A stretch of DNA of 64,000 bases from Bacteroidales bacterium (GTDB lineage Bacteria > Bacteroidota > Bacteroidia > Bacteroidales > F082): assembly GCA_015709215.1 (NCBI GenBank), contig JACCQN010000008.1, forward strand, positions 1 to 64,000. Reading direction: 5' to 3'. The notes under the pieces are model-generated. The model saw only the letters and a program-made list of their open reading frames with translations. It searched no databases and had not been told where the DNA came from. Both the position numbers and the translations under genes were made by a program. This document shows positions 1 to 64,000 of this stretch, piece by piece. The stretch's first letter is position 1, and each line of letters starts with the position of its first letter.

Positions 1-339
1 GAAATCGTCATCCTCGAAGTCGTCGTCAAAATCATCATCTGTAAGATCAAAATCTTCTTCCCAGTCAAAATCTTCTTCATTTAGATCCACTTCCTCCATT
101 TCTTCAATCTCTTCCTCATCAAAAAGCTCATCCTGATCCTCCAAATCATCAAAGTCGTTTTCATCAGCCTTGAATTTGGCCGACTTTAATTCTTTCAACA
201 CAGCAGGAGAAACATAGAATTCATCAATGTTTTCAGAGCAGTAAGTAAGATACTTCGGATCCTTAACATACACTTCGGCTAATGATTTACCTTCATATTT
301 TCCAAAGGTAAATACAGCATCCACATCGTAAAATTTCAT
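1..339 (-). CDS. ExoX-C-like small acidic protein (3' end outside window)
   Basis: The minus-strand frame opens with ATG at 337-339 and runs off the left edge, so 113 codons are visible. Residues about 8-40 (FTFGKYEGKSLAEVY, then DPKYLTYC) match the small domain found at the C-terminus of ExoX-like exonucleases and often encoded alone in Bacteroidota. From about residue 60 the protein is almost entirely Asp/Glu with interspersed Phe. No exonuclease catalytic domain is present in the visible part. The function is unknown; a nucleic-acid-related role is inferred only from the domain. Confidence 0.7.
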   Translation of the reverse strand, partial: MKFYDVDAVFTFGKYEGKSLAEVYVKDPKYLTYCSENIDEFYVSPAVLKELKSAKFKADENDFDDLEDQDELFDEEEIEEMEEVDLNEEDFDWEEDFDLTDDDFDDDFEDDDF

Positions 340-416
340 GGTGTAATTTTCGTTTTGTACTAACATACAGTGTTTTAATGCCTTAGTTTTGAAATTATAT
401 TGTCCTCAATCTTTTG

Positions 417-424
417 CAAACATA
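417..424 (-). promoter_or_regulatory. Candidate -7 element (TAnnTTTG) for the acidic ExoX-C-like gene
   Basis: Read on the minus strand this is TATGTTTG, a match to TAnnTTTG, in the gap between the DUF486 gene and the acidic-protein gene. It would give a leader of about 70 bases. No convincing -33 box was seen. Confidence 0.35.
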
Positions 425-793
425 TTATTTTTTAAAAACAAAATACACCGCTAACACAAGAAAAATTAAAGCAATAAAATGATTCCATTTTAGCGATTCA
501 TTTTTAAACAGGATTAGTGAAAATACAACAAATACAATTAGTGTAATAACTTCCTGTAATACTTTTAATTGCATCAAACTGAAAGGACCTCCATTGCCGG
601 CATATCCAATTCGGTTTGCCGGAACCTGAAAAATATACTCAAAAAGTGCTAACGACCAGCTGACTAAAATCACAGCAACTAAACCATATTTTGTAAATAT
701 ATTCCAGTCTTTAAACTTAAGATGACCATACCAGGCTAACGTCATAAAAGCATTGGAGAGTAACAGCAGACCTACAGTCGAAATCGTTTTCAT
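425..793 (-). CDS. DMT-family membrane protein (DUF486)
   Basis: This 122-residue hydrophobic protein has four predicted membrane helices (about 5-22, 33-52, 75-95, 100-119). Family landmarks are the early TFAW/TLAWYGHLK-like segment and the central FEYIFQVPANRIGY motif, followed by QLKVLQEVITL, which are typical of the DUF486 branch of the drug/metabolite transporter superfamily. The length is normal for the family. Such half-size proteins are thought to work as dimers in the inner membrane; the substrate is unknown. It lies upstream of the acidic ExoX-C-like gene on the same strand, with about 85 bases between them. Confidence 0.8.
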   Translation of the reverse strand: MKTISTVGLLLLSNAFMTLAWYGHLKFKDWNIFTKYGLVAVILVSWSLALFEYIFQVPANRIGYAGNGGPFSLMQLKVLQEVITLIVFVVFSLILFKNESLKWNHFIALIFLVLAVYFVFKK

Positions 794-1085
794 TTAGATT
801 ATACTGTTGAATATAAGTGCTTTATCTAGTTTTTTATGCAACGAAAAATCAAGCGGGCAAAGATGCATCTTTTTTCTTGTCGAAATAAAAAAATCACGAA
901 ATAATTTCTGCAACAATTATTAACGGTTTTATGCTAAATTTTAGACCACGCAACCGTTTTCGAAAAAAAAAATCACAAAACCCAATCTAAAAAAACGACC
1001 ATAGAATGTCTGGATTTATTTACCATAGGGAAAATAAATAGTTGATGATTTGAAGGATTGACTCAACTCAGCATGCTAAAAGTGT
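794..1085. other. AT-rich divergent intergenic region
   Basis: This gap separates the divergent DUF486 and gmhA genes. It is AT-rich with several A-tracts. On the minus strand there is a near match to a -7 box (CATCTTTG, about 70 bases before the DUF486 start). No ORF, RNA gene or strong hairpin was recognised. Confidence 0.5.
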
Positions 1086-1093
1086 TATTTTTG
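1086..1093 (+). promoter_or_regulatory. -7 element (TATTTTTG) for the gmhA operon
   Basis: An exact TAnnTTTG match lies 17 bases before the ATG of gmhA. Transcription would begin near 1100, giving a leader of only about 10 bases. This placement argues for the ATG at 1111 rather than the in-frame TTG at 1102. Confidence 0.55.
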
Positions 1094-1110
1094 CCACAAA
1101 ATTGCCAGCT

Positions 1111-1686
1111 ATGTCCATTCATGACATTATCAAGGCTTCAGCAAATTTGAAGCAGCTTATGCTTGAGGATACGGTGCTTCATCAAAGGCTCGAAAAGGCT
1201 ATCGATCTTTGTGTGAAGACATTGAAAAATGACGGAAAAATACTTTTTTGTGGAAATGGTGGCAGTGCTGCTGATGCGCAACATCTTGCCGCCGAATTGT
1301 CTGGCAGATATTATTATGACAGGCCGCCATTATACGCTGAGGCACTCCACGTGAACACAAGTTATCTTACTGCCGTAGCCAACGATTATGATTTTGATTC
1401 AGTGTATAGCCGCATGGTTGAAGCTGCCGGGCGAAAAGGTGACATTCTGGTTGGATTAAGCACCTCGGGAAATTCGACAAATGTGATTAAAGCATTGGAA
1501 AAAGCCAATGAATTAGGGATGCATACCATTGCATTCACGGGACAAACTGGTGGCAGAATGAAGGAGTTGACAAATGTTCTGCTTAATGTGCCGTCAACAG
1601 ATACGCCACGAGTTCAGGAAGGTCATATTTTACTCGGACATATTCTTTGTCAAATGATTGAAGAACAAATTTTTCCTAAAACTTAA
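1111..1686 (+). CDS. gmhA: D-sedoheptulose-7-phosphate isomerase
   Basis: This cytoplasmic SIS-domain enzyme of 191 residues converts sedoheptulose 7-phosphate to heptose 7-phosphate, the first step towards ADP- or GDP-heptose for LPS core or surface glycans. The family signature CGNGGSAADAQHLAAEL sits at about residues 47-63 and includes the His and Glu of the active site. The phosphate-binding STSGNSTN loop is near 117, and the C-terminal Gln/His pair is within QEGHILLGH. An in-frame TTG at 1102 would add three residues, but ATG 1111 fits the promoter better. The stop overlaps the gmhB start by one base (TAATG), so the two are translationally coupled. Confidence 0.93.
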   Translation: MSIHDIIKASANLKQLMLEDTVLHQRLEKAIDLCVKTLKNDGKILFCGNGGSAADAQHLAAELSGRYYYDRPPLYAEALHVNTSYLTAVANDYDFDSVYSRMVEAAGRKGDILVGLSTSGNSTNVIKALEKANELGMHTIAFTGQTGGRMKELTNVLLNVPSTDTPRVQEGHILLGHILCQMIEEQIFPKT

Positions 1687-2252
1687 TGCCGTTTTCGCTG
1701 GAACATATCACCCAGGGCTGGACGCTTTTCCTCGACAGGGATGGCGTGATTAACGTCCGGCCTTATCAGGATTATGTTAAAAAACCATCTGATTTTCAAT
1801 TTCTTCCAGGAGTAAAAGAAGCAATTGCATTATTACGTAAGCATTTTAAATACCTGATCATCATAACAAATCAGCAAGGAATTGGGAAAGGCTTGATGAC
1901 GGAACAAGATTTAATTGCTATTCATAATAAAATGCAACTGGAACTTGAACAGCACAACGGGAAAATCGATGCCATTTACTTTTGCAGTATGCTAGCTGGT
2001 GAAAAAGATCATTGTAGAAAACCAGAACCTTTTATGGCTCTGAAGGCAAAGGAAGATTTTCCGGATATTGAATTCACTCAATCCATTATGGCAGGAGACT
2101 CTTCTTCAGACCTATTGTTTGGGCAAAACCTGGGCATGAAAACAATTCAAATTGGCAATAATCAGTTAGATATCAAAGCAAATTTTTTATTTCCAGACCT
2201 TCTTTCATTTGCAAAATCACTCGATCAAAAACAACAACCTGATGTCGCCTGA
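1686..2252 (+). CDS. gmhB: D,D-heptose 1,7-bisphosphate phosphatase (HAD family)
   Basis: This 188-residue HAD phosphatase removes the C7 phosphate from heptose 1,7-bisphosphate. Motif I is FLDRDGVIN with Asp17 and Asp19, motif II is TNQQ at 61-64, Lys is in RKPEP near 111-115, and motif IV is GDSSSD at 137-142. The family zinc loop (CxH...CxC) is only partly kept: Cys100 and Cys110 remain, the His after the first Cys is absent, and His109 replaces the third Cys, so metal binding may be altered. No kinase/nucleotidyltransferase gene (hldE or hddA/C) follows, so the rest of the pathway is encoded elsewhere. It overlaps the next gene by 11 bases. Confidence 0.88.
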   Translation: MPFSLEHITQGWTLFLDRDGVINVRPYQDYVKKPSDFQFLPGVKEAIALLRKHFKYLIIITNQQGIGKGLMTEQDLIAIHNKMQLELEQHNGKIDAIYFCSMLAGEKDHCRKPEPFMALKAKEDFPDIEFTQSIMAGDSSSDLLFGQNLGMKTIQIGNNQLDIKANFLFPDLLSFAKSLDQKQQPDVA

Positions 2253-3687
2253 GTTAGTCTTATTTATCTTTTTAGGTTACACAGCATTGTTATTTGCTGT
2301 TTCGCTAATCACTGCGCGCAAGGCAAATAACGAAAGTTATTTCATTGGCAACCGTCAATCTCCATGGCCGGTTGTAGCTTTTGGAATGATAGGTACATCA
2401 TTGTCAGGAGTTACATTCATCTCGATTCCTGGCTGGGTCGGGAGTTCTCAGTTTAGCTATATGATGGTAGTTTTTGGTTATGTGGCTGGTTATGCTGTTA
2501 TTTCGCTTATCTTACTTCCGCTTTATTATCGCCTGAAACTGACATCGATTTATTCCTACCTGGATCAGCGTTTTGGTTTTTGGTCCTATAAAACCGGAGC
2601 TTTTTATTTTCTTTTATCACGATTAATAGGGGCTTCTTTCCGTATGTTTCTGGTTGTTAATGTTTTACAACTTTTTATTTTTGATTTTTACAATATACCT
2701 TTCTGGATTACTGTTGTATTGTTTATGGTGTTAATCACCTTATATTCTTTTAAAGGCGGCATAAAAACAATCGTTTGGACTGATATGTTACAAACCACTT
2801 TCATGCTAACTGCACTGATTGTAACCATCTATATCATACTTAATCAGTTAGATATGAATCTTGGTGAGATGATTTCCATTATTAAAGAAAAAGGTTACTC
2901 ACAAATTGTAATCAAAGATTGGCAACATGATCGTTTTTACCTCAAACAGTTTTTTAGTGGAATGTTTATCACCATTGCCATGACCGGACTTGATCAGGAT
3001 ATGATGCAGAAAAATTTAAGCTGTAGAAACTTAAAAGATGCCCAGAAAAATGTTACCAGTCTTAGCATTTTACTGATTCCTGCTAACTTTATTTTTTTGT
3101 TTCTTGGTGCAAGCCTGTTTGTGTTTGCTGGTATTAAAGGAATTGCCATACCACAACTAACGGATAACTTATATCCGGAATTAGCGTTTAACCATTTTGG
3201 AATTTTTGCAGGAATGGTCTTTTTTATTGGTTTGATTGCTGCTGCATATTCCAGTGCCGACAGTGCTATTACTGCTTTAACAACCTCCGTAAGCATCGAT
3301 TTTATGGGCAAGGAAAAAGTGAGCAAACAAAAGCGATATCTCATTCATTTCGCAATCACGCTGTTGATTTTAAGTATCATCATTATTTTTCGGGAAATTA
3401 ATGATGATGCAGTTATCGCGCAATTATTTACAATTGCCGGATATACTTACGGCCCTTTGCTCGGACTATTTGCGTTTGGATTATTCACATCTTTCTCACT
3501 TAAAGACAAATATGTACCTTTGGTCGCTATTTCTGCTCCTGCTCTCACTTATTTTATTAATATCAATTCAGACTGGCTTTTTAACGGTTATAAGTTTGGT
3601 TTTGAATTACTTATATTGAATGGATTAATAACTTTTGCTGGACTTTGGATCATAAAAAAAAGAACCCTAATCAAAACAACCACATAA
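2242..3687 (+). CDS. Sodium:solute symporter family protein
   Basis: A 481-residue inner-membrane protein with about 13 hydrophobic segments belongs to the SSS family. It starts outside with a short N-terminus, followed by SYFIGNRQSPWPVVAFGM, the usual helix-1 region, and contains GTSLSGVTFISIPG and a central AAAYSSADSAITALTTS segment that supplies Na+-site residues. The substrate cannot be read from sequence. The ATG at 2242 is preferred to a TTG at 2209 that lies deep within gmhB. It overlaps the gmhB end by 11 bases and sits one base before glnN, so it is probably co-transcribed with both. Confidence 0.85.
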   Translation: MSPELVLFIFLGYTALLFAVSLITARKANNESYFIGNRQSPWPVVAFGMIGTSLSGVTFISIPGWVGSSQFSYMMVVFGYVAGYAVISLILLPLYYRLKLTSIYSYLDQRFGFWSYKTGAFYFLLSRLIGASFRMFLVVNVLQLFIFDFYNIPFWITVVLFMVLITLYSFKGGIKTIVWTDMLQTTFMLTALIVTIYIILNQLDMNLGEMISIIKEKGYSQIVIKDWQHDRFYLKQFFSGMFITIAMTGLDQDMMQKNLSCRNLKDAQKNVTSLSILLIPANFIFLFLGASLFVFAGIKGIAIPQLTDNLYPELAFNHFGIFAGMVFFIGLIAAAYSSADSAITALTTSVSIDFMGKEKVSKQKRYLIHFAITLLILSIIIIFREINDDAVIAQLFTIAGYTYGPLLGLFAFGLFTSFSLKDKYVPLVAISAPALTYFININSDWLFNGYKFGFELLILNGLITFAGLWIIKKRTLIKTTT

Positions 3688-3688
3688 T

Positions 3689-5878
3689 ATGGAAAATTTC
3701 AGATTTACAGCTTTATCAGAAACATTGGATCGGCAAGTAGTGCCGGTAAACTATCCTTCGAATAAGATCTCAGACTATTATGGATCAATGGTTTTCAACC
3801 AGAACGTAATGCGGGAGTATCTGACCAAGGAAGCTTTTAAAAGTGTTGAATTGGCTATTGAAAAAGGCGTTAAAATTGAGCGTAAGGTAGCCGATCAGGT
3901 AGCCTCGGCCATGAAAGCATGGGCAATAAACAAAGGTGCAACACATTATACACATTGGTTTCATCCGCTAACAGGTTCTACAGCAGAAAAGCATGATTCC
4001 TTTATCAATCCTGCAGAAAATGGTCGCGCCATAGAAGAGTTTCAAGGTAACGAATTGATACAGCAGGAACCTGATGCATCATCGTTCCCCAGTGGAGGTA
4101 TTCGCAATACTTTTGAAGCTCGAGGTTATACGGCATGGGATCCCAGTTCGCCTGCTTTTATCATGGAAAGCACTTTGTGTATTCCAACGATTTTTGTTTC
4201 CTACACAGGCGAGTCACTCGATTATAAAACGCCTCTGCTACGGTCAATTGATGCAATTGATAAAGCGGCAGTGAAAATTTGTCAGTTATTTGATAAAAAT
4301 GTCACTAAAGTCTATCCTACATTAGGCTGGGAACAAGAATATTTCCTGGTTGATTCAGCCCTTTTTGCTGCACGACCTGACCTTGTTCTAGCCGGGAAGA
4401 CAGTTTTTGGTCACGCTTCGGCAAAAGATCAGCAGCTTAGCGATCATTATTTTGGAACTATTCACAGCAGAGCCAGAGCTTTTATGCGCGATTTGGAAAT
4501 TGAGGCCCATACGCTTGGAATTCCGCTTAAAACCCGACATAATGAGGTGGCTCCCAGTCAGTTTGAATGTGCTCCCGTATATGAGGAAGCTAATGTTGCC
4601 GTTGATCATAATCAACTTTTGATGCACTTGCTCGATGTGGTTTCGCGCAAACATCATTTTAAAGTATTGTTACATGAAAAACCCTATGCAGCAGTTAATG
4701 GAAGCGGAAAACATAACAACTGGTCTTTGGCAACCAATACCGGAGTAAATTTGTTAACTCCCGGGAAAACAGCTCTCGAAAACCTGCGGTTTGTTACTGT
4801 ACTGGTTAATATTCTCAAAGCCCTTCATACACACGAATCATTGGTACGAGCCAGCGTTGCCTCTGCCGGAAACGACTTGCGCCTTGGAGCAAATGAAGCA
4901 CCTCCGGCAATTATTTCAGCTTTTATTGGCGAACAGCTCACGCGTACTTTAGACGAAATAGAACAGATGCCTTCGCACGAAGGAATTAATAATGGTATCA
5001 AGAAAGGTGCTTTAAGTAATATTCCAAAAATACCGGAAATCTTATTGGATAACACAGACAGAAATCGTACAAGTCCTTTTGCTTTTACAGGCAACAAGTT
5101 CGAATTCAGAGCGGTAGGCTCCCATGCGAATACTGCAAAACCTATGTTTGTGCTAAACACTATCGTCGCAGATCAATTTAATCAGTTTTTTGAAGAAGTA
5201 AAAAAACTTACTGATCAGAACTGGAAATCAGAAGACGCTATTTTTGAAATAGTTAAACGTTACATCAAAGAATCCAAACCCATTCGTTTCGAAGGGAACA
5301 GCTATAGTGATGAATGGAAAGAAGAAGCAAAAAAGCGTGGTCTTTCTAACATACCAAATACTCCTGATGCCATTAAAGCTTTTGTTTCGGAAGATGTGGT
5401 TAACTTATTCAAGCGCAATGAAGTACTAAATGCCCGAGAGCTTCAGGCCCGTTATGAAATAAAGCTTGTCAACTACATCAAAAAAATCCAGATTGAATCA
5501 CGATTGATGAGCGATTTATCCATAAATCATATCATTCCAACTGCTATTAAATATCAAAATACTTTGATCGAAAATGCTCGTGGTTTAAAAGATGTGTTAG
5601 ATTCGAAAACCTATGTAAAATTGAGCAGAAATCAGGTTCAAAATATCAAGGAAATTTCAGATCATATTGCCACAATCAGACAGTTTGTCGAAGAAATGAC
5701 AAACGAACGCCGGGAGGCCAACCATATGGATGATATCGAAAAGTCTGCTAATCACTATTGTTATAAAGTGAAACCCTATTTTGAAAAAATCCGCTATCAT
5801 GTGGATAAACTCGAAATGCTCATTGATGATGGCTTATGGCCTTTGCCAAAATACCGCGAACTGTTGTTTATCAAGTAA
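3689..5878 (+). CDS. glnN: Glutamine synthetase type III
   Basis: This 729-residue enzyme makes glutamine from glutamate, ammonia and ATP in the cytoplasm. The length and the N-terminal block (HWFHPLTGSTAEKHDSF, about 90-108) identify the large GSIII class typical of Bacteroidota, not GlnA. Catalytic-core landmarks are GWEQEYFLVD near residue 213, RHNEVAPSQFE near 282, NGSGKHNNWS at about 337 and the NRTSPFAFTGNKFEFRAVGS block near 455. The C-terminal 130 residues form the helical GSIII extension. The start follows the symporter stop by one base, so it relies on operon transcription. A strong hairpin terminator follows. Confidence 0.96.
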   Translation: MENFRFTALSETLDRQVVPVNYPSNKISDYYGSMVFNQNVMREYLTKEAFKSVELAIEKGVKIERKVADQVASAMKAWAINKGATHYTHWFHPLTGSTAEKHDSFINPAENGRAIEEFQGNELIQQEPDASSFPSGGIRNTFEARGYTAWDPSSPAFIMESTLCIPTIFVSYTGESLDYKTPLLRSIDAIDKAAVKICQLFDKNVTKVYPTLGWEQEYFLVDSALFAARPDLVLAGKTVFGHASAKDQQLSDHYFGTIHSRARAFMRDLEIEAHTLGIPLKTRHNEVAPSQFECAPVYEEANVAVDHNQLLMHLLDVVSRKHHFKVLLHEKPYAAVNGSGKHNNWSLATNTGVNLLTPGKTALENLRFVTVLVNILKALHTHESLVRASVASAGNDLRLGANEAPPAIISAFIGEQLTRTLDEIEQMPSHEGINNGIKKGALSNIPKIPEILLDNTDRNRTSPFAFTGNKFEFRAVGSHANTAKPMFVLNTIVADQFNQFFEEVKKLTDQNWKSEDAIFEIVKRYIKESKPIRFEGNSYSDEWKEEAKKRGLSNIPNTPDAIKAFVSEDVVNLFKRNEVLNARELQARYEIKLVNYIKKIQIESRLMSDLSINHIIPTAIKYQNTLIENARGLKDVLDSKTYVKLSRNQVQNIKEISDHIATIRQFVEEMTNERREANHMDDIEKSANHYCYKVKPYFEKIRYHVDKLEMLIDDGLWPLPKYRELLFIK

Positions 5879-5891
5879 ATAAATCAATTGG

Positions 5892-5921
5892 AAGGAGACG
5901 GGTAACTGTCTCCTTTCTTTT
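5892..5921 (+). terminator. Rho-independent terminator after glnN
   Basis: An 8-bp perfect stem (AAGGAGAC at 5892-5899 with GTCTCCTT at 5908-5915) encloses an 8-base loop and is followed by a T-rich run. It lies 14 bases after the glnN stop and closes the gmhA-glnN operon. Confidence 0.8.
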
Positions 5922-5971
5922 TGTCGAAATGAAATTCATGCCAATAGCACATCAAAATGATAAAAAACACT

Positions 5972-5979
5972 TAAATTTG
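5972..5979 (+). promoter_or_regulatory. -7 element (TAAATTTG) for the DUF4831 gene
   Basis: An exact TAnnTTTG match follows the glnN terminator. Initiation near 5986 would leave a leader of about 30 bases before the ATG at 6018. Confidence 0.5.
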
Positions 5980-6017
5980 GTGAAAATAAAGATATTTCAA
6001 TACTTAAGGTCAAATCT

Positions 6018-7193
6018 ATGAACAACTTACATTTGAAAAGCTACACCAAATTTGTGTTGATAGGATTTTTAATGATCTTAACCCTTTCTAAAGGCTTCTC
6101 ACAGTTTACTGTAAGTCACGCCAAACATGGGATCCCCGGACAACATGAAGGGTTCTTTTATGCACTTCCACAAACCGTTCTCAAAGTTGACTTTATTCTG
6201 GAAAAAACAATTTCCACACAAGGCCCATATAGTCAGTATGCAGAAAGAATGCTTGGCGTTAAGGATTTTGTCAATTCAAATGCAACATCTTTTCGCATTC
6301 TTGATGTTATAGTTACGCAACTTACTGAGCCTGATCCTGAAGCTGTTTTCTATGTTAGATTTGATGAACGCACATCAAAAGACGAACTAAAAATTCCTTT
6401 CATACTTCAAGATGATGGTATTTTATTAGCTGCAGGAAATGAGACGCTTTTGCAAGCCTCAAAGACATCATTAGTTGAAAAAACATTGGTAAACTCACCT
6501 GAAAAAAAGAATTTTAAATATTACGCCGAACGGAATTTATTTCAACGAATTGATACTATCGTCAGAAAAATAACTATAGATACAACCGTAATCAAACTTC
6601 CGGTATTACATCCTACCTGGGAAGACCGCAACCCTGAACAAAAAGCAAGAGCTGCAGCTGATTATATTCAAACCGTTCGCGAAGCGAGGTATTTATTGGT
6701 AAGCGGCTACCAGGAAATAAATTATGGTAACAGTTTGATTTACATGGATCATCAACTTAAACAATTGGAAGAAGCTTATCTTAGTTTGTTTTTAGGACTT
6801 CAAGAAAAAACGCTGGAAGAGCAAACGGTGTATTACACACCCAGTAGGTTAGCTACAGGAAATATCACAATCGCCCGCTTAAGTAAAGAATTAGGTATTG
6901 TGAATTCCAACTCAAAAGGTGAAGCTATTCAGCTTTCTATTGAACCTGCCGGAATTACTCAAAATATTCCCGGAGTAGGGCAGGAGTCGCTTGAATCTGT
7001 TACAGTTATTAACAGCTTCCTTTACAGATCACCCGAAATAGCTCAAATTGAAGTTTCATACAATGGAAAAACATACACTATTGAACGACTTAAAATTCCT
7101 CAATTAGGTGTAATAAGTGTTGCTCCTTTTAACAAAACACGCTTAAACTTTGATGCAGAAACAGGTCAGATTATCAAGCTTATCAGAGAATAA
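6018..7193 (+). CDS. DUF4831 family exported protein
   Basis: This 391-residue protein has a signal peptide (charged start, hydrophobic stretch 12-27, SKGFSQ cleavage zone). The YALPQTVLKVDFILEKT and GPYSQYAERMLG blocks at about 49-83 are hallmarks of DUF4831, a Bacteroidota-restricted family of unknown function. The C-terminal half contains a second beta-rich region with a YR-P motif near 336. No enzyme motif was recognised. It has its own -7 box and lies convergent to kdsA with only four bases between the two stops. The location is probably periplasm or outer membrane. Confidence 0.8.
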   Translation: MNNLHLKSYTKFVLIGFLMILTLSKGFSQFTVSHAKHGIPGQHEGFFYALPQTVLKVDFILEKTISTQGPYSQYAERMLGVKDFVNSNATSFRILDVIVTQLTEPDPEAVFYVRFDERTSKDELKIPFILQDDGILLAAGNETLLQASKTSLVEKTLVNSPEKKNFKYYAERNLFQRIDTIVRKITIDTTVIKLPVLHPTWEDRNPEQKARAAADYIQTVREARYLLVSGYQEINYGNSLIYMDHQLKQLEEAYLSLFLGLQEKTLEEQTVYYTPSRLATGNITIARLSKELGIVNSNSKGEAIQLSIEPAGITQNIPGVGQESLESVTVINSFLYRSPEIAQIEVSYNGKTYTIERLKIPQLGVISVAPFNKTRLNFDAETGQIIKLIRE

Positions 7194-7197
7194 GTTT

Positions 7198-8019
7198 TTA
7201 TTTCAAGGCCTCCCGTATTTTTACCAATTGTTCAATCAAAGGTTCCAGTTTGTCGAGTTGAAGCATATTAGCCCCGTCTGATTTTGCTTCAGCAGGATTT
7301 GGATGTGTTTCGATAAATAAACCATCAGCTCCTACTGCAATAGCAGCACGAGCGATTAGTCCTATCAACTCAGGTTTTCCACCTGTTACACCAGTTGCCT
7401 GGTTAGGTTGCTGCAACGAATGCGTAATATCCATAATAACAGGAACTTCAAGCTGTTTCATACTTTGGATATTTCTGAAATCCACAACCAAATCCTGATA
7501 ACCATACATATTACCTCTTTCTGTAAGTAAAACCTGTTCATTTCCAGATTGTTTCACTTTATCCACTGCAAAACGCATGGCATCACCCGACAAAAACTGA
7601 CCTTTTTTTATATTCACAATTTTACCTGTTTTGGCTGCTGCAATCAGTAGATCTGTTTGACGACACAAAAATGCAGGAATTTGCAAAACATCAACATATT
7701 CAGCTGCAAGAGAGGCTTCTTCAACAGCATGAATATCAGTCACAACGGGAATATCAAATGTATTACCAATATTCCTGAGAATTTTAAGCGCTTTCTCATC
7801 ACCAATTCCAGTAAATGAATCCAATCGCGAACGGTTTGCCTTTCGGTAAGATCCTTTAAAAATATATGGAATCTGATAATCCTTGCAAATCTTGCTCACC
7901 TTTTCTGCGATCAAAAACGGCGTTTCATCATTTTCGATGGCACATGGTCCAGCCATTAGGAAAAAGCGATTTGCCGTATTGCTTTCAAGAAAATTACTCA
8001 GTGTGAATGAAGCTTTCAT
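7198..8019 (-). CDS. kdsA: 3-deoxy-8-phosphooctulonate (KDO-8-P) synthase
   Basis: This 273-residue cytoplasmic TIM-barrel enzyme condenses phosphoenolpyruvate with arabinose 5-phosphate to form KDO-8-phosphate for lipid A-core synthesis. Key blocks are FKGSYRKANRS near 54-64, VVTDIH near 91, FLCRQTDLL near 118 and ITHSLQQPN near 199. Residues 23-29 read AGPCAIE: Cys26 in this place is the metal ligand of class II (metal-dependent) enzymes, where the metal-independent class has Asn. The other expected ligands, His in THSLQQP, Glu in ETHPNP and Asp in SDGANML, are present. It is a single-gene unit, convergent with the DUF4831 gene. Confidence 0.95.
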   Translation of the reverse strand: MKASFTLSNFLESNTANRFFLMAGPCAIENDETPFLIAEKVSKICKDYQIPYIFKGSYRKANRSRLDSFTGIGDEKALKILRNIGNTFDIPVVTDIHAVEEASLAAEYVDVLQIPAFLCRQTDLLIAAAKTGKIVNIKKGQFLSGDAMRFAVDKVKQSGNEQVLLTERGNMYGYQDLVVDFRNIQSMKQLEVPVIMDITHSLQQPNQATGVTGGKPELIGLIARAAIAVGADGLFIETHPNPAEAKSDGANMLQLDKLEPLIEQLVKIREALK

Positions 8020-8139
8020 GTTTAGTATGATTTCGATTTATTCTGATTGTGAACTATTTACGTCGATATTATACATTTAGTTGGTTTACTGATCACGTAG
8101 TACACCATAGTAAAAATAACCAAAACAGCATTAATTTCC

Positions 8140-8694
8140 TCAAATGTAAGCTGATCTTTTTGATAGATTATGGCTATAACTAGCAAAAACAAGCTGCGGA
8201 TAAATTAGATCATTATTTGTAGAAGGACAAATGTGACAAAATGAATAATTGTTTAGCAAAAAAGCGAGAAATGTTGTAAATATTATCACACATCCCATTG
8301 TTATCCAGATATTTACAGGAATACTTGTCCAGTTTTCTATGAAGACAGGAGAGAGGGTAAGCGCAATGACATAAGCTGATCCAAAAAGCAAAATCCAACG
8401 CACATCAATAACAGCCCGAAAGTGCCTCATCACTGGTTTAATGAGCACCGGATTGACGGCTACACCAAAAAATGAAGCAAAAGCTATCGTGATCAGGTGC
8501 TTTTTGTGAATCTTCTCCGGTCTTACATAAGGCTTCAAAAGCAAAAAAAACTGGTCAACAATGCTTATTTTTAGCAGAATAACAGAACGAGGCTGAATAA
8601 GATTGGGCATTATGCCTTTGTAAATAAATAAGTTAACTGGATAAATAAGATTTTTAGTAAATGTAGCTGTCAAAGCAAAACACCTGTTCTTCAA
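8140..8694 (-). CDS. Hypothetical membrane protein, possibly a gene fragment
   Basis: A 184-codon frame has two to three hydrophobic segments (about 69-85, 98-118, 128-147 of the longest reading). I do not recognise it. The central portion looks like a genuine membrane domain (KHLITIAFASFFGVAVNP, then VRWILLFGSAYVIAL), but the last 37 residues are of low quality and the first 30 are poorly protein-like, so a shorter start (for example the Met at about 8607) is possible. It may be the N-terminal remnant of a larger sensor- or transporter-like gene that has lost its 3' part. No promoter box was found. Confidence 0.35.
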   Translation of the reverse strand: MKNRCFALTATFTKNLIYPVNLFIYKGIMPNLIQPRSVILLKISIVDQFFLLLKPYVRPEKIHKKHLITIAFASFFGVAVNPVLIKPVMRHFRAVIDVRWILLFGSAYVIALTLSPVFIENWTSIPVNIWITMGCVIIFTTFLAFLLNNYSFCHICPSTNNDLIYPQLVFASYSHNLSKRSAYI

Positions 8695-8705
8695 ATCGTT
8701 AAAAT

Positions 8706-9071
8706 TTAAAAAGGCAAATCGTCGCCCTCACTTTCAAAAGAAGGATCGGCAGGATAAGCTTCAGATGATGGGAGGGGAGCAGATTGATTATCAGCACTAT
8801 TAATTCGGTCAAATCTCCAGGGTTTCAGATCAGTGTACCAACGACCGTTGTATTCACGTGATTCTACGTTGATACTAGCCTTAATCTGTTCACCAGGCTT
8901 AAAATTAGTTGCTTCTTCAGCTTTGTCGCCCCAACAGGTTAAACAAACTTTTTTAGGAAACTGCTCTTCGGTTTCAATTATTAAATCTTGCTTTACCCAG
9001 GTTCCGTTTTTGCCCTGTCCGGTTTGGCGTTGGCCTAATTGTACAACTTTTCCAATGATGTCTAAACTCAT
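8706..9071 (-). CDS. DUF3127 OB-fold protein with SSB-like tail
   Basis: This 121-residue protein has the DUF3127 domain at about 1-85 (GKVVQLGQRQTGQGKNGTW near 7-25, then VCLTCWGDKAEE near 42). The family is confined mainly to Bacteroidota and has an OB-fold-like pattern. A Ser/Pro-rich linker leads to the C-terminal residues GDDLPF, the same kind of acidic-aromatic tip by which single-stranded DNA-binding proteins recruit repair and replication partners. This is not the canonical SSB, which has a different core. A role on single-stranded nucleic acid is inferred. It has its own promoter box upstream. Confidence 0.78.
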   Translation of the reverse strand: MSLDIIGKVVQLGQRQTGQGKNGTWVKQDLIIETEEQFPKKVCLTCWGDKAEEATNFKPGEQIKASINVESREYNGRWYTDLKPWRFDRINSADNQSAPLPSSEAYPADPSFESEGDDLPF

Positions 9072-9129
9072 GATATTGTTGATTTTAAAATTCAGGTTTA
9101 TAAAATTTTAACATTTCTCATAAAGTTCA

Positions 9130-9137
9130 CAAAGTTA
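9130..9137 (-). promoter_or_regulatory. -7 element (TAACTTTG) for the DUF3127 gene
   Basis: On the minus strand this reads TAACTTTG, an exact TAnnTTTG match. It would give a leader of about 50 bases before the ATG at 9069-9071. Confidence 0.5.
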
Positions 9138-9223
9138 ATTAAAAAAAATACTGCTGTTACAGTTTAATTCCAACTCGCAAAACAAAGCTTACCCTAATCT
9201 GTTTAATAAAATAAAATAAACAA

Positions 9224-9838
9224 GTGAAAACCTTATTTAAACTATTTTTGATATTGTTGGTGCTTTCGTCATTTAATCAAATTAAGGCTATGAATGAACC
9301 TAAAAAAGTAGATACGATCACATTAGGTGGTGGATGTTTTTGGTGTACTGAAGCTGTTTTTCAACGCGTAAAAGGTGTATTATCAGTAACATCGGGCTAT
9401 AGCGGCGGAAAAATTGCCAACCCAACATACAGCGAAGTTTCGTCTGGTCTTACCGGTCATGCAGAAGTTATTCAGCTCGTGTATGATGCAGATAGTGTTA
9501 GTCTTGAAGATATCCTGAAAATTTTCTTTAAAACGCATAATCCTACTACATTAAACCGACAAGGAGCAGACGTTGGTACCCAATATCGCTCTGTAATCTT
9601 TTATCATAATGAGCATCAACGCGAAATAGCAGAAAATGTTAAACAATTGCTTACAGAACAACAAATCTGGAGCGATCCAATCGTAACTGAAATCACAGCT
9701 TTTGATGTCTTTTACAAAGCGGAAGATTATCACCAAAATTATTATAACAACAATCCAAATCAAGGATACTGTCAGTTTGTAATTGTTCCAAAGCTCAAAA
9801 AATTCAATCAATTGTTTGATGACTTAAAGAAGAAATAA
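9224..9838 (+). CDS. msrA: Exported peptide-methionine (S)-S-oxide reductase
   Basis: This 204-residue enzyme reduces methionine-S-sulfoxide in damaged proteins. The catalytic motif GCFWC is at 37-41 with nucleophile Cys38; GYSGG, GHAEVI, GTQYRS and YHQNYY landmarks follow in order. A resolving Cys is in NQGYCQFV near 186. The first 22 residues form a signal peptide (LFKLFLILLVLSS...KA), so the enzyme probably acts in the periplasm or at the outer membrane. The start is GTG at 9224; the only in-frame ATG would remove the signal peptide. No MsrB domain is fused. Confidence 0.92.
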   Translation: MKTLFKLFLILLVLSSFNQIKAMNEPKKVDTITLGGGCFWCTEAVFQRVKGVLSVTSGYSGGKIANPTYSEVSSGLTGHAEVIQLVYDADSVSLEDILKIFFKTHNPTTLNRQGADVGTQYRSVIFYHNEHQREIAENVKQLLTEQQIWSDPIVTEITAFDVFYKAEDYHQNYYNNNPNQGYCQFVIVPKLKKFNQLFDDLKKK

Positions 9839-9948
9839 GGAAATCAAGTAATAAAACATTGAGAATTCATCTTATTTTGGAGTAATGATGGTTATTTTAA
9901 AAGATTATTATTTGTTTCATAATTTATATTATGTAAACTTAAAAATAT

Positions 9949-9976
9949 AAAAAAAGCACCAACAGTTTGTTGGTGC
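9949..9976 (-). terminator. Terminator of the TPR-protein gene
   Basis: A 9-bp perfect stem (9956-9964 with 9968-9976; arms GCACCAACA and TGTTGGTGC) has a 3-base loop. On the minus strand it is followed by a run of seven or more T, just downstream of the TPR gene stop at 9993. In the plus direction there is no good T-run. Confidence 0.8.
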
Positions 9977-9992
9977 CCTACTATTCTTGTTT

Positions 9993-11135
9993 CTATTTGT
10001 TAAGCTTCTCTAGTTTATCAGCCATATTGAATCGTGTGTAAATCGATTTTAAAACTGCGATTGTTTCTTCATTTTCCGGTTCCAGCTCATTAGCCTTTTC
10101 CAGATAAGGAAGTGCCTTTTTGATAATGGCATTTGCTTTTTCAGTAAGCTTATCGTACTCCTCTGTTGCATCCAAAGGCAAATCATTGGCCTTTACCTGA
10201 AGTTGATTACTTTGATTAATATATAACGCTCCTAAATTATAGATAGCATCATAATAATCAGGGTTAATTTCAATTGCTTTACTATAATACAGTTCTGCTG
10301 AATCCATGTCAAACATATCTTCTTTTGTTTCATCGCCATATATAGTACCAAGAACAAAGAAAATAGAATAATTTTGAGGGTCTTTCTCAACCAATAATTT
10401 CAAATCATCAACCACTTTTGCACCTTCTCCAATAGCAAGGTAGGCATTTATTTCTTCCAGCATCAAACCGGCATCATCAGGATATTTTTCGCGTCCTTTT
10501 CTGAGCGTTTCAAACATTGCGTCCATATTACCCAGGCTTCTATGCGAAGATGCCATATTTTTATACACATCGGCTTCCTCAAAACCAAGATCAAGTAATT
10601 CCTGGTAATAATTCAGTGATTGTTCATATTGATCTCCCCGAACCGATGAAAGAGCCGCATTTAACAAGGCCAGAGTATCAACTTTGTCAACGTATTTAGC
10701 CACATCATATGCTCTTTTAAATTTATCTGAAGCGCTTATAAATTCACCTTCATTAAAGCTTTCAACACCATATGCAAAATACTGTTGACCAATGGCTTCT
10801 ATCCTGGGATCAATATCATCAGTTCTTTTTAGCTTATCTTCAGGGTCTAGCTCCAAAGCTTTCAAAAAGGACTCCAAACTCTTATCTAATGCATTTTCGT
10901 CTAAACCCTTAAAGTCTTCAGAAAAAACTAGATTCAGGTAGATGATACCTCTGTACATCCATGTTTTGGGATCATCCATGGTTTTGGGGTGTTCCACAGC
11001 CTTGTCAATGGCTTCTTTTGCTTTATCGTACTGACCGTTTTTGTTGTACATGAAAGCATTTGTTCTTTCTGATTTTTGGGCAAAAACTGATGAAGCTGTA
11101 ATCAGCATTGCAACCAGTACTAGTAATTTTTTCAT
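9993..11135 (-). CDS. Exported tetratricopeptide-repeat protein
   Basis: This 380-residue protein has a signal peptide (MKKLLVLVAMLITASSVFAQ, cleavage after about residue 19). At least five or six TPR units follow: about 28-58, 88-120 (SLESFLKALELDP), 175-240, 240-275 and 285-320 (AELYYSKAIEINPDYYDA), and a last one near 345-365. TPRs scaffold protein-protein contacts; the partner is unknown. It lies 85 bases downstream of gyrA on the same strand, with its own -7 box in the gap and a strong terminator after it. Confidence 0.8.
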   Translation of the reverse strand: MKKLLVLVAMLITASSVFAQKSERTNAFMYNKNGQYDKAKEAIDKAVEHPKTMDDPKTWMYRGIIYLNLVFSEDFKGLDENALDKSLESFLKALELDPEDKLKRTDDIDPRIEAIGQQYFAYGVESFNEGEFISASDKFKRAYDVAKYVDKVDTLALLNAALSSVRGDQYEQSLNYYQELLDLGFEEADVYKNMASSHRSLGNMDAMFETLRKGREKYPDDAGLMLEEINAYLAIGEGAKVVDDLKLLVEKDPQNYSIFFVLGTIYGDETKEDMFDMDSAELYYSKAIEINPDYYDAIYNLGALYINQSNQLQVKANDLPLDATEEYDKLTEKANAIIKKALPYLEKANELEPENEETIAVLKSIYTRFNMADKLEKLNK

Positions 11136-11208
11136 TTTGTGTCAGTTTTAATAGCTTTTAAAGTCAGTAAGCTTATTCAATTATTTCAATAGCCTCCTAA
11201 CTTCATGC

Positions 11209-11216
11209 CAAAATTA
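11209..11216 (-). promoter_or_regulatory. -7 element (TAATTTTG) for the TPR gene
   Basis: The minus strand reads TAATTTTG, an exact TAnnTTTG match immediately after the gyrA stop. The leader would be about 65 bases. Confidence 0.45.
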
Positions 11217-11220
11217 ATTA

Positions 11221-13767
11221 TTAGTTATTTTCCGGATCAATTTCTCGATTTTCTTTAGAAATATCTTCTTGATTATCTAACATTTGATCATCTGTTGTTT
11301 CCTCTTCAATTTCTTCCACTTCTTCAACAGAAACTTTTGCTACAGCAGCAATTTCATCCTGATCACGCAGGTTAATTAACCTTACGCCTTGAGTTGCCCT
11401 ACCCATAATTCGGAGGTTTTCGACGGCAATACGGATAATAATTCCTGACTTGTTAATGATCATTAAATCATCACTATCCGTAACATCTTTAATAGCAATA
11501 AGATAACCTGTTTTTTCGGTTACATTCAAAGTTTTAACACCTTTTCCTCCCCTGTTTGTAACCCTGTAATCATCAAGTTTGGAGCGCTTTCCATAACCTT
11601 TTTCTGAAACAACCAAAATGGAGATTTCCGGATCGTTGATGCAAATCATTCCAACAACTTCATCACTATCAGATGCCAACCGGATTCCACGAACACCGGA
11701 AGCATTTCTTCCCATTGGCCGAACAGTTGATTCGTTGAAACGTATAGCTCTTCCTGATTTGAGAGCCATAATCACTTCGCTGTTTCCGTTAGTGAGTTTG
11801 GCTTCCAGAAGCTCATCACCTTCTCTGATCGTAATTGCATTGATACCATTCTGTCGAGGACGCGAATAAGCTTCCAAACTTGTCTTTTTAATCACACCTT
11901 TTTTTGTGCTTAAAATGATAAAGTTATTCTCGATATATTCTTGATCTTTAAGATTTTGAATATTCATAAAAGTCTTTACCTTATCACTAGGATCAATGTT
12001 GATCAAATTCTGAATCGCTCGTCCTTTGCTTGTTCTTGTTCCTTCGGGTATTTCAAACACCCTAAGCCAGAAGCATTTACCATTCTCCGTAAAGAATAGC
12101 ATATAATTATGGTTTGTAGCAATGAAAAGATGTTCAATAAAATCTTCGTCTCTCGAGTCAGATCCTTTAGAGCCACGTCCTCCCCTTCCCTGTCTGCGAT
12201 ATTCGCTAAGTGCTGTACGTTTGATATAGCCCATATGAGAAATCGTGATCACAACGGGCTCGTCCGGAATAATATCTTCAATTTTAAAATCTTCAGCAGA
12301 ATAAACTACTGTTGATCGGGATGCGTCACCATATTTTTCTTTAATAGCACGAAGTTCGTTTTTGATGATTTCATAACGAAGATCCTCATTTTCAAGAATT
12401 TCTTTGTAATGTGCTATTTGATTTAATATCTCATTAAACTCTTCCCTGATTTTCTGTATTTCGAGGCCGGTCAAGCGTTGCAATCTCATATCAAGAATTG
12501 CTTTTGCCTGAATTTCAGTAAGTCCAAACTGACTCATTAAACCATTTCGTGCCTCTTCGGGAGTTATTGAAGCTTTGATTAAATCGATAACAGCATCAAT
12601 ATTATCTAATGCAATAATCAGACCTTCAAGGATATGAGCACGTTTTTCTGCTTCCCTAAGTTCATATTTGGTACGTCTAACGACTACTTCATGCCGATGC
12701 TCAACATAATAGTGAATAAGTTCTTTCAGGTTAAGGGTACGGGGCCGACCTTTTACGAGCGCAATATTATTAACGCTGAAAGAAGTTTGCAATGCCGTCA
12801 TCTGATATAATTTGTTCAGCACGACATTTGAAACAGCATCTCTTTTCAGTTCATAAACAATCCGCATTCCCTTCCTGTCTGATTCGTCTCTGATATCAGA
12901 AATACCCTCAATTTTTTTATCGTTGACAAGATCGGCTGTTTTCTTGATCATTTCAGCTTTATTCACCTGATAAGGTATAGAAGTGGCAATGATCCATTCT
13001 CTTCCATTGTGTTCTTCTATCATGGTTTCGCCACGCATCAAAATGCGTCCTCTTCCGGTTTCAAAAGCATCTTTAACGCCTTCATAGCCATAGATAATAC
13101 CGCCTGTCGGGAAATCGGGTGCTTTGATGTATTGCATTAATTCAGGGATGGTAATATCCCTGTTATCGATATATGCAATAGTACCATCAATTACTTCTGA
13201 CAGATTGTGCGGAGGCATATTTGTTGCCATACCAACAGCAATACCACTGGCACCATTTACCAATAAATTTGGAATGGCTGATGGCAGCACGGTTGGTTCG
13301 GTTAATGAATCATCAAAGTTAAGTTGAAAATCAACTGTATCCTTATCGATATCACTGAGCATTTCTTCAGCAATCTTGCGCAATCTTGCTTCTGTATAAC
13401 GCATTGCCGCCGGGCTGTCGCCATCAATTGATCCAAAGTTACCTTGTCCGTCAACCAACGGATACCGTAACGACCATTCCTGAGCCATACGCACCATGGC
13501 GTCATAAACAGAGGAGTCGCCATGCGGGTGATACTTTCCCAGCACCTCTCCCACTATCCTGGCTGATTTTTTGTAACTTCTGTTTGATAGTACGCCCAAA
13601 TCAAGCATACCATACAAAACACGCCTGTGTACAGGCTTCAAACCATCCCGCACATCAGGTAGTGCACGTGAAACAATAACCGACATTGAATAATCAATGT
13701 AGGCTGATTTCATCTGGTTCTCGATATTGACTTTTACGATTTTTTCTCCTTCAAAAACCTCTTCCAT
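11221..13767 (-). CDS. gyrA: DNA gyrase subunit A
   Basis: This 848-residue subunit makes the double-strand cut and strand passage in negative supercoiling. The catalytic Tyr is Tyr124 in [10 protein letters not shown]. The quinolone-determining region reads [11 protein letters not shown] (80-90), with Ser85 and Asp89 in the positions equivalent to E. coli Ser83 and Asp87, the susceptible form. The six-bladed C-terminal domain starts with a GyrA box of the form GRGGRGSKG near 560. A 40-residue Glu/Asp-rich tail ends the protein. Its -7 box lies 45 bases upstream of the start. Confidence 0.97.
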
Positions 13768-13811
13768 TCAAGTAGAATTCTTAATTAAGCCTTTTCCTTA
13801 TTATAAGGTTG

Positions 13812-13819
13812 CAAAAGTA
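13812..13819 (-). promoter_or_regulatory. -7 element (TACTTTTG) for gyrA
   Basis: The minus strand reads TACTTTTG, an exact TAnnTTTG match. Initiation near 13805 gives a leader of about 38 bases before the gyrA ATG at 13765-13767. Confidence 0.55.
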
Positions 13820-13888
13820 CAAAAAAATCACAGGTCATCATCTTTCAAACTAAATCAATTCAGGAATATTTAAACACCTACCTGTTAA

Positions 13889-13937
13889 TATTTTTGTCAG
13901 CCGAACAATATTGGACTGATTATTGTTTCTACTTTTG
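13889..13937 (+). promoter_or_regulatory. Two candidate -7 elements for clpC
   Basis: Two exact TAnnTTTG matches on the plus strand, TATTTTTG at 13889-13896 and TACTTTTG at 13930-13937, precede clpC by 137 and 96 bases. One or both could be used. No CtsR-type or HrcA/CIRCE inverted repeat was seen in the gap. Confidence 0.45.
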
Positions 13938-14033
13938 ATAATTGAAAACAGAACACATACAAAAAAGAGTATTTTAACGTTTATAGATTAACGTTTATGA
14001 ATTATTGATTAGGAAAGAAAAGACACAATTTAT

Positions 14034-16577
14034 ATGGATGCAAAATTCTCTCCCCGTGTACGCGACATACTGACTTATAGTCATGAAGAAGCGCTGCGTC
14101 TCGGGAATAACTACATTGGCCTGGAGCATTTGTTTCTGGGTATGGTGCGCGATGGCGAAGGCAAAGCACTACAAATTCTGAAATATTTTGGGATTGATCT
14201 TGAAATCTTTCGTCGCAGAATTGAAGAAGCCATAAAATCGCCTGAAACAAACCATAAAGAGCTGACAAACATACCTTTAATTAAACAGACTGAAAGAGCT
14301 CTAAAGTTCACTTATATCATTGCAAAAGAATATAATAGCGATTTGATCAAAACAGAACACTTATTATTAGCTATTTTGCGTGATAAAAATAACCTTATCA
14401 CTCAAAATCTGGAAAGAGAAGGCGTTGATTTTATAACCTATAAAAATGAATTAACTTTCATGTACACAGGTGAAGAAAAAGATCGTATCAGAGAAAATCC
14501 AACAGCTGAATTTCCGGGAGAAGCTGCTGATGAAGATGAATTAAGGCATGCCGGAACACACAGCAAAAAAGCTCCGGAAACAAAAAGTAAAACTCCTGTT
14601 CTGGACAATTTTGGACGCGACCTTACAAAAGCAGCCGAAGAAAACAGGTTGGATCCTATTGTTGGCCGCGAAAAAGAGTTAGAACGTGTAGCGCAGGTTT
14701 TGAGCAGGCGCAAGAAAAACAATCCTATCCTGATAGGTGAACCCGGGGTCGGCAAATCGGCTATTGCCGAAGGTTTGGCACTTCGGATAGTACAACGAAA
14801 AGTTTCAAGAGCTTTGTTCAACAAGCGTCTTATCATGCTTGATTTACCTTCACTTGTTGCCGGCACAAAATACCGCGGACAATTTGAAGAACGGATGAAA
14901 GCTGTTTTGAATGAACTCGAAAAAAATCCTGATATCATTCTGTTCATTGACGAAATTCATACGATTGTTGGAGCAGGTAATGCAAGCGGTTCTCTGGATG
15001 CCAGTAATATGTTCAAACCTGCCCTTGCAAGAGGTGAGCTTCAATGCATAGGCGCAACTACGCTCGATGAATACCGTCAATACATCGAAAAAGATGGTGC
15101 GCTGGAAAGGCGTTTTCAGAAAATTCTGGTTGATCCTACCTCGCCTGATGAAACGATTGAAATTCTCAATAATATCAAGGAACGTTATGAAGATCATCAC
15201 CTTGTTAAATACGACCAAGATGCTATTGAAGCTTGTGTAAAGCTTACAAACCGTTATATGTCAGATCGTTATTTGCCCGATAAGGCTATTGATGCTTTGG
15301 ACGAAGCCGGAGCCCGTGTCCATATTAACAATATTCATGTTCCTGTGGAGATCATCGAACTGGAAAGCCAGATAGAAGAAACACGTGCACGGAAGAATCA
15401 AGCAATACAAATTCAAAAATTTGAAGAAGCTGCTATGTTTAGGGACAGCGAACGTAAACTAATTGATTCGCTTGATGTGGCTAAAAAACGCTGGGAGGAT
15501 GAATCAAAAATTCATCGGGAAAAGGTGAGTGAGCAAAATGTAGCCGAAGTGGTTGCAATGATGACTGGTGTGCCTGTTCAACGTATTGCACAAAATGAAA
15601 GCGATCGCTTAATTCGTATGGACGTTGAGCTGGAAAACAGTGTTATAGGTCAAAATGAAGCCATTAAAAAAGTTGTTAGATCTATCAGAAGAAATCGTGC
15701 TGGCCTCAAAGACCCAAACAAACCCATTGGTACCTTTATTTTTCTGGGGCCAACAGGCGTTGGAAAAACTTATCTGGCAAAAGTGCTGGCAAAATACCTT
15801 TTTGATTCTGAAGATGCGCTTGTTCGCATTGACATGAGTGAATATATGGAGAAATTTGCAGTTTCGCGTTTGGTTGGTGCGCCTCCTGGTTATGTAGGTT
15901 ATGAAGAAGGTGGTCAGCTTACCGAAAAGGTAAGGCGTAAACCTTATAGTATCGTGCTTTTGGACGAAATTGAAAAAGCTCATCCAGATGTTTTCCACCT
16001 TTTACTTCAAGTGCTGGACGATGGAGTGCTGACAGATAGTCTTGGCCGAAGGGTTGACTTTAAGAACACCATTATAATAATGACCTCCAACATAGGTTCG
16101 CGACAATTAAAAGATTTCGGTCAAGGTGTTGGTTTTAGTACGTCCGCCAAACAAAACACTAAAGCCACTTATGCCACTGGTGTTATTGAAAATGCTTTAA
16201 AAAAATCCTTTGCCCCTGAATTTTTGAATCGTATTGATGATGTTGTAATTTTTGAGCCGCTACAAAGGGAATCGATCCACAAAATCATTGATATCGAACT
16301 CGAACATCTTTACATCAAAATAAGCGAATTGGGTTATAAGCTGAAACTTACTGAAAAAGCTAAAGATTATATCGTTGAGAAAGGCTGGGATGAGCAATTT
16401 GGCGCTAGACCACTCAAAAGAGCTATTCAGAAATATGTAGAGGATTTATTGGCCGAAGAAATTATCAAAACTAAGCTAAAAGCCAATGATCAGATAACAG
16501 TTGATTTTGACAGTAAAAAAGAAGAGATAATCATCAAGGTGAAGAACCCTGAGCAAAAAGCTGTAATTAGCAAATAA
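14034..16577 (+). CDS. clpC: ATP-dependent Clp protease ATP-binding subunit
   Basis: This 847-residue Hsp100 unfoldase delivers proteins to ClpP. In order: Clp N-terminal double repeat at about 1-150, a charged linker, AAA+ module 1 (GEPGVGKS near 236-243, FIDEIH Walker B), a short middle domain with a UVR-type segment (KFEEAAMFRDSERKL near 462) that marks ClpC rather than ClpB, and AAA+ module 2 (GPTGVGKT near 572-579, LLDEIEKAH). A GVGF loop near 701 matches the ClpP-docking tripeptide. It forms a single-gene unit with a strong terminator. No mcsA/mcsB or ctsR genes are adjacent. Confidence 0.94.
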   Translation: MDAKFSPRVRDILTYSHEEALRLGNNYIGLEHLFLGMVRDGEGKALQILKYFGIDLEIFRRRIEEAIKSPETNHKELTNIPLIKQTERALKFTYIIAKEYNSDLIKTEHLLLAILRDKNNLITQNLEREGVDFITYKNELTFMYTGEEKDRIRENPTAEFPGEAADEDELRHAGTHSKKAPETKSKTPVLDNFGRDLTKAAEENRLDPIVGREKELERVAQVLSRRKKNNPILIGEPGVGKSAIAEGLALRIVQRKVSRALFNKRLIMLDLPSLVAGTKYRGQFEERMKAVLNELEKNPDIILFIDEIHTIVGAGNASGSLDASNMFKPALARGELQCIGATTLDEYRQYIEKDGALERRFQKILVDPTSPDETIEILNNIKERYEDHHLVKYDQDAIEACVKLTNRYMSDRYLPDKAIDALDEAGARVHINNIHVPVEIIELESQIEETRARKNQAIQIQKFEEAAMFRDSERKLIDSLDVAKKRWEDESKIHREKVSEQNVAEVVAMMTGVPVQRIAQNESDRLIRMDVELENSVIGQNEAIKKVVRSIRRNRAGLKDPNKPIGTFIFLGPTGVGKTYLAKVLAKYLFDSEDALVRIDMSEYMEKFAVSRLVGAPPGYVGYEEGGQLTEKVRRKPYSIVLLDEIEKAHPDVFHLLLQVLDDGVLTDSLGRRVDFKNTIIIMTSNIGSRQLKDFGQGVGFSTSAKQNTKATYATGVIENALKKSFAPEFLNRIDDVVIFEPLQRESIHKIIDIELEHLYIKISELGYKLKLTEKAKDYIVEKGWDEQFGARPLKRAIQKYVEDLLAEEIIKTKLKANDQITVDFDSKKEEIIIKVKNPEQKAVISK

Positions 16578-16597
16578 AAGCTTTGTTTTGCTAATTC

Positions 16598-16643
16598 ATC
16601 AGCCTCATCAGTGTAAAATCTGATGAGGCTGATTTGTTTTTTC
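16598..16643 (+). terminator. Rho-independent terminator after clpC
   Basis: A perfect 14-bp stem (16598-16611 with 16620-16633; arm ATCAGCCTCATCAG) and an 8-base loop are followed by TTGTTTTTTC. It is the strongest hairpin in the window. Confidence 0.9.
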
Positions 16644-16666
16644 AAAGGAATCATTGGTTATTTTCG
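16633..16666 (+). promoter_or_regulatory. Candidate promoter for hypF
   Basis: A TTTG (16633-16636) and a one-mismatch -7 box TATTTTCG (16659-16666) are spaced 22 bases apart. The -7 box ends four bases before the ATG, so the transcript would be almost leaderless. The -33 box overlaps the clpC terminator. Confidence 0.35.
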
Positions 16667-16670
16667 CAGC

Positions 16671-18935
16671 ATGAAATATCACACAGCCAGGTTAATCAGC
16701 ATAAAAGGTCTCGTACAAGGTGTTGGTTTCAGACCATATATTTACAGACAAGCCATACGCTTTGAAATAAAAGGTTGGGTAGAAAACAATAATGAAGGTG
16801 TGACTTTGCATGCCGAGGCAGCAACAAATTCATTGAATCGATTTGAAGAAGCACTTAAAAATGAAATTCCGGAAGCTGCGAGTATTAGTGCATATTCATC
16901 GCTGGAAACAAAGTTTGTTGGTTTTGAAGACTTTGTAATTCAGAAGAGCAGTAATCTCTCTGATGCGATAACTGAGGTTAGTCCGGATATTGCTGTGTGC
17001 AATGCCTGTCTGGAAGACATGAAAACGCAAGCACATCGTATTAATTATCCATTTATTAACTGCACAAATTGTGGTCCGCGATTTACGATTATTAAAGATC
17101 TTCCATACGATCGTCATCAAACAACAATGCATGTTTTTGAGCTCTGCGAGACCTGCAAAATGGAATACAAAAACATTACCAACAGACGCTTTCATGCACA
17201 GCCGGTTGCCTGCAAAAATTGCGGACCTTCCTACCAAATAAACGATGGACAAGCTGTTTCTGACGGAAAGAAATTAGCCGAAATGCTGGCTCAATATATT
17301 GACCGGGGGGAAATCGTAGCCCTCAAAGGAATGGGCGGTTATCATTTGATTTGTAGCGCTTTGGACGAGACCGTCGTGAAAGCATTACGTTTTCGCAAAC
17401 AACGCGATGGCAAACCAATGGCAGTTATGGTAAAAGACCTTATAACTGCTCGCAAATATTTCAAGATAAATGAAGATGAAGCTGTTTTACTGTCAAGTTG
17501 GCGGCGTCCAATAGTTTTAGTTCAAAATAAATTACCACTCGCAGCTTCTGTAAGCCGCACGCTTTCCCGAACAGGAGTGATTTTGCCATATATGCCATTA
17601 CATCATCTACTAATGGCTCAACTCAAAACTGAGGTTATTGTTTTAACAAGCGGCAATCTTTCTGAAGCACCCATAATTATCGCCGATGATGAAGCAAAAG
17701 CAAAACTTAGCGCTATTGCGGATCACATAATTACTTATAATAGAGAAATATACAACCGAACAGATGATTCTGTTGCTTTTGTGGTAAATCAAAAAGCCCG
17801 TTTAATAAGAAGATCAAGAGGTTATGCCCCTCAAGCTATTTCCCTTCAGCTTAATACAGAAGGCATTTTTGCAGCCGGAGCTGAACTGGTGAATACTTTT
17901 GCCATTGGAAAAGGCCAGCAAGCCATTTTAAGTCAGCATATTGGTGATCTTAAGAATGTTGAAACCCTGTCGTTTTATGAGGAATCATTTGACCGGTTCA
18001 AACGCCTTTTCCGTTTTAAACCAACACTGATGGTTTGCGATTTGCATCCGGATTATTTATCCACCCATTTTGCAAAGGAAAGTGGCCTTAAAGTAGTTCA
18101 GGTTCAGCATCATCATGCCCATATCGCTTCCTGCATGGCAGAGCATTCTCTGGACGAAAAAGTGATTGGTATTGCACTTGATGGAACCGGATTAGGAACC
18201 GATAACACAATCTGGGGTGGGGAGTTTTTTATTGCTGATCTCAATGACTTCTCCAGAGCATTTTTTTACGATCCTATTCCGCTTCCGGGAGGTGATTTGG
18301 TGACTAAACAGCCCTGGAGGACAGCATTTTCGTACCTCTATCATTATTTTGGTCTGCCAATTTTCATTGAAGAAACGGCTAAAAATCTGCTGCCAAACGA
18401 AACCCAATTGCCCTTGCTTAAGCAAATGATTGACAAGAAAATAAACAGTCCATTGAGTTCGGGGGCAGGTCGTTTGTTTGATGCAGTTTCAGCACTTTTA
18501 GGTATATGTCGCCAAAGCAGCTTCCATGCAGAAGCACCTATGCGGCTTGAAGCTATCATCAACCCACAATGCCGTGGAAAATACCTTTTCGAATTAGAAG
18601 GTCAAAAAATCTCGTTCAGGAAGCTTTTTCATCAAATCTTACAGGATATTAATCAGCAAGTCAATCCAGCAGATATTGCCACAAAATTTCATAACACATT
18701 GGTAATTATCAATTTACAAATTTCAAAACTTATAAGAGAGCGAACAGGTATTAACAAAGTTATTCTATCGGGAGGTAGTTTTCAAAATGCATATTTATTG
18801 GAACAGACTGAACAAATACTTATGAATCAAGGTTTTGAAGTTTTTAGTCAGGAGAAAGTACCATCAAATGATGGTGGGGTTTCACTGGGTCAGCTTGCTA
18901 TTGCAGCAAAAAGGAGACAGCAAGGAAACTGCTGA
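16671..18935 (+). CDS. hypF: Carbamoyltransferase HypF (hydrogenase maturation)
   Basis: This 754-residue protein uses carbamoyl phosphate and ATP to make the thiocarboxamide on HypE that becomes the CN ligand of [NiFe] hydrogenase. Domains in order: acylphosphatase (VQGVGFRPYIYR, about 13-24), two C4 zinc fingers (CNACLEDM...CTNCGP and CETCKMEY...CKNCGP, about 110-185), a YrdC-like domain (FRKQRDGKPMAVMVKD near 243), and a Kae1-like domain (HHHAHIASCMAEH near 482, ALDGTGLG near 504, SGGSFQN near 700). A longer reading from 16623 would start inside the clpC terminator and is rejected. No hypA-E or hydrogenase genes lie in the window; a nickel-type permease follows. Confidence 0.93.
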   Translation: MKYHTARLISIKGLVQGVGFRPYIYRQAIRFEIKGWVENNNEGVTLHAEAATNSLNRFEEALKNEIPEAASISAYSSLETKFVGFEDFVIQKSSNLSDAITEVSPDIAVCNACLEDMKTQAHRINYPFINCTNCGPRFTIIKDLPYDRHQTTMHVFELCETCKMEYKNITNRRFHAQPVACKNCGPSYQINDGQAVSDGKKLAEMLAQYIDRGEIVALKGMGGYHLICSALDETVVKALRFRKQRDGKPMAVMVKDLITARKYFKINEDEAVLLSSWRRPIVLVQNKLPLAASVSRTLSRTGVILPYMPLHHLLMAQLKTEVIVLTSGNLSEAPIIIADDEAKAKLSAIADHIITYNREIYNRTDDSVAFVVNQKARLIRRSRGYAPQAISLQLNTEGIFAAGAELVNTFAIGKGQQAILSQHIGDLKNVETLSFYEESFDRFKRLFRFKPTLMVCDLHPDYLSTHFAKESGLKVVQVQHHHAHIASCMAEHSLDEKVIGIALDGTGLGTDNTIWGGEFFIADLNDFSRAFFYDPIPLPGGDLVTKQPWRTAFSYLYHYFGLPIFIEETAKNLLPNETQLPLLKQMIDKKINSPLSSGAGRLFDAVSALLGICRQSSFHAEAPMRLEAIINPQCRGKYLFELEGQKISFRKLFHQILQDINQQVNPADIATKFHNTLVIINLQISKLIRERTGINKVILSGGSFQNAYLLEQTEQILMNQGFEVFSQEKVPSNDGGVSLGQLAIAAKRRQQGNC

Positions 18936-18997
18936 AAGGTAAACTAATTTAGAATTGTTCTTAGCTTGTCAAGGTCTTGAATTATAAACATTAGCTT

Positions 18998-19005
18998 TAT
19001 TTTTG
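18998..19005 (+). promoter_or_regulatory. -7 element (TATTTTTG) for the nickel-type permease gene
   Basis: An exact TAnnTTTG match lies 17 bases before the ATG at 19023, with a TTG at 18977-18979 as a possible -33 box (18 bases away). The leader would be about 11 bases. Confidence 0.5.
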
Positions 19006-19022
19006 TCACAAATCCGTTTCAG

Positions 19023-19790
19023 ATGGTTGATAATTTGATTTACATTTTGCTACATGCTGATCATCAGCATCATTATGCTGTTTCTGCACCTTTTTTAATT
19101 GGATTGTTTGCCAGTGTGATGCATGTTGTTTCCGGTCCGGATCATTTGGCAGCTGTGACTCCGCTTGCCATCGAAAACAAATTGAAGTCGTGGACAATCG
19201 GCTTAGGTTGGGGATTGGGTCATACTTTCGGAATGTTGTTAATCGGTATGCTTTTTATCTTTTTCAAGAATTATATACCATTGGATGCCATTTCAGCGTA
19301 TAGCGAGATGTTGGTTGGTTTGGTTCTGATTGGCATTGGTTTGTGGGCTTTCTGGCGTATTTTTTTTCGTTCTAAAGCAACACATGCTCATCCTCACAGC
19401 CATATTACCAGGCAAGGAGAAGTTGTTACACATATACATAAACATGTTCATCCGGCTCAAAATCAGCATACTCACATACATGCTAAACGGATCAATCAAA
19501 ATGTATTTTCAGCGCTAATCATTGGATTAATCCACGGGCTGGCAGGTGTTTCGCATTTATTAGGTGTACTGCCAACACTTGCTTTTACCTCCAATATCGA
19601 TTCAGCACTTTACCTTTCCGGTTTTGGCATTGGAACGATTGCTTCTATGGTAGTATTTTCATTTTTGCTTGGTTTTGTTTCCTATCAGTCAAGTGAAAAA
19701 GCTAAACCCATTATTTTTAAAACGATACAATTCACAGGTGCCTTTGCTTCGCTGGCAGTTGGTGTTTATTGGATTACCTTAACCCTTTGA
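19023..19790 (+). CDS. UreH/HupE-like nickel permease
   Basis: This 255-residue membrane protein has about six helices. HVVSGPDHLAAVTPLA near 37-52 is the metal-site motif of UreH/NicO-type transporters, with a GLGWGLGHTFGM segment after it and a second LIHGLAGVSHLLG half-motif near 171. A long cytoplasmic or periplasmic loop (about 120-158) is very rich in His (HAHPHSH, HIHKHVHP, HTHIHAK), suited to binding Ni2+. Adjacency to hypF suggests supply of nickel for hydrogenase; this is inference, and cobalt or another metal is possible. It is followed three bases later by an outer-membrane barrel gene. Confidence 0.8.
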   Translation: MVDNLIYILLHADHQHHYAVSAPFLIGLFASVMHVVSGPDHLAAVTPLAIENKLKSWTIGLGWGLGHTFGMLLIGMLFIFFKNYIPLDAISAYSEMLVGLVLIGIGLWAFWRIFFRSKATHAHPHSHITRQGEVVTHIHKHVHPAQNQHTHIHAKRINQNVFSALIIGLIHGLAGVSHLLGVLPTLAFTSNIDSALYLSGFGIGTIASMVVFSFLLGFVSYQSSEKAKPIIFKTIQFTGAFASLAVGVYWITLTL

Positions 19791-19793
19791 TCG

Positions 19794-20576
19794 ATGCATA
19801 GAATTAAAATTACTTCATTTCTTATCTTACTTTTTCTAAGCAACCAACTCATCGCACAACAGAAAATTCCTGCTCAGCGTTGGTACACTGGTTTGAGTGT
19901 GGGAGCTGGTATTACTGATATAAGCAGCGGAACAACTGATATTCGGGTAATAAATAGCAATGGTTTTGTAGGAGGTCCATTTTTGCAATATCAAATAAAT
20001 GAGCAATTTTCAGTGAGAGTTGGGGCAGAATTTGATTCTCGTGAGTTTGGTATGGAAGTATATTATCAGGGAATGCGTTATACTGACACTTCTACACATG
20101 TTTGCTACAGCTGCCGCTATTCATACGAAAACACACACACCAGTTATTACCTCACTTTTCCATTATTATTGCAATATAGTCAGTACAGAAACAAGTTTGG
20201 GCTCACGATAAAAGGTGGTGTCTATTATTCACTACTTCTAATTTCATATCAGGATGGTTTTGAGGAACTTTATATAGATCCGGAGGAAGGACTTCCTTTT
20301 TACCAAATTGACAATTCAATTGAGCCCGGACATTTTATAAACCAATACAAAGGTGAAGCTTTGAATGTTATGAACACTTATGATGCTGGTATCATGCTTG
20401 GATTAGGTGGGACTTATGCTTTAAATAATAAGCTGGCGCTGCTTTTAGAAGGTAATTTGCAAGTTGGATTTCAGGGAGTATTCGAAAACCCCGGTATGAT
20501 AAGCCTGATACACAGAGCTTTTCAGCTTAGAGGTGGACTAATTTACCGATTAACCAGGAATCGAATCGTACAATAA
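19794..20576 (+). CDS. PorT-like outer-membrane beta-barrel protein
   Basis: This 260-residue protein has a signal peptide (hydrophobic 6-19, LIAQ cleavage). The mature part alternates hydrophobic and polar residues as in eight-stranded barrels of the outer_membrane_beta-barrel/PorT family: GLSVGAGITDI, FLQYQINEQFSVRVGAEF, YYLTFPLLLQYS, FGLTIKGGVYYSLL and a final LRGGLIYRL strand. A CYSCRY pair near 102 may form a disulfide. The start lies three bases after the nickel-permease stop, so the two are probably co-transcribed. The function is unknown; a role in metal crossing the outer membrane is only a contextual guess. Confidence 0.75.
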   Translation: MHRIKITSFLILLFLSNQLIAQQKIPAQRWYTGLSVGAGITDISSGTTDIRVINSNGFVGGPFLQYQINEQFSVRVGAEFDSREFGMEVYYQGMRYTDTSTHVCYSCRYSYENTHTSYYLTFPLLLQYSQYRNKFGLTIKGGVYYSLLLISYQDGFEELYIDPEEGLPFYQIDNSIEPGHFINQYKGEALNVMNTYDAGIMLGLGGTYALNNKLALLLEGNLQVGFQGVFENPGMISLIHRAFQLRGGLIYRLTRNRIVQ

Positions 20577-20590
20577 TATCCTTAATTCAT

Positions 20591-21176
20591 GCGTCAAGGT
20601 TGGAACAGTTAAACCTTTATCGACGTGTGCTTCTGAATTATCAAAAACTGGATAATACCTAAATTTATTTGCATAATCAGTCACGTTTTCTCAAAACAAA
20701 TGCCGCTACTTTTCGGCACGAACCTGATGTTAATTGGAGTTGAAGTCGATTTTTATAAAAGATACGTTTTATCGAACTGGTCGAAACAACTCGTAATGTC
20801 ATCGCTCTTGAAAATATCAAAAAAATTGTCTTTGTAAGCATTGGTGAGCTTAGACGAGCTGTTACTGATTACTTTAATCAAAATAACACGCGATTTCAGG
20901 TTGAAGCAAATTTCGTTTTGGCAATCAGACGATTAATCAGGTAATGGTAAACCTGCCGGCAGTGATAAACAGACTGGGAATCAAAATTTGTGTTGTCGCA
21001 GTAACCGTTGAATATGCCAAAGAAATCAGCATGACATTAGCACATTTCAGTGTTCTGGGTTTTCTGAATTTTAGCTCAGCCCTTTTACAGCTACCTGAAA
21101 TATATACCTTGAAAACTATGATATGATCACTAAACTTGAAAAAATCGCTTATTTTATGAATAAGCATATTAAATAA
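20591..21176 (+). pseudogene. rex: Decayed redox-sensing repressor Rex gene
   Basis: Pieces of Rex can be read in order but in shifting frames with stops between them. The N-terminal helix-turn-helix part starts with RLEQLNLYRRVLLNYQ (from 20600), then SHVFSKQ and LMLIGVE (20661-20745). The Rossmann NADH-binding part follows: LENIKKIVFVSIGELRRAVT and YFNQNNTRFQV (20759-20944), then KICVVAVTVEYAKEISMTLA and LNFSSALLQLP (20944-21126), and the canonical end YDMITKLEKIAYF (21117-21176). At least three frame breaks exist, and the GxGxxG loop reads SIGELR. Rex normally represses fermentative/respiratory genes when NADH is low. No intact copy is seen in the window. Confidence 0.75.
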
Positions 21177-21200
21177 GGATTTTAAGTTCCGTCCTAAACC

Positions 21201-22022
21201 CTAATTTTTTGCAAACGGAGCATCAGGCTCTTTAGCCATATGATTGTAAACCAGCTTATCCACTAAAGCAGGGAAAAATTTATTCAGCATCACCGTCAGT
21301 TTACCTTGTGAAGTAAGAACAAGTGTCCGTTTACGTTTTTCGATGGCGTTAATAACATGAATAGCAACCTCTTCGGCCGACATCATTTTTGATTCATCTC
21401 TGGGGGATTCGCCTTGCTGACTGCCATCAGCTGCCAAAGCCGTATTCCGGATGTTAGAGGCAGTGAACCCTGGATAGGCCATTAAAACATGAAGACCTGT
21501 GTATAAATTTTCAATGCGTAATGATTCCATAAATCCCTGCATGGCAAACTTTGAAGCTGAGTAACCAGTACGAGCAGGCAATCCTTTGATACCGGCCACA
21601 GATGATATCCCAGCAACGCTTCCTTTTTGTGTGAGCAGATAAGGCAAAGCAAATTTTGTACAATAAACAGCGCCCCAAAAATTTACATCCATCAAACGCT
21701 GCAAAACCGCTGTATCTGTATCAACAAAAAGTGCACGCATAGAAATACCCGCATTATTTATCAACACATCAATTTGTCCGTAGGCCTTAACTGTTTCTGC
21801 AATAAGATGCTCGCAATCAGACATTACTGAAACATCCGTCTGGCAAATTTTAACTGGAATATTGTCCTTTTCCAAAATAAGGGAAAGGGCTTCAAGTTTT
21901 TTGATGTTTCTGGCTGCAAGCATTAAACTGGCTCCACGAGAAGCTGCTTCAAAGGCCATTGCCTTACCTATTCCCGATGAAGCACCAGTAATTATTACGA
22001 CTTTCTTTTTTAAGTTTTCCAT
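21201..22022 (-). CDS. Short-chain dehydrogenase/reductase
   Basis: This 273-residue classical SDR has TGASSGIG at about 12-19 (dinucleotide binding), NNAG near 88, catalytic Ser in GISSVAG near 140, and YSASK at about 154-158 (Tyr and Lys). Arg in AARN after the second beta strand hints at NADP(H). The C-terminus resembles the DHRS7-like group that carries a hydrophobic C-terminal helix (KFFPALVDKLVYNHM). The substrate is unknown. It is transcribed towards the rex pseudogene. A near -7 box (TATTTTG, one base short) lies about 40 bases upstream. Confidence 0.85.
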   Translation of the reverse strand: MENLKKKVVIITGASSGIGKAMAFEAASRGASLMLAARNIKKLEALSLILEKDNIPVKICQTDVSVMSDCEHLIAETVKAYGQIDVLINNAGISMRALFVDTDTAVLQRLMDVNFWGAVYCTKFALPYLLTQKGSVAGISSVAGIKGLPARTGYSASKFAMQGFMESLRIENLYTGLHVLMAYPGFTASNIRNTALAADGSQQGESPRDESKMMSAEEVAIHVINAIEKRKRTLVLTSQGKLTVMLNKFFPALVDKLVYNHMAKEPDAPFAKN

Positions 22023-22120
22023 GACTTTTTTTCTGCTGATTCTTTCTAATTAAAAACACAAAATAACGGAATTTGCACGTACGGTTAAAGATCAGCCCTC
22101 CATGCATTTTTAAAAATTCA

Positions 22121-22128
22121 TAGCTTTG
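22121..22128 (+). promoter_or_regulatory. -7 element (TAGCTTTG) for the aminotransferase gene
   Basis: An exact TAnnTTTG match ends ten bases before the first ATG (22138), implying an almost leaderless transcript. It also shows that the in-frame TTG at 22126 cannot be the start. Confidence 0.55.
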
Positions 22129-22137
22129 CTCAAAAAA

Positions 22138-23334
22138 ATGATGCTCACAAACAGACAACTTTTCCAGCAATATCTTGGACTGCCTTCAGTTGTTAATGAT
22201 CCTATTGAAATTGTTCGTGCTGCCGGAATTTATCTCTACGACGATAAAGGTCATCAATATGTAGATCTCGTTTCGGGTGTTGCTGTAAGTAATACCGGAC
22301 ACCTTCATCCTCATGTCGTTAACGCTATCAAGAGCCAGCTCGACAAATATATGCACACCATGGTTTACGGAAAATTTGTTCAGGCTCCGCAAGTTCAACT
22401 GGCTCAGAAACTTTCTGATCTTTTGCCGGATAATCTCCAAAGCATCTATTTTGTAAATTCTGGTAGCGAAGCAGTTGAAGGTGCATTAAAACTGGCAAAA
22501 CGGCTGTCGGGCAGGCCAGAAATGATCAGCTTTAAAAATTCCTATCACGGAGGCACTGCGGGGGCTTTGTCTATGCTTGGACACGAAGGATTAAAGCAGG
22601 CTTTCAGACCGCTTTTACCAGCTGTTAAACACCTCGAATTTAATAACTTCGAACAGCTTAATATAATTAATCAGCAAGCAGCTTGCGTATTAGTGGAGCC
22701 GATTCAGGCCGAAGCTGGCATCATTTTGCCACAGCCCGGATTTTTACAAGCCCTTCGTAAGCGTTGTAATGAAACAGGCACTTTATTGATTTTTGATGAA
22801 ATACAAATGGGATTTGGACGAACCGGGACCTTATTTGCTTTCCAACAACTTGACGTAATCCCGGATATTTTATGCATGGCAAAAGCTATGGGAGGCGGAT
22901 TGCCACTGGGTGCATTTGCTGCTTCAAAACAGATGATGAATGCCTTCACTTTCCAGCCGGAGTTAGGTCATATCACTACTTTTGGTGGCCATCCCGTAAG
23001 CTGTGCTGCCTCGTTGGCCTCTTTGGAAGTGCTAATAAATGAAAAATTAATTGAACAGGCCGATGCCAAAGGAAAAGCATTTGAAGATATACTGCAAAAC
23101 GTGAGGATGATCAAAGAAATTCGTCGAAAAGGACTGATGCTGGGTATTGAACTCGAACCAGAAATCCCAATTGAAAAGCTTTTAAAACACTTGCAAAAAC
23201 ACAAACTTATTGTCGATCAGTTTCTATTTCATGCGCATGCCTTCAGAATTGCTCCACCTTTAACTATAAGCCACGACGAAATCAATAAAGTATCTGCAAT
23301 GATTCTGGAAGCGCTTAATACTTTCAAATATTGA
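22138..23334 (+). CDS. Class III PLP-dependent aminotransferase
   Basis: This protein of about 398 residues belongs to fold-type I, class III (acetylornithine/ornithine and other omega-amino-acid aminotransferases). Landmarks are VNSGSEAVEGALKLAKR (phosphate loop), SYHGGTAGALS, the LIFDEIQMGFGRTG block with the cofactor Asp, and CMAKAMGGGLPLGA with the Schiff-base Lys. THGGHP is present as TTFGGHPVSCAA. Both ATG 22138 and ATG 22141 are possible starts. No arginine- or lysine-pathway gene is adjacent, so the substrate is unresolved. Confidence 0.85.
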   Translation: MMLTNRQLFQQYLGLPSVVNDPIEIVRAAGIYLYDDKGHQYVDLVSGVAVSNTGHLHPHVVNAIKSQLDKYMHTMVYGKFVQAPQVQLAQKLSDLLPDNLQSIYFVNSGSEAVEGALKLAKRLSGRPEMISFKNSYHGGTAGALSMLGHEGLKQAFRPLLPAVKHLEFNNFEQLNIINQQAACVLVEPIQAEAGIILPQPGFLQALRKRCNETGTLLIFDEIQMGFGRTGTLFAFQQLDVIPDILCMAKAMGGGLPLGAFAASKQMMNAFTFQPELGHITTFGGHPVSCAASLASLEVLINEKLIEQADAKGKAFEDILQNVRMIKEIRRKGLMLGIELEPEIPIEKLLKHLQKHKLIVDQFLFHAHAFRIAPPLTISHDEINKVSAMILEALNTFKY

Positions 23335-23433
23335 TTATATGAAATTGATATAATAGTATATATTTCAACGTATTAACAGATTAAAGTCAGTCTTAATTAA
23401 CAAATATATTCCCCAAAAACCTAAGGTTAGAAA

Positions 23434-23718
23434 ATGAATAGCAATGCCATAAACCTCTTCGCCTTATTTTCAAAAAAGAAAATTATTCCTTTGATTATTT
23501 TTTTGGTCTTTCATTTCTCAGGCATTACCCAAACTAGAGTTCTTACTATTCCTGGAGGCGCCATTCATTGCAAAATAAGCAAAGTTCCGATGAAAGAATT
23601 CAGGTGTATTATTCGTAAAATTTTCACTGGAATTCAAGAATATAGCAAGATTTTTTATCTCAATTGCCTCACTGAATTTTATTTGTCAATCTCTGGTTTG
23701 GAAACAGCAACAACCTAA
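23434..23718 (+). pseudogene. Possible remnant of a secreted-protein gene
   Basis: A 94-codon frame starts with a convincing signal peptide (KKKIIPLIIFLVFHFSGITQ) but then loses protein-like character. It may be the 5' end of an exported-protein gene that has been frameshifted or deleted, or a small lineage-specific secreted protein. I recognise no family. The rest of the 23335-23823 gap is AT-rich, with no RNA gene, clear promoter box or strong hairpin. Confidence 0.28.
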
Positions 23719-23823
23719 ATTTAATTTCACTTAAACAAATCTACCAAAAGGGAATTATCTAATTCAAATAAACAATCAGATAAAATAAGATGGTATAAAC
23801 TGTTGATTATAAATTAGTAAAAT

Positions 23824-24525
23824 ATGCAGTTAATTTTTGACCTTTACTTTCCTCCTGTCAATCAGGCAAATGAAGCAGGCTTACTCGCAATTGGCGGAGA
23901 GGTTAGTCCGGGAAATCTGCTATTAGCTTATTCCAAAGGAATTTTTCCTTGGTACAGTGATGATGAACCCGTGATGTGGTGGTCGCCTAATCCGAGAATG
24001 GTTTTGAAACCAGAAGATTATAAAGCCTCAAAAAGCCTGAAAAAACTGGTTCGTGAAGGCAATTACAATTTAGGAATCGACACCTCTTTCGAAGAAGTGA
24101 TGTATCAATGTGGGCATAATCCGCGCAAGGGACAACAGGGAACTTGGATAACACCAGAGTTGACAGCCAGTTTTGTGACCTTGCATCGTTTGGGATTTGC
24201 TCATTCTTTTGAGATTTTTATGGATAAAAAACTTGTTGGAGGACTGTATGGTCTTTCTATCGGGAAAGTTTTTTTTGGAGAATCAATGTTTTTTAAGGTT
24301 CCAAATGCATCCAAACTCGCTTTTTATCATCTTATCGCATTTTTAATACAAAATGATTTCAAACTTGTTGATGCCCAGCAGGAAACGCCCCACTTAAAAA
24401 GTCTTGGCGCCTATCCTATTACTCGAGAAGACTTTTTGGAACTTTTGAATGTGTACGTTTGTGAGCCAAGTTTATGCGGCAACTGGGGGACAAATCATCT
24501 GCGAAAATTTACTTTAAGTTTCTAA
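23824..24525 (+). CDS. aat: Leucyl/phenylalanyl-tRNA-protein transferase
   Basis: This 233-residue enzyme attaches Leu or Phe from aminoacyl-tRNA to proteins with N-terminal Arg or Lys, marking them for the ClpS/Clp N-degron route. Conserved blocks are present in order: GLLAIGGEVSPGNLLLAY near 20-37, GIFPWYSDDEP, WWSPNPR, GLYGLSIGKVFFGESMF near 139-155, NASK, and DAQQETPHLKSLGA near 185-198. The length is normal. It is followed 42 bases later by the guanine-deaminase-like gene. No clpS gene is in the window. Confidence 0.95.
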   Translation: MQLIFDLYFPPVNQANEAGLLAIGGEVSPGNLLLAYSKGIFPWYSDDEPVMWWSPNPRMVLKPEDYKASKSLKKLVREGNYNLGIDTSFEEVMYQCGHNPRKGQQGTWITPELTASFVTLHRLGFAHSFEIFMDKKLVGGLYGLSIGKVFFGESMFFKVPNASKLAFYHLIAFLIQNDFKLVDAQQETPHLKSLGAYPITREDFLELLNVYVCEPSLCGNWGTNHLRKFTLSF

Positions 24526-24567
24526 ATCTACAATCTCAGGCTTTTCGTATTTTTACAAAAAAAATTC

Positions 24568-25053
24568 ATGCAAGACGAAAGTAAAAGGCACGAATATTTC
24601 ATGAAGATGGCCATTGATCTGGCTGCTTCAAACCTTGAATCAGGAGATGGAGGTCCATTTGGGGCAGTTGTGGTAAGAAATGGAGAAATAGTTGGAAAAG
24701 GATCAAATCAGGTAACCTCAACCAACGATCCCACTGCTCATGCTGAAGTAGTTGCCATTAGAGATGCCTGTAAAAACTTAAACTCCTTTCAATTAGAGGA
24801 TTGTGAAATTTATGCAAGCTGCGAACCCTGCCCTATGTGTTTAGGAGCAATCTATTGGGCCAGAGCCAAAAAACTATATTTTGCAGCATCGCGCGAAGAT
24901 GCCTCTATGGCCGGATTTGATGATTCATACATCTACGAGCAAGTGCCGCTAAAACCTGAAAAGCGTGATTTAAAAACTGTTCAATTAATGAAACAACAGG
25001 CTGTTAAGGTTTTTGAATTATGGACTGAAAATGAGCTGAAGATTCCTTACTGA
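24568..25053 (+). CDS. Nucleoside/guanine deaminase (cytidine-deaminase fold)
   Basis: This 161-residue zinc hydrolase has HAEV (zinc His and catalytic Glu) near 68-71 and EPCPMCLGAIYWA near 96-108 (two zinc Cys). GGPFGAVVV near 29, TNDPTAHAEV and AGFDDSYIY near 119 are features of B. subtilis GuaD-type guanine deaminases rather than TadA, so guanine to xanthine is the favoured reaction. A one-mismatch -7 box (TATTTTTA) lies about 15 bases upstream. Its stop overlaps the start of the sirtuin gene by one base. Confidence 0.85.
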   Translation: MQDESKRHEYFMKMAIDLAASNLESGDGGPFGAVVVRNGEIVGKGSNQVTSTNDPTAHAEVVAIRDACKNLNSFQLEDCEIYASCEPCPMCLGAIYWARAKKLYFAASREDASMAGFDDSYIYEQVPLKPEKRDLKTVQLMKQQAVKVFELWTENELKIPY

Positions 25054-25811
25054 TGCAAAAGCCCAACCCTTTTCTTGCAGAAGCCGCCCTTAGAATAAAA
25101 TCAGCAAAACATGCTGTTGCTTTTACTGGTGCTGGCATTTCTGCGGAAAGTGGCATCCCGCCATTTCGGGGTGAAGGCGGGATTTGGAACACTTATGATC
25201 CAATTGTATTAGACATCAGGTATTTCATTAATAATTATGAAGCATCATGGAAAGCAATAAAAGCAATCTTTTACGACTTTTTGAGCGACAAATATCCGAA
25301 CAATGCTCATAAAACACTTGCAACCTGGGAATTAGAAGGGATCATTCAAACCATCATCACTCAAAATATAGATAACCTTCATCAGGAAGCCGGATGCATT
25401 AAAGTAATTGAATATCACGGTAATGCACAGCGTTTGATTTGTTTGGATTGTCAAAATTATTTTGAAGTAAAGCAGTGGGTCTTTCATGCGAAAGCACCCC
25501 GTTGCCCGAAATGTAATGGCAAATTAAAACCAGATTTCATATTTTTTGGCGAACGCATTCCAGAGCAAGCCAGCTTTAAGGCATTGGAAGCTGCTGAAAA
25601 CAGCGACCTGATGCTACTCATCGGCGCTTCCGGTGAAGTTTCGCCCGCAAATCAATTACCGATGATTGCTGCTCGAAACGGTGCCTATATCATTGAAGTG
25701 AACACCGAAAAAACCCTATTTACCTCCTCAATAGTCGATCTTGCCCTTAGGGGCTCATCGGCGAAAATATTACACCAAATTGCTGAATTAATGAATGATA
25801 CAAAAGAATAA
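25053..25811 (+). CDS. NAD-dependent protein deacylase (Sir2 family)
   Basis: This 252-residue sirtuin removes acyl groups from lysine using NAD+. GAGISAESGIPPFRG at about 26-40 and TQNIDNLHQEAG near 108 bind NAD; the catalytic His is in EYHGN. Four Cys of the structural zinc are present as LICLDC and PRCPKC. GASGEVSPANQL is the second NAD-binding block. The start overlaps the deaminase stop by one base (TGATG), and the serine hydrolase gene follows five bases later, forming a three-gene unit. The tight coupling to guanine deaminase may reflect purine/NAD salvage, but this is speculative. Confidence 0.92.
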   Translation: MQKPNPFLAEAALRIKSAKHAVAFTGAGISAESGIPPFRGEGGIWNTYDPIVLDIRYFINNYEASWKAIKAIFYDFLSDKYPNNAHKTLATWELEGIIQTIITQNIDNLHQEAGCIKVIEYHGNAQRLICLDCQNYFEVKQWVFHAKAPRCPKCNGKLKPDFIFFGERIPEQASFKALEAAENSDLMLLIGASGEVSPANQLPMIAARNGAYIIEVNTEKTLFTSSIVDLALRGSSAKILHQIAELMNDTKE

Positions 25812-25815
25812 CATC

Positions 25816-27357
25816 ATGAAAACCACAAAAACATTTCTTACTTTAATTTTTTCCCTTTTTTTCCTTTTCGGTAAAGCACAGCTCAACGAAACAAACATTC
25901 AAAAACTGGATTCCATTTTTCAAAAAGCACTCATCGACTGGAATGTTCCGGGTATGGCAATTGCCATCGTAAGTAGCGATTCGGTTTGGCTTTCAAAAGG
26001 TTATGGAGTCACAGATATTACTACGCGGCAAGCTGTTGATGCCAATACATTGTTTGCACTGGCCAGCAATACCAAGGCTTTTACGAGTACAGCCTTGGCC
26101 ATGCTCGCCGATGAGGGAAAAATCAACTGGAATCAAAAAGTTGTGGAAATCCTGCCCTGGTTCAAATTATATAATCCCTATGTTACTTCTGAGATGACGG
26201 TAGAAGATTTATTGAGTCATCGCAGCGGATTAAAAACATTTTCGGGTGATTTGATCTGGTACGGAAGCACTTATTCGAGGGAAGAAATTATTCGTAAAGT
26301 TCAGTATCTACAGCCTGTTTATGGTTTTAGAGAACATTTTGGATACTCCAATCTGATGTTTATAACTGCCGGAGAGCTAGTGCCGACAATCACCGGAAGA
26401 AGTTGGGACGATTTTGTTCAACAGCGTATTTTAGATGCTTTAGGAATGAATAGATCTACCTTGCACGTTTCTGAATTACATAATCTGGATAATATCGCCC
26501 AGCCGCATACTTATGTGTCTGATGAGCTCCGGCAGATTCCCTGGCTCGACTGGGACAATATAGGACCGGCTGGTTCGCTCATTTCAAGTGCCAATGACAT
26601 GGCTAAATGGCTGCAAATGAACCTTTCCTACGGAATTGTCGGTCAGGATACACTTGTTAGCAAAAAGCAACTTCACGAGCTTTGGTCTCCCAGAACGATA
26701 ATCGATGTTTCAGCAGGTTCAGCTGCGATGTTTCCTGAAACAAATTTCAAAAGCTACGGTTTGGGTTGGTCACTTATGGATTATAATGGCTACAAAGTAA
26801 TCGGCCATAATGGCGGTTATGACGGTATGATTTCTCAAACTTTTTTTGTTCCGGAAGCTAATCTGGGTTTTGTAATCATGACGAATGCGCTTTCAACACT
26901 TTACTATCCACTTTATTATCATACACTTGACGAATTACTTGGGGTAGAAAAGAAAAGAAATTGGAATGATGATTTACTGAAAGTCATTCGGCGAAATGAA
27001 GAACGTCAAAAAGAACAAATAAAATCTCTGGAAGCAAAACGTGTTTTAAATACAAAACCTTCATTATCACTTGATCAATACGCTGGTATTTATGGAGGTA
27101 AGGTTTACGATACAGTGAAAATTGCTGTAAAAAACAATATCCTCGAACTTCAGTTTGGCAGAAGCCCTGATTTTTTTGCACATCTTGAACACTGGCAATA
27201 CGAAACTTTTCAGATTGAATTCAAAGCATTTCCTTCGTTGCCAAAAGGTTACGTAACTTTTGAAATCGATCGGAATGGAGAAGTGTCTGAGATGGAGATC
27301 TTCCTGGATAATCCTGATTTCGATTTTACTGAACTCGATCTGAAAAAATTGGATTAA
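25816..27357 (+). CDS. Exported serine hydrolase (beta-lactamase/AmpC-type fold)
   Basis: This 513-residue protein has a signal peptide (TFLTLIFSLFFLFGKAQ). The serine-hydrolase domain spans about 25-370: SNTK (SxxK nucleophile box) near 84, YSN near 173, and HNGGYDG (in place of KTG) near 333. A C-terminal DUF3471-like beta-barrel region (about 410-510) follows, as in D-aminopeptidase/esterase-like family members. Peptidase or esterase activity in the periplasm is likely; antibiotic hydrolysis is not indicated. A start at 25795 would lie within the sirtuin gene, so ATG 25816 is preferred. Its 3' end overlaps the convergent MFS gene by four bases. Confidence 0.85.
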   Translation: MKTTKTFLTLIFSLFFLFGKAQLNETNIQKLDSIFQKALIDWNVPGMAIAIVSSDSVWLSKGYGVTDITTRQAVDANTLFALASNTKAFTSTALAMLADEGKINWNQKVVEILPWFKLYNPYVTSEMTVEDLLSHRSGLKTFSGDLIWYGSTYSREEIIRKVQYLQPVYGFREHFGYSNLMFITAGELVPTITGRSWDDFVQQRILDALGMNRSTLHVSELHNLDNIAQPHTYVSDELRQIPWLDWDNIGPAGSLISSANDMAKWLQMNLSYGIVGQDTLVSKKQLHELWSPRTIIDVSAGSAAMFPETNFKSYGLGWSLMDYNGYKVIGHNGGYDGMISQTFFVPEANLGFVIMTNALSTLYYPLYYHTLDELLGVEKKRNWNDDLLKVIRRNEERQKEQIKSLEAKRVLNTKPSLSLDQYAGIYGGKVYDTVKIAVKNNILELQFGRSPDFFAHLEHWQYETFQIEFKAFPSLPKGYVTFEIDRNGEVSEMEIFLDNPDFDFTELDLKKLD

Positions 27358-28649
27358 TCAATCGGAGATGGAATAATTTTTCTGTCCTTTCGATAAGACC
27401 AAATATTGACGCCAATTGCCACAGACAATGATAAAAGTGCAATCGTAAAGGTTGTGATCAAGCCAAAGTGTTCATAGAAAAAAACCCCTAATGTTGGAGC
27501 AAAAAGAGCTCTAAATCCGGTTAGAAAAAGATGAACAGACTGATAAGTTCCGGCTTCTTCCGGTTTGCAGAAATAGGCTGATCCAATATTCCAAAGCAGC
27601 ACCATGGTAGCAGCAAACACGCCATTTGCAATGATATAAAGAATCAAAACATAATACAGTTTGATTCCAAAAATTTCATTGTATGCAGGAACCCAAACTG
27701 TGAGCATCAAAAAGAAAATATACAAGAAAATAGAGCTGTACGTGAGCACTGAAAATTTCCGGGGATCAAGGTTTCCCAAAAGCCCTCCGAAGTAAGGTAA
27801 TAAAATGATAGCTAAGATGTTATAAGCATTTTTATAGAAAGCTACACTGGTGTAATTCAAATCGAGGCCTTCATAGAAAAAGATGGCGATTACCGTTACA
27901 GAAACCATAAACGAGAACCCATAAAACATAAACCCAATTTCGAAATGCCGATAAGGTTTATTGCGTTTTAAAATCTGAGCCATATCAAGCGATGACGCCT
28001 TTACCGACTCCCAAAAGCTTTGTTTGAAGTGAATTAGTTTTTCTTCGAATGGAATTGTCGAAAGCAACCACAAACCAATCATACTCAACAAACCCGTCAG
28101 TGGCAGGCTCCATTTGAAAATATAAAAGTTTTGGTCGAGCAATGCTCCATATATAAATGTGATTATCAACATGATAATCTTATTCAAGGAGGTTGAATAA
28201 CTATAAAGCTTACCAAAATGCTGATGTTCATAATTAGTTTTAAGCAGCAGATTAATAGTAGGGTTAATCACCAGCGCACCAAGGTAATAGACTAGAAAAA
28301 TACCCAGAAAGATAAAATGATAGAAAGAGGAATCGGTGTAAGCTCCTGAATTTGTCGGGAAAAAAGCGAGTCCAAGCATCGGTAAACGTGTATAAATAGC
28401 TGTTTTGCGTAATAAACTCATACGATTTTCAACGCGTTTTAGCCATTCATGCATCAGAAAGAGCAAAATAAAAACTGCCATGCTAAACTGAAAAAGCAAA
28501 CTCATCTGATAATTGCTTCCCTGCATGCTTTTAAGAAAAACGAATTCGTTAAGCGCCAGGATGCCTAAAACCACTCCTTCGAATGAAGAATAGGCGGTGT
28601 GTAAAAAAAATGTTCGTTTTTCGTTTGGCTTTAGCCGTGGCAAGGGCAT
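27354..28649 (-). CDS. MFS-type transporter
   Basis: This 431-residue inner-membrane protein has about 12 hydrophobic segments in two halves, with a central charged loop (about 205-235). The general organisation is that of a major facilitator, although the classic GxxxDRxGRR loop between helices 2 and 3 is replaced by HEWLKRVENRMSLL. The substrate is unknown. It has a -7 box 17 bases upstream and is convergent with the serine hydrolase gene, overlapping its last codon. Confidence 0.7.
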   Translation of the reverse strand: MPLPRLKPNEKRTFFLHTAYSSFEGVVLGILALNEFVFLKSMQGSNYQMSLLFQFSMAVFILLFLMHEWLKRVENRMSLLRKTAIYTRLPMLGLAFFPTNSGAYTDSSFYHFIFLGIFLVYYLGALVINPTINLLLKTNYEHQHFGKLYSYSTSLNKIIMLIITFIYGALLDQNFYIFKWSLPLTGLLSMIGLWLLSTIPFEEKLIHFKQSFWESVKASSLDMAQILKRNKPYRHFEIGFMFYGFSFMVSVTVIAIFFYEGLDLNYTSVAFYKNAYNILAIILLPYFGGLLGNLDPRKFSVLTYSSIFLYIFFLMLTVWVPAYNEIFGIKLYYVLILYIIANGVFAATMVLLWNIGSAYFCKPEEAGTYQSVHLFLTGFRALFAPTLGVFFYEHFGLITTFTIALLSLSVAIGVNIWSYRKDRKIIPSPID

Positions 28650-28665
28650 TCTGACGAGTTTTGCG

Positions 28666-28673
28666 CAAAATTA
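28666..28673 (-). promoter_or_regulatory. -7 element (TAATTTTG) for the MFS gene
   Basis: The minus strand reads TAATTTTG, an exact TAnnTTTG match ending 17 bases before the ATG, with a TTGAC about 24 bases further upstream. The leader would be about 10 bases. Confidence 0.5.
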
Positions 28674-28780
28674 AGAAAACCATGCCAAGCTTTTTGTCAA
28701 CTCAATTAATCACAGAAAATTAATCCCTTTCGAAAACAATTCCTTTTACAGCTTGTTTAGTTATCATTAAATCAATAAAA

Positions 28781-29317
28781 ATGAAAACACTCACATTTAT
28801 CTTCCTGATAGCATTTTCGGCTGCCGGAGCCTTTGCTCAACAAAATTTCTACGATTTTGTAGTTAAAGATATTGATGGCAACGATTTTCCATTATCAAGT
28901 CTTAAGGGCAAAAAAGTTATGATTGTAAATACCGCAAGTAAATGCGGCTTAACCCCTCAGTATGAAAAACTTGAAGCCCTTTATAAAACCTACGGTGATA
29001 AAGATTTTGTGATAATTGGATTTCCTGCCAATAATTTTATGAATCAGGAGCCAGGTACTGAAGCCGAAATCAAGGATTTCTGTACGCTGAATTATGGCGT
29101 TACTTTTCCGATGATGTCAAAAATTTCGGTGAAAGGTGATGATATGCATCCACTTTATCAATGGCTCACTGATAAAGAGAAAAACGGTTTTGAAGATTCA
29201 AGTGTAAGCTGGAATTTTCAAAAATACCTGATTGATGAGAACGGTAATTTAGTGAAGGTAATAAAACCTCGAACAAGCCCTGATGACGAAAGTATAATTG
29301 CCTGGCTCACCAATTAA
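28781..29317 (+). CDS. Exported glutathione-peroxidase-like (thioredoxin-type) peroxidase
   Basis: This 178-residue protein has a signal peptide (LTFIFLIAFSAAGAFAQ). VNTASKCGLTPQY near 51-63 carries the peroxidatic Cys in place of selenocysteine, NQEPG near 88 gives the active-site Gln, and SWNFQKYLI near 147 gives the Trp/Asn. The GFPCNQF Cys is replaced by Ala, but a Cys in FCTLNYG near 101 occupies the resolving-Cys region of thioredoxin-dependent homologs. It probably reduces lipid or organic peroxides in the periplasm. A pair of hairpins follows. Confidence 0.9.
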   Translation: MKTLTFIFLIAFSAAGAFAQQNFYDFVVKDIDGNDFPLSSLKGKKVMIVNTASKCGLTPQYEKLEALYKTYGDKDFVIIGFPANNFMNQEPGTEAEIKDFCTLNYGVTFPMMSKISVKGDDMHPLYQWLTDKEKNGFEDSSVSWNFQKYLIDENGNLVKVIKPRTSPDDESIIAWLTN

Positions 29318-29351
29318 TCCGGTTCACAAAACCGGATTCAGTTGGTTTTTT
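29316..29351 (+). terminator. Terminator after the peroxidase gene
   Basis: A 9-bp perfect stem (29316-29324 with 29330-29338; arms AATCCGGTT and AACCGGATT) encloses a 5-base loop, with a TTTTTT run beginning about six bases after it. It overlaps the stop codon. Confidence 0.7.
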
Positions 29352-29360
29352 CATGATGGG

Positions 29361-29388
29361 GAGGTCGCCTTTTGGCGACCTCTTTGTT
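29361..29388. terminator. Second hairpin between convergent genes
   Basis: A 9-bp perfect GC-rich stem (29361-29369 with 29374-29382; arms GAGGTCGCC and GGCGACCTC) has a TTTT loop. On plus it is followed by TTTGTT; on minus it follows the amidohydrolase stop by four bases but lacks a T-run. It probably backs up the first hairpin and blocks read-through from both sides. Confidence 0.6.
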
Positions 29389-31060
29389 ATGGCTCAAAAA
29401 CGATTTCACCTGAAACACTAAGCAGCTTAACTTTTGTTTCAAGTATTTGTGCTTCAGTCGCATTCATAATATCAGTATCTAAAATTACAAAATCAGCAGC
29501 CTTACCTGCTTCTATGCTTCCCTTAATTGCTTCTTCAAAATTTCCCTTGGCGGCCCATATGGTAATGGAGCGTAATGCGTCTTCGCGACTAAGTGCATTC
29601 TCCATCTGAAAACCCTGCTGAGGCACCCCTTCTAAATTTTTTCTAAAAACAGCAGCATAAAAGGTTTTCAATGGATCAATATCCTCAATGGGAAAATCTG
29701 TTCCATTTACAAGCCAACCATTTTGCCTGAGTAATTGACTTTGTGCGTAAGCGCCTTTGATACGCTCATTTCCAATGCGATCAGGAACCCAAAGCATATC
29801 CGAGGTGGCATGGGTACTTTGAACAGAAGGGATAATATTGTATTTACCAAACATATTAAAATCATCAGGATGAACTACTTGGGCATGTTCAATTCGCCAT
29901 CTACGATCGTTGTCTTCAGGCAAATAGCGACTGTAAAGATTAAGAACATAACGATTTGCCGCATCGCCTATGGCATGCATATTCACCTGAAATCCATGAT
30001 CATAAGCTTGTTTACAAACATTTTCATAAAAGGCATCTGTATGTAACTTTATTCCGGTATTGGATGGGTCATCATTGTAAGGCTCTAAAAGCCAAGCTCC
30101 ACGAGATCCAAGTGCACCATCAGCATACATTTTAACGGCAGTAACCGAAAGTCTTTCTCCAAACTGTGGTCCTTTTGGCATAAAATACCCCATCGTTACA
30201 CTATCAGGATTGAGCATTGCATTGATTTTCATTTTCAGCCTTCCCTCCTGCTGCAGCCTTTCGATCAATTTGATTTTTGCAAGCGATAAACCAGCATCTG
30301 CCACTCCCGACAGTCCTTTGCTAAAACAAGAATCCTGGGCAGCTAGTAAAGCATCAATCTGTTCATTTTCAGACAATAAAGGAATTAAGGCTTTTACGGG
30401 TTCTTCGGCCTTATCGATCAGAATTCCGCTTGGAGAACCATCTGGACGTAACAATACCTCACCTCCATCAATCTCACTTTTGCTATCAATTCCGGCTGCT
30501 TCCAGCGCAGCTTTACTGGCTAAAACAGCATGTCCGTCGATGCGAATCAGAAAGATTCTTTTACCGGGGAAATGCTCTTCCAATATTTTGTTATCAGGAA
30601 AATTTTTGTCTGGCCAACGATTTTGATCCCAGCCACGCCCTAAAAGCCAATCGGATGGATGAGCTGCCGCATGCTCTTTTAATCGCGAAATTATCTCATC
30701 AAACGAAGTGCTCCCTGCTAAATCAGCATACCTTATCAGGTTTTCTCCATATCCAAAGAAATGACAATGACCATCAATAAAACCCGGAAATATTGCTTTT
30801 CCATTGGCATCAAGGGTTTTGTCTGACTCATAAACAGCTAAAATCTCTTTTTCTGAACCAATTGCTACAAATTTCCCATCAGTAATTGCGAAGGCATCAG
30901 CAATAGAAAAATCAGTGTCAACAGTATATATTTTTGCATTATGAACGATTAAATCTACTTTGTGTTTGGGTGGGTTGCAAGCTGTCATAAAGGTTAGTGA
31001 TAGGAGGTTAATAAACAAGAAAGTCTTAATGTTAAATGAACAAAAAATAGGCTTTTTCAT
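29387..31060 (-). CDS. Amidohydrolase family lipoprotein (YtcJ-like)
   Basis: This 557-residue protein has a lipoprotein signal ending in LTFMTAC (Cys near 28), so it is likely anchored in a membrane. The metal-dependent amidohydrolase fold shows GHCHFFGYGENL near 98 (HxH-type), HAIGDAANR near 331, EHAQVVHPDD near 357 and GTDFPIEDIDP near 425. This pattern is the YtcJ/DUF-type group acting on N-acyl or cyclic amides; the substrate is unknown. ATG 31058-31060 is preferred to a TTG at 31090 that overlaps the ABC gene. It is the last gene of the GroES-like/ABC transporter operon. Confidence 0.87.
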   Translation of the reverse strand: MKKPIFCSFNIKTFLFINLLSLTFMTACNPPKHKVDLIVHNAKIYTVDTDFSIADAFAITDGKFVAIGSEKEILAVYESDKTLDANGKAIFPGFIDGHCHFFGYGENLIRYADLAGSTSFDEIISRLKEHAAAHPSDWLLGRGWDQNRWPDKNFPDNKILEEHFPGKRIFLIRIDGHAVLASKAALEAAGIDSKSEIDGGEVLLRPDGSPSGILIDKAEEPVKALIPLLSENEQIDALLAAQDSCFSKGLSGVADAGLSLAKIKLIERLQQEGRLKMKINAMLNPDSVTMGYFMPKGPQFGERLSVTAVKMYADGALGSRGAWLLEPYNDDPSNTGIKLHTDAFYENVCKQAYDHGFQVNMHAIGDAANRYVLNLYSRYLPEDNDRRWRIEHAQVVHPDDFNMFGKYNIIPSVQSTHATSDMLWVPDRIGNERIKGAYAQSQLLRQNGWLVNGTDFPIEDIDPLKTFYAAVFRKNLEGVPQQGFQMENALSREDALRSITIWAAKGNFEEAIKGSIEAGKAADFVILDTDIMNATEAQILETKVKLLSVSGEIVFEP

Positions 31061-31086
31061 TGGAATCTGATTTTTTATTGGAACAA

Positions 31087-31839
31087 TCAAAGTTCATAGG
31101 CAACTCCAAAATATTTTTCAATGGTTTTGTTATCAATTAGTTGAATTGGAGAACCAGCTATCAATGGCAGATTAGGTGCCATCAACCACAATTTATCTAC
31201 ATGACGAAATATCATTTCAAGGTCGTGAGAACTCAAAAGTATGGTCTTTTGCGTTTCATCACACAATTGTTTTAAAAGCTTCAAAAGATTCAATTTACTT
31301 GGATAATCTAAAAAAGCTGCAGGTTCGTCTAATATTATTAAAGGTGTTTGCTGTGCCAATGCCTTTGCTATCAATACTTTCTGTTGTTCACCATCACTTA
31401 AATTCTTGAATAATTTTGAAGCAAACTGCGTTATACCCGTCATCTCCATGCTTTGATGAACAATTTGTCTGTCAGTGCGGCTCATCTTCATCCATTGGTT
31501 GATATAAGGATATCTTCCGGTTGCAACCACATCAAAAACATTGAGGTAAGCATCAGAAATACGATCAGTAAAAACAACGCTTAATAATTTGGACATCTGT
31601 CGCAAACTCAATGTATTCAAAGATTTACCATCAATTTCTATGGAGCCTCCCAAAGCTTTGTGTAATCCGGCAATAGTCCTGAATAAAGTTGATTTTCCTG
31701 CACCGTTTGGTCCTGTTAAAGCAACCATTTCACCTTTATACACAACTGCTTCTATCGGAGGAGTTAAGCTTATGGAGCTCTTGTGTTTACCCTGATTTGC
31801 ATAACCAATCTGCAACTGTTTAAGTCTCAACATTTCCAT
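31087..31839 (-). CDS. ABC transporter ATPase (FecE/BtuD type)
   Basis: This 250-residue ATP-binding subunit powers the adjacent FecCD-type permease. Walker A is GPNGAGKST near 40-48, the signature is LSDGEQQKVLIAKA near 146, Walker B is LIILDEPAAFLD near 166, and the switch His is in LLSSHDLEM near 201. The middle Gly of the usual LSGGE signature is Asp, a modest variation also found in this subfamily. It overlaps the permease gene by one base. Confidence 0.92.
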   Translation of the reverse strand: MEMLRLKQLQIGYANQGKHKSSISLTPPIEAVVYKGEMVALTGPNGAGKSTLFRTIAGLHKALGGSIEIDGKSLNTLSLRQMSKLLSVVFTDRISDAYLNVFDVVATGRYPYINQWMKMSRTDRQIVHQSMEMTGITQFASKLFKNLSDGEQQKVLIAKALAQQTPLIILDEPAAFLDYPSKLNLLKLLKQLCDETQKTILLSSHDLEMIFRHVDKLWLMAPNLPLIAGSPIQLIDNKTIEKYFGVAYEL

Positions 31840-32882
31840 TATGATGACAGAGTATTTGAACGATGCTGCCTTAAAATTACCGCAATCACAAATGGAGCTC
31901 CAATAAGTGATGTAACCGCATTAATGGGTAAACTGCCTTCAATTCCGGGCAGTCTAGCAATTAAATTGCAGAAAAGTGCTAAAATAACTCCGGTGCCTAT
32001 TGAGGCCGGAATCAAAATCAAGTGGTCGCTGGTTTTGAAAAGGTTTCGCGCAATATGTGGAACAGCCAGCCCAATAAAAGCAATGGGACCTGCATAAGCC
32101 GTAATTATTGCTGTTAGAAAACCTGCCAATAAAATAATCAATCGTGTAGCATAACGCGTATTCAATCCTAGATTTACTGCATATTGCTCACCTAACAACA
32201 ACATATTAAGTGGTTTAGCAAGGAAAATACTCGAAACTAATCCGATTGAGACAGCCAAAACAAAATAAGGGATTTGAGAACGGCTCACACCAGAAAAGGT
32301 ACCCATCCCCCAAATCACAAAGGCCTGAATATCTTCTTTTCTGCTGTAAAAACGTAAAAGTCCTGTTAGCGCTCCGGCAAGATACGCGATCATGATTCCA
32401 ACAATAAGTAAACTAACAATATGACTTACTTTTGAGCTTACAGCCATTAGAAAAATTAACACAACGATAGCTCCTGCTAATGCCGACAGACTAATACCTA
32501 AGGTACCAATCCATCCCAATGCGGATACGGCTGTTCCAGCAAAAGTACCGGTTACAAAAAGCAGCAAAGCAACCCCAAAACTGGCTCCACTGCTAATCCC
32601 AAGGATAGAAGGATCTGCTAATGGATTCCTGAAAAGCGTTTGCAGTAAAAGCCCTGCCACAGCCAAACCAGCTCCTGCAAAAACAGCTACAATAAGCTGC
32701 GGCATGCGATATTCCCACACGATCAAAGATTCACCTTTAAGTGAATCATGTGGAAAAAACAATACCTCAAAAATCGCTTTCGGGGCAATTAGTACCGAAC
32801 CCCATAAAACATTGGCAATCAACAATAAAACAATCCCAATGACAAGCAAAGAAAAGCTGATAAATAATCGCCTACCGGACAT
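31839..32882 (-). CDS. FecCD-family ABC transporter permease
   Basis: This 347-residue inner-membrane permease has about ten helices. It shows the family landmarks: WEYRMPQLIVAVFAGAGLAVAGLLLQ near 56-81, NPLADPSILGISSGASFG near 87-104, GGxxx-type GPIAFIGLAVPHIAR near 266-280 (contact with the ATPase) and LPGIEGSLPINAVTSLIGAPF near 314-334. Such permeases carry ferric siderophores, heme or cobalamin. The start overlaps the substrate-binding protein gene by 11 bases. Confidence 0.92.
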   Translation of the reverse strand: MSGRRLFISFSLLVIGIVLLLIANVLWGSVLIAPKAIFEVLFFPHDSLKGESLIVWEYRMPQLIVAVFAGAGLAVAGLLLQTLFRNPLADPSILGISSGASFGVALLLFVTGTFAGTAVSALGWIGTLGISLSALAGAIVVLIFLMAVSSKVSHIVSLLIVGIMIAYLAGALTGLLRFYSRKEDIQAFVIWGMGTFSGVSRSQIPYFVLAVSIGLVSSIFLAKPLNMLLLGEQYAVNLGLNTRYATRLIILLAGFLTAIITAYAGPIAFIGLAVPHIARNLFKTSDHLILIPASIGTGVILALFCNLIARLPGIEGSLPINAVTSLIGAPFVIAVILRQHRSNTLSS

Positions 32883-34020
32883 CAGGAAAGGGTTTTAATA
32901 AGTGATGATAAACCGGTTGATGATCAGGCAATAAATCAGGATGCAAAATGGCAATAAAATCAGCCAAAACCACATGTGGGCGGAATTGACTTGTCTCGAA
33001 ATAAGCTGATTTCGAAGTGTTACAAAAAATTATTTGATGTTTTTGAAAAGCTTTAAATGCTGCATAAATCTCATTCTCCTGTCTTAATTTTTCGTATGAA
33101 TAAGGAGAATCGCTGGCATGGGCAATTCTCCAAAAATCAGCGTCAGCAGCCTGGGAAATGATCGTCTCAATATCTAATGAAACACTTCCTGTGGCTTGAT
33201 TATCAGACCAAACATAATTCGCTCCGGCATCTTTAAAAATTGTTGCCATATAACTTCTGCCACCAGGTACATACCACTGGTCATTAAACGCTTTGTCGGC
33301 CATTATTGTTGGCCTGGATAAAGAATCATGGATCAAGGATTTCAATTTAAGGTATTCTTTTTCAGTATCTTCAAATAATTTCTCTGTAATTTCTTCTTGC
33401 CCTGTAAGCCATCCCAACACCCTGATCCACTCGGCTCTGCCCAAAGGGCTGTTTTCCAGATAATCGGGCCAGGGTAAAAGTTGCAGACCGGTACGTTTGA
33501 GTTGATCGGAAGCCCCCGTTGGATCAGGTGAATAAAGCACGATATCAGGTCTTAAACTGACAGTTTTTTCAAAATCCAATTGCCCATTTTTTAATACTTC
33601 TGAAACCTTTCCCGTTTTCAGAAGCAATTTCATCAAGCTGTCATTTACAAAAGAAGCCTCTGAAATTCCAAGAACAGCATCAGATTTTCCAATTTCAAGT
33701 AAGGGAGCCCATTGTGTTGATGACAAGGCGATGATTCTGCTCATCGGAATATTTATGTTTTGGAAAAATTTTGAATCATCATAACGTTCATCATCATTAT
33801 TTTGCAAAATATAACGTTCTGGTTTATCTGACCAGGTAGCTTGTATCTCCAATAACAAACCGTATTCAAATTGCTGTGCTTTAACCATTTGTGCATGACG
33901 TATCAAATTCTGAGTAATCTGAAATTCATTTTCAGGTGATTTACTGTCACAAGCTTCAAGAAAGCTACAGATAAAAGCAAAAATCAAAATCTTTATCCCA
34001 AGATATTTCAGTGATTCCAT
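32872..34020 (-). CDS. ABC transporter substrate-binding lipoprotein (BtuF/FepB-like)
   Basis: This 382-residue lipoprotein starts MESLKYLGIKILIFAFICS and has a lipobox Cys in FLEAC near 22. The two-lobed periplasmic binding fold of the TroA/BtuF class is indicated by RIIALSSTQWAPLLEIG and DAVLGISEASFVND near 110-140, RPDIVLYSPDP near 170 and a long connecting helix. It also has a C-terminal ILHPDLLPDHQPVYHHL segment. Iron-siderophore, heme or B12 is the likely ligand; no TonB-dependent receptor is adjacent. A much longer reading (to 34242) is rejected because it runs through the GroES-like gene. The true start lies one base past that gene's stop. Confidence 0.85.
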   Translation of the reverse strand: MESLKYLGIKILIFAFICSFLEACDSKSPENEFQITQNLIRHAQMVKAQQFEYGLLLEIQATWSDKPERYILQNNDDERYDDSKFFQNINIPMSRIIALSSTQWAPLLEIGKSDAVLGISEASFVNDSLMKLLLKTGKVSEVLKNGQLDFEKTVSLRPDIVLYSPDPTGASDQLKRTGLQLLPWPDYLENSPLGRAEWIRVLGWLTGQEEITEKLFEDTEKEYLKLKSLIHDSLSRPTIMADKAFNDQWYVPGGRSYMATIFKDAGANYVWSDNQATGSVSLDIETIISQAADADFWRIAHASDSPYSYEKLRQENEIYAAFKAFQKHQIIFCNTSKSAYFETSQFRPHVVLADFIAILHPDLLPDHQPVYHHLLKPFPDVR

Positions 34021-34021
34021 A

Positions 34022-34393
34022 TTATTGAAAGTCATCGCGTTCCAATAAGAGAATTGCATGATGTTGAACGATAAAATACTTTTCTTGATTAAAATGAACT
34101 TCGATGGCCCCTTTTTGCAAAAAAATAGCCAAATCACCAACCTGCGCCTGCAATGGAAGATAGCGAATTTGCTCTCCGGTTTGCGGTTTCCAGGGTTCAG
34201 GATCAATTTCCTGTGGAATAGGAATGGGGTAACCCGGGCCACACTTTACGATATAACCCGATTGGATGGCTTCTTTTTCAGAATAACCAGGGGGCAAAAA
34301 CAATCCACTTCGGGTTTTATCAGGCGACGATTTTGGCTTTATCAGCACACGGTCACCCACAACAATAAGCTTATCCAGCAAATCAAACTTCAT
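34022..34393 (-). CDS. GroES-like co-chaperonin paralog
   Basis: This protein of about 123 residues has the Cpn10 fold: VGDRVLIKPKSSPDKTRSG near 10-28 with a mobile-loop-like GLFLPPG, GYIVKCGPG near 43, then an insertion of about 25 residues (PIPIPQEIDPEPW), VGDLAIFLQKGAIEV near 84 and FIVQHHAILLL at the end. Canonical GroES is about 95 residues and pairs with groEL, which is absent here. Upstream in-frame ATGs at 34415-34417 and 34412-34414 are alternative starts and lie just after the predicted initiation site. It heads the operon with the ABC importer and the amidohydrolase. Confidence 0.8.
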   Translation of the reverse strand: MKFDLLDKLIVVGDRVLIKPKSSPDKTRSGLFLPPGYSEKEAIQSGYIVKCGPGYPIPIPQEIDPEPWKPQTGEQIRYLPLQAQVGDLAIFLQKGAIEVHFNQEKYFIVQHHAILLLERDDFQ

Positions 34394-34428
34394 GAGTAAA
34401 TCATTTTTTAGCATCATTATTGATAGTT

Positions 34429-34436
34429 CAAAAGTA
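34429..34436 (-). promoter_or_regulatory. -7 element (TACTTTTG) for the GroES-like/ABC operon
   Basis: The minus strand reads TACTTTTG, an exact TAnnTTTG match. It is divergent from the box at 34479-34486, with 42 bases between the two. Confidence 0.55.
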
Positions 34437-34478
34437 CAAAAAGGAAAGCAACAGACATCCATAACCGGAAAATATGGA

Positions 34479-34486
34479 TACTTTTG
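34479..34486 (+). promoter_or_regulatory. -7 element (TACTTTTG) for the small-protein/mutL/rhomboid operon
   Basis: An exact TAnnTTTG match lies 30 bases before the ATG at 34517. It shows that the in-frame TTG at 34484 is not the start. Confidence 0.55.
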
Positions 34487-34516
34487 CACTTTGAATCCGA
34501 AAAGAAAAGTGCTGTC

Positions 34517-34828
34517 ATGAAATTTGTCTTATTCAGAACCAATAAACCTCGAAGATTTTCCTATCGTCCGCGTTATTATAATCCGGAAAAGGAAGCCCTT
34601 GAACGGCGCAAAGCTGAAATGGGTCTTAAAGCTGAGCTTACAGAACAGGAAGCTATGAGGATGCGGATGTCAGCAAGATGGCGAAATCAACATCCTGCCA
34701 AATTTGAGGATAAATACAAAGGTACAAGTTTTATCATCTTTGGTTCTGTCGTGCTTATAGGAATTTATGTGATTTTTTTTACCGATTTTATTGATAACCT
34801 TATCCGAGCTTTCGGGTTGACTATCTAA
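34517..34828 (+). CDS. Small basic membrane protein upstream of mutL
   Basis: This 103-residue protein has a very basic N-terminal region (KPRRFSYRPRYYNPEKEALE near 9-28) and an amphipathic charged middle (EALERRKAEMGLKAELTEQEAM). One membrane helix lies near 72-92 (FIIFGSVVLIGIYVIFF). Proteins with this KPRRFxYxPRYY start are found next to mutL in many Bacteroidota, but the function is not known to me. The ATG at 34517 is preferred because the upstream TTG falls in the promoter. mutL starts nine bases after its stop. Confidence 0.7.
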   Translation: MKFVLFRTNKPRRFSYRPRYYNPEKEALERRKAEMGLKAELTEQEAMRMRMSARWRNQHPAKFEDKYKGTSFIIFGSVVLIGIYVIFFTDFIDNLIRAFGLTI

Positions 34829-34837
34829 ACAGGTCGA

Positions 34838-36685
34838 ATGTTGACAGACATTATCAAACTTTTACCAGATTCCGTTGCCAATCAGATCGCTGCAGGTGAA
34901 GTAATACAACGACCAGCATCTGCCGTAAAAGAACTTCTGGAAAATGCAATTGATTCAGGGGCAACACAAATAGATTTAATTGTAAAAGAGGCCGGTAAAA
35001 CACTTATTCAGGTTATTGATAACGGCTGTGGTATGTCGGAAACGGATGCACGTATGAGTTTTGAGCGGCATGCCACTTCTAAAATACAGAAAGCTGATGA
35101 TTTGTTCGCCATTCGAACTATGGGTTTTCGAGGAGAAGCTTTGGCAAGTATTGCTGCAATCGCACAAGTTGAAATAAAGACTAAACGCTCTGACGATGAG
35201 CTTGGCACACTAATAAATATTGAAGGGTCTGTTGTTAAAAATCAGTCAGCTGTGGCCATGAACAATGGAACACAGATTGCTGTTAAAAATCTCTTTTTTA
35301 ATGTGCCGGCGCGTAGGAATTTTTTAAAATCCAACCCCGCCGAAATGCGCCATATCGTAGAGGAATTCCACAGGATAAGTTTGATGCATCCCGGAGTTGC
35401 ATTTAACCTGATTAGCAACGAAAAACAAATCTTTCACCTTAATGCCGGCAATTTGAAGCAACGCATTGTTGGCTTATTTGGGAATGCCTATAACGAAAGA
35501 CTTTTACCTGTTTCACAGGAGTCAGATACCGTTAGTATTCATGGGTTTATTGGTAAAGCGGTTTTTGCAAAAAAAACGCGCGGTGAACAGTATTTTTTTG
35601 TTAATAACCGATTTATTCGTCATCCCTATTTACATCATGCTATTGAAAATGCCTTTCAGGAATTGCTGCCAAAAGACAGTTTTCCGACCTATTTCCTCAA
35701 TATTCAAATTGATCCGGCTGAAGTTGACATTAATATTCATCCTACAAAAACAGAGGTTAACTTCCAGGATACCAAACTGATATATGCCGTTTTACACGCA
35801 GCAGTAAAAAAAACAATAGGGCAACACAATCTCGCTCCGATGATCGACTTTGATGAACCAACAGATGTTCCCATTGATTTTGGTGAAATCAGCCGGGCAA
35901 ACCGCCCGATAACCCCTCCATCTATTGAGATTGACCAAAGTTTTAATCCATTTCATCAATTTGAATCACAGGATTTTAAATTCAAATCACGGTCAGCAGG
36001 AAAATCTCCTGGGAATTGGCGTGTGCTTTATAGTGACGAAGAACAGCTCAACCCTGAAAATGAAACGGATGCAAAAGGGCAAACAACACTTAATAAACAA
36101 TCTGATGTTGCTGATTTACCTGGAAATACCCGTTTGATTCAATTACGACAGCGTTTTATTGTTACCGCCATTCGAAGCGGATTGATGTTGATTGATCAGC
36201 ATTTGGCTCATTGGCGTATTTTATACGAAAAATTTTTAAAACAGCTCGAACACGGCCAACAAGGCTCTCAGCAGGAGCTTTTTCCGCAACAAATCAGACT
36301 GAACAGCGAAGATGCCGCAATCCTAATGGAAATCATTCAGGATTTAGCCATACTCGGATATCAAATTAATCCGGTAAGCAGTAATACTTTTGTTATTAAT
36401 GGAACACCAGACGGTATGAAAGACAAAGATATACAGAAATTGATTGAACAAATGCTGGAACAATTTAAAAGAAATGCTATTGATTTGCAATTACATAAAA
36501 AATTAAACCTTGCGCGTACCATGTCAGCTCAAACTGCTGTCAAATACGGACAATTACTAAATGAACAAGAGATGACTGCGCTGATCGATCAATTATTTGC
36601 TTGTCAGGTTCCGGAGGTAAGTCCGGATGGGCGTAAAATTATTGTTACTTTGCCGCTGGATCAACTTCAACAACTTTTCAAATAA
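34838..36685 (+). CDS. mutL: DNA mismatch repair protein MutL
   Basis: This 615-residue protein couples MutS mismatch recognition to strand removal. The N-terminal GHKL ATPase has all motifs: ELLENAIDSGA near 33-43, DNGCGM near 61-66, RHATSKI near 75-81 and GFRGEAL near 94-100. The C-terminal dimerisation domain follows a linker (about 345-430). The endonuclease motif DQHAxxE reads DQHLAHW (453-459), with the metal-binding Glu replaced by Trp, and a CPHGRP motif is absent (SPDGRK instead). It is therefore probably nicking-deficient. It is the second gene of an operon, with a rhomboid gene starting five bases after. Confidence 0.94.
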   Translation: MLTDIIKLLPDSVANQIAAGEVIQRPASAVKELLENAIDSGATQIDLIVKEAGKTLIQVIDNGCGMSETDARMSFERHATSKIQKADDLFAIRTMGFRGEALASIAAIAQVEIKTKRSDDELGTLINIEGSVVKNQSAVAMNNGTQIAVKNLFFNVPARRNFLKSNPAEMRHIVEEFHRISLMHPGVAFNLISNEKQIFHLNAGNLKQRIVGLFGNAYNERLLPVSQESDTVSIHGFIGKAVFAKKTRGEQYFFVNNRFIRHPYLHHAIENAFQELLPKDSFPTYFLNIQIDPAEVDINIHPTKTEVNFQDTKLIYAVLHAAVKKTIGQHNLAPMIDFDEPTDVPIDFGEISRANRPITPPSIEIDQSFNPFHQFESQDFKFKSRSAGKSPGNWRVLYSDEEQLNPENETDAKGQTTLNKQSDVADLPGNTRLIQLRQRFIVTAIRSGLMLIDQHLAHWRILYEKFLKQLEHGQQGSQQELFPQQIRLNSEDAAILMEIIQDLAILGYQINPVSSNTFVINGTPDGMKDKDIQKLIEQMLEQFKRNAIDLQLHKKLNLARTMSAQTAVKYGQLLNEQEMTALIDQLFACQVPEVSPDGRKIIVTLPLDQLQQLFK

Positions 36686-36690
36686 GCACT

Positions 36691-37542
36691 ATGGCTCAAT
36701 TTCAACCTACAGGGTTCAAAGTTTTACCAACAGTAGTAAAAAACTTATTGATTATCAATGGTTTGTTTTTTCTCGCTACGATTAGTTTTGGAGATGTTTT
36801 TAACATTGACCTTACCAAAATTTTAGGACTTCATTATATAACAGCATCCGATTTTAGACCTTATCAGTTTGTTACCTACATGTTTATGCATGGCGGTTTT
36901 GCTCACATTTTGTTCAATATGTTTGCGCTATGGATGTTTGGCAACACCCTAGAAAATATATGGGGACCGCAGCGTTTTCTGATCTATTATATGGTTACAG
37001 GAATCGGTGCCGGCATTGTATATCTCATTTGGATCAGTTTCCAGATTATGCCTGTTGCCAATCAAATAGATCTTTTTCTGCAAACAAGAGACCTTGCAGT
37101 TTTAGGGCAATTTACTTCTGAACATACTTTTCGATTGAATGAATATTCAGGCGCAATCTGGCAGCAATTTCAGATTTTTGAACAAAGTTTAAAAGTATTA
37201 TCGGTAAACCCGGGAAACACTCAGGCTATGCAGACAACATTAAGCTTTATGGCTGAATACAAGGAGTTTTACCTTAATCAGAATGTAGTTGTGGGTGCTT
37301 CAGGTGCTGTGTTTGGCATTTTGCTGGCATTTGGAATGATGTTTCCGAATTCACTTATCTATTTGTATTTTGCCATTCCAATCAAAGCCAAATACTTCGT
37401 ACTAATCTATGGTGCTTTCGAACTTTTTGAAGGTGTGATGAACAGGCCTGGTAACAATATTGCACATTTTGCTCATCTTGGTGGCATGCTTTTTGGTTAC
37501 CTGCTAATAGTTTACTGGAAAAAGAAAGGTGTATTTCGATAA
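36691..37542 (+). CDS. Rhomboid-family intramembrane protease (long-loop)
   Basis: This 283-residue membrane protease has HGGFAHILFNMFALWMFG near 67-84 (oxyanion/structural His and Asn), GASGAVFG with nucleophile Ser204, and NIAHFAHLGG near 257-266 with the catalytic His. The segment 112-195 between the third helix and the Ser helix is an unusual hydrophilic loop of about 80 residues (Gln/Phe-rich). It cleaves substrate transmembrane helices; substrates are unknown. A second rhomboid gene starts three bases after its stop, so the two are co-expressed with mutL. Confidence 0.9.
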   Translation: MAQFQPTGFKVLPTVVKNLLIINGLFFLATISFGDVFNIDLTKILGLHYITASDFRPYQFVTYMFMHGGFAHILFNMFALWMFGNTLENIWGPQRFLIYYMVTGIGAGIVYLIWISFQIMPVANQIDLFLQTRDLAVLGQFTSEHTFRLNEYSGAIWQQFQIFEQSLKVLSVNPGNTQAMQTTLSFMAEYKEFYLNQNVVVGASGAVFGILLAFGMMFPNSLIYLYFAIPIKAKYFVLIYGAFELFEGVMNRPGNNIAHFAHLGGMLFGYLLIVYWKKKGVFR

Positions 37543-37545
37543 ATT

Positions 37546-38448
37546 ATGAATCCTTATCAACCCAATTCCATATTTCTGTCACTGAAACAGTTTTTCAAAA
37601 ATCCCGGCATATTGCCCAGATTGATTATCATTAATGCGGCTGTTTTTTTACTTGTTTACATTGTTAATCTTTTATTTTGGCTGTTTCTGGCCAAAACTAA
37701 TCCTGGACAGCTCTCTCCTCTAACACAATTTTTGGCTATTCCGGCTGATTTAAATCAACTTCTTGTAAAACCCTGGACTATATTTACTTATATGTTCCTT
37801 CATGAGGGTTTCTTTCACCTTTTCTTTAATATGCTCGTTTTGTTTTTTGGCGGTCAGATCTTTTTACAATACCTTTCTTCGCGTAAGTTACTGAGCACTT
37901 ATATTTTAGGAGGGCTAACCGGAGCAGTTTTTTACGTTATGGCTTACAATATTTTTCCGGTTTTTTACGATGTTGCTCCGGTTTCCATAGCACTAGGAGC
38001 TTCAGCTTCTGTATTAGCCATTTTAATCGCTGCGGCTACTTATGTTCCGCAATATACTGTAAATCTATTATTTATTGGACCCGTAAAACTCAAATACCTG
38101 GCAATAGTTTTTGTGATTCTTGACTTTTTTAGTATTCAGGGGAATAATCCAGGAGGCCATATCGCTCACCTCGGCGGAGCTTTGTGGGGCTTTTTATATA
38201 TTTATATTTACAAGAATGGAACCGATTTATACAGTTTTTTTGATCGGTTTTATTCGAATAGGATGCGTGTAAAACCCGGAGGCAGAAAATCAGCCAAAAC
38301 GATGACCGATGAGGAATACAATCGGTATCGGTTTGAGGAGCAGGAAATGATTGATCACATTTTGGACAAGATTGCAAAAAATGGCTATAAAAGCTTGACG
38401 AATAAGGAAAAGGAAATTCTTTTCAAATCAGGAAATAAATCAAACTGA
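37546..38448 (+). CDS. Rhomboid-family intramembrane protease with C-terminal DUF6576-like tail
   Basis: This 300-residue rhomboid has FLHEGFFHLFFNMLVLFFGG near 83-102, the Ser loop LGASASV near 148 (GxS with a second Ser nearby) and HIAHLGGALWG near 204-214. A cytoplasmic C-terminal tail of about 75 residues is basic, then contains MTDEEYNRYRFEEQEMIDHI and YKSLTNKEKEILF, the small helical domain commonly found after Bacteroidota rhomboids. It lacks the long loop of its upstream neighbour. It is the last gene of the mutL operon; no clear terminator was found. Confidence 0.88.
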   Translation: MNPYQPNSIFLSLKQFFKNPGILPRLIIINAAVFLLVYIVNLLFWLFLAKTNPGQLSPLTQFLAIPADLNQLLVKPWTIFTYMFLHEGFFHLFFNMLVLFFGGQIFLQYLSSRKLLSTYILGGLTGAVFYVMAYNIFPVFYDVAPVSIALGASASVLAILIAAATYVPQYTVNLLFIGPVKLKYLAIVFVILDFFSIQGNNPGGHIAHLGGALWGFLYIYIYKNGTDLYSFFDRFYSNRMRVKPGGRKSAKTMTDEEYNRYRFEEQEMIDHILDKIAKNGYKSLTNKEKEILFKSGNKSN

Positions 38449-38522
38449 AATTATCAGTCTTCGATTATTTGTCCATTGTTTTCTAAAAAACGCATCAATT
38501 TAGCTTGTACTGAAAAAGCACT

Positions 38523-38530
38523 TATTTTTG
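38523..38530 (+). promoter_or_regulatory. -7 element (TATTTTTG) for uvrB
   Basis: An exact TAnnTTTG match lies 15 bases before the preferred TTG start. It overlaps the more upstream TTG at 38528, which therefore cannot initiate translation of this transcript. Confidence 0.6.
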
Positions 38531-38545
38531 TATCAAAATAAGATT

Positions 38546-40561
38546 TTGGATTTTCAATTACAATCAGATTTCAGACCAACGGGCGATCAACCCGAAGCAA
38601 TCAGGCAGCTATCGGAAGGACTTAGGCGTGGTGATGCTTATCAAACCCTTCTCGGAGTAACCGGCTCTGGTAAAACTTTTACTATAGCTAACGTCCTGCA
38701 AAATGTTAGTCGGCCAGCTTTGGTTTTAAGTCATAACAAAACACTGGCGGCACAGCTTTACGGAGAGTTTAAACAGTTTTTTCCTCAGAACGCAGTCGAG
38801 TATTTTGTTTCTTATTATGATTACTATCAACCCGAGGCTTTTATACCATCTACAAATACCTATATCGAGAAAGACCTTTCTATCAATGATGAGATAGAAA
38901 AACTTCGGCTTAGTACAACCTCTGCCCTTTTGTCGGGTAGAAGAGATGTTATCGTAGTTTCTTCTGTTTCATGCATTTATGGGATTGGCAATCCTGATGA
39001 TTTCAACAATAATGTGATTCATTTGGAAAAAGGCCAGCTGGTAAGTAGAAATCTGATTCTTCAGGCATTGGTAAATGCCCTTTACAGCAGAACTGATCTG
39101 GAGCTAAGCCGTGGAAAATTCAGGGTAAAAGGAGACACGCTTGACGTTTATCCGGCATATAGTGATACAGCTTTCAGAATAAACTTCTGGGGCGATGAAA
39201 TTGACAACCTTGAAACCATTGAGGCAGAAAGCGGAAAACGAATCGAAAAACTTGATGAAATCACAATTTTTCCGGCTAATATTTTTGTCACTTCACAGGA
39301 CAAAATGAAAGATGCAGTTCGTGAGATTCAGGATGATATGTTCAGGCAAGTTGCTTATTATAAAGATATTGGAAAGTTTGAAGAAGCAAAACGCCTGGAA
39401 GATCGCGTTACTTACGACATCGAAATGATGCGTGAACTTGGATATTGCAGCGGAATCGAAAACTACTCCCGCTATTTTGATGGCCGAAAACCAGGCTCCA
39501 GGCCGTTTTGCCTGCTGGATTATTTCCCGGATGATTTTATCACAATCATTGACGAAAGTCATGTTACTATCCCGCAGCTCAGAGCGATGTATGGTGGAGA
39601 TCGTTCGCGTAAGCAAACCCTCGTAGAATATGGTTTTCGACTGCCATCTGCCTTAGATAACCGTCCGCTGAAATTTGATGAGTTTGAAGCAATTACGCAG
39701 CAGGTGATCTATGTAAGTGCCACTCCGGGCGATTACGAATTACAGCAATCAGAAGGTGTATTTGTGGAGCAGCTAATCCGGCCAACAGGTCTTTTGGATC
39801 CAATCATCGAGGTGCGCCCAAGCATTAATCAAATCGATGATTTATTAGATGAGGTAGCAACAGTGATCGAAAAAAAACAACGGGTTTTGGTAACAACCCT
39901 AACCAAAAGAATGGCCGAAGAGCTTACCAAATACCTGAACAAACTTAATGTAAGCAGCCGTTACATCCATTCAGACATCGACACACTGGAACGCGTTGAG
40001 ATTATGCATGGCCTCAGAAATGGTGCTTTTGATGTTTTGGTTGGCGTTAACTTATTACGTGAAGGATTGGATTTACCTGAAGTTAGTCTGGTAGCCATTT
40101 TAGATGCTGATAAAGAAGGTTTTTTACGCTCTGAACGTTCACTTACGCAAACAGCTGGCCGCGCTGCGAGAAATGTAAATTCAAAAGTAATCCTGTATGC
40201 TGACAAAATTACAGGTTCGATGCAGCGAACGATTGACGAAACTGATCGCAGAAGAGCTAAGCAGTTAGCTTACAATGAGAAGCACAATATTACACCGCGC
40301 TCAATTATCAAATCTATGCAGAATGTACTAGGAAGACAATTAAGCCCCGATAAAGATAACTCGCGTTATCCCTTTGCAGCTGTTGAACCTGCCGCTGTTG
40401 CAGATCCGGTTATGGCTTACTGGAGCGAAACTGAATTGCGAAAAGCCATTCAAAACGCCAAAAAAGCCATGGAAGCTGCCGTTAAAGAACTCGATTTTAT
40501 CGAAGCTGCCAGATTAAGAGATGAGATAAAAGTTTATGAAGATCAATTAAATAAAAACTAA
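38546..40561 (+). CDS. uvrB: UvrABC excinuclease subunit B
   Basis: This protein of about 671 residues is the helicase-like damage-verification subunit of nucleotide excision repair. Walker A is GVTGSGKT near 37-44, the damage-probing hairpin is SYYDYYQPEAFIP near 88-100, DESHVTIPQL carries Walker B, and QTAGRAARN is motif VI. A UVR domain (ELDFIEAARLRDEI) ends the protein. There is no ATG near the start; TTG 38546 (MDFQLQSDFRPTGDQP) matches the usual UvrB N-terminus and leaves a leader of about nine bases. ATT 38543 is an alternative. It is a single-gene unit. Confidence 0.95.
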   Translation: MDFQLQSDFRPTGDQPEAIRQLSEGLRRGDAYQTLLGVTGSGKTFTIANVLQNVSRPALVLSHNKTLAAQLYGEFKQFFPQNAVEYFVSYYDYYQPEAFIPSTNTYIEKDLSINDEIEKLRLSTTSALLSGRRDVIVVSSVSCIYGIGNPDDFNNNVIHLEKGQLVSRNLILQALVNALYSRTDLELSRGKFRVKGDTLDVYPAYSDTAFRINFWGDEIDNLETIEAESGKRIEKLDEITIFPANIFVTSQDKMKDAVREIQDDMFRQVAYYKDIGKFEEAKRLEDRVTYDIEMMRELGYCSGIENYSRYFDGRKPGSRPFCLLDYFPDDFITIIDESHVTIPQLRAMYGGDRSRKQTLVEYGFRLPSALDNRPLKFDEFEAITQQVIYVSATPGDYELQQSEGVFVEQLIRPTGLLDPIIEVRPSINQIDDLLDEVATVIEKKQRVLVTTLTKRMAEELTKYLNKLNVSSRYIHSDIDTLERVEIMHGLRNGAFDVLVGVNLLREGLDLPEVSLVAILDADKEGFLRSERSLTQTAGRAARNVNSKVILYADKITGSMQRTIDETDRRRAKQLAYNEKHNITPRSIIKSMQNVLGRQLSPDKDNSRYPFAAVEPAAVADPVMAYWSETELRKAIQNAKKAMEAAVKELDFIEAARLRDEIKVYEDQLNKN

Positions 40562-40680
40562 ATAACCCTTATTTATAGGTATTTGGCGTTCTAAACCTGT
40601 TGGTTATCAACACAATTTTATTAAAAGTTCAGATTTCTTGCTAAGTTATTAACCAATCACTGTAAATAACTTAACTTTGT

Positions 40681-40714
40681 TTTGCAGAATCACGCAGTTA
40701 ATTCACTATTTTTG
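40681..40714 (+). promoter_or_regulatory. Promoter of the polysaccharide operon
   Basis: TTTG at 40681-40684, a 22-base spacer and TATTTTTG at 40707-40714 match the Bacteroidota promoter form. Initiation near 40721 leaves a leader of about 60 bases before the response-regulator ATG. No other strong box was found until after the hybrid kinase gene. Confidence 0.6.
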
Positions 40715-40783
40715 CTCCTTACAGCTTATCTTAAATAAGGTCAACCCAAACAGAAAAATCAACTACTGATATTACTTAACTAC

Positions 40784-41155
40784 ATGAAAAAGAAAATTTT
40801 AGTTATGGATGATGAGCTTAGCATCAGGATGCTCCTCGAAAATTTTCTGAGCAAAAGCTACGATGTCATCACTAAAAACGATGGTATGGAGGGCATAAAG
40901 TGGATGGAAGACGGTAATATGCCAGACCTGATTGTTGCTGATATCCAGATGCCCAATCTCGATGGTTATGAATTCATTAAGAATATTCGTTCCAGCGGGT
41001 TTTTCAAAGATGTACCTTTGATAATGCTATCTGGAATAGAAAGTTCTCAGGAAAAAGTGAAATGTCTCAAACTTGGCGCTAATGATTACATGGTCAAACC
41101 GTTCAATCCCGAAGAGCTTTCTATTCGTATAGAGTTACTTCTCGCCCGCAAATAA
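40784..41155 (+). CDS. Stand-alone response regulator (receiver domain only)
   Basis: This 123-residue protein is a single receiver domain with all phosphorylation residues: acidic pair Asp9-Asp10 (MDDE), phospho-acceptor Asp53 (DLIVADIQMP), Ser83 (MLSG) and Lys105 (VKPF). There is no output domain, so it must act by binding another protein. It is the first gene of the polysaccharide operon, 17 bases before the receiver-fused sugar transferase, which makes that protein or a histidine kinase the natural partner. Confidence 0.92.
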   Translation: MKKKILVMDDELSIRMLLENFLSKSYDVITKNDGMEGIKWMEDGNMPDLIVADIQMPNLDGYEFIKNIRSSGFFKDVPLIMLSGIESSQEKVKCLKLGANDYMVKPFNPEELSIRIELLLARK

Positions 41156-41172
41156 ATAAATGCCATTTTGTT

Positions 41173-42360
41173 ATGGACGAAACCAGTCTTCCATTAATTA
41201 AGGTGTTATATATCGGTGGTTATCCTGATTTTATTCAAGAACTTGAATCTAAGCCAGAATGGTTTGAGCTTACTGTTGTAGAAAATGGATTGAAAGCAAT
41301 GAGTCTGCTCAAAGACGATAATACAATTGAGGCTATTGTTTGCGAGGCCTATCTTCCCGGAATGAACGGGATTGATATAGCCGCTATGCGCGAAGTAAAA
41401 CAGATACATACTAACACGCCTTTTCTGCTCGTTTCGCCAGACAAAGATGAAAAGCAAAAAGAAAAAGCCTTCAAAGCCAACGTAAACGATTTTTACGAAG
41501 GCAAACTTGAAGCAGAAAAATTATTTTTACGAATTCATTATCTTAGAAAATACCTTAATTATTTCAGCACAGCCTCCGAAGAAACTAAAACCGCCAAAGA
41601 ATATAAAATTCCCTTGAATAAAAGGTTGTTTGATATTGTAGTTTCTTTTAGTGCACTTCTTGTGCTCTCTCCCCTGCTCATAATTGTAATGATTGCCATC
41701 AGGTTAGAATCGAAAGGTAAAGTTTTTTATACCAGTAAAAGAGTTGGAACCGGATACAAAATCTTTGATTTTTACAAACTAAGATCAATGCGTATTGGAG
41801 CAGATGCAGCACTCAAGGATTTAAAGCATTTGAATCAATACGAGGCCGAAAAAGCTATTGACGAAGATCATGACGAATGTCCCCGCTGTGCTGCTTTACC
41901 AGAAGGGAAATATTGCTCAGAAGTGCTCTATTCGGAAGGAAAAAAAGTGTGTGAATTTTGGTATTTTGAAAGAAAAAAACGGAAAGCTGATAGTACTTTC
42001 ATCAAGATTAAAGATGATCCAAGAGTTACACGGGTAGGTAGATTTATCAGGAATACTAGTATTGACGAATTACCACAATTGGTAAATGTATTAAAAGGTG
42101 ATATGTCAATTGTAGGCAACAGGCCCTTGCCACTCTATGAAGCTGAGATGCTAACATCCGACGATTGCAGTGAAAGATTCATGGGACCAGCCGGCATCAC
42201 AGGCCTTTGGCAGGTCGAAAAAAGAGGAAAAAGAGGAGTCTTGTCTGAAGAAGAAAGAAAAGCACTGGATAATCAATATGCGCGTAACTATTCTTTTTGG
42301 GGTGATATTAAGCTGATATTAAAGACTATACCTGCTTTGTTTCAAAAAGAAAATGTTTAA
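41173..42360 (+). CDS. Pseudo-receiver/phosphoglycosyl transferase fusion
   Basis: This 395-residue protein has two parts. Residues 8-125 form a receiver-like domain in which the acidic pocket is replaced by YIGGY and the phospho-acceptor position is Glu58 (VCEAYLPGMNG); Lys111 remains. Residues 148-392 are a bacterial sugar transferase (monotopic phosphoglycosyl transferase): membrane helix with Pro break (152-178), FYKLRSM near 200-206, catalytic dyad Asp298-Glu299 in SIDELPQL, and GDMSIVGNRPLPLYE. An insert with Cys236, Cys239, Cys248 and Cys260 may bind metal. The transferase would load the first sugar phosphate on undecaprenyl phosphate, starting the polysaccharide. The fused receiver suggests regulation by a signalling partner. 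Confidence 0.9.
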   Translation: MDETSLPLIKVLYIGGYPDFIQELESKPEWFELTVVENGLKAMSLLKDDNTIEAIVCEAYLPGMNGIDIAAMREVKQIHTNTPFLLVSPDKDEKQKEKAFKANVNDFYEGKLEAEKLFLRIHYLRKYLNYFSTASEETKTAKEYKIPLNKRLFDIVVSFSALLVLSPLLIIVMIAIRLESKGKVFYTSKRVGTGYKIFDFYKLRSMRIGADAALKDLKHLNQYEAEKAIDEDHDECPRCAALPEGKYCSEVLYSEGKKVCEFWYFERKKRKADSTFIKIKDDPRVTRVGRFIRNTSIDELPQLVNVLKGDMSIVGNRPLPLYEAEMLTSDDCSERFMGPAGITGLWQVEKRGKRGVLSEEERKALDNQYARNYSFWGDIKLILKTIPALFQKENV

Positions 42361-42501
42361 CTAAACTTTATCAAAAATTGTTAAAAACTCCTTGATAACT
42401 CTATGAACACCAAAATCAAGACTACAGCTTTTCTTTTTTATATTGCAGGGTTCTTATTTATCTGGAATAGAAAACAGGAGTTTAGACGACAACCGCAAAT
42501 T

Positions 42502-43266
42502 ATGCGAACAATTAATAGTTTTATTTTGATTGTTTTTTTGTTACTGGCTGCACCATTAGCAAAAGCACAAATACGTGCCGATGATGAATCAAAGCTATTT
42601 AATCCGCTTACTGATGACATCACCAAAAGATTGCCAACATTACGTGTGATGCTGGATTCAGCCGTGGCTAACGCCCCTTCGGTAAGGTATGAAGAGTTAA
42701 AAGCTGATTTTTATTATTACGAACAAAAAACGCAGGAAAGATATTGGCTTGAACATTTTAGTTTTAATCTGGATTGGAACTGGGGCAAATGGAATTTCCA
42801 TGATCGTGATGAACTTACGCGAATCGATCGTTTTTATCTAAGTGAATCGTATCGTGATAACTTTGCGGTTGGGTTTTATATCCGTTTTCCTTTCGCTACA
42901 CTCGTTGATAGAAAAAATCGAATCAATAAACAAAAAAAGTGGATTGAACTTTCGCTTGTGCAACGAGATATCAATAAAAAATATATTGAGGGCCAGGTAA
43001 TTGAAGCCTACAATATGATGATTCAATGGCAAAACTACATCCGAATTTATAACGACTACCAGAAGTTTACGATGATACAGATGCAAATGGCTCAAAATCA
43101 GTTTTTGAATGGAGAGATTACAACAGCGGAATATACCAGGCTCAAAGAGATTCAAACACGTGGAGCCGTTGAATATCAGCAGGCCATAACAGAATTTAGT
43201 AAGAATTATCAATTACTTGAGATACTAACAGGAATCAACTTCAATCTGATTAATGTACTAAGATAA
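42502..43266 (+). CDS. Half-size TolC-family protein
   Basis: This protein of about 254 residues has a signal peptide (INSFILIVFLLLAAPLAKAQ). The mature part resembles a single TolC protomer half: LPTLRVMLDSAVANAPSV, then a membrane-strand zone (FNLDWNWGKW, VGFYIRFPFATLVDR) and a long coiled-coil hairpin (about 145-245) ending LLEILTGINF. TolC proteins usually have two such repeats over 400 or more residues. An in-frame ATG at 42403 would add 33 residues and a second hydrophobic stretch; 42502 is preferred for its signal peptide. It lies eight bases before the Wzz-like gene, so it may be the outer-membrane partner of export. Confidence 0.65.
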   Translation: MRTINSFILIVFLLLAAPLAKAQIRADDESKLFNPLTDDITKRLPTLRVMLDSAVANAPSVRYEELKADFYYYEQKTQERYWLEHFSFNLDWNWGKWNFHDRDELTRIDRFYLSESYRDNFAVGFYIRFPFATLVDRKNRINKQKKWIELSLVQRDINKKYIEGQVIEAYNMMIQWQNYIRIYNDYQKFTMIQMQMAQNQFLNGEITTAEYTRLKEIQTRGAVEYQQAITEFSKNYQLLEILTGINFNLINVLR

Positions 43267-43273
43267 CCAAACA

Positions 43274-46081
43274 ATGGATATAGCCCAGTTTATACGTGTA
43301 TTTCGAAAAAACATCTTGCTGCTTATAGCTATTCCTTTGCTACTGGCTGTTGTGGTGTATTATTTTACACGAAATCAAAGTAAGGTATATGAATCTGAAG
43401 CAATTATCTATACGGGAATCACTACTGGTTATTCTATCGAATCAACCGCCCAAAGGCCAACCGACTTTTTTAATACCTCCGCACAATTCGACAACCTGAT
43501 TAATCTTTTTAACTCCCGCCAAACTATTGTAGAATCAGCCATTATGCTATTGGCTCAAAATCTTTCACTGGAAACCTACAACACACAATATATTTCGCGC
43601 GAGAATTTTGAAAAACTCAATCAAATGGTTCCCAAACGTGTGAAAGATATGGTAGTGAAAAATGGGAAAGCCGGTGTAGAGCGTGAAAAGGAAGATCAAA
43701 TAAAAAATTTGGAAAAAGAAATAAGAAACCTCGAAAAAGAAATCAACAAAAAGAAAAACAGGGCTTTGGTTGAGCTCACAAATGGAAATGGGAATAGAAA
43801 TGATGCAGTTGCAGAACCTCAAACAGGAATAAACAAAAACGATGAGCTTTATTCAGACAGCCCAGATACCGGGGTTACCCAAAAAACACATGTAGTTCAG
43901 GCAGGAGAAACCCTTTTATCCATCTCCCAAAAATATGGCATTAGCCTTACAAAACTTAGAGAATTAAATCAGTTTGATGGTCAATTGCGTGTTGGACAAC
44001 GTATTGTGATATCCTCCAATGAAGCTTCTTCCGGAAATTCCTATGGCTATTCCGAAAAAGTAGTAAATCTTTATGAAGAAGATGAGCTTTTAAATGAAGT
44101 AGTAAATATGCCAGCTGTTGACCCCAATCAGCAAGCTGGTTCAGCTTCAGCCTTTGACTTCGATTTATTAGCTGATTCTGAAACATTTACAATAGAAAAA
44201 GACCCAATTATACCCAGAGGTATTCGTGAAGATGATTTTTATAAAACCATTCAGAATTTTACCAATTATTACAACTCAAGCGACACCAATTTTATTTATG
44301 GCTTGCTGCACTACGGGCAAAGTCCGCACTACAGCATAACTTCTTTAAAAACCCTGCAAATATACAGGATTAATAATAGTGACCTGGTTCGCTTGATATA
44401 TACTTCTGATGATCCCGGAATTTGCCAGCAAACTTTAAAAATCATTGCACATGTTTTTGTAAAAAATTACAAACTGCTCAAAGAGAATCAAACTGATCTT
44501 GTTGTTGCCTATTTCAAAAGTCAGGTAGATTCTGCCGACCTGCAGCTTCAAGCCGCTGAGGATAGGCTATTAAAATTTAATAAAAAGAACAATATTATTA
44601 ACTATGCCGAGCAAACAAAATATATTGCTGCACAAAAAGAAGACCTTGATCTTTACTATCAAAACGAACAAGTAAGAATGGCTCAGGCCGCTGCATCCTT
44701 GCGCGAGCTCGAAACAAAACTTACCCGTAGGGATAGTATTTACCTAAAGAGCGACATGATCAATCAGAAAAGGAAACAGTTTGCGGATATTTCAGAAAAA
44801 ATTCTGATAAACGAGCTAGCTGAAGACTATGATCAACGAATTGGTAAAGAGATATCAAGGTTGCGAAATGAATCTGACCGACTAAGAGATGAAATAAAAC
44901 TGTACGTAGATCAGCTTTATTTGTATAGTCACTCAACACAGGGAGTTCCAATAGCTGCTTTATTGGATGAATGGCTTAAAAATGCGCTGAGTTATGAAGA
45001 AGCTAAAGCCAGCCTTGTTGTGCTTTCCCGAAGAAAAATGGATTTCGTAAGAACCTACCAACGCTTTGCCCCGCTTGGCGCTATGCTTAAAAGAATCGAG
45101 AGAGAGATTACTGTTGCAGAGCAATCCTACCTCGAACTCTTACGCAGCCTTAATCTTGCAAAAATGCGCCAGCAAAATCTGCAGATGGCAACCAATATCC
45201 GAATCGTTGACCCTCCTTATTTCCCTTTAAATGCAAAAGCTTCAAGAGCACGATTCCTGGTGCCTGCTGCAGCTGTGATTGGCTTTTTACTCGTCGCCTT
45301 TATTATTTTGGTTCTGGAATATTTTGATCAATCACTCAGAAATCCTGAACGTGTTGCTAAAACTATAAAACTTAAAATGGCTGGTGCTTATCCTTATCTG
45401 GGTTCGAACATCGAAATGAAAAATCGCGCAGTAATCAGTAATCGTCTGATTGAGATGATCCTTCAAAACTTGAAACTTCAGTTAACGCATAATGCCGTTT
45501 TTCCTGCACAGAAACCCTATTTTATTTTATTCTTTAGCACACAGGATCAGACAGGTAAAACATTTATTGCGCACAAACTAGCCAATAAACTCAGAACCTA
45601 TGGTGAAAAAGTTCTGGTTCTGAATTACAAAAGCAACGATGATATTGAGTCAGATCAGGATGATTTCAACTTGACCTATCCATACCAAATTGCTGAAAAC
45701 TTTGCGAAAGCAACCTCACTCAAAGATTTAATCAGTGATCACATCCTCAGAAAAGAAAACTACCTTTACGACTATATCTTCCTTGAAATTCCATCAATCA
45801 TCTATCACGATTATCCACTCGAACTTATGCAGGAAGTAGATGCCTCACTTATGCTTTTGAAATCCAGTAGCAAATGGAATAAAGCTGATGAAGGAGCACT
45901 GAATATACTTAAAAATGTGCTGCGGGAAGACCCCATGATCATTATGAATGAAGCAGAGGATTATGCTATCGAAGAGATCATATCAGGTATCAAAGTAAAG
46001 AAGTCATCTCCATTTTGGGCTAAAGTACGACACACACTTACCTACCCTGCCAGGATTAAAATTCAGGTAAAAGAAAGCTAA
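43274..46081 (+). CDS. Wzz/BY-kinase-like polysaccharide co-polymerase with LysM insert
   Basis: A 935-residue inner-membrane protein. A helix at 13-31 and another at about 661-683 bracket a long periplasmic region with coiled coils (135-165, 420-600), as in chain-length regulators. Inserted at about 205-247 is a LysM domain (HVVQAGETLLSISQKYGIS), a peptidoglycan/glycan-binding fold. The cytoplasmic C-terminal domain (700-935) resembles BY-kinase ATPases but is degraded: Walker A reads STQDQTGKT, the Walker A' Asp is Asn (VLVLNY), Walker B reads IFLEIP, and no Tyr cluster ends the protein. It probably controls chain length and export without kinase activity. Confidence 0.85.
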   Translation: MDIAQFIRVFRKNILLLIAIPLLLAVVVYYFTRNQSKVYESEAIIYTGITTGYSIESTAQRPTDFFNTSAQFDNLINLFNSRQTIVESAIMLLAQNLSLETYNTQYISRENFEKLNQMVPKRVKDMVVKNGKAGVEREKEDQIKNLEKEIRNLEKEINKKKNRALVELTNGNGNRNDAVAEPQTGINKNDELYSDSPDTGVTQKTHVVQAGETLLSISQKYGISLTKLRELNQFDGQLRVGQRIVISSNEASSGNSYGYSEKVVNLYEEDELLNEVVNMPAVDPNQQAGSASAFDFDLLADSETFTIEKDPIIPRGIREDDFYKTIQNFTNYYNSSDTNFIYGLLHYGQSPHYSITSLKTLQIYRINNSDLVRLIYTSDDPGICQQTLKIIAHVFVKNYKLLKENQTDLVVAYFKSQVDSADLQLQAAEDRLLKFNKKNNIINYAEQTKYIAAQKEDLDLYYQNEQVRMAQAAASLRELETKLTRRDSIYLKSDMINQKRKQFADISEKILINELAEDYDQRIGKEISRLRNESDRLRDEIKLYVDQLYLYSHSTQGVPIAALLDEWLKNALSYEEAKASLVVLSRRKMDFVRTYQRFAPLGAMLKRIEREITVAEQSYLELLRSLNLAKMRQQNLQMATNIRIVDPPYFPLNAKASRARFLVPAAAVIGFLLVAFIILVLEYFDQSLRNPERVAKTIKLKMAGAYPYLGSNIEMKNRAVISNRLIEMILQNLKLQLTHNAVFPAQKPYFILFFSTQDQTGKTFIAHKLANKLRTYGEKVLVLNYKSNDDIESDQDDFNLTYPYQIAENFAKATSLKDLISDHILRKENYLYDYIFLEIPSIIYHDYPLELMQEVDASLMLLKSSSKWNKADEGALNILKNVLREDPMIIMNEAEDYAIEEIISGIKVKKSSPFWAKVRHTLTYPARIKIQVKES

Positions 46082-46089
46082 CCTGAACC

Positions 46090-47520
46090 ATGAACAGATT
46101 CAGGCAAATAATAACCAGCAATAACTTTTTATCGCTGGCCAATAATGGCCTCGTAGCTGTGTTTGCTTTTCTGAGTTTTATTATGTTGGTCAGGATGGTG
46201 CCTCAGGAAACCTTTGGTGAATGGATTTTGTTTATTACCGCTTCCAATTTTCTGGATATGCTGCGCTTTGGTATTACAAGAACAGCACTTATCAGATTTT
46301 TGTCTGGTGCACATGACACTGAAGCTAAGTCTCTTATGGGGGCCAATAATGTTATTAACCTGATTTCGACAATCCTGCTTGCGTTAATTCTCTTCGTTAT
46401 TTACTATTTCGCTAAAGACACGATTCAAAATTCAGGCTTTGATTTATTTTTCAAATGGTATCCCCTGCTGGCATTTCTTACCTTGCCTTTCAATAATGCC
46501 CAGTCAGTTTTACAAGCTCAGCTTAGATTTGATAAAATGCTATGGCTGAGACTTTTAAACGTTGGTGGTTTTATGCTTTTTCTAACAGCAAATCTTTTTC
46601 TCAAATATGATATTTCGGTAATCCTTTGGGCTTATTTGCTTTCGAACCTGCTGAGTTCAATGCTGGCAAGTGCTTACAACTGGGATGGAATACGCTTTAT
46701 CTTTAAAACAAAAAGTGAAGCTGTAAAGACCATTTTAAACTTTGGAAAATACACCACTGGAACGCTCATTGGAAGTAATTTACTTAAAAGTTCTGATACC
46801 TTTATTATTGGATTGAGTGCTTTTTTAGGACCTTTGGGGGTGGCATTATACAGCATCCCGCTCAAACTTACCGAAATTATTGAAATCCCGTTAAGAAGTT
46901 TTGCAGCAACAGCTTTTCCGGGCATGTCGAAGGCCAGCCTTGATAATAATCCAAATGAGGTAAAAAGAATTTTTTACGCCAATGCCGGAGGTATGACCTT
47001 TTTGATGATCCCGGTGATGATTTTCAGTTTTATTTTCGCAAAAGAAATAGTTTTTATCCTTGGAGGTAGCGATTACATCATCACTGCTAATATCTTTAGG
47101 GTTTTTTGTATTTATGGATTGTTACTGCCAATTGACCGTTTTATTGGGGTTGCATTAGACAGCATTAATCGACCGAAAAGTAATTTTTATAAAGTTTTAT
47201 ATATGGCAAGTGCCAATATTATAGGTGATTTATTAGTCGTGTTTGGATTACCTACGCTGATCTTAGGATTCTCATTTTTCGTACTGTTGTTTTCTGGAAT
47301 AATGCCTGATAATGCCTATGATTTAGCTCATGGTTTCACGGTGATAAAAACGCTGGAAGGTGTTGCTTTTGTGACTATTTTATTCACATTAACAGGGATT
47401 TCTATTGGTTACTATTACCTAATTAAAACTATAGATATCAAATTTTTAGATATCTTCAGGATAGGTTATGCTGAAGGATCCAGGATAATAAAAACCTATC
47501 TACCTGACAGAAAAAGTTAA
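46090..47520 (+). CDS. wzx: Lipopolysaccharide/polysaccharide flippase (Wzx-like)
   Basis: This 476-residue membrane protein of the MATE/MOP oligosaccharide-flippase superfamily has 12-14 helices. The N-terminal block NGLVAVFAFLSFIMLVRMVP and the second-half start FGKYTTGTLIGSNLLKSSDTFIIG are typical of Wzx. It would move undecaprenyl-linked repeat units to the periplasmic face. It starts nine bases after the co-polymerase stop. A related role in teichuronic-type polymers cannot be excluded. Confidence 0.85.
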   Translation: MNRFRQIITSNNFLSLANNGLVAVFAFLSFIMLVRMVPQETFGEWILFITASNFLDMLRFGITRTALIRFLSGAHDTEAKSLMGANNVINLISTILLALILFVIYYFAKDTIQNSGFDLFFKWYPLLAFLTLPFNNAQSVLQAQLRFDKMLWLRLLNVGGFMLFLTANLFLKYDISVILWAYLLSNLLSSMLASAYNWDGIRFIFKTKSEAVKTILNFGKYTTGTLIGSNLLKSSDTFIIGLSAFLGPLGVALYSIPLKLTEIIEIPLRSFAATAFPGMSKASLDNNPNEVKRIFYANAGGMTFLMIPVMIFSFIFAKEIVFILGGSDYIITANIFRVFCIYGLLLPIDRFIGVALDSINRPKSNFYKVLYMASANIIGDLLVVFGLPTLILGFSFFVLLFSGIMPDNAYDLAHGFTVIKTLEGVAFVTILFTLTGISIGYYYLIKTIDIKFLDIFRIGYAEGSRIIKTYLPDRKS

Positions 47521-47538
47521 TTTTATTAATTTTATACA

Positions 47539-49035
47539 ATGATGTTTTCTTTTTTAAAGGATAAAATTGGTTCAGATAAACTGCATCACCCATTAGTGAT
47601 TGCAGCTTTATTTCTTGTTACTATTATCCTGGGTATAGTTATCGCTAAAGGTGGCATTTTGATTGCTGTGGCATTGGTTGTGCTTTTTCCTGTCATTATC
47701 TATTTTAACCGCTTTTTTACTAACCCCCGAATTGGAATCTATACCATTGTAATACTTGGCTTTATAGCTATTGGTTTAACCCGCTATATTCCAAACATTC
47801 CATTTGGTTTGTCCGTTGATGGATTCCTTGTCCTGACTTACATAGCAGTTTTTTTCAGATATTTTAATGATGGCATTAAATGGCAGAATGCCAACCGTGA
47901 TCTCACTTACCTGGCAATTATTTGGTTTGCTTATTCCGTCTTACAACTTGTTAATCCTGAAGCACTAAGTCGTACAGCATGGTTTTATGCCATGCGTGGT
48001 ATTTCGCTATATATGTTGTTGTTAGTGCCCTTAAGTTTTATGATTTTCAATAGGTTGCGATTTCTTTATGTATTCTTGTACTTATGGGGTATTTTTTCCA
48101 TTCTTGGAACACTCAAAGGTTTACAACAGCTTTATATAGGTCCCGACAGCGCTGAACAGTACTGGTTAGATACTGTTGGAGCTGTAACTCACATCTTATT
48201 TGGAGAGTTGCGTGTTTTTTCATTTTTCAGCGATGCAGGACAATTTGGTGCTGCCCAGGGAGCTGCGGGTGTTGTAGGGCTTTTAGTTGCCATGAGTATT
48301 AAAGGTTTGCCCAATAAAATATTTTTCACAATTATGGGTGTGATGGGACTGTGGGGCATGATGATTTCGGGAACTCGCGGAGCAATGATAGTGCCGATGG
48401 TCGCTGGTATAACATATATCATTCACAGAAAAAACTTTAGGGTTATCGTAATTGGAGGTTTAATTCTTGCTCTTGTTTATGCCTTTTTTGCATACACATA
48501 TATTGGACAAAGCAACTCTCAAATCAGACGTATGCGAACTGCCTTCAGACCCGAAGAAGATGAATCATATCTTGTGCGTCTCGAAAACAGAAGGATTCTG
48601 GCAGGATATTTAGCTACACGACCTTTTGGTGGAGGAATTGGAAGTGCGGGTGATTGGGGAAAACGTTTTTCGCCACAAGGTTTTCTAGCACAAATTGCTA
48701 CAGATAGCTGGTATGTTCAAATATGGGCTGAGCAAGGTATAATTGGATTGATTTTGCACCTTTTTATATTATCTTACATCTTAATAAAGGGCTCATACCT
48801 GATAATGTTCAAACTTAAGGAGCCTGAATTGCGTGGCATAATGAGTGCCCTCATGGCAGGATTTACCGGAATCATGGGGGCTAGTTACGGAAACGGAGTA
48901 TTAGGTCAAATGCCTACCGGGATTTTGATCTACATCAGTTGGACCATGATCTTTATGAGCAGACAACTTGAAAGAGAATATACTTATCTGGTAAGCCAAG
49001 GAAAATCACCATGGTCGCTTGAAAATAATACCTGA
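47539..49035 (+). CDS. O-antigen polymerase/ligase-type membrane protein (Wzy/WaaL-like)
   Basis: This 498-residue protein has about 11 helices and the large periplasmic loop (about 320-390) characteristic of the Wzy_C superfamily. ISGTRGAMIVPMVAGI near 273 and the loop RLENRRILAGYLATRPFGGGIG near 343-364 are landmarks. It could polymerise the repeat unit or ligate the polymer to a lipid; family members cannot be told apart by sequence. As the only such protein in the operon, polymerase is favoured. Confidence 0.82.
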   Translation: MMFSFLKDKIGSDKLHHPLVIAALFLVTIILGIVIAKGGILIAVALVVLFPVIIYFNRFFTNPRIGIYTIVILGFIAIGLTRYIPNIPFGLSVDGFLVLTYIAVFFRYFNDGIKWQNANRDLTYLAIIWFAYSVLQLVNPEALSRTAWFYAMRGISLYMLLLVPLSFMIFNRLRFLYVFLYLWGIFSILGTLKGLQQLYIGPDSAEQYWLDTVGAVTHILFGELRVFSFFSDAGQFGAAQGAAGVVGLLVAMSIKGLPNKIFFTIMGVMGLWGMMISGTRGAMIVPMVAGITYIIHRKNFRVIVIGGLILALVYAFFAYTYIGQSNSQIRRMRTAFRPEEDESYLVRLENRRILAGYLATRPFGGGIGSAGDWGKRFSPQGFLAQIATDSWYVQIWAEQGIIGLILHLFILSYILIKGSYLIMFKLKEPELRGIMSALMAGFTGIMGASYGNGVLGQMPTGILIYISWTMIFMSRQLEREYTYLVSQGKSPWSLENNT

Positions 49036-49096
49036 AGTATTTTGTTGAATATAAAAGGTTTTTATGGTATATTCGATCTTTATTTGATCTACCTGC

Positions 49097-50014
49097 ATGA
49101 AACAAAATACTGCTGATGCTGATAAATGGCCGCTAGTCTCTGTAATAACAGTTAATTATAACCAGAGTGGCGTTACACTTGATTTCCTAAACTCCTTAAG
49201 GTTATGCTCTTACCCCAATTTAGAAATTTGGGTGGTCGATAATGCCTCTCCAAATGATACACCCGATCGTCTAAAAGAAGCCTATCCTGAAATTAATCTG
49301 ATTAAGACAGAAAAAAACCTCGGATTTGCTGGAGGAAATAATGTTGCCGTAAAAATGGCTCAAGGTGATTATCTGTTGTTCATCAATAATGACACCGAAG
49401 TAGAGCCGAATTTTTTACAGCCCCTGGTACAGTTACTTGAGAACCATCCCGAAATTGGCATGGTAAGTCCAAAAATTCACTACTTTCATACAGAAAAAAC
49501 CTTTCAATATGCTGGTTTTACGCCTATTAATCCCATCACAATACGTAATCGCGCAATTGGATTTGGAGAGTTAGATCAAGGTCAGTATGATCATACCATC
49601 CCTACCGGATCTATTTTTGGAGCTGCCATGCTTGTCCCACGCAAAGTGATTGAGAAGGTTGGAATGATGGCAGATGTTTTTTTCCTTTATTATGAAGAAC
49701 ATGATTGGGCAGCGCGCATCGAACGCGCTGGATATCAGTTATATTATGATGGAAGGTCGACTGTAAAACACAAGGAATCTATTTCAACGGTAAAAGATAG
49801 TCCTTTTCAGATTTTTTACCTTAACCGCGGACGAATTCTATATGCCAGACGAAATAATCGTGGACTGACAAAATTTCTTAGCCTGCTTTTCCTTTATCTG
49901 ATCAGTATGCCGAAAATTATGCTTGTTTATCTGGTAAAAGGAAGACCTGATTTAGCAAAAGCGATTTTCAAAGCAGTTTGGTGGAATTTGACTAACAAAG
50001 CCCAAATAAACTAA
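49097..50014 (+). CDS. Glycosyltransferase family 2 (WbbL-like), copy A
   Basis: This 305-residue cytoplasmic GT-A enzyme has VSVITVNYNQSGVTLDFLNS at the start, VVDNASPNDTPDRL near 48 (UDP/dTDP-sugar binding), NLGFAGGNNVA and the DxD-like NNDTEVEP near 95. The C-terminal part (EEHDWAARIERAGYQLYYDG) carries the acceptor/base region. The architecture matches WbbL-type rhamnosyltransferases. It is about half identical by eye to the gene at 51257-52177 and is paired with the QRRRW-type transferase that follows five bases later. Confidence 0.85.
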   Translation: MKQNTADADKWPLVSVITVNYNQSGVTLDFLNSLRLCSYPNLEIWVVDNASPNDTPDRLKEAYPEINLIKTEKNLGFAGGNNVAVKMAQGDYLLFINNDTEVEPNFLQPLVQLLENHPEIGMVSPKIHYFHTEKTFQYAGFTPINPITIRNRAIGFGELDQGQYDHTIPTGSIFGAAMLVPRKVIEKVGMMADVFFLYYEEHDWAARIERAGYQLYYDGRSTVKHKESISTVKDSPFQIFYLNRGRILYARRNNRGLTKFLSLLFLYLISMPKIMLVYLVKGRPDLAKAIFKAVWWNLTNKAQIN

Positions 50015-50018
50015 AGCG

Positions 50019-51248
50019 ATGAATATCATCAGGATTATCTTAATTGTATTGGAGTTATTGGTTTTCAGCTATTTTGTGTTTGCAGTGCTGTACATTTTCA
50101 TTTTTGGTTTTGCCTCCCTTTTTAAACAAAGAATTCCAGCAAAAAAAATGGACAAAATGCGAAAGTTTGCTGTCATGATCCCGGGTTATAAAGAAGATCT
50201 TGTGATTGTTGATGTAGCAATAGATGCACTGCAACAGGATTATCCAAAAGAATTGTTTGAAGTAATAGTGATCGCAGATTCTTTTAAACCCGAAACACTG
50301 GAAGCCTTACAAAAATTACCTATTCGGGTAGAAGTAGTTGTTTTTGAAGTAAGTAAGAAATCAAAGGCACTTAATAAATGTATGGCATCGATTGGAGACA
50401 ACTATGATGTAGCTATGATTTTGGACGCTGACAATATCATGGAGCATGATGTATTACCTAAAATTAATGAGGCTTTTAATCGGGGGTTTTATGCGGTTCA
50501 GGGACATAGGATGGCAAAAAACACTAACACGAATTTCGCTATCCTCGATGCCATCAGCGAGGAGATTAACAATGCAATTTTCAGAAAAGGACATCGCGTG
50601 CTTGGATTATCATCGGCCTTAATTGGTTCGGGGATGGCAATTGATTACAAAATCTACAAGAGCTTTATGTCGGAGATTGATTCAGTTGGAGAGGACAAAG
50701 AACTGGAAATGCGCTTGCTACGAAATGATTATCAGATTGAATACGTTGAAGATGCACGCATTTATGACGAAAAAACATCCCAATCAAAAGTTTTTGTCAA
50801 TCAGCGAAGGCGGTGGATAGCCGCACAATTACTTCATTTTCGCGATTATTTTTTCCCTGGTTTTATTCATCTGCTAAAAACAGGCAATATCGATTTTTTT
50901 GATAAAGTTTTACAAATGATTCAACCACCGCGCATCCTGCTAAGCGGTATCTTGTTCATCCTCACTTTAAGTTCGGGCTTGGTATATTTCTTTCAACTAA
51001 ATTTCATCAGTCAGTGGTTCAGCCTTGGCTTTTATTTCTGGTTACCCCTCCTATTACTTACCGGAATTGTATTATGGATTTCGATTCCCCGTAAGTTTTT
51101 CAATAAGAGAACTTATAAAGCTTTGCTTTCGCTACCGGCGGGTTTTCTGCTCATGTTTCTAAGTTTGTTAAAAATCAGAGGTGCCGGAAGTCGCTTCATT
51201 CATACAACTCATTCTCACACTGAAAAAGTGACTAAAAAAGCTAAATAA
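50019..51248 (+). CDS. Membrane glycosyltransferase family 2 (QRRRW type), copy A
   Basis: This 409-residue protein has one N-terminal helix (5-30), a GT2 catalytic domain (AVMIPGYKEDL near 51, LDADNIMEHD near 138) and two to three C-terminal helices. NQRRRWIAAQ near 264 fits the Q-x-x-R-W motif of processive synthases such as cellulose or hyaluronan synthases. TNTNFAILDAISEEIN is shared almost unchanged with the copy at 52174. Whether it acts processively here is unknown. Confidence 0.85.
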   Translation: MNIIRIILIVLELLVFSYFVFAVLYIFIFGFASLFKQRIPAKKMDKMRKFAVMIPGYKEDLVIVDVAIDALQQDYPKELFEVIVIADSFKPETLEALQKLPIRVEVVVFEVSKKSKALNKCMASIGDNYDVAMILDADNIMEHDVLPKINEAFNRGFYAVQGHRMAKNTNTNFAILDAISEEINNAIFRKGHRVLGLSSALIGSGMAIDYKIYKSFMSEIDSVGEDKELEMRLLRNDYQIEYVEDARIYDEKTSQSKVFVNQRRRWIAAQLLHFRDYFFPGFIHLLKTGNIDFFDKVLQMIQPPRILLSGILFILTLSSGLVYFFQLNFISQWFSLGFYFWLPLLLLTGIVLWISIPRKFFNKRTYKALLSLPAGFLLMFLSLLKIRGAGSRFIHTTHSHTEKVTKKAK

Positions 51249-51256
51249 CACTTACT

Positions 51257-52177
51257 ATGTCTGCACAGTATCCTTTGGTTTCTATCATAACGGTCAACTA
51301 TAACCAGGCCGAAGTTACCTGTGCCCTGATTGAATCGCTAAATCGCATCACTTATCCCAATTTAGAAGTGATTGTTATCGATAATGCTTCTCCTGATGAT
51401 GACGCTTCTATAATAAAGCAACGGTATCCTAACGTGATTTTTATAGAAAATCCAATCAATTATGGGTTTGCAGCAGGAAATAATTTTGGCTTGATGCGCG
51501 CAAGAGGTAAATACGTTCTGCTTCTGAATAACGACATTGAAGTGCCATCAAATTTCATGGAACCACTGGTCGAAAAACTTGAAAAAAATCCACAGATTGG
51601 CGCCGTAAGTCCAAAAATCAAGTTTTACTATCAGCCTGATACTATCCAATATGCAGGATATACTCCAATCAATTACATTACCATGCGTAATACTTCGATT
51701 GGTTATTGGCAAAAAGACAGCGGCCAGTTTAATGAAGACCGTGAAACAGCTTATGCGCATGGAGCAGCTATGATGGTGCCAATGGAGGTAGTAAAAAAAG
51801 TTGGGCTGATGTCGTATATTTTTTTTCTTTACTACGAGGAAGCCGACTGGTGTGCCAGAATCAAAGCTGCGGGATACCAAATATGGTTTGTACACAATAG
51901 CCATGTGCTTCACAAAGAATCAGTGAGCACCGGGCGTCTCAGTGCCTTGAAAATTTACTATCAAAACAGAAATCGCATTGTATTCATGCGACGTAATGTT
52001 CACGGAAAAGACTTTTATTTGGGCATCCTTTATCAACTGCTTGTTGCTATTCCAAAAAATGCATTTAAGTTTTTATTAAAAGGAAAAATTAAACTTTTCT
52101 ACGCTTATTATCAAGCTATTGGATGGAATTTAAAACACTTATTTGACGCTGAAATTCACGAAAACCCACAACTATGA
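51257..52177 (+). CDS. Glycosyltransferase family 2 (WbbL-like), copy B
   Basis: This 306-residue GT-A enzyme is built like copy A at 49097: VSIITVNYNQAEVTCALIES, VIDNASPDDDASI, NYGFAAGNNFG, LLNNDIEVPSN and YYEEADWCARIKAAGYQIWF, each aligned with the matching block of copy A. The likely reaction is transfer of a deoxyhexose or hexose from a nucleotide sugar to the lipid-linked repeat. Its last four bases overlap the following gene (ATGA), so the two are translationally coupled. Confidence 0.85.
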   Translation: MSAQYPLVSIITVNYNQAEVTCALIESLNRITYPNLEVIVIDNASPDDDASIIKQRYPNVIFIENPINYGFAAGNNFGLMRARGKYVLLLNNDIEVPSNFMEPLVEKLEKNPQIGAVSPKIKFYYQPDTIQYAGYTPINYITMRNTSIGYWQKDSGQFNEDRETAYAHGAAMMVPMEVVKKVGLMSYIFFLYYEEADWCARIKAAGYQIWFVHNSHVLHKESVSTGRLSALKIYYQNRNRIVFMRRNVHGKDFYLGILYQLLVAIPKNAFKFLLKGKIKLFYAYYQAIGWNLKHLFDAEIHENPQL

Positions 52178-53382
52178 GCTTACTCTACGAAATTGGAATT
52201 GTAATACAATGGGTTTTGTTGCTTTATCTAGGAGGCTCAGCCCTTTATTTATTTTGGTTCGCTTTTTTGTCCATTTTTCCACTTAAAAATCTTCCTCCGG
52301 TTGATCTCAAAAAAAGAAGGTTTGCTGTGCTGATTCCCAGCTATATGGAAGATGAAGTAATTTTTGAGGTTGCCGAACAGGCACTGCAACAAAATTATCC
52401 TAAAGATTTATACGATGTCGTTGTTATTGCTGATAAGTTTAAGACAAAAACGATACAAAAACTCAAACAGTATCCTATCATTCTGTTCAACGAAAACTTC
52501 AGTATTAGCACCAAAACCAGAGCACTCAATTATGCACTTCGATTATTGCCTGATAACCATTATGATGTTGCAGTGGTGTTGGACGCCGATAATCTGATGG
52601 AAAAAGACTTTCTGGCAAAACTAAATGATGCATTTTCCTATCCTTATCAAGCTATCCAGTGTCATCGCGTTGCAAAAAATCTTAACACAAATTTTGCTAT
52701 TTTAGATGCCATAAGCGAAGAAATCAACAACAATATTTTCAGAAAAGGCCATCGTAAGATGGGATTATCCAGTGCCCTCATTGGCTCGGCAATGGCATTT
52801 CGTTACGACTTTTTCAAAAATTTGATGAAGGAGGTAGAAGTCGTCGGAGGTTTTGACAAGGAACTAGAGCTTAGATTGTTATATAATCATCATATTATTC
52901 ATTATTTGGATGACGCCTTTGTGCTGGACGAGAAGGTTCAAAACGTAAAAGTGTTTTCACGACAACGCAGAAGGTGGCTGTCAGCACAGTTTCATTATTT
53001 TGGCAAACACTTTATTCCTGCACTTAAAGCGCTGATTTCAAATGGTAATATCGACTACTTCAACAAAGCTTTTCAATACATACAGCTTCCGAGAATACTT
53101 TTGCTGGGTTTATTGGTTTTAATCAGTTTCATTTCCCTTTTTGTCAATCCCCTTTCACTTACAATAAGCTGGTTAACAGCATCTTTTTTTATCATTTCAG
53201 CTTTATTTTTGGCCACACCCCTGAGATTTTATAATTTCAGAACTTTAAAGGCATTGCTCGCTTTGCCTATTGGTTTTGCTTTTATGTTTTTATCCTTACT
53301 CAGCATCCGGGGAGCCAATAAACAGTTTATTCACACTAAACATACTTATAATGCCTTTCAAATCAAAAAGAAAGATCGTTAA
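52174..53382 (+). CDS. Membrane glycosyltransferase family 2 (QRRRW type), copy B
   Basis: This 402-residue partner of copy B has an N-terminal helix (9-30), the catalytic core (AVLIPSYMEDEV near 51, LDADNLMEKD near 136), SRQRRRWLSAQ near 262 and C-terminal helices. LNTNFAILDAISEEINN and FRKGHRKMGLSSALIGSAMA are nearly the same as in copy A, whereas the termini have diverged. Substrate is unknown. The cassette of small plus large GT2 was evidently duplicated in tandem. Confidence 0.85.
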   Translation: MSLLYEIGIVIQWVLLLYLGGSALYLFWFAFLSIFPLKNLPPVDLKKRRFAVLIPSYMEDEVIFEVAEQALQQNYPKDLYDVVVIADKFKTKTIQKLKQYPIILFNENFSISTKTRALNYALRLLPDNHYDVAVVLDADNLMEKDFLAKLNDAFSYPYQAIQCHRVAKNLNTNFAILDAISEEINNNIFRKGHRKMGLSSALIGSAMAFRYDFFKNLMKEVEVVGGFDKELELRLLYNHHIIHYLDDAFVLDEKVQNVKVFSRQRRRWLSAQFHYFGKHFIPALKALISNGNIDYFNKAFQYIQLPRILLLGLLVLISFISLFVNPLSLTISWLTASFFIISALFLATPLRFYNFRTLKALLALPIGFAFMFLSLLSIRGANKQFIHTKHTYNAFQIKKKDR

Positions 53383-53409
53383 TTTGTATCCAGCTAAAAC
53401 CAACACTTT

Positions 53410-54558
53410 ATGAAAATAGCAATTGAAGGTCAGCGTTTGTTTCGGGTAAAAAAGCATGGAATGGATATGGTTGCTCTTGAGTTAATCAAAAACCTGCAAC
53501 TCATTGATAAAGAGAATACTTATTATGTGTTTGTAAAACCGGATGAGGATAGCACCTGCATTCCTGAAGCTGAAAACTTTAAAATTATCCCGCTCGCGGG
53601 TGGTGCTTATCCCATTTGGGAACAAAAAACTCTGCCCAAAGCAGTGAAAGAATTGGGGTGCGATTTATTACATTGTACCAGCAATACAGCGCCTTTAAAA
53701 TCAACAGTTCCGCTAATGATTACACTTCATGACATCATCTACCTCGAAAGCGTTAGTTTGTTCAAAAAAGGAGGAACCTGGTATCAGAAATTCGGAAATA
53801 TGTATCGCCGGTTTGTGGTGCCAAGGGTGGTAAAAAGTAGTGAAAAAATCATCACGGTGTCAAATTTTGAGAAAAACAGGATTAAGGAGTTTTTTGGATT
53901 TCCTGAATCTGATGATCGCTTAGTAGCTGTATATAATGGTGTTAGCGAACACTTTAAGCCGGTTACTGATCAACAGGAACTGGAACGTGTAAAAGTAAAG
54001 TATCAACTTCCTGATCAGTTTCTTTTTTTCCTGGGAAATACCGATCCCAAAAAAAATACTAAAGGAGTGTTGAAAGCTTTTTCTGATTTTCTCAAAAAAA
54101 CAAACAAACCCATTAAGCTGGTGATGCTGGATTATGATAAGGAAGCGCTGGATAATTTGCTCAGCGAAATTGGTGATAAAAAGCTCATCGATCGTATTCA
54201 TCTAACAGGTTATGTTGTAAACACTGATCTGCCAGCTATTTATAGTCAGTGTAAACTATTTTTATATCCATCGCTGCGCGAAAGCTTTGGAATCCCAATG
54301 CTGGAAGCGATGCGCTGTGGTGTTGCTGTAATTACATCCAATACCTCCAGCATGCCCGAAGTTGCTGCCGATGCAGCCTATTTTGTTGATCCTTACAAAC
54401 CTGAACAAATTACACAGGGAATTGAAACTTTATTAAACGATGACACATTGCGTAATAACCTTATTCAAAAAGGATTCGAAAGGTCAGCCAGTTTTTCATG
54501 GAAATCAATGGCCGAAAAGGTTTTAGATCTTTATGAACAGATTCTTAAAAAGAATTAA
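53410..54558 (+). CDS. GT4-type glycosyltransferase
   Basis: This 382-residue GT-B enzyme has an N-terminal acceptor domain (MKIAIEGQRLF, LHCTSNTAPLK near 90, ITLHDIIYLES near 103) and a C-terminal nucleotide-sugar domain (FLGNTDPKKNTKGVL near 202, RESFGIPMLEAMRCGVAVI near 292-310 with the E-x7-E motif). It would act on the cytoplasmic face. Donor sugar cannot be predicted. An upstream start of the next gene would overlap its end, but that gene's likely start lies beyond. Confidence 0.88.
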   Translation: MKIAIEGQRLFRVKKHGMDMVALELIKNLQLIDKENTYYVFVKPDEDSTCIPEAENFKIIPLAGGAYPIWEQKTLPKAVKELGCDLLHCTSNTAPLKSTVPLMITLHDIIYLESVSLFKKGGTWYQKFGNMYRRFVVPRVVKSSEKIITVSNFEKNRIKEFFGFPESDDRLVAVYNGVSEHFKPVTDQQELERVKVKYQLPDQFLFFLGNTDPKKNTKGVLKAFSDFLKKTNKPIKLVMLDYDKEALDNLLSEIGDKKLIDRIHLTGYVVNTDLPAIYSQCKLFLYPSLRESFGIPMLEAMRCGVAVITSNTSSMPEVAADAAYFVDPYKPEQITQGIETLLNDDTLRNNLIQKGFERSASFSWKSMAEKVLDLYEQILKKN

Positions 54559-54571
54559 AAAAACCAGCATT

Positions 54572-55777
54572 ATGATTAAAAACCGTGATTTTATCATTGT
54601 CGGATTGCAAGCCCTCGACAGTAAAATTGGCAGCAATTGTATCAATATTGCCCATGAAATCGCCTGTCATAACAGGGTTTTATATGTAAATTATCCCCTT
54701 GACCGGCTCACAAAAATCAGAGAAAAGAACGATCCGATTATTCAAAAACGTATCCGGATTAATAAGGGTGAAGAAGCTGATTTGGTTCAGGTTAACGAAA
54801 ATTTGTGGAATCTGTTTCCAAAAACAACATTAGAATCAATCAGTCAATTGCCTTTAGATGGGCTTTTCGATTTTTTCAACAGGATCAATAACAAACGTTT
54901 TGCCCGCGAAATAAAAAAGGCAATTGATAAACTCGGCTTTTCGAATTATTTCATTTTCAACGACAGTGATATGTTTCGAAGCTTTTATCTGAAAGAACTG
55001 CTTCAACCTGAATTGTATATCTATTATACGCGAGATAATTTAATCGCTGTTGACTTCTGGAAGAAACAAGGAGTACGCATCGAAGCTGCCCTGATGAAAA
55101 AATCTGATCTGGTTGTGGCTAATTCAACTTATCTGGCCGAGCATGCCGCACAGTTTAATCCACATTCCTACTATGTTGGCCAAGGTTGCGATGTGAGTTT
55201 ATTTGATGAAAAACTTGTAAAAGAAATGCCCGAAGATCTTAAACCAATCGGCAAGCCCATAATCGGTTATATTGGCGCTTTGTTTTCCCTTCGGTTAGAT
55301 ATTGAAGTGCTTGAATACCTGGCTACTCAGCGAAAAGACTGGTCGATTGTACTCGTTGGCCCTGAAGATGAAGCATTTAAATCCAGCAAATTACATCAAA
55401 TGAGCAATGTCTATTTTCTGGGTTCTAAACCAATGGAGCAGCTCCCCTCCTACCTCAATTACTTCGATGTAGCCATTAACCCTCAGCAACTGAATGAAGT
55501 AACCATTGGTAATTATCCTCGTAAAATAGATGAATACCTGGCTATGGGAAAACCAACCGTAGCTACCCGAACCAAAGCAATGGAAGTATTTGAAGATCAT
55601 ACCTATCTGGCCGTTAACAAAGAAGATTACCTTGAGCTCGTCGAACGAGCACTTGAGGAAAATACGCCTGAAAAAGCTACCGAAAGAAGTATATTTGCGC
55701 GCAGCCATACCTGGGAAAACAATGTAGCAGCTATTTATGAGCACATGCTACATTTGATGCAAACGTCTAATTTGTAA
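54572..55777 (+). CDS. GT4/TuaH-like glycosyltransferase
   Basis: This protein of about 401 residues has a GT-B form: DFIIVGLQALDSKIGSN start, YYTRDNLIAVDFWKKQG near 159, SDLVVANSTYLAEHA near 187, IGYIGALFSLRLDIEVL near 233, and NYPRKIDEYLAMGKPTVATRT near 325. It resembles TuaH-like and other family 1/4 transferases common in surface-glycan loci. ATG 54572 is preferred; a start at 54533 lies inside the preceding gene. Confidence 0.8.
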   Translation: MIKNRDFIIVGLQALDSKIGSNCINIAHEIACHNRVLYVNYPLDRLTKIREKNDPIIQKRIRINKGEEADLVQVNENLWNLFPKTTLESISQLPLDGLFDFFNRINNKRFAREIKKAIDKLGFSNYFIFNDSDMFRSFYLKELLQPELYIYYTRDNLIAVDFWKKQGVRIEAALMKKSDLVVANSTYLAEHAAQFNPHSYYVGQGCDVSLFDEKLVKEMPEDLKPIGKPIIGYIGALFSLRLDIEVLEYLATQRKDWSIVLVGPEDEAFKSSKLHQMSNVYFLGSKPMEQLPSYLNYFDVAINPQQLNEVTIGNYPRKIDEYLAMGKPTVATRTKAMEVFEDHTYLAVNKEDYLELVERALEENTPEKATERSIFARSHTWENNVAAIYEHMLHLMQTSNL

Positions 55778-55802
55778 TAAATAATCAAATAGCAAAATCA
55801 CA

Positions 55803-56423
55803 ATGGCTCTAGTAGAAAAAATTAAATCTAATCCCAGACTAAAAAAACTGGTGCTATGGATGCTAATGCCTAAAAATCAGGCACGGCCAAGATTGTGGGT
55901 AAAGCTGTTTCTTAATCCTTTCAAACATCACAAGGGAAAAGGATCTTTGATAAGAAGAAGAACACGAATGGATGTGCTTCCGTTTAACCTATTCTCGATG
56001 GGAGCCAACTCAACCATTGAAGATTTTGCAACAGTAAATAATGGTGTAGGGCCAGTGGTCATTGGAGATAGAACACGAATTGGTTTAGGTTGCGTTTTGA
56101 TAGGACCTGTAACAGTCGGCAACGATGTAATGTTTGCACAGAATGTTGTAGTTTCAGGGCTTAATCATGGCTATCAGGATATTAACACTCCTCCAAGCCT
56201 ACAGCCAGTCGAAACTAAACCTATCAGTATTGGAGATGAGGTGTGGATTGGAGCCAACGTTGTTATTACAGCAGGCGTAACAATCGGGAAGCATGCTGTT
56301 GTTGCAGCAGGTAGTGTCGTCACCAAAGATGTTCCTGATTTTTCTATTGCTGCTGGTAATCCTGCCCGGATTCTCAAACAATATAACTCTGAAACAATGC
56401 AATGGGAAAGGATTAAATCATAA
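55803..56423 (+). CDS. Hexapeptide-repeat acyltransferase
   Basis: This 206-residue left-handed beta-helix protein has repeated hexapeptides ([IV]GxxxxI pattern) from about 65 to 185: IGDRTRIGLGCVLIGPVTVG, then the long loop with GLNHGYQDIN (acceptor/catalytic His), then IGDEVWIGANVVITAGVTIG and a C-terminal AAGNPARILKQ. The form matches maltose/galactoside O-acetyltransferase relatives (WbbJ/Wzx-locus type). It likely acetylates a sugar of the repeat unit. A basic N-terminal 50-residue extension may bind membrane. Confidence 0.88.
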   Translation: MALVEKIKSNPRLKKLVLWMLMPKNQARPRLWVKLFLNPFKHHKGKGSLIRRRTRMDVLPFNLFSMGANSTIEDFATVNNGVGPVVIGDRTRIGLGCVLIGPVTVGNDVMFAQNVVVSGLNHGYQDINTPPSLQPVETKPISIGDEVWIGANVVITAGVTIGKHAVVAAGSVVTKDVPDFSIAAGNPARILKQYNSETMQWERIKS

Positions 56424-56450
56424 ATCAATCAACCATTTATCTAATTAGCA

Positions 56451-57260
56451 ATGCATAAACTCACAACATTCTTACGATACCTCAAAGATTATCTTCAATA
56501 TGGGCAGATTTTACTTGTATTTGCCTCCATAATATATTTGATAACAGGAAAATCTTATCCACGTACCCGTATTTTCAGAGGAAAACTGGGAATTTTTCTG
56601 CATCGGAAAGGCTCTCTCGACTTTCAATTTGGAAACTACGCATATGAATGGGGGGTGAAACGGTTTTTACTCAAACACTATACTCATTATCAGTCTTTTA
56701 TTGATGTTGGAGCTAATATGGGAACTTATACGATAATGTTCGCCAAAAAGGGTCTCAATACAATCGCTTTTGAACCATCAATCAGCAATTATAAAGCCTT
56801 GCAAATCAACATTATGTTGAATAATTTAGAAAAAAATGTTACCAGTTACAATATGGGGTTAGATAACACAGATCGCAAGGCCAGCTTTGTTTTCGATCCG
56901 GTAAATACTGGCGCCTCCCATCTGAGCGCAACCCAGTTTTATGATCCGGTAACAGATGAAAGAGGCGAGCTAACAGAAGTTCAACTGGTTATGCTAGATC
57001 ATTTTAAAGACAAACTTCCGCTCAATCCTGATGATGCGGTTTTGATGAAAATTGATGTGGAAGGCATGGAGGAAGAAGTAATCAAAGGAGCAACTGAGTT
57101 TATTCAAAATCGTAAGGAACTGCTGATCGTTATGGAAAGTGTTCATTCGGGAGAAGAAAAACTTAAATCTGTCCTTTCAGAAATCGCTGAATTTGAATTT
57201 CTTGAAGTAGATTCTCTCAATTTTGCTGCAAAAAAAATCAAAAACCATATATCATTATGA
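56451..57260 (+). CDS. FkbM-family methyltransferase
   Basis: This 269-residue protein has an N-terminal hydrophobic patch (17-33) and a class I SAM fold: FIDVGANMGTYTIMFAK near 84-100 (SAM motif I), TIAFEPS near 104 and LMKIDVEGMEEEVIKGA near 195-211 (FkbM hallmark). Such enzymes O-methylate sugars in surface glycans. The 3' end overlaps the next gene by four bases. Confidence 0.88.
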   Translation: MHKLTTFLRYLKDYLQYGQILLVFASIIYLITGKSYPRTRIFRGKLGIFLHRKGSLDFQFGNYAYEWGVKRFLLKHYTHYQSFIDVGANMGTYTIMFAKKGLNTIAFEPSISNYKALQINIMLNNLEKNVTSYNMGLDNTDRKASFVFDPVNTGASHLSATQFYDPVTDERGELTEVQLVMLDHFKDKLPLNPDDAVLMKIDVEGMEEEVIKGATEFIQNRKELLIVMESVHSGEEKLKSVLSEIAEFEFLEVDSLNFAAKKIKNHISL

Positions 57261-58444
57261 TAACATTAAAAGTAATTTTCTGGATTTTACTTTTTCTGGT
57301 TTTTTACACTTACCTGGGATATGGTTTGCTCCTCTTTTTCATGGTGAGACTAAAAAGGATTTTCAAAGACAAAACAGTAATTAACAAGGACTATGAGCCT
57401 GAAGTTACGCTATTTGTTGCAGCCTATAACGAGAAAGATTATGTGGAAGCAAAAGTGAACAATGGTTTTGAACTCGATTATCCGCCAGAAAAAATAAAAC
57501 AGGTTTGGGTTACTGACGGATCAGATGATGGCACGCCCGACCTTTTGAAAAAATATGCGGAACATGGTGTTGAAGTTTATCATGAAAATGCCAGAGGTGG
57601 TAAAATTGGCGCGATGAATCGCGGAATGCAGTTCGTTAAATCTCCAATTGTCATTTTCTCAGATGGAAATACGATTCTGGGAAAAGAATCGGTAAGAAGA
57701 ATCGTAAACCTTTTTAGCAATCCAAAAGTTGGCTGTGTTTCGGGCGAAAAAAGAATTTTCAGTAAAGAAAAAGATACTGCAGCCGGAACAGAAGGCATTT
57801 ATTGGAAATACGAATCTACCCTCAAGAAATGGGATGCAGAGCTGTATTCTGTTGTTGGTGCTGCTGGCGAATTATTTGCCATTCGAACAGATTTATTTCA
57901 GGAGGTTGAAAAAGATACAATACTTGATGATTTTATCATCTCTCTGCGTGTGGCAATGAAAGGTTATACTATTCAGTACGATCCTGAAGCATATGCCATC
58001 GAAACTGCCTCAGCAAACGTAAAAGAAGAGTTAAAAAGGAAAATACGTATTGCTGCAGGTGGCATTCAGTCGATTGTCAGGCTCAGCCCGCTACTTAATA
58101 TTTTTAAGTATGGAATGTTATCATTTCAGTATATCTCCCATCGTGTTTTGAGATGGACAATAGCCCCACTTTCACTGCCTTTTATCTTGATTATCAATGC
58201 TATAATTGCCTTTTTAGAGGGTTTTAATAATTTTTCAAATGCCTATGTACTCTTATTTTACGCTCAACTTCTGTTTTATATCTTAGCCATGGCGGGCTGG
58301 TATCTCGAAAACAAAGCCATTAAGATCAAAGCACTTTTTGTTCCGTACTATTTCTTTATCATGAATTATGCAGTTTTGCTGGGAATGAAACGCTACTTTA
58401 AAGGAAGTCAAAGTGTTAACTGGGAACGGGCAAAACGAGGATAA
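57257..58444 (+). CDS. Membrane glycosyltransferase family 2
   Basis: This 395-residue protein has an N-terminal helix (4-26), GT2 core (VTLFVAAYNEKDYVEAKVN near 50, VTDGSDDGTPDLL near 86, FSDGNTILGKESV near 132) and three C-terminal helices (about 305-375). It has RKIRIAAGG where the two QRRRW-type enzymes of the operon have Q-x-x-R-W, so it belongs to a different branch (cellulose-synthase-like/poly-GlcNAc-like). It adds another sugar to the repeat. It is translationally coupled to the FkbM gene. Confidence 0.87.
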   Translation: MITLKVIFWILLFLVFYTYLGYGLLLFFMVRLKRIFKDKTVINKDYEPEVTLFVAAYNEKDYVEAKVNNGFELDYPPEKIKQVWVTDGSDDGTPDLLKKYAEHGVEVYHENARGGKIGAMNRGMQFVKSPIVIFSDGNTILGKESVRRIVNLFSNPKVGCVSGEKRIFSKEKDTAAGTEGIYWKYESTLKKWDAELYSVVGAAGELFAIRTDLFQEVEKDTILDDFIISLRVAMKGYTIQYDPEAYAIETASANVKEELKRKIRIAAGGIQSIVRLSPLLNIFKYGMLSFQYISHRVLRWTIAPLSLPFILIINAIIAFLEGFNNFSNAYVLLFYAQLLFYILAMAGWYLENKAIKIKALFVPYYFFIMNYAVLLGMKRYFKGSQSVNWERAKRG

Positions 58445-58446
58445 CA

Positions 58447-60078
58447 ATGATTAAAAATCTTTTTTGGATACTGATTGTAAATTTTATGTTTAGCACAAGT
58501 TTTGCTTTGGCTCAAAATTGTGACCTCTTAATCAGCAGAAGCCAAACTGTTGTGGATGGTGAAAATATTCAACCGGGCGATACGATTTGTCTCGAAAATG
58601 GAACCCGATCTTATCTTCTTTTTAGAAACCTGATTGGCACTGCCTCACTTCCGATAGTCATTGTAAATCAGGGAGATGTGATTATTGATACTGATCACTT
58701 TTATGGCATAAAAACTTCAAACTGTAGGTTCGTTAAAATAATCGGAAGCCAACCGAATAAAAATTCGTATAGCATTAAAATACAGCGTGTTGGAAATGGC
58801 GCAGGAATTACTTTGGACGATTTAAGTTCTGATATAGAATTGTCAGGAATCGAAATATCTCATACCGCATTTGCCGGAATATATGCTAAAACAGATCCTG
58901 ATTGCAACTTTGATGCTACAAGAGAAAAATTTACTTTTTATAATCTGGAAATCCATGATTGCTATTTACATCATATTGGCGATGAAGGTTTCTACATCGG
59001 CAGTTCAAAATATACAGGACAATATCTTCCCGATTGCGACACAACCGTTCTACCACATTTAATGCATAATGTATTAATATACAATAATTTGATTGAGGAT
59101 ACGGGTTGGGATGGATTACAAGTAAGCAGTGCGATTGGCGATTGTCGGATTTTTAATAACCGAATTTTCAGGGATTCATACAAAGAAACTGTCTATCAAA
59201 TGTCAGGAATTTTAATTGGTGGAGGCTCTGAATGCGATTGCTACAATAATCAAATTTTTGATGGTAAAGGTGATGGTATTGACATGTTTGGACATGGTGA
59301 TAGTCGTATTTATAACAATCTCATTGTCAGAGCCGGAAAGAACTTTCAACCAAATAATCCAGACGAATCACGGCACGGTATTTTTATTGGTAATCCACCC
59401 GACAACAGCCTGTCAAATCTTGATATTTTACACAACACCATCATCGATCCAAAAACCACCGGGATCAGGTACTTTAATTCCTTCACAAGTTTTAACACAA
59501 TTGCTAACAATCTAATTACCAGGCCTGGAGCCTATGATCAAATTGGAAACAATGCTTATTTTAATCATAATTTGTCCATAGATCTCTTTGTTTCAACCGG
59601 AAATTTTTTCACTCAATCAATTGATTATGTTAGCTTTATAAATTTTTCTGAAAACGACTTTGATCTTCAGGCCAACTCTCCTGCAATAAATCGTGCTACT
59701 GATTTGGGCTATAGTAGCATTTTATTCGACCTCTTGGATCGTCCTCGACCCCATAATCAGGGATTTGATCAGGGAGCTTTTGAGTGTCAGGAAATTAATG
59801 CCTCAATTATACAGTTGGAAGATGACATCAAAAAACCCTATACGTTTGTTTTTCAGCCTAAAAGTGAAGTATTGCAGCTACATTTCACAGAAGCTATACC
59901 TTATTTAACGGTTTATATTTTTGATCTAACAGGTAAAACAGTAATTCAAAATCAGATTCAAAGTCAAGGAACACCTCTCCATAAAATTTCTGTTTCAGAA
60001 TTAAAATATGGAATTTACCTATTGAAGATCAAAGGGTTTAAGATTGATTACACGGAAAAGTTTAGCATCACAAAATAA
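58447..60078 (+). CDS. T9SS-secreted right-handed beta-helix protein
   Basis: This 543-residue protein has a signal peptide (NLFWILIVNFMFSTSFALAQ), a parallel beta-helix (about 40-440) with repeated Asn-rich turns (IYNNLIEDTGWDGLQVSS, IFNNRIFRDS, CYNNQIFDGKGDGIDMFG, IYNNLIVRAG), and a C-terminal Por-secretion domain (about 450-543; YIFDLTGK, LKYGIYLLKIKG, EKFSITK). The sorting domain sends it through T9SS to the cell surface. Beta-helix proteins of this kind are often polysaccharide lyases or epimerases; no catalytic residues can be assigned. Its place within the operon suggests action on the polymer. Confidence 0.87.
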   Translation: MIKNLFWILIVNFMFSTSFALAQNCDLLISRSQTVVDGENIQPGDTICLENGTRSYLLFRNLIGTASLPIVIVNQGDVIIDTDHFYGIKTSNCRFVKIIGSQPNKNSYSIKIQRVGNGAGITLDDLSSDIELSGIEISHTAFAGIYAKTDPDCNFDATREKFTFYNLEIHDCYLHHIGDEGFYIGSSKYTGQYLPDCDTTVLPHLMHNVLIYNNLIEDTGWDGLQVSSAIGDCRIFNNRIFRDSYKETVYQMSGILIGGGSECDCYNNQIFDGKGDGIDMFGHGDSRIYNNLIVRAGKNFQPNNPDESRHGIFIGNPPDNSLSNLDILHNTIIDPKTTGIRYFNSFTSFNTIANNLITRPGAYDQIGNNAYFNHNLSIDLFVSTGNFFTQSIDYVSFINFSENDFDLQANSPAINRATDLGYSSILFDLLDRPRPHNQGFDQGAFECQEINASIIQLEDDIKKPYTFVFQPKSEVLQLHFTEAIPYLTVYIFDLTGKTVIQNQIQSQGTPLHKISVSELKYGIYLLKIKGFKIDYTEKFSITK

Positions 60079-60089
60079 AATGACTCCGT

Positions 60090-60890
60090 ATGCAGTTAAA
60101 AAAAATTATTCCGCTTGGCTTGGGCATTTTCTTAAAGAAGAATTATCTTTTTATCAAAGGCATGGCCTATCGTGGCAATCAGTTTTACTGTCCCTTTTGT
60201 GATACCGGATTTAAAGACTTTTTGGATGGAGGAACAGATGTGCCTATCAACGAAAAACTTGATGTTATAGGAGCAGGAAAACGCCCCAAAACAATTTGTC
60301 CGGCCTGCCATTCCAATGATCGCGAGAGGTTATTGCACTGGCTTTTTGAAAACCGCTTTCAGCTATCAGCCTCAGATAAAATCCTCCATATTGCTCCCGA
60401 ACCCTGCTTAGGGCGCTATTTACAGGCGAAAAGTCCGAAAGGTTATATCTCTGGCGTAAAGTATTACGAAGGCTTTTATTATCCACCTGGTGTAAAGTTA
60501 ATGGATTTATTAAACCTGCCTTTTGAAAATAATCATTTCGATTGGGTCATTTGCAATCACGTTTTGGAGCATATTCCTGATGATCAGGCCGCTATGAAAG
60601 CTATTTTTAATGTTTTGAAGAAAGGTGGAAAAGCAATTCTGCAGGTGCCATGGTCTCCCCAACTTGATCAGACAAAAGAAGATTTTAGCATTCAGGATCC
60701 AAAAGAGCGGGAAGCAGCTTTTGGTCAATTCGACCACCTAAGAATTTACGGTAAAGATTACACAACAAGGCTTAAAAATGCTGGTTTTCAAATTAATAAA
60801 CTTGAATTTGAAGACCTCGGCATCTTGAAAAATGACATTGAGAAGATGCAACTTAATAAGAAAGAATGTATCTTTATTGTCACAAAATGA
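60090..60890 (+). CDS. SAM-dependent methyltransferase with zinc-ribbon N-terminus
   Basis: This 266-residue protein starts with a CxxC...CxxC segment (FYCPFCDTGF near 29 and CPACHSNDRERLL near 70) typical of a class of Bacteroidota glycan-locus methyltransferases. The class I fold follows: ILHIAPEPCLGRYL near 98, VICNHVLEHIPDD near 151-163 and KKGGKAILQVPW near 178. Sugar O-methylation is inferred. The gene follows the beta-helix gene by 11 bases. Confidence 0.82.
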   Translation: MQLKKIIPLGLGIFLKKNYLFIKGMAYRGNQFYCPFCDTGFKDFLDGGTDVPINEKLDVIGAGKRPKTICPACHSNDRERLLHWLFENRFQLSASDKILHIAPEPCLGRYLQAKSPKGYISGVKYYEGFYYPPGVKLMDLLNLPFENNHFDWVICNHVLEHIPDDQAAMKAIFNVLKKGGKAILQVPWSPQLDQTKEDFSIQDPKEREAAFGQFDHLRIYGKDYTTRLKNAGFQINKLEFEDLGILKNDIEKMQLNKKECIFIVTK

Positions 60891-60900
60891 GCAATTAGTT

Positions 60901-63231
60901 ATGAGGTTCAACCTGCCCAATAAATATTTTTTTTTAGTCTTTGCTTTCAGACTTTCTTGTTGCTATCTTTCTGTTTTCGGACAAAAAACTTTTGCTTCAC
61001 AAACAACATTTCCATCCGAAATGATCGCCAGAGATATCCTGCTCATTACCCAATCACTTTCTGACACTACGCTATTGCCGAATGAGGAATTCGTTGAAAA
61101 AACACTTTCGATCTGTATATCACTCATAAATTGGGACTTGAATAGTGTTGCGGCTGGTTTTCTCGATTTAACTGCTGATCGTTTTAATCAGATTGCAAAC
61201 AAAGAAAGCAAGCTTGAATTTATGCATTTACAAATCATAGCAAGCGAAAATCAGCCTTCAGTAGATAAACTAAAAAACTATCTGATACTTGCTGAATCTG
61301 TTGGCAATGATTTGTATCAAAAATTTGGTTATGCCTTGATTATCAATCATTATCGCAAAAATAATGAAGTATCAAAAGCATTACTCTATTACAGTGCGGC
61401 AAAACCCTGGATAAAAGATCATAGTGCTACCTTACCTCTTTTCCTCGAATCTAAAATCTTAACAGGTTTTCCTGATAAATCAACATTTGATTCGTTATGG
61501 TCTGATCGCTTAAAACGAACAGCACTTCGTCCGGAAAATAAATGGTTTCTCAAAAAATACTTAGCACAAGAAATCAATCCTGATTTTGATTTTATTAATC
61601 TATTATTCAAAGACTTAGAAATATTTTCTTCCTCAAGATTGAAAGCTCTTGTATGGCAGAATCGCGCTAATTCGTTATTAAAAGAAGATTCGCTTGAAGC
61701 ATTTAACAGTTTTCTAACTGCTTCTGATTATTTTAACCAGGCAGATTCCTTAAATAAATTGTATGTCAATGATTTAAATGATAGCTTACTTAAGCTACAT
61801 TCCCAAGTTTCATCAGAATCCGGTGATAAAAAATTAATTAACTGGAAAAACCTGACTGCAGCATTTTTATTCTTTTTTAGTTTGTTTCTTATAGGGAGAC
61901 TAATTCAATGGAAACAAAAAGTGAAAAAGATAATTTCAGAAGATACTACGTCAATAATTGAAATTAAAAAAAAGATACAAATAGCTAATGATCAAGTTGT
62001 TGAGCGTGTAAAGTTGCGCGAGAAAGCAATTGAGTCCGAGTTAAAAGAAAGTGAAAATCTGGATAAAATTTTGAAAATAACACTCAAAAATGTTGAAGAA
62101 GCCAATTTTCAAAAGAATGCCTTTATGGCCAATATGAGCCACGAAATAAGAACACCATTAAACGGCATTTTGGGCTTTTCGAGTTTGCTAGGGTTAGAAC
62201 TTGCAAAAATTGATGAACCTGAACTTTTTGAATACGCAAACAGTATTCAAAAAAGCGGTGACAAACTGCTTCACCTTTTAAATAATATAATAGATATCAG
62301 CAGGTTACAAGCTAATGATTTTGCTCTAAAAAAACAAAGGATCACTCTAAAAGAAGTAACAGCAGAAATTCTTCTTGAAAATAAATCCAGAGCTTTAGAC
62401 AAAGGACTTACCTTGTTAAACGAAACGAAAGAAGATATTTGGATTGAAACAGACGGACATATTTTAAAGCGCATTTTATGCGAGATTGTTGACAATAGTA
62501 TCAAATACACTAACAAAGGGTATATCAAGCTGTTAACGGAAAAACTTTCTGATCAGGAAAGTGTAAAAATTACATTAACCGACACCGGACTAGGGATTGA
62601 CAGCAGTTATATCGAGGTAATTTTTGAGCCATTCCGGCAAGATAAACAAGGTTATTCTAAACAATACCAGGGCGCAGGATTAGGTCTTCCACTTGCAAAA
62701 AGTATGACTGAACTTCTTGGGGGTCAATTCATTATAACATCAGAAAAAGCACATGGAACTACAATTTCTATCACATTACCTCTTCGTCTTCAGCCAGGAA
62801 AATTTGATGTAATTCCTGAAAATAAGGAAAAACGTACTAAAGGACTGTCGGTTAAGCCAAATCCAAATATCCTTTTAGTGGAGGATGATCATGCTAATAA
62901 AATTGTCATTACCAAATATCTTGAAAAGTTTGGTCGGGTTACTCCGGCATCGCGCGGCGAAGATACTATTCAAGCTATAGTGGAATCTGTTAAAAGTCAA
63001 AAGATTTTTGATATCATTATGATGGATATCAATCTGCCTGCACCTTGGGACGGCATTAAATTAATGAATTATATTCGGGAGAACTATCCTGAGTATAAAA
63101 CAGTTCCATTTATAGCACAAACTGCCTATGGTATGGCAGGAGATGAGCTACGATTACTTGATGCCGGCTTTGATGCGTATATTGCCAAGCCAATTACAAT
63201 GGAACAAATAAAAAATATTTTTGTCATATAA
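60901..63231 (+). CDS. Hybrid histidine kinase-response regulator
   Basis: This 776-residue protein has an N-terminal signal/anchor (YFFLVFAFRLSCCYLSVFG), a helical periplasmic sensor region (about 35-310) with repeat-like hairpins, a membrane helix (about 320-337), a coiled coil, HisKA with phospho-His414 (NMSHEIRTPLNG), HATPase (NSIKYTNKG, DTGLGID, GAGLGLPLAKS), and a C-terminal receiver (ILLVEDDHANK, phospho-Asp709 in IIMMDINLP, AKPIT). No HPt or DNA-binding domain is present, so the phosphate must leave to another protein. A start at 60832 would lie inside the methyltransferase gene. It is the last gene of the operon. Confidence 0.93.
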   Translation: MRFNLPNKYFFLVFAFRLSCCYLSVFGQKTFASQTTFPSEMIARDILLITQSLSDTTLLPNEEFVEKTLSICISLINWDLNSVAAGFLDLTADRFNQIANKESKLEFMHLQIIASENQPSVDKLKNYLILAESVGNDLYQKFGYALIINHYRKNNEVSKALLYYSAAKPWIKDHSATLPLFLESKILTGFPDKSTFDSLWSDRLKRTALRPENKWFLKKYLAQEINPDFDFINLLFKDLEIFSSSRLKALVWQNRANSLLKEDSLEAFNSFLTASDYFNQADSLNKLYVNDLNDSLLKLHSQVSSESGDKKLINWKNLTAAFLFFFSLFLIGRLIQWKQKVKKIISEDTTSIIEIKKKIQIANDQVVERVKLREKAIESELKESENLDKILKITLKNVEEANFQKNAFMANMSHEIRTPLNGILGFSSLLGLELAKIDEPELFEYANSIQKSGDKLLHLLNNIIDISRLQANDFALKKQRITLKEVTAEILLENKSRALDKGLTLLNETKEDIWIETDGHILKRILCEIVDNSIKYTNKGYIKLLTEKLSDQESVKITLTDTGLGIDSSYIEVIFEPFRQDKQGYSKQYQGAGLGLPLAKSMTELLGGQFIITSEKAHGTTISITLPLRLQPGKFDVIPENKEKRTKGLSVKPNPNILLVEDDHANKIVITKYLEKFGRVTPASRGEDTIQAIVESVKSQKIFDIIMMDINLPAPWDGIKLMNYIRENYPEYKTVPFIAQTAYGMAGDELRLLDAGFDAYIAKPITMEQIKNIFVI

Positions 63232-63373
63232 ACAGATTAATACCAGACACTTGAAATAAAAATGATAAATGAGATAACTTTCGCAGTAATTTTTTTAAAT
63301 CTTTATCGCATTTTAATCTAATCCAAATAAAAAAAAACACGACATATTTTAATAATAGTGCATTGGATTTATC

Positions 63374-63381
63374 TACCTTTG
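63374..63381 (+). promoter_or_regulatory. -7 element (TACCTTTG) for the second stand-alone response regulator
   Basis: An exact TAnnTTTG match would start transcription near 63388, leaving a leader of about 60 bases that contains the hairpin at 63409-63426. Confidence 0.5.
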
Positions 63382-63408
63382 TGCTAGAACAAAATAATAA
63401 ACAACAAA

Positions 63409-63426
63409 GGAATTAGCTTTAATTCC
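63409..63426 (+). promoter_or_regulatory. Leader hairpin before the response-regulator gene
   Basis: A perfect 7-bp stem (GGAATTA at 63409-63415, TAATTCC at 63420-63426) has a 4-base GCTT loop. It is not followed by a T-run, so it is not a terminator. It lies between the -7 box and the GGAG at 63437-63440. Confidence 0.4.
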
Positions 63427-63450
63427 CTCAAAAAGTGGAGAGCAAACATC

Positions 63451-63846
63451 TTGGATACCAAGGAAAACAAAAAAACGCTTCATATTCTGCTTGTTGAAGA
63501 CAACGAGCTAAATCAAAAGTTTGCCATGGCTGTTCTCAAGCGCCTTGGGCATACTTATGAGTTGGCGGAAAACGGAGCTATTGGTTTCCAAAAATATCTC
63601 AACGGTAAATTCGATCTCATCCTGATGGACATACAGATGCCCGAAATGAACGGCATTGAAGCCACAATTGCCATTCGGGAACACGAACGGAAGAACAATA
63701 TCAAACCCATTCCCATAATTGCAGTTACGGCCTTTGCCATGGAACACGATAGAATAAATTGCATGGAAGCTGGAATGAATGAGTTTCTTACAAAGCCTTA
63801 CAAGCCTCAAGATATGTGGGCTAAAATCGAAAAAGTACTCGAATAA
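63451..63846 (+). CDS. Stand-alone response regulator (receiver domain only), TTG start
   Basis: This 131-residue protein is a single receiver domain with ILLVEDNELNQKFA near 12-25 (Glu16/Asp17), phospho-Asp60 (DLILMDIQMPEMNG), Thr in VTAFA and Lys113-region FLTKPYKP. The ELNQK helix resembles receivers that accept phosphate from hybrid kinases. No ATG is available; TTG 63451 has GGAG ten bases upstream. It lies 219 bases after the hybrid kinase gene with its own promoter, so it is likely its partner but separately regulated. A strong terminator follows. Confidence 0.9.
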   Translation: MDTKENKKTLHILLVEDNELNQKFAMAVLKRLGHTYELAENGAIGFQKYLNGKFDLILMDIQMPEMNGIEATIAIREHERKNNIKPIPIIAVTAFAMEHDRINCMEAGMNEFLTKPYKPQDMWAKIEKVLE

Positions 63847-63874
63847 AAAAACCGCTCTATGTAGCGGTTTTTTT
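63845..63874. terminator. Bidirectional terminator between convergent genes
   Basis: ACCGCT (63851-63856) pairs with AGCGGT (63863-63868) over a 6-base loop, flanked by an A-run on the left and seven T on the right. It works for the response regulator on plus and, through the A-run, for the FKBP gene on minus. Confidence 0.88.
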
Positions 63875-63895
63875 ATGTCAATCCTTTTCATGAAC

Positions 63896-64000
63896 TTAAT
63901 CAACTACTTCCAGCAGCTCTACATCAAAAACCAAAGGAGAATAAGCCGGAATATCTTCACCTCTTGCTATTGCCCCGTAAGCTAAGCTGGAAGGAAGAAT
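63896..64000 (-). CDS. FKBP-type peptidyl-prolyl isomerase (C-terminal end only)
   Basis: The last 34 codons of a minus-strand gene are visible, with the stop at 63896-63898. The peptide LPSSLAYGAIARGEDIPAYS followed by PLVFDVELLEVVD is the canonical end of an FKBP domain (Tyr of the YG motif, IP and F-VELL strand). The rest lies outside the window, so signal peptide and length cannot be judged. Confidence 0.9.
   Translation of the reverse strand: MLPSSLAYGAIARGEDIPAYSPLVFDVELLEVVD

Follow-up and report, generated by a model that had tools for sequence, protein, structure and literature searches.

The polysaccharide co-polymerase (PCP) encoded in the window, i.e. the whole stretch of 64,000 nucleotides analysed here, is a Wzc-like protein that carries a real LysM domain, neither a chance match nor a one-off fusion. 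Its gene lies in a Wzx/Wzy cluster, directly behind a gene for a half-size outer-membrane protein of the TolC type (OEP). We give roughly even chances to the protein being a co-polymerase of the Wzx/Wzy polysaccharide pathway whose outer-membrane partner is this half-size TolC-type protein, and not an OPX protein. The relevant features are the following:

40784-41155, + strand: single-domain response regulator (Pfam Response_reg, 3.8e-26)
41173-42360, + strand: initiating phosphoglycosyl transferase (PGT) fused to a receiver-like domain (Pfam Bac_transf, 1.3e-57; Response_reg, 3.2e-8)
42403-43266, + strand: half-size TolC-type outer-membrane protein with one OEP repeat (Pfam OEP, 41.2 bits; AlphaFold2; Foldseek)
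43274-46081, + strand: LysM-bearing Wzc-like PCP, 935 residues, ATG start (open reading frame; partial Wzz/GNVR; profile matches to PslE and Wzc; fold match to Wzc)
43289-43375, + strand: transmembrane helix 1, residues 6-34 (hydropathy; AlphaFold2 helix 14-32)
43655-44227, + strand: insert, residues about 128-318, made of helix 134-169 followed by LysM between two variable linkers (alignments; missing from LysM-less relatives)
43673-43780, + strand: helix preceding LysM within the insert, residues 134-169 (AlphaFold2; mean pairwise identity 0.65 for coil 128-165)
43889-44011, + strand: LysM domain, residues 206-246 (Pfam PF01476; AlphaFold2 fold; conservation in relatives)
44414-45190, + strand: long helical arms, residues 381-639 (AlphaFold2)
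45239-45337, + strand: transmembrane helix 2, residues 656-688 (hydropathy; AlphaFold2 helix 659-683)
45338-46063, + strand: degenerate BY-kinase-like domain (sequence motifs; fold matches to kinase domains 3la6 and 3bfv)
46090-47520, + strand: Wzx-type flippase (Pfam Polysacc_synt, 8e-14)
47539-49035, + strand: Wzy-type polymerase (Pfam Wzy_C, 1.4e-11)

The LysM domain and its host protein

The original prediction, which placed a LysM domain at about residues 205-247, was confirmed by two approaches. First, the PF01476 profile scored 40.3 bits on residues 206-246, against a curated cut-off of 20.9 (E 3e-10). Second, the AlphaFold2 model has the beta-alpha-alpha-beta arrangement of LysM in this segment, with a strand at 204-207, helices at 214-221 and 225-232 and a strand at 243-247 (pLDDT about 78-88 across residues 201-250). 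The wall-binding LysM proteins LytE (8i2e, 1.7e-7) and 4uz2/4uz3 (5.7e-6) were matched by sequence in the PDB. A chance match or a misprediction is ruled out by the E-value, the fold and the conservation among relatives. LysM domains in general bind GlcNAc polymers.

The protein had also been rightly recognized as Wzz-type. In the 935-residue sequence the Wzz and GNVR profiles both stayed under cut-off (17.0 bits against 25.5 for Wzz, 20.8 bits for GNVR); across the 48 family members, at E<=0.01, Wzz was found in 28 and GNVR in 43. A PDB search with the family profile retrieved PslE and Escherichia coli Wzc, and the structure closest to the predicted fold is E. coli Wzc (9r64, E 3.6e-17). Hydropathy gives two hydrophobic helices only (6-34 and 656-688). 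The protein has the makeup of a co-polymerase, with a Wzc-like fold and a transmembrane helix at either end of a periplasmic part that contains long helices, and its gene is clustered with genes for Wzx, Wzy and an initiating transferase, as for Wzz/Wzc-type co-polymerases. Since residues 35-655 lie between the only two transmembrane helices, they would be periplasmic, LysM included, if the protein spans the membrane as Wzc does; the proposed periplasmic location holds by this analogy. The further proposal that LysM sits between the coiled coils was wrong, as model and alignment place the insert in the membrane-proximal part of the protein, upstream of the long arms and behind its own helix.

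The C-terminal domain looks like a pseudokinase. GK[ST] is the sole motif of active BY-kinase PCP-2a proteins that is kept (G761 and K762 are invariant), the Walker A' and B aspartates are absent in the members inspected, and the PCP has no tyrosine-rich C-terminal tail. In Myxococcus, the tyrosine pseudokinase EcpK is reported to be important for exopolysaccharide synthesis (PMC12004946).

Distribution and history of the LysM insert

Pfam, alignment and locus counts cover 48 PCP relatives, and most of the LysM carriers are metagenome assemblies. LysM was detected by Pfam in 28 of the 48, and an insert of more than 100 residues is also present in 28 (the numbers were compared, not the individual rows). 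The domain is conserved across the family of the host and several related families, being present throughout the sampled f1 homologues of the alignment, plus f14, f41, f21 and f103. Two LysM-like units were read by eye in eight members of f1, f14 and f41 and in four of f103, and this doubling fits avidity. In most LysM-less members the slot of the insert holds 15-20 residues in the alignments, versus 205 in the 935-residue protein; two sequences that belong to the order of the host and have the same type of cluster carry 20 and 15 (L068 and L069, respectively). Most PCP relatives in the wider class and phylum samples have about 680-810 residues, too short for the insert. The open frame of one phylum-level PCP relative (L118, G674:C1:63305-65446) is unusually long, at 1073 residues.

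Mean pairwise identity is 0.65 in the coil at 128-165, 0.19 in linker 1, 0.54 in LysM and 0.20 in linker 2. The linkers around LysM were modelled with low confidence (pLDDT <50 at 169-201, 250-272 and 278-307). Segment-wise dN/dS was uninformative because synonymous sites are saturated. LysM is maintained while the adjacent linkers drift, in keeping with a binding module on a tether. That the insert is neutral or vestigial and plays no part in export might be suspected from the presence of the same gene cluster in LysM-less relatives; we consider it highly improbable, because the domain is conserved where its linkers are not, occurs throughout the sampled f1 as well as in f14, f41, f21 and f103, and is duplicated rather than decaying.

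In a core-only tree, with the insert columns removed, all LysM carriers fall within one supported clade (98/91). This clade also includes the LysM-less rows L080 and L082; support is weak for the branches on which L067, L080 and L082 sit. Parsimony gives 2 LysM changes on this tree. A topology in which all 28 carriers are held together was not rejected (p-AU 0.56) and had a slightly better likelihood, so that repeated independent gains are not needed. A single acquisition of LysM is the simplest reading of these comparisons.

Outer-membrane partner and gene cluster

An OEP-sized ORF (236-300 residues) lies directly upstream of the PCP gene in 40 of the 48 loci, with a gap of -3 to 26 nt, whether or not LysM is present; most of the remaining loci are cut by the ends of contigs or stretches. 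Pfam OEP was found in all 11 upstream proteins tested, i.e. the window's own and 10 counterparts. This suggests that the half-size TolC-type protein is a standing partner of the PCP across Bacteroidota. The likely start of the window OEP gene is 42502, and a stretch resembling a signal peptide comes next. The AlphaFold2 model of its product (pLDDT 88.5) has a single TolC repeat, composed of two strands and their helices, in place of the two tandem repeats per chain of TolC/OEP factors, and Foldseek matched it to OprN, CmeC and TolC. With one repeat per chain, a 12-strand TolC-like barrel would need six copies. A contact between OEP and PCP is suggested by gene order.

No Poly_export (PF02563) gene is present in the PCP cluster, with or without LysM. 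On contigs with a LysM-bearing PCP there was no OPX match, except in the single-contig genome G008, where it lies 1.6 Mb away, and four genomes that are 92-98% complete (G018, G230, G256 and G320) had no OPX match anywhere; this absence could reflect incompleteness, as most LysM carriers are metagenome assemblies. The genome of the window has one OPX gene, on contig C82, beside a canonical PCP distinct from the one described here. The original prediction had raised the question whether OPX genes are missing where LysM and Wzz occur in one protein. A link of this kind was not borne out, as the OPX-free OEP-PCP cluster is equally present in LysM-less relatives. LysM as a cause or explanation of OPX loss is ruled out, the OEP arrangement being common to the LysM-less relatives. 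Their sharing of the cluster indicates that the OPX-less arrangement is older than LysM; the change of outer-membrane partner came first, and LysM was added later.

Across the family the genes keep one order: response regulator, receiver/PGT fusion, OEP, PCP, Wzx, Wzy and glycosyltransferases. At 40784-42360, the free response regulator has intact phospho-acceptor residues, and in relatives the acceptor Asp of the receiver-like N-terminus of the PGT fusion is replaced, mostly by Glu. The fusion recalls the EpsW-EpsZ pair of Myxococcus, in which EpsW activates EpsZ (PMC12802240), although here the enzyme itself carries one of the receivers. The fused receiver could be a built-in phospho-mimic that docks with the free response regulator. 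Downstream of the glycosyltransferase genes, 60832-63846 encodes a hybrid histidine kinase as well as another receiver protein, a possible signalling input to the cluster.

Possible role of LysM and comparison with known systems

A reasonable reading, in line with the original prediction, is that LysM links the export machine to the wall or to the chain being made. A PCP oligomer would form a periplasmic conduit, and PCP and OEP together would form one conduit without OPX. Each PCP subunit would present one LysM (two in some relatives) on the conserved helix and flexible linkers, and the resulting LysM ring may grip the GlcNAc-MurNAc strands of peptidoglycan. Such a grip would fix the conduit in the wall and help its line-up with the OEP. 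Anchoring of the co-polymerase/OEP conduit to peptidoglycan is, in our estimate, about as probable as all other roles of LysM together. Flexible linkers and domain doubling are usual in wall-binding proteins. We prefer a tether to product binding because LysM follows a projecting helix on long, fast-evolving linkers that appear flexible, because it is doubled in some lineages, and because most LysM-less relatives need nothing in the insert slot. Many relatives do without LysM, which the OEP-PCP design therefore does not require.

Alternatively, LysM could bind the product of the pathway itself, either a GlcNAc-containing repeat unit or the growing chain, standing in for the jellyroll of Wzc; it would then capture lipid-linked units from Wzx or hold the chain during polymerisation. 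The general binding of GlcNAc polymers by LysM would suit this role, and the profile alignment, approximate because of low identity and gaps, sets the insert over a stretch with Wzc residues 112-204. In E. coli these residues form a jellyroll that was proposed to recognise capsule repeat units; on an array it bound GlcNAc/Gal glycans, and deleting it nearly abolished the capsule (PMC12881504). However, the jellyroll is packed at the membrane, whereas LysM hangs on fast-evolving linkers of low pLDDT. The 15-20 residues found in this slot in most LysM-less relatives imply that no glycan reader is needed there, and the explanation presumes GlcNAc in the polymer. Overall we judge it unlikely, although it is the leading competitor of the tether. 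Less probable still, and by a good measure, is that LysM recruits the machine to, or senses, a wall feature other than an anchor point, siting it at division or hydrolase-opened places or gating synthesis by the state of the wall. The conserved response regulator and receiver-PGT fusion that head the operon would agree with this reading, as would NCBIfam matches of the LysM segment to the wall hydrolases and activators DipM, MepM and ActS. These matches are at the LysM regions of those proteins, far under cut-offs, and reflect the shared LysM only, and the conserved cluster has no hydrolase gene.

For the peptidoglycan tether, the wider interest is that the passage of polysaccharide machines through the peptidoglycan layer is little understood, and a co-polymerase with an evolutionarily maintained LysM is a natural handle on it. 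In the open-licence PMC literature we found neither a LysM-bearing co-polymerase (Wzz, PCP or chain-length determinant) nor a TolC/OEP-type partner in a Wzx/Wzy cluster described. The data suggest that Bacteroidota have an uncharted form of the polysaccharide export machine. Tentatively, and short of an even chance, this would be an OPX-independent Wzx/Wzy machine with a pseudokinase PCP docked directly to a hexameric half-size TolC, in which the PCP of one lineage has its own peptidoglycan anchor. If true, it would be a further outer-membrane route for Wzx/Wzy polymers, beside Wza-type and OPX/beta-barrel translocons. Judging from the OEP pairing, a sizeable group of polymers in Bacteroidota may exit by a TolC-type route and so escape surveys of OPX genes. 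The OEP part is open to testing now in LysM-less relatives from culturable Parabacteroides.

Several LysM-less relatives have similar clusters. Those of Parabacteroides distasonis and Hymenobacter yonginensis are composed of a response regulator, a sugar transferase, a TolC family protein, the PCP and Wzy, and Salinibacter ruber has a similar gene set, rearranged. Their PCPs have about 700-727 residues by annotated coordinates and were judged LysM-less from this length, too short for the insert. In the public annotation of all three, made independently, the neighbour is a 'TolC family protein' and the PCP a 'hypothetical protein'. The OEP-PCP polysaccharide clusters of Parabacteroides, Salinibacter and Hymenobacter lie on plasmid-typed records (L139, L140 and L141), which suggests horizontal spread.

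The canonical pair of OPX and BY-kinase PCP in the same genome (C82; L136:3372-6623) likewise has the PCP right behind the outer-membrane gene, but its partner is a Poly_export/SLBB OPX protein. The C82 PCP has Wzz, GNVR and AAA_31 above cut-off and a Tyr/Gly-rich tail, and lacks LysM. The same genome also encodes a 908-residue protein that combines several LysM domains with a periplasmic-binding-protein-like region (L137:1934-4660, G000 contig C89). The window OEP resembles the efflux proteins TolC, OprN and CmeC in its OEP domain and TolC-repeat fold. Those proteins have two repeats and an efflux-pump partner, while the window OEP has one repeat (about 230-250 residues when mature) and a PCP partner. 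Pseudomonas PslE (PDB 9v6l) is the best sequence-profile match of the PCP among solved structures (E 7.4e-17), in an alignment that begins downstream of the insert and does not cover LysM. E. coli Wzc, a PCP-2a/tyrosine kinase, has the same order of N-terminal transmembrane helix, alpha/beta part, helical arms, second transmembrane helix and C-terminal P-loop domain, with an additional periplasmic domain in roughly the same slot. In Wzc this slot holds the jellyroll, and the neighbours are the OPX protein Wza and the phosphatase Wzb; the PCP described here has LysM on a helix and linkers, a degenerate kinase domain, and an OEP gene adjoining.
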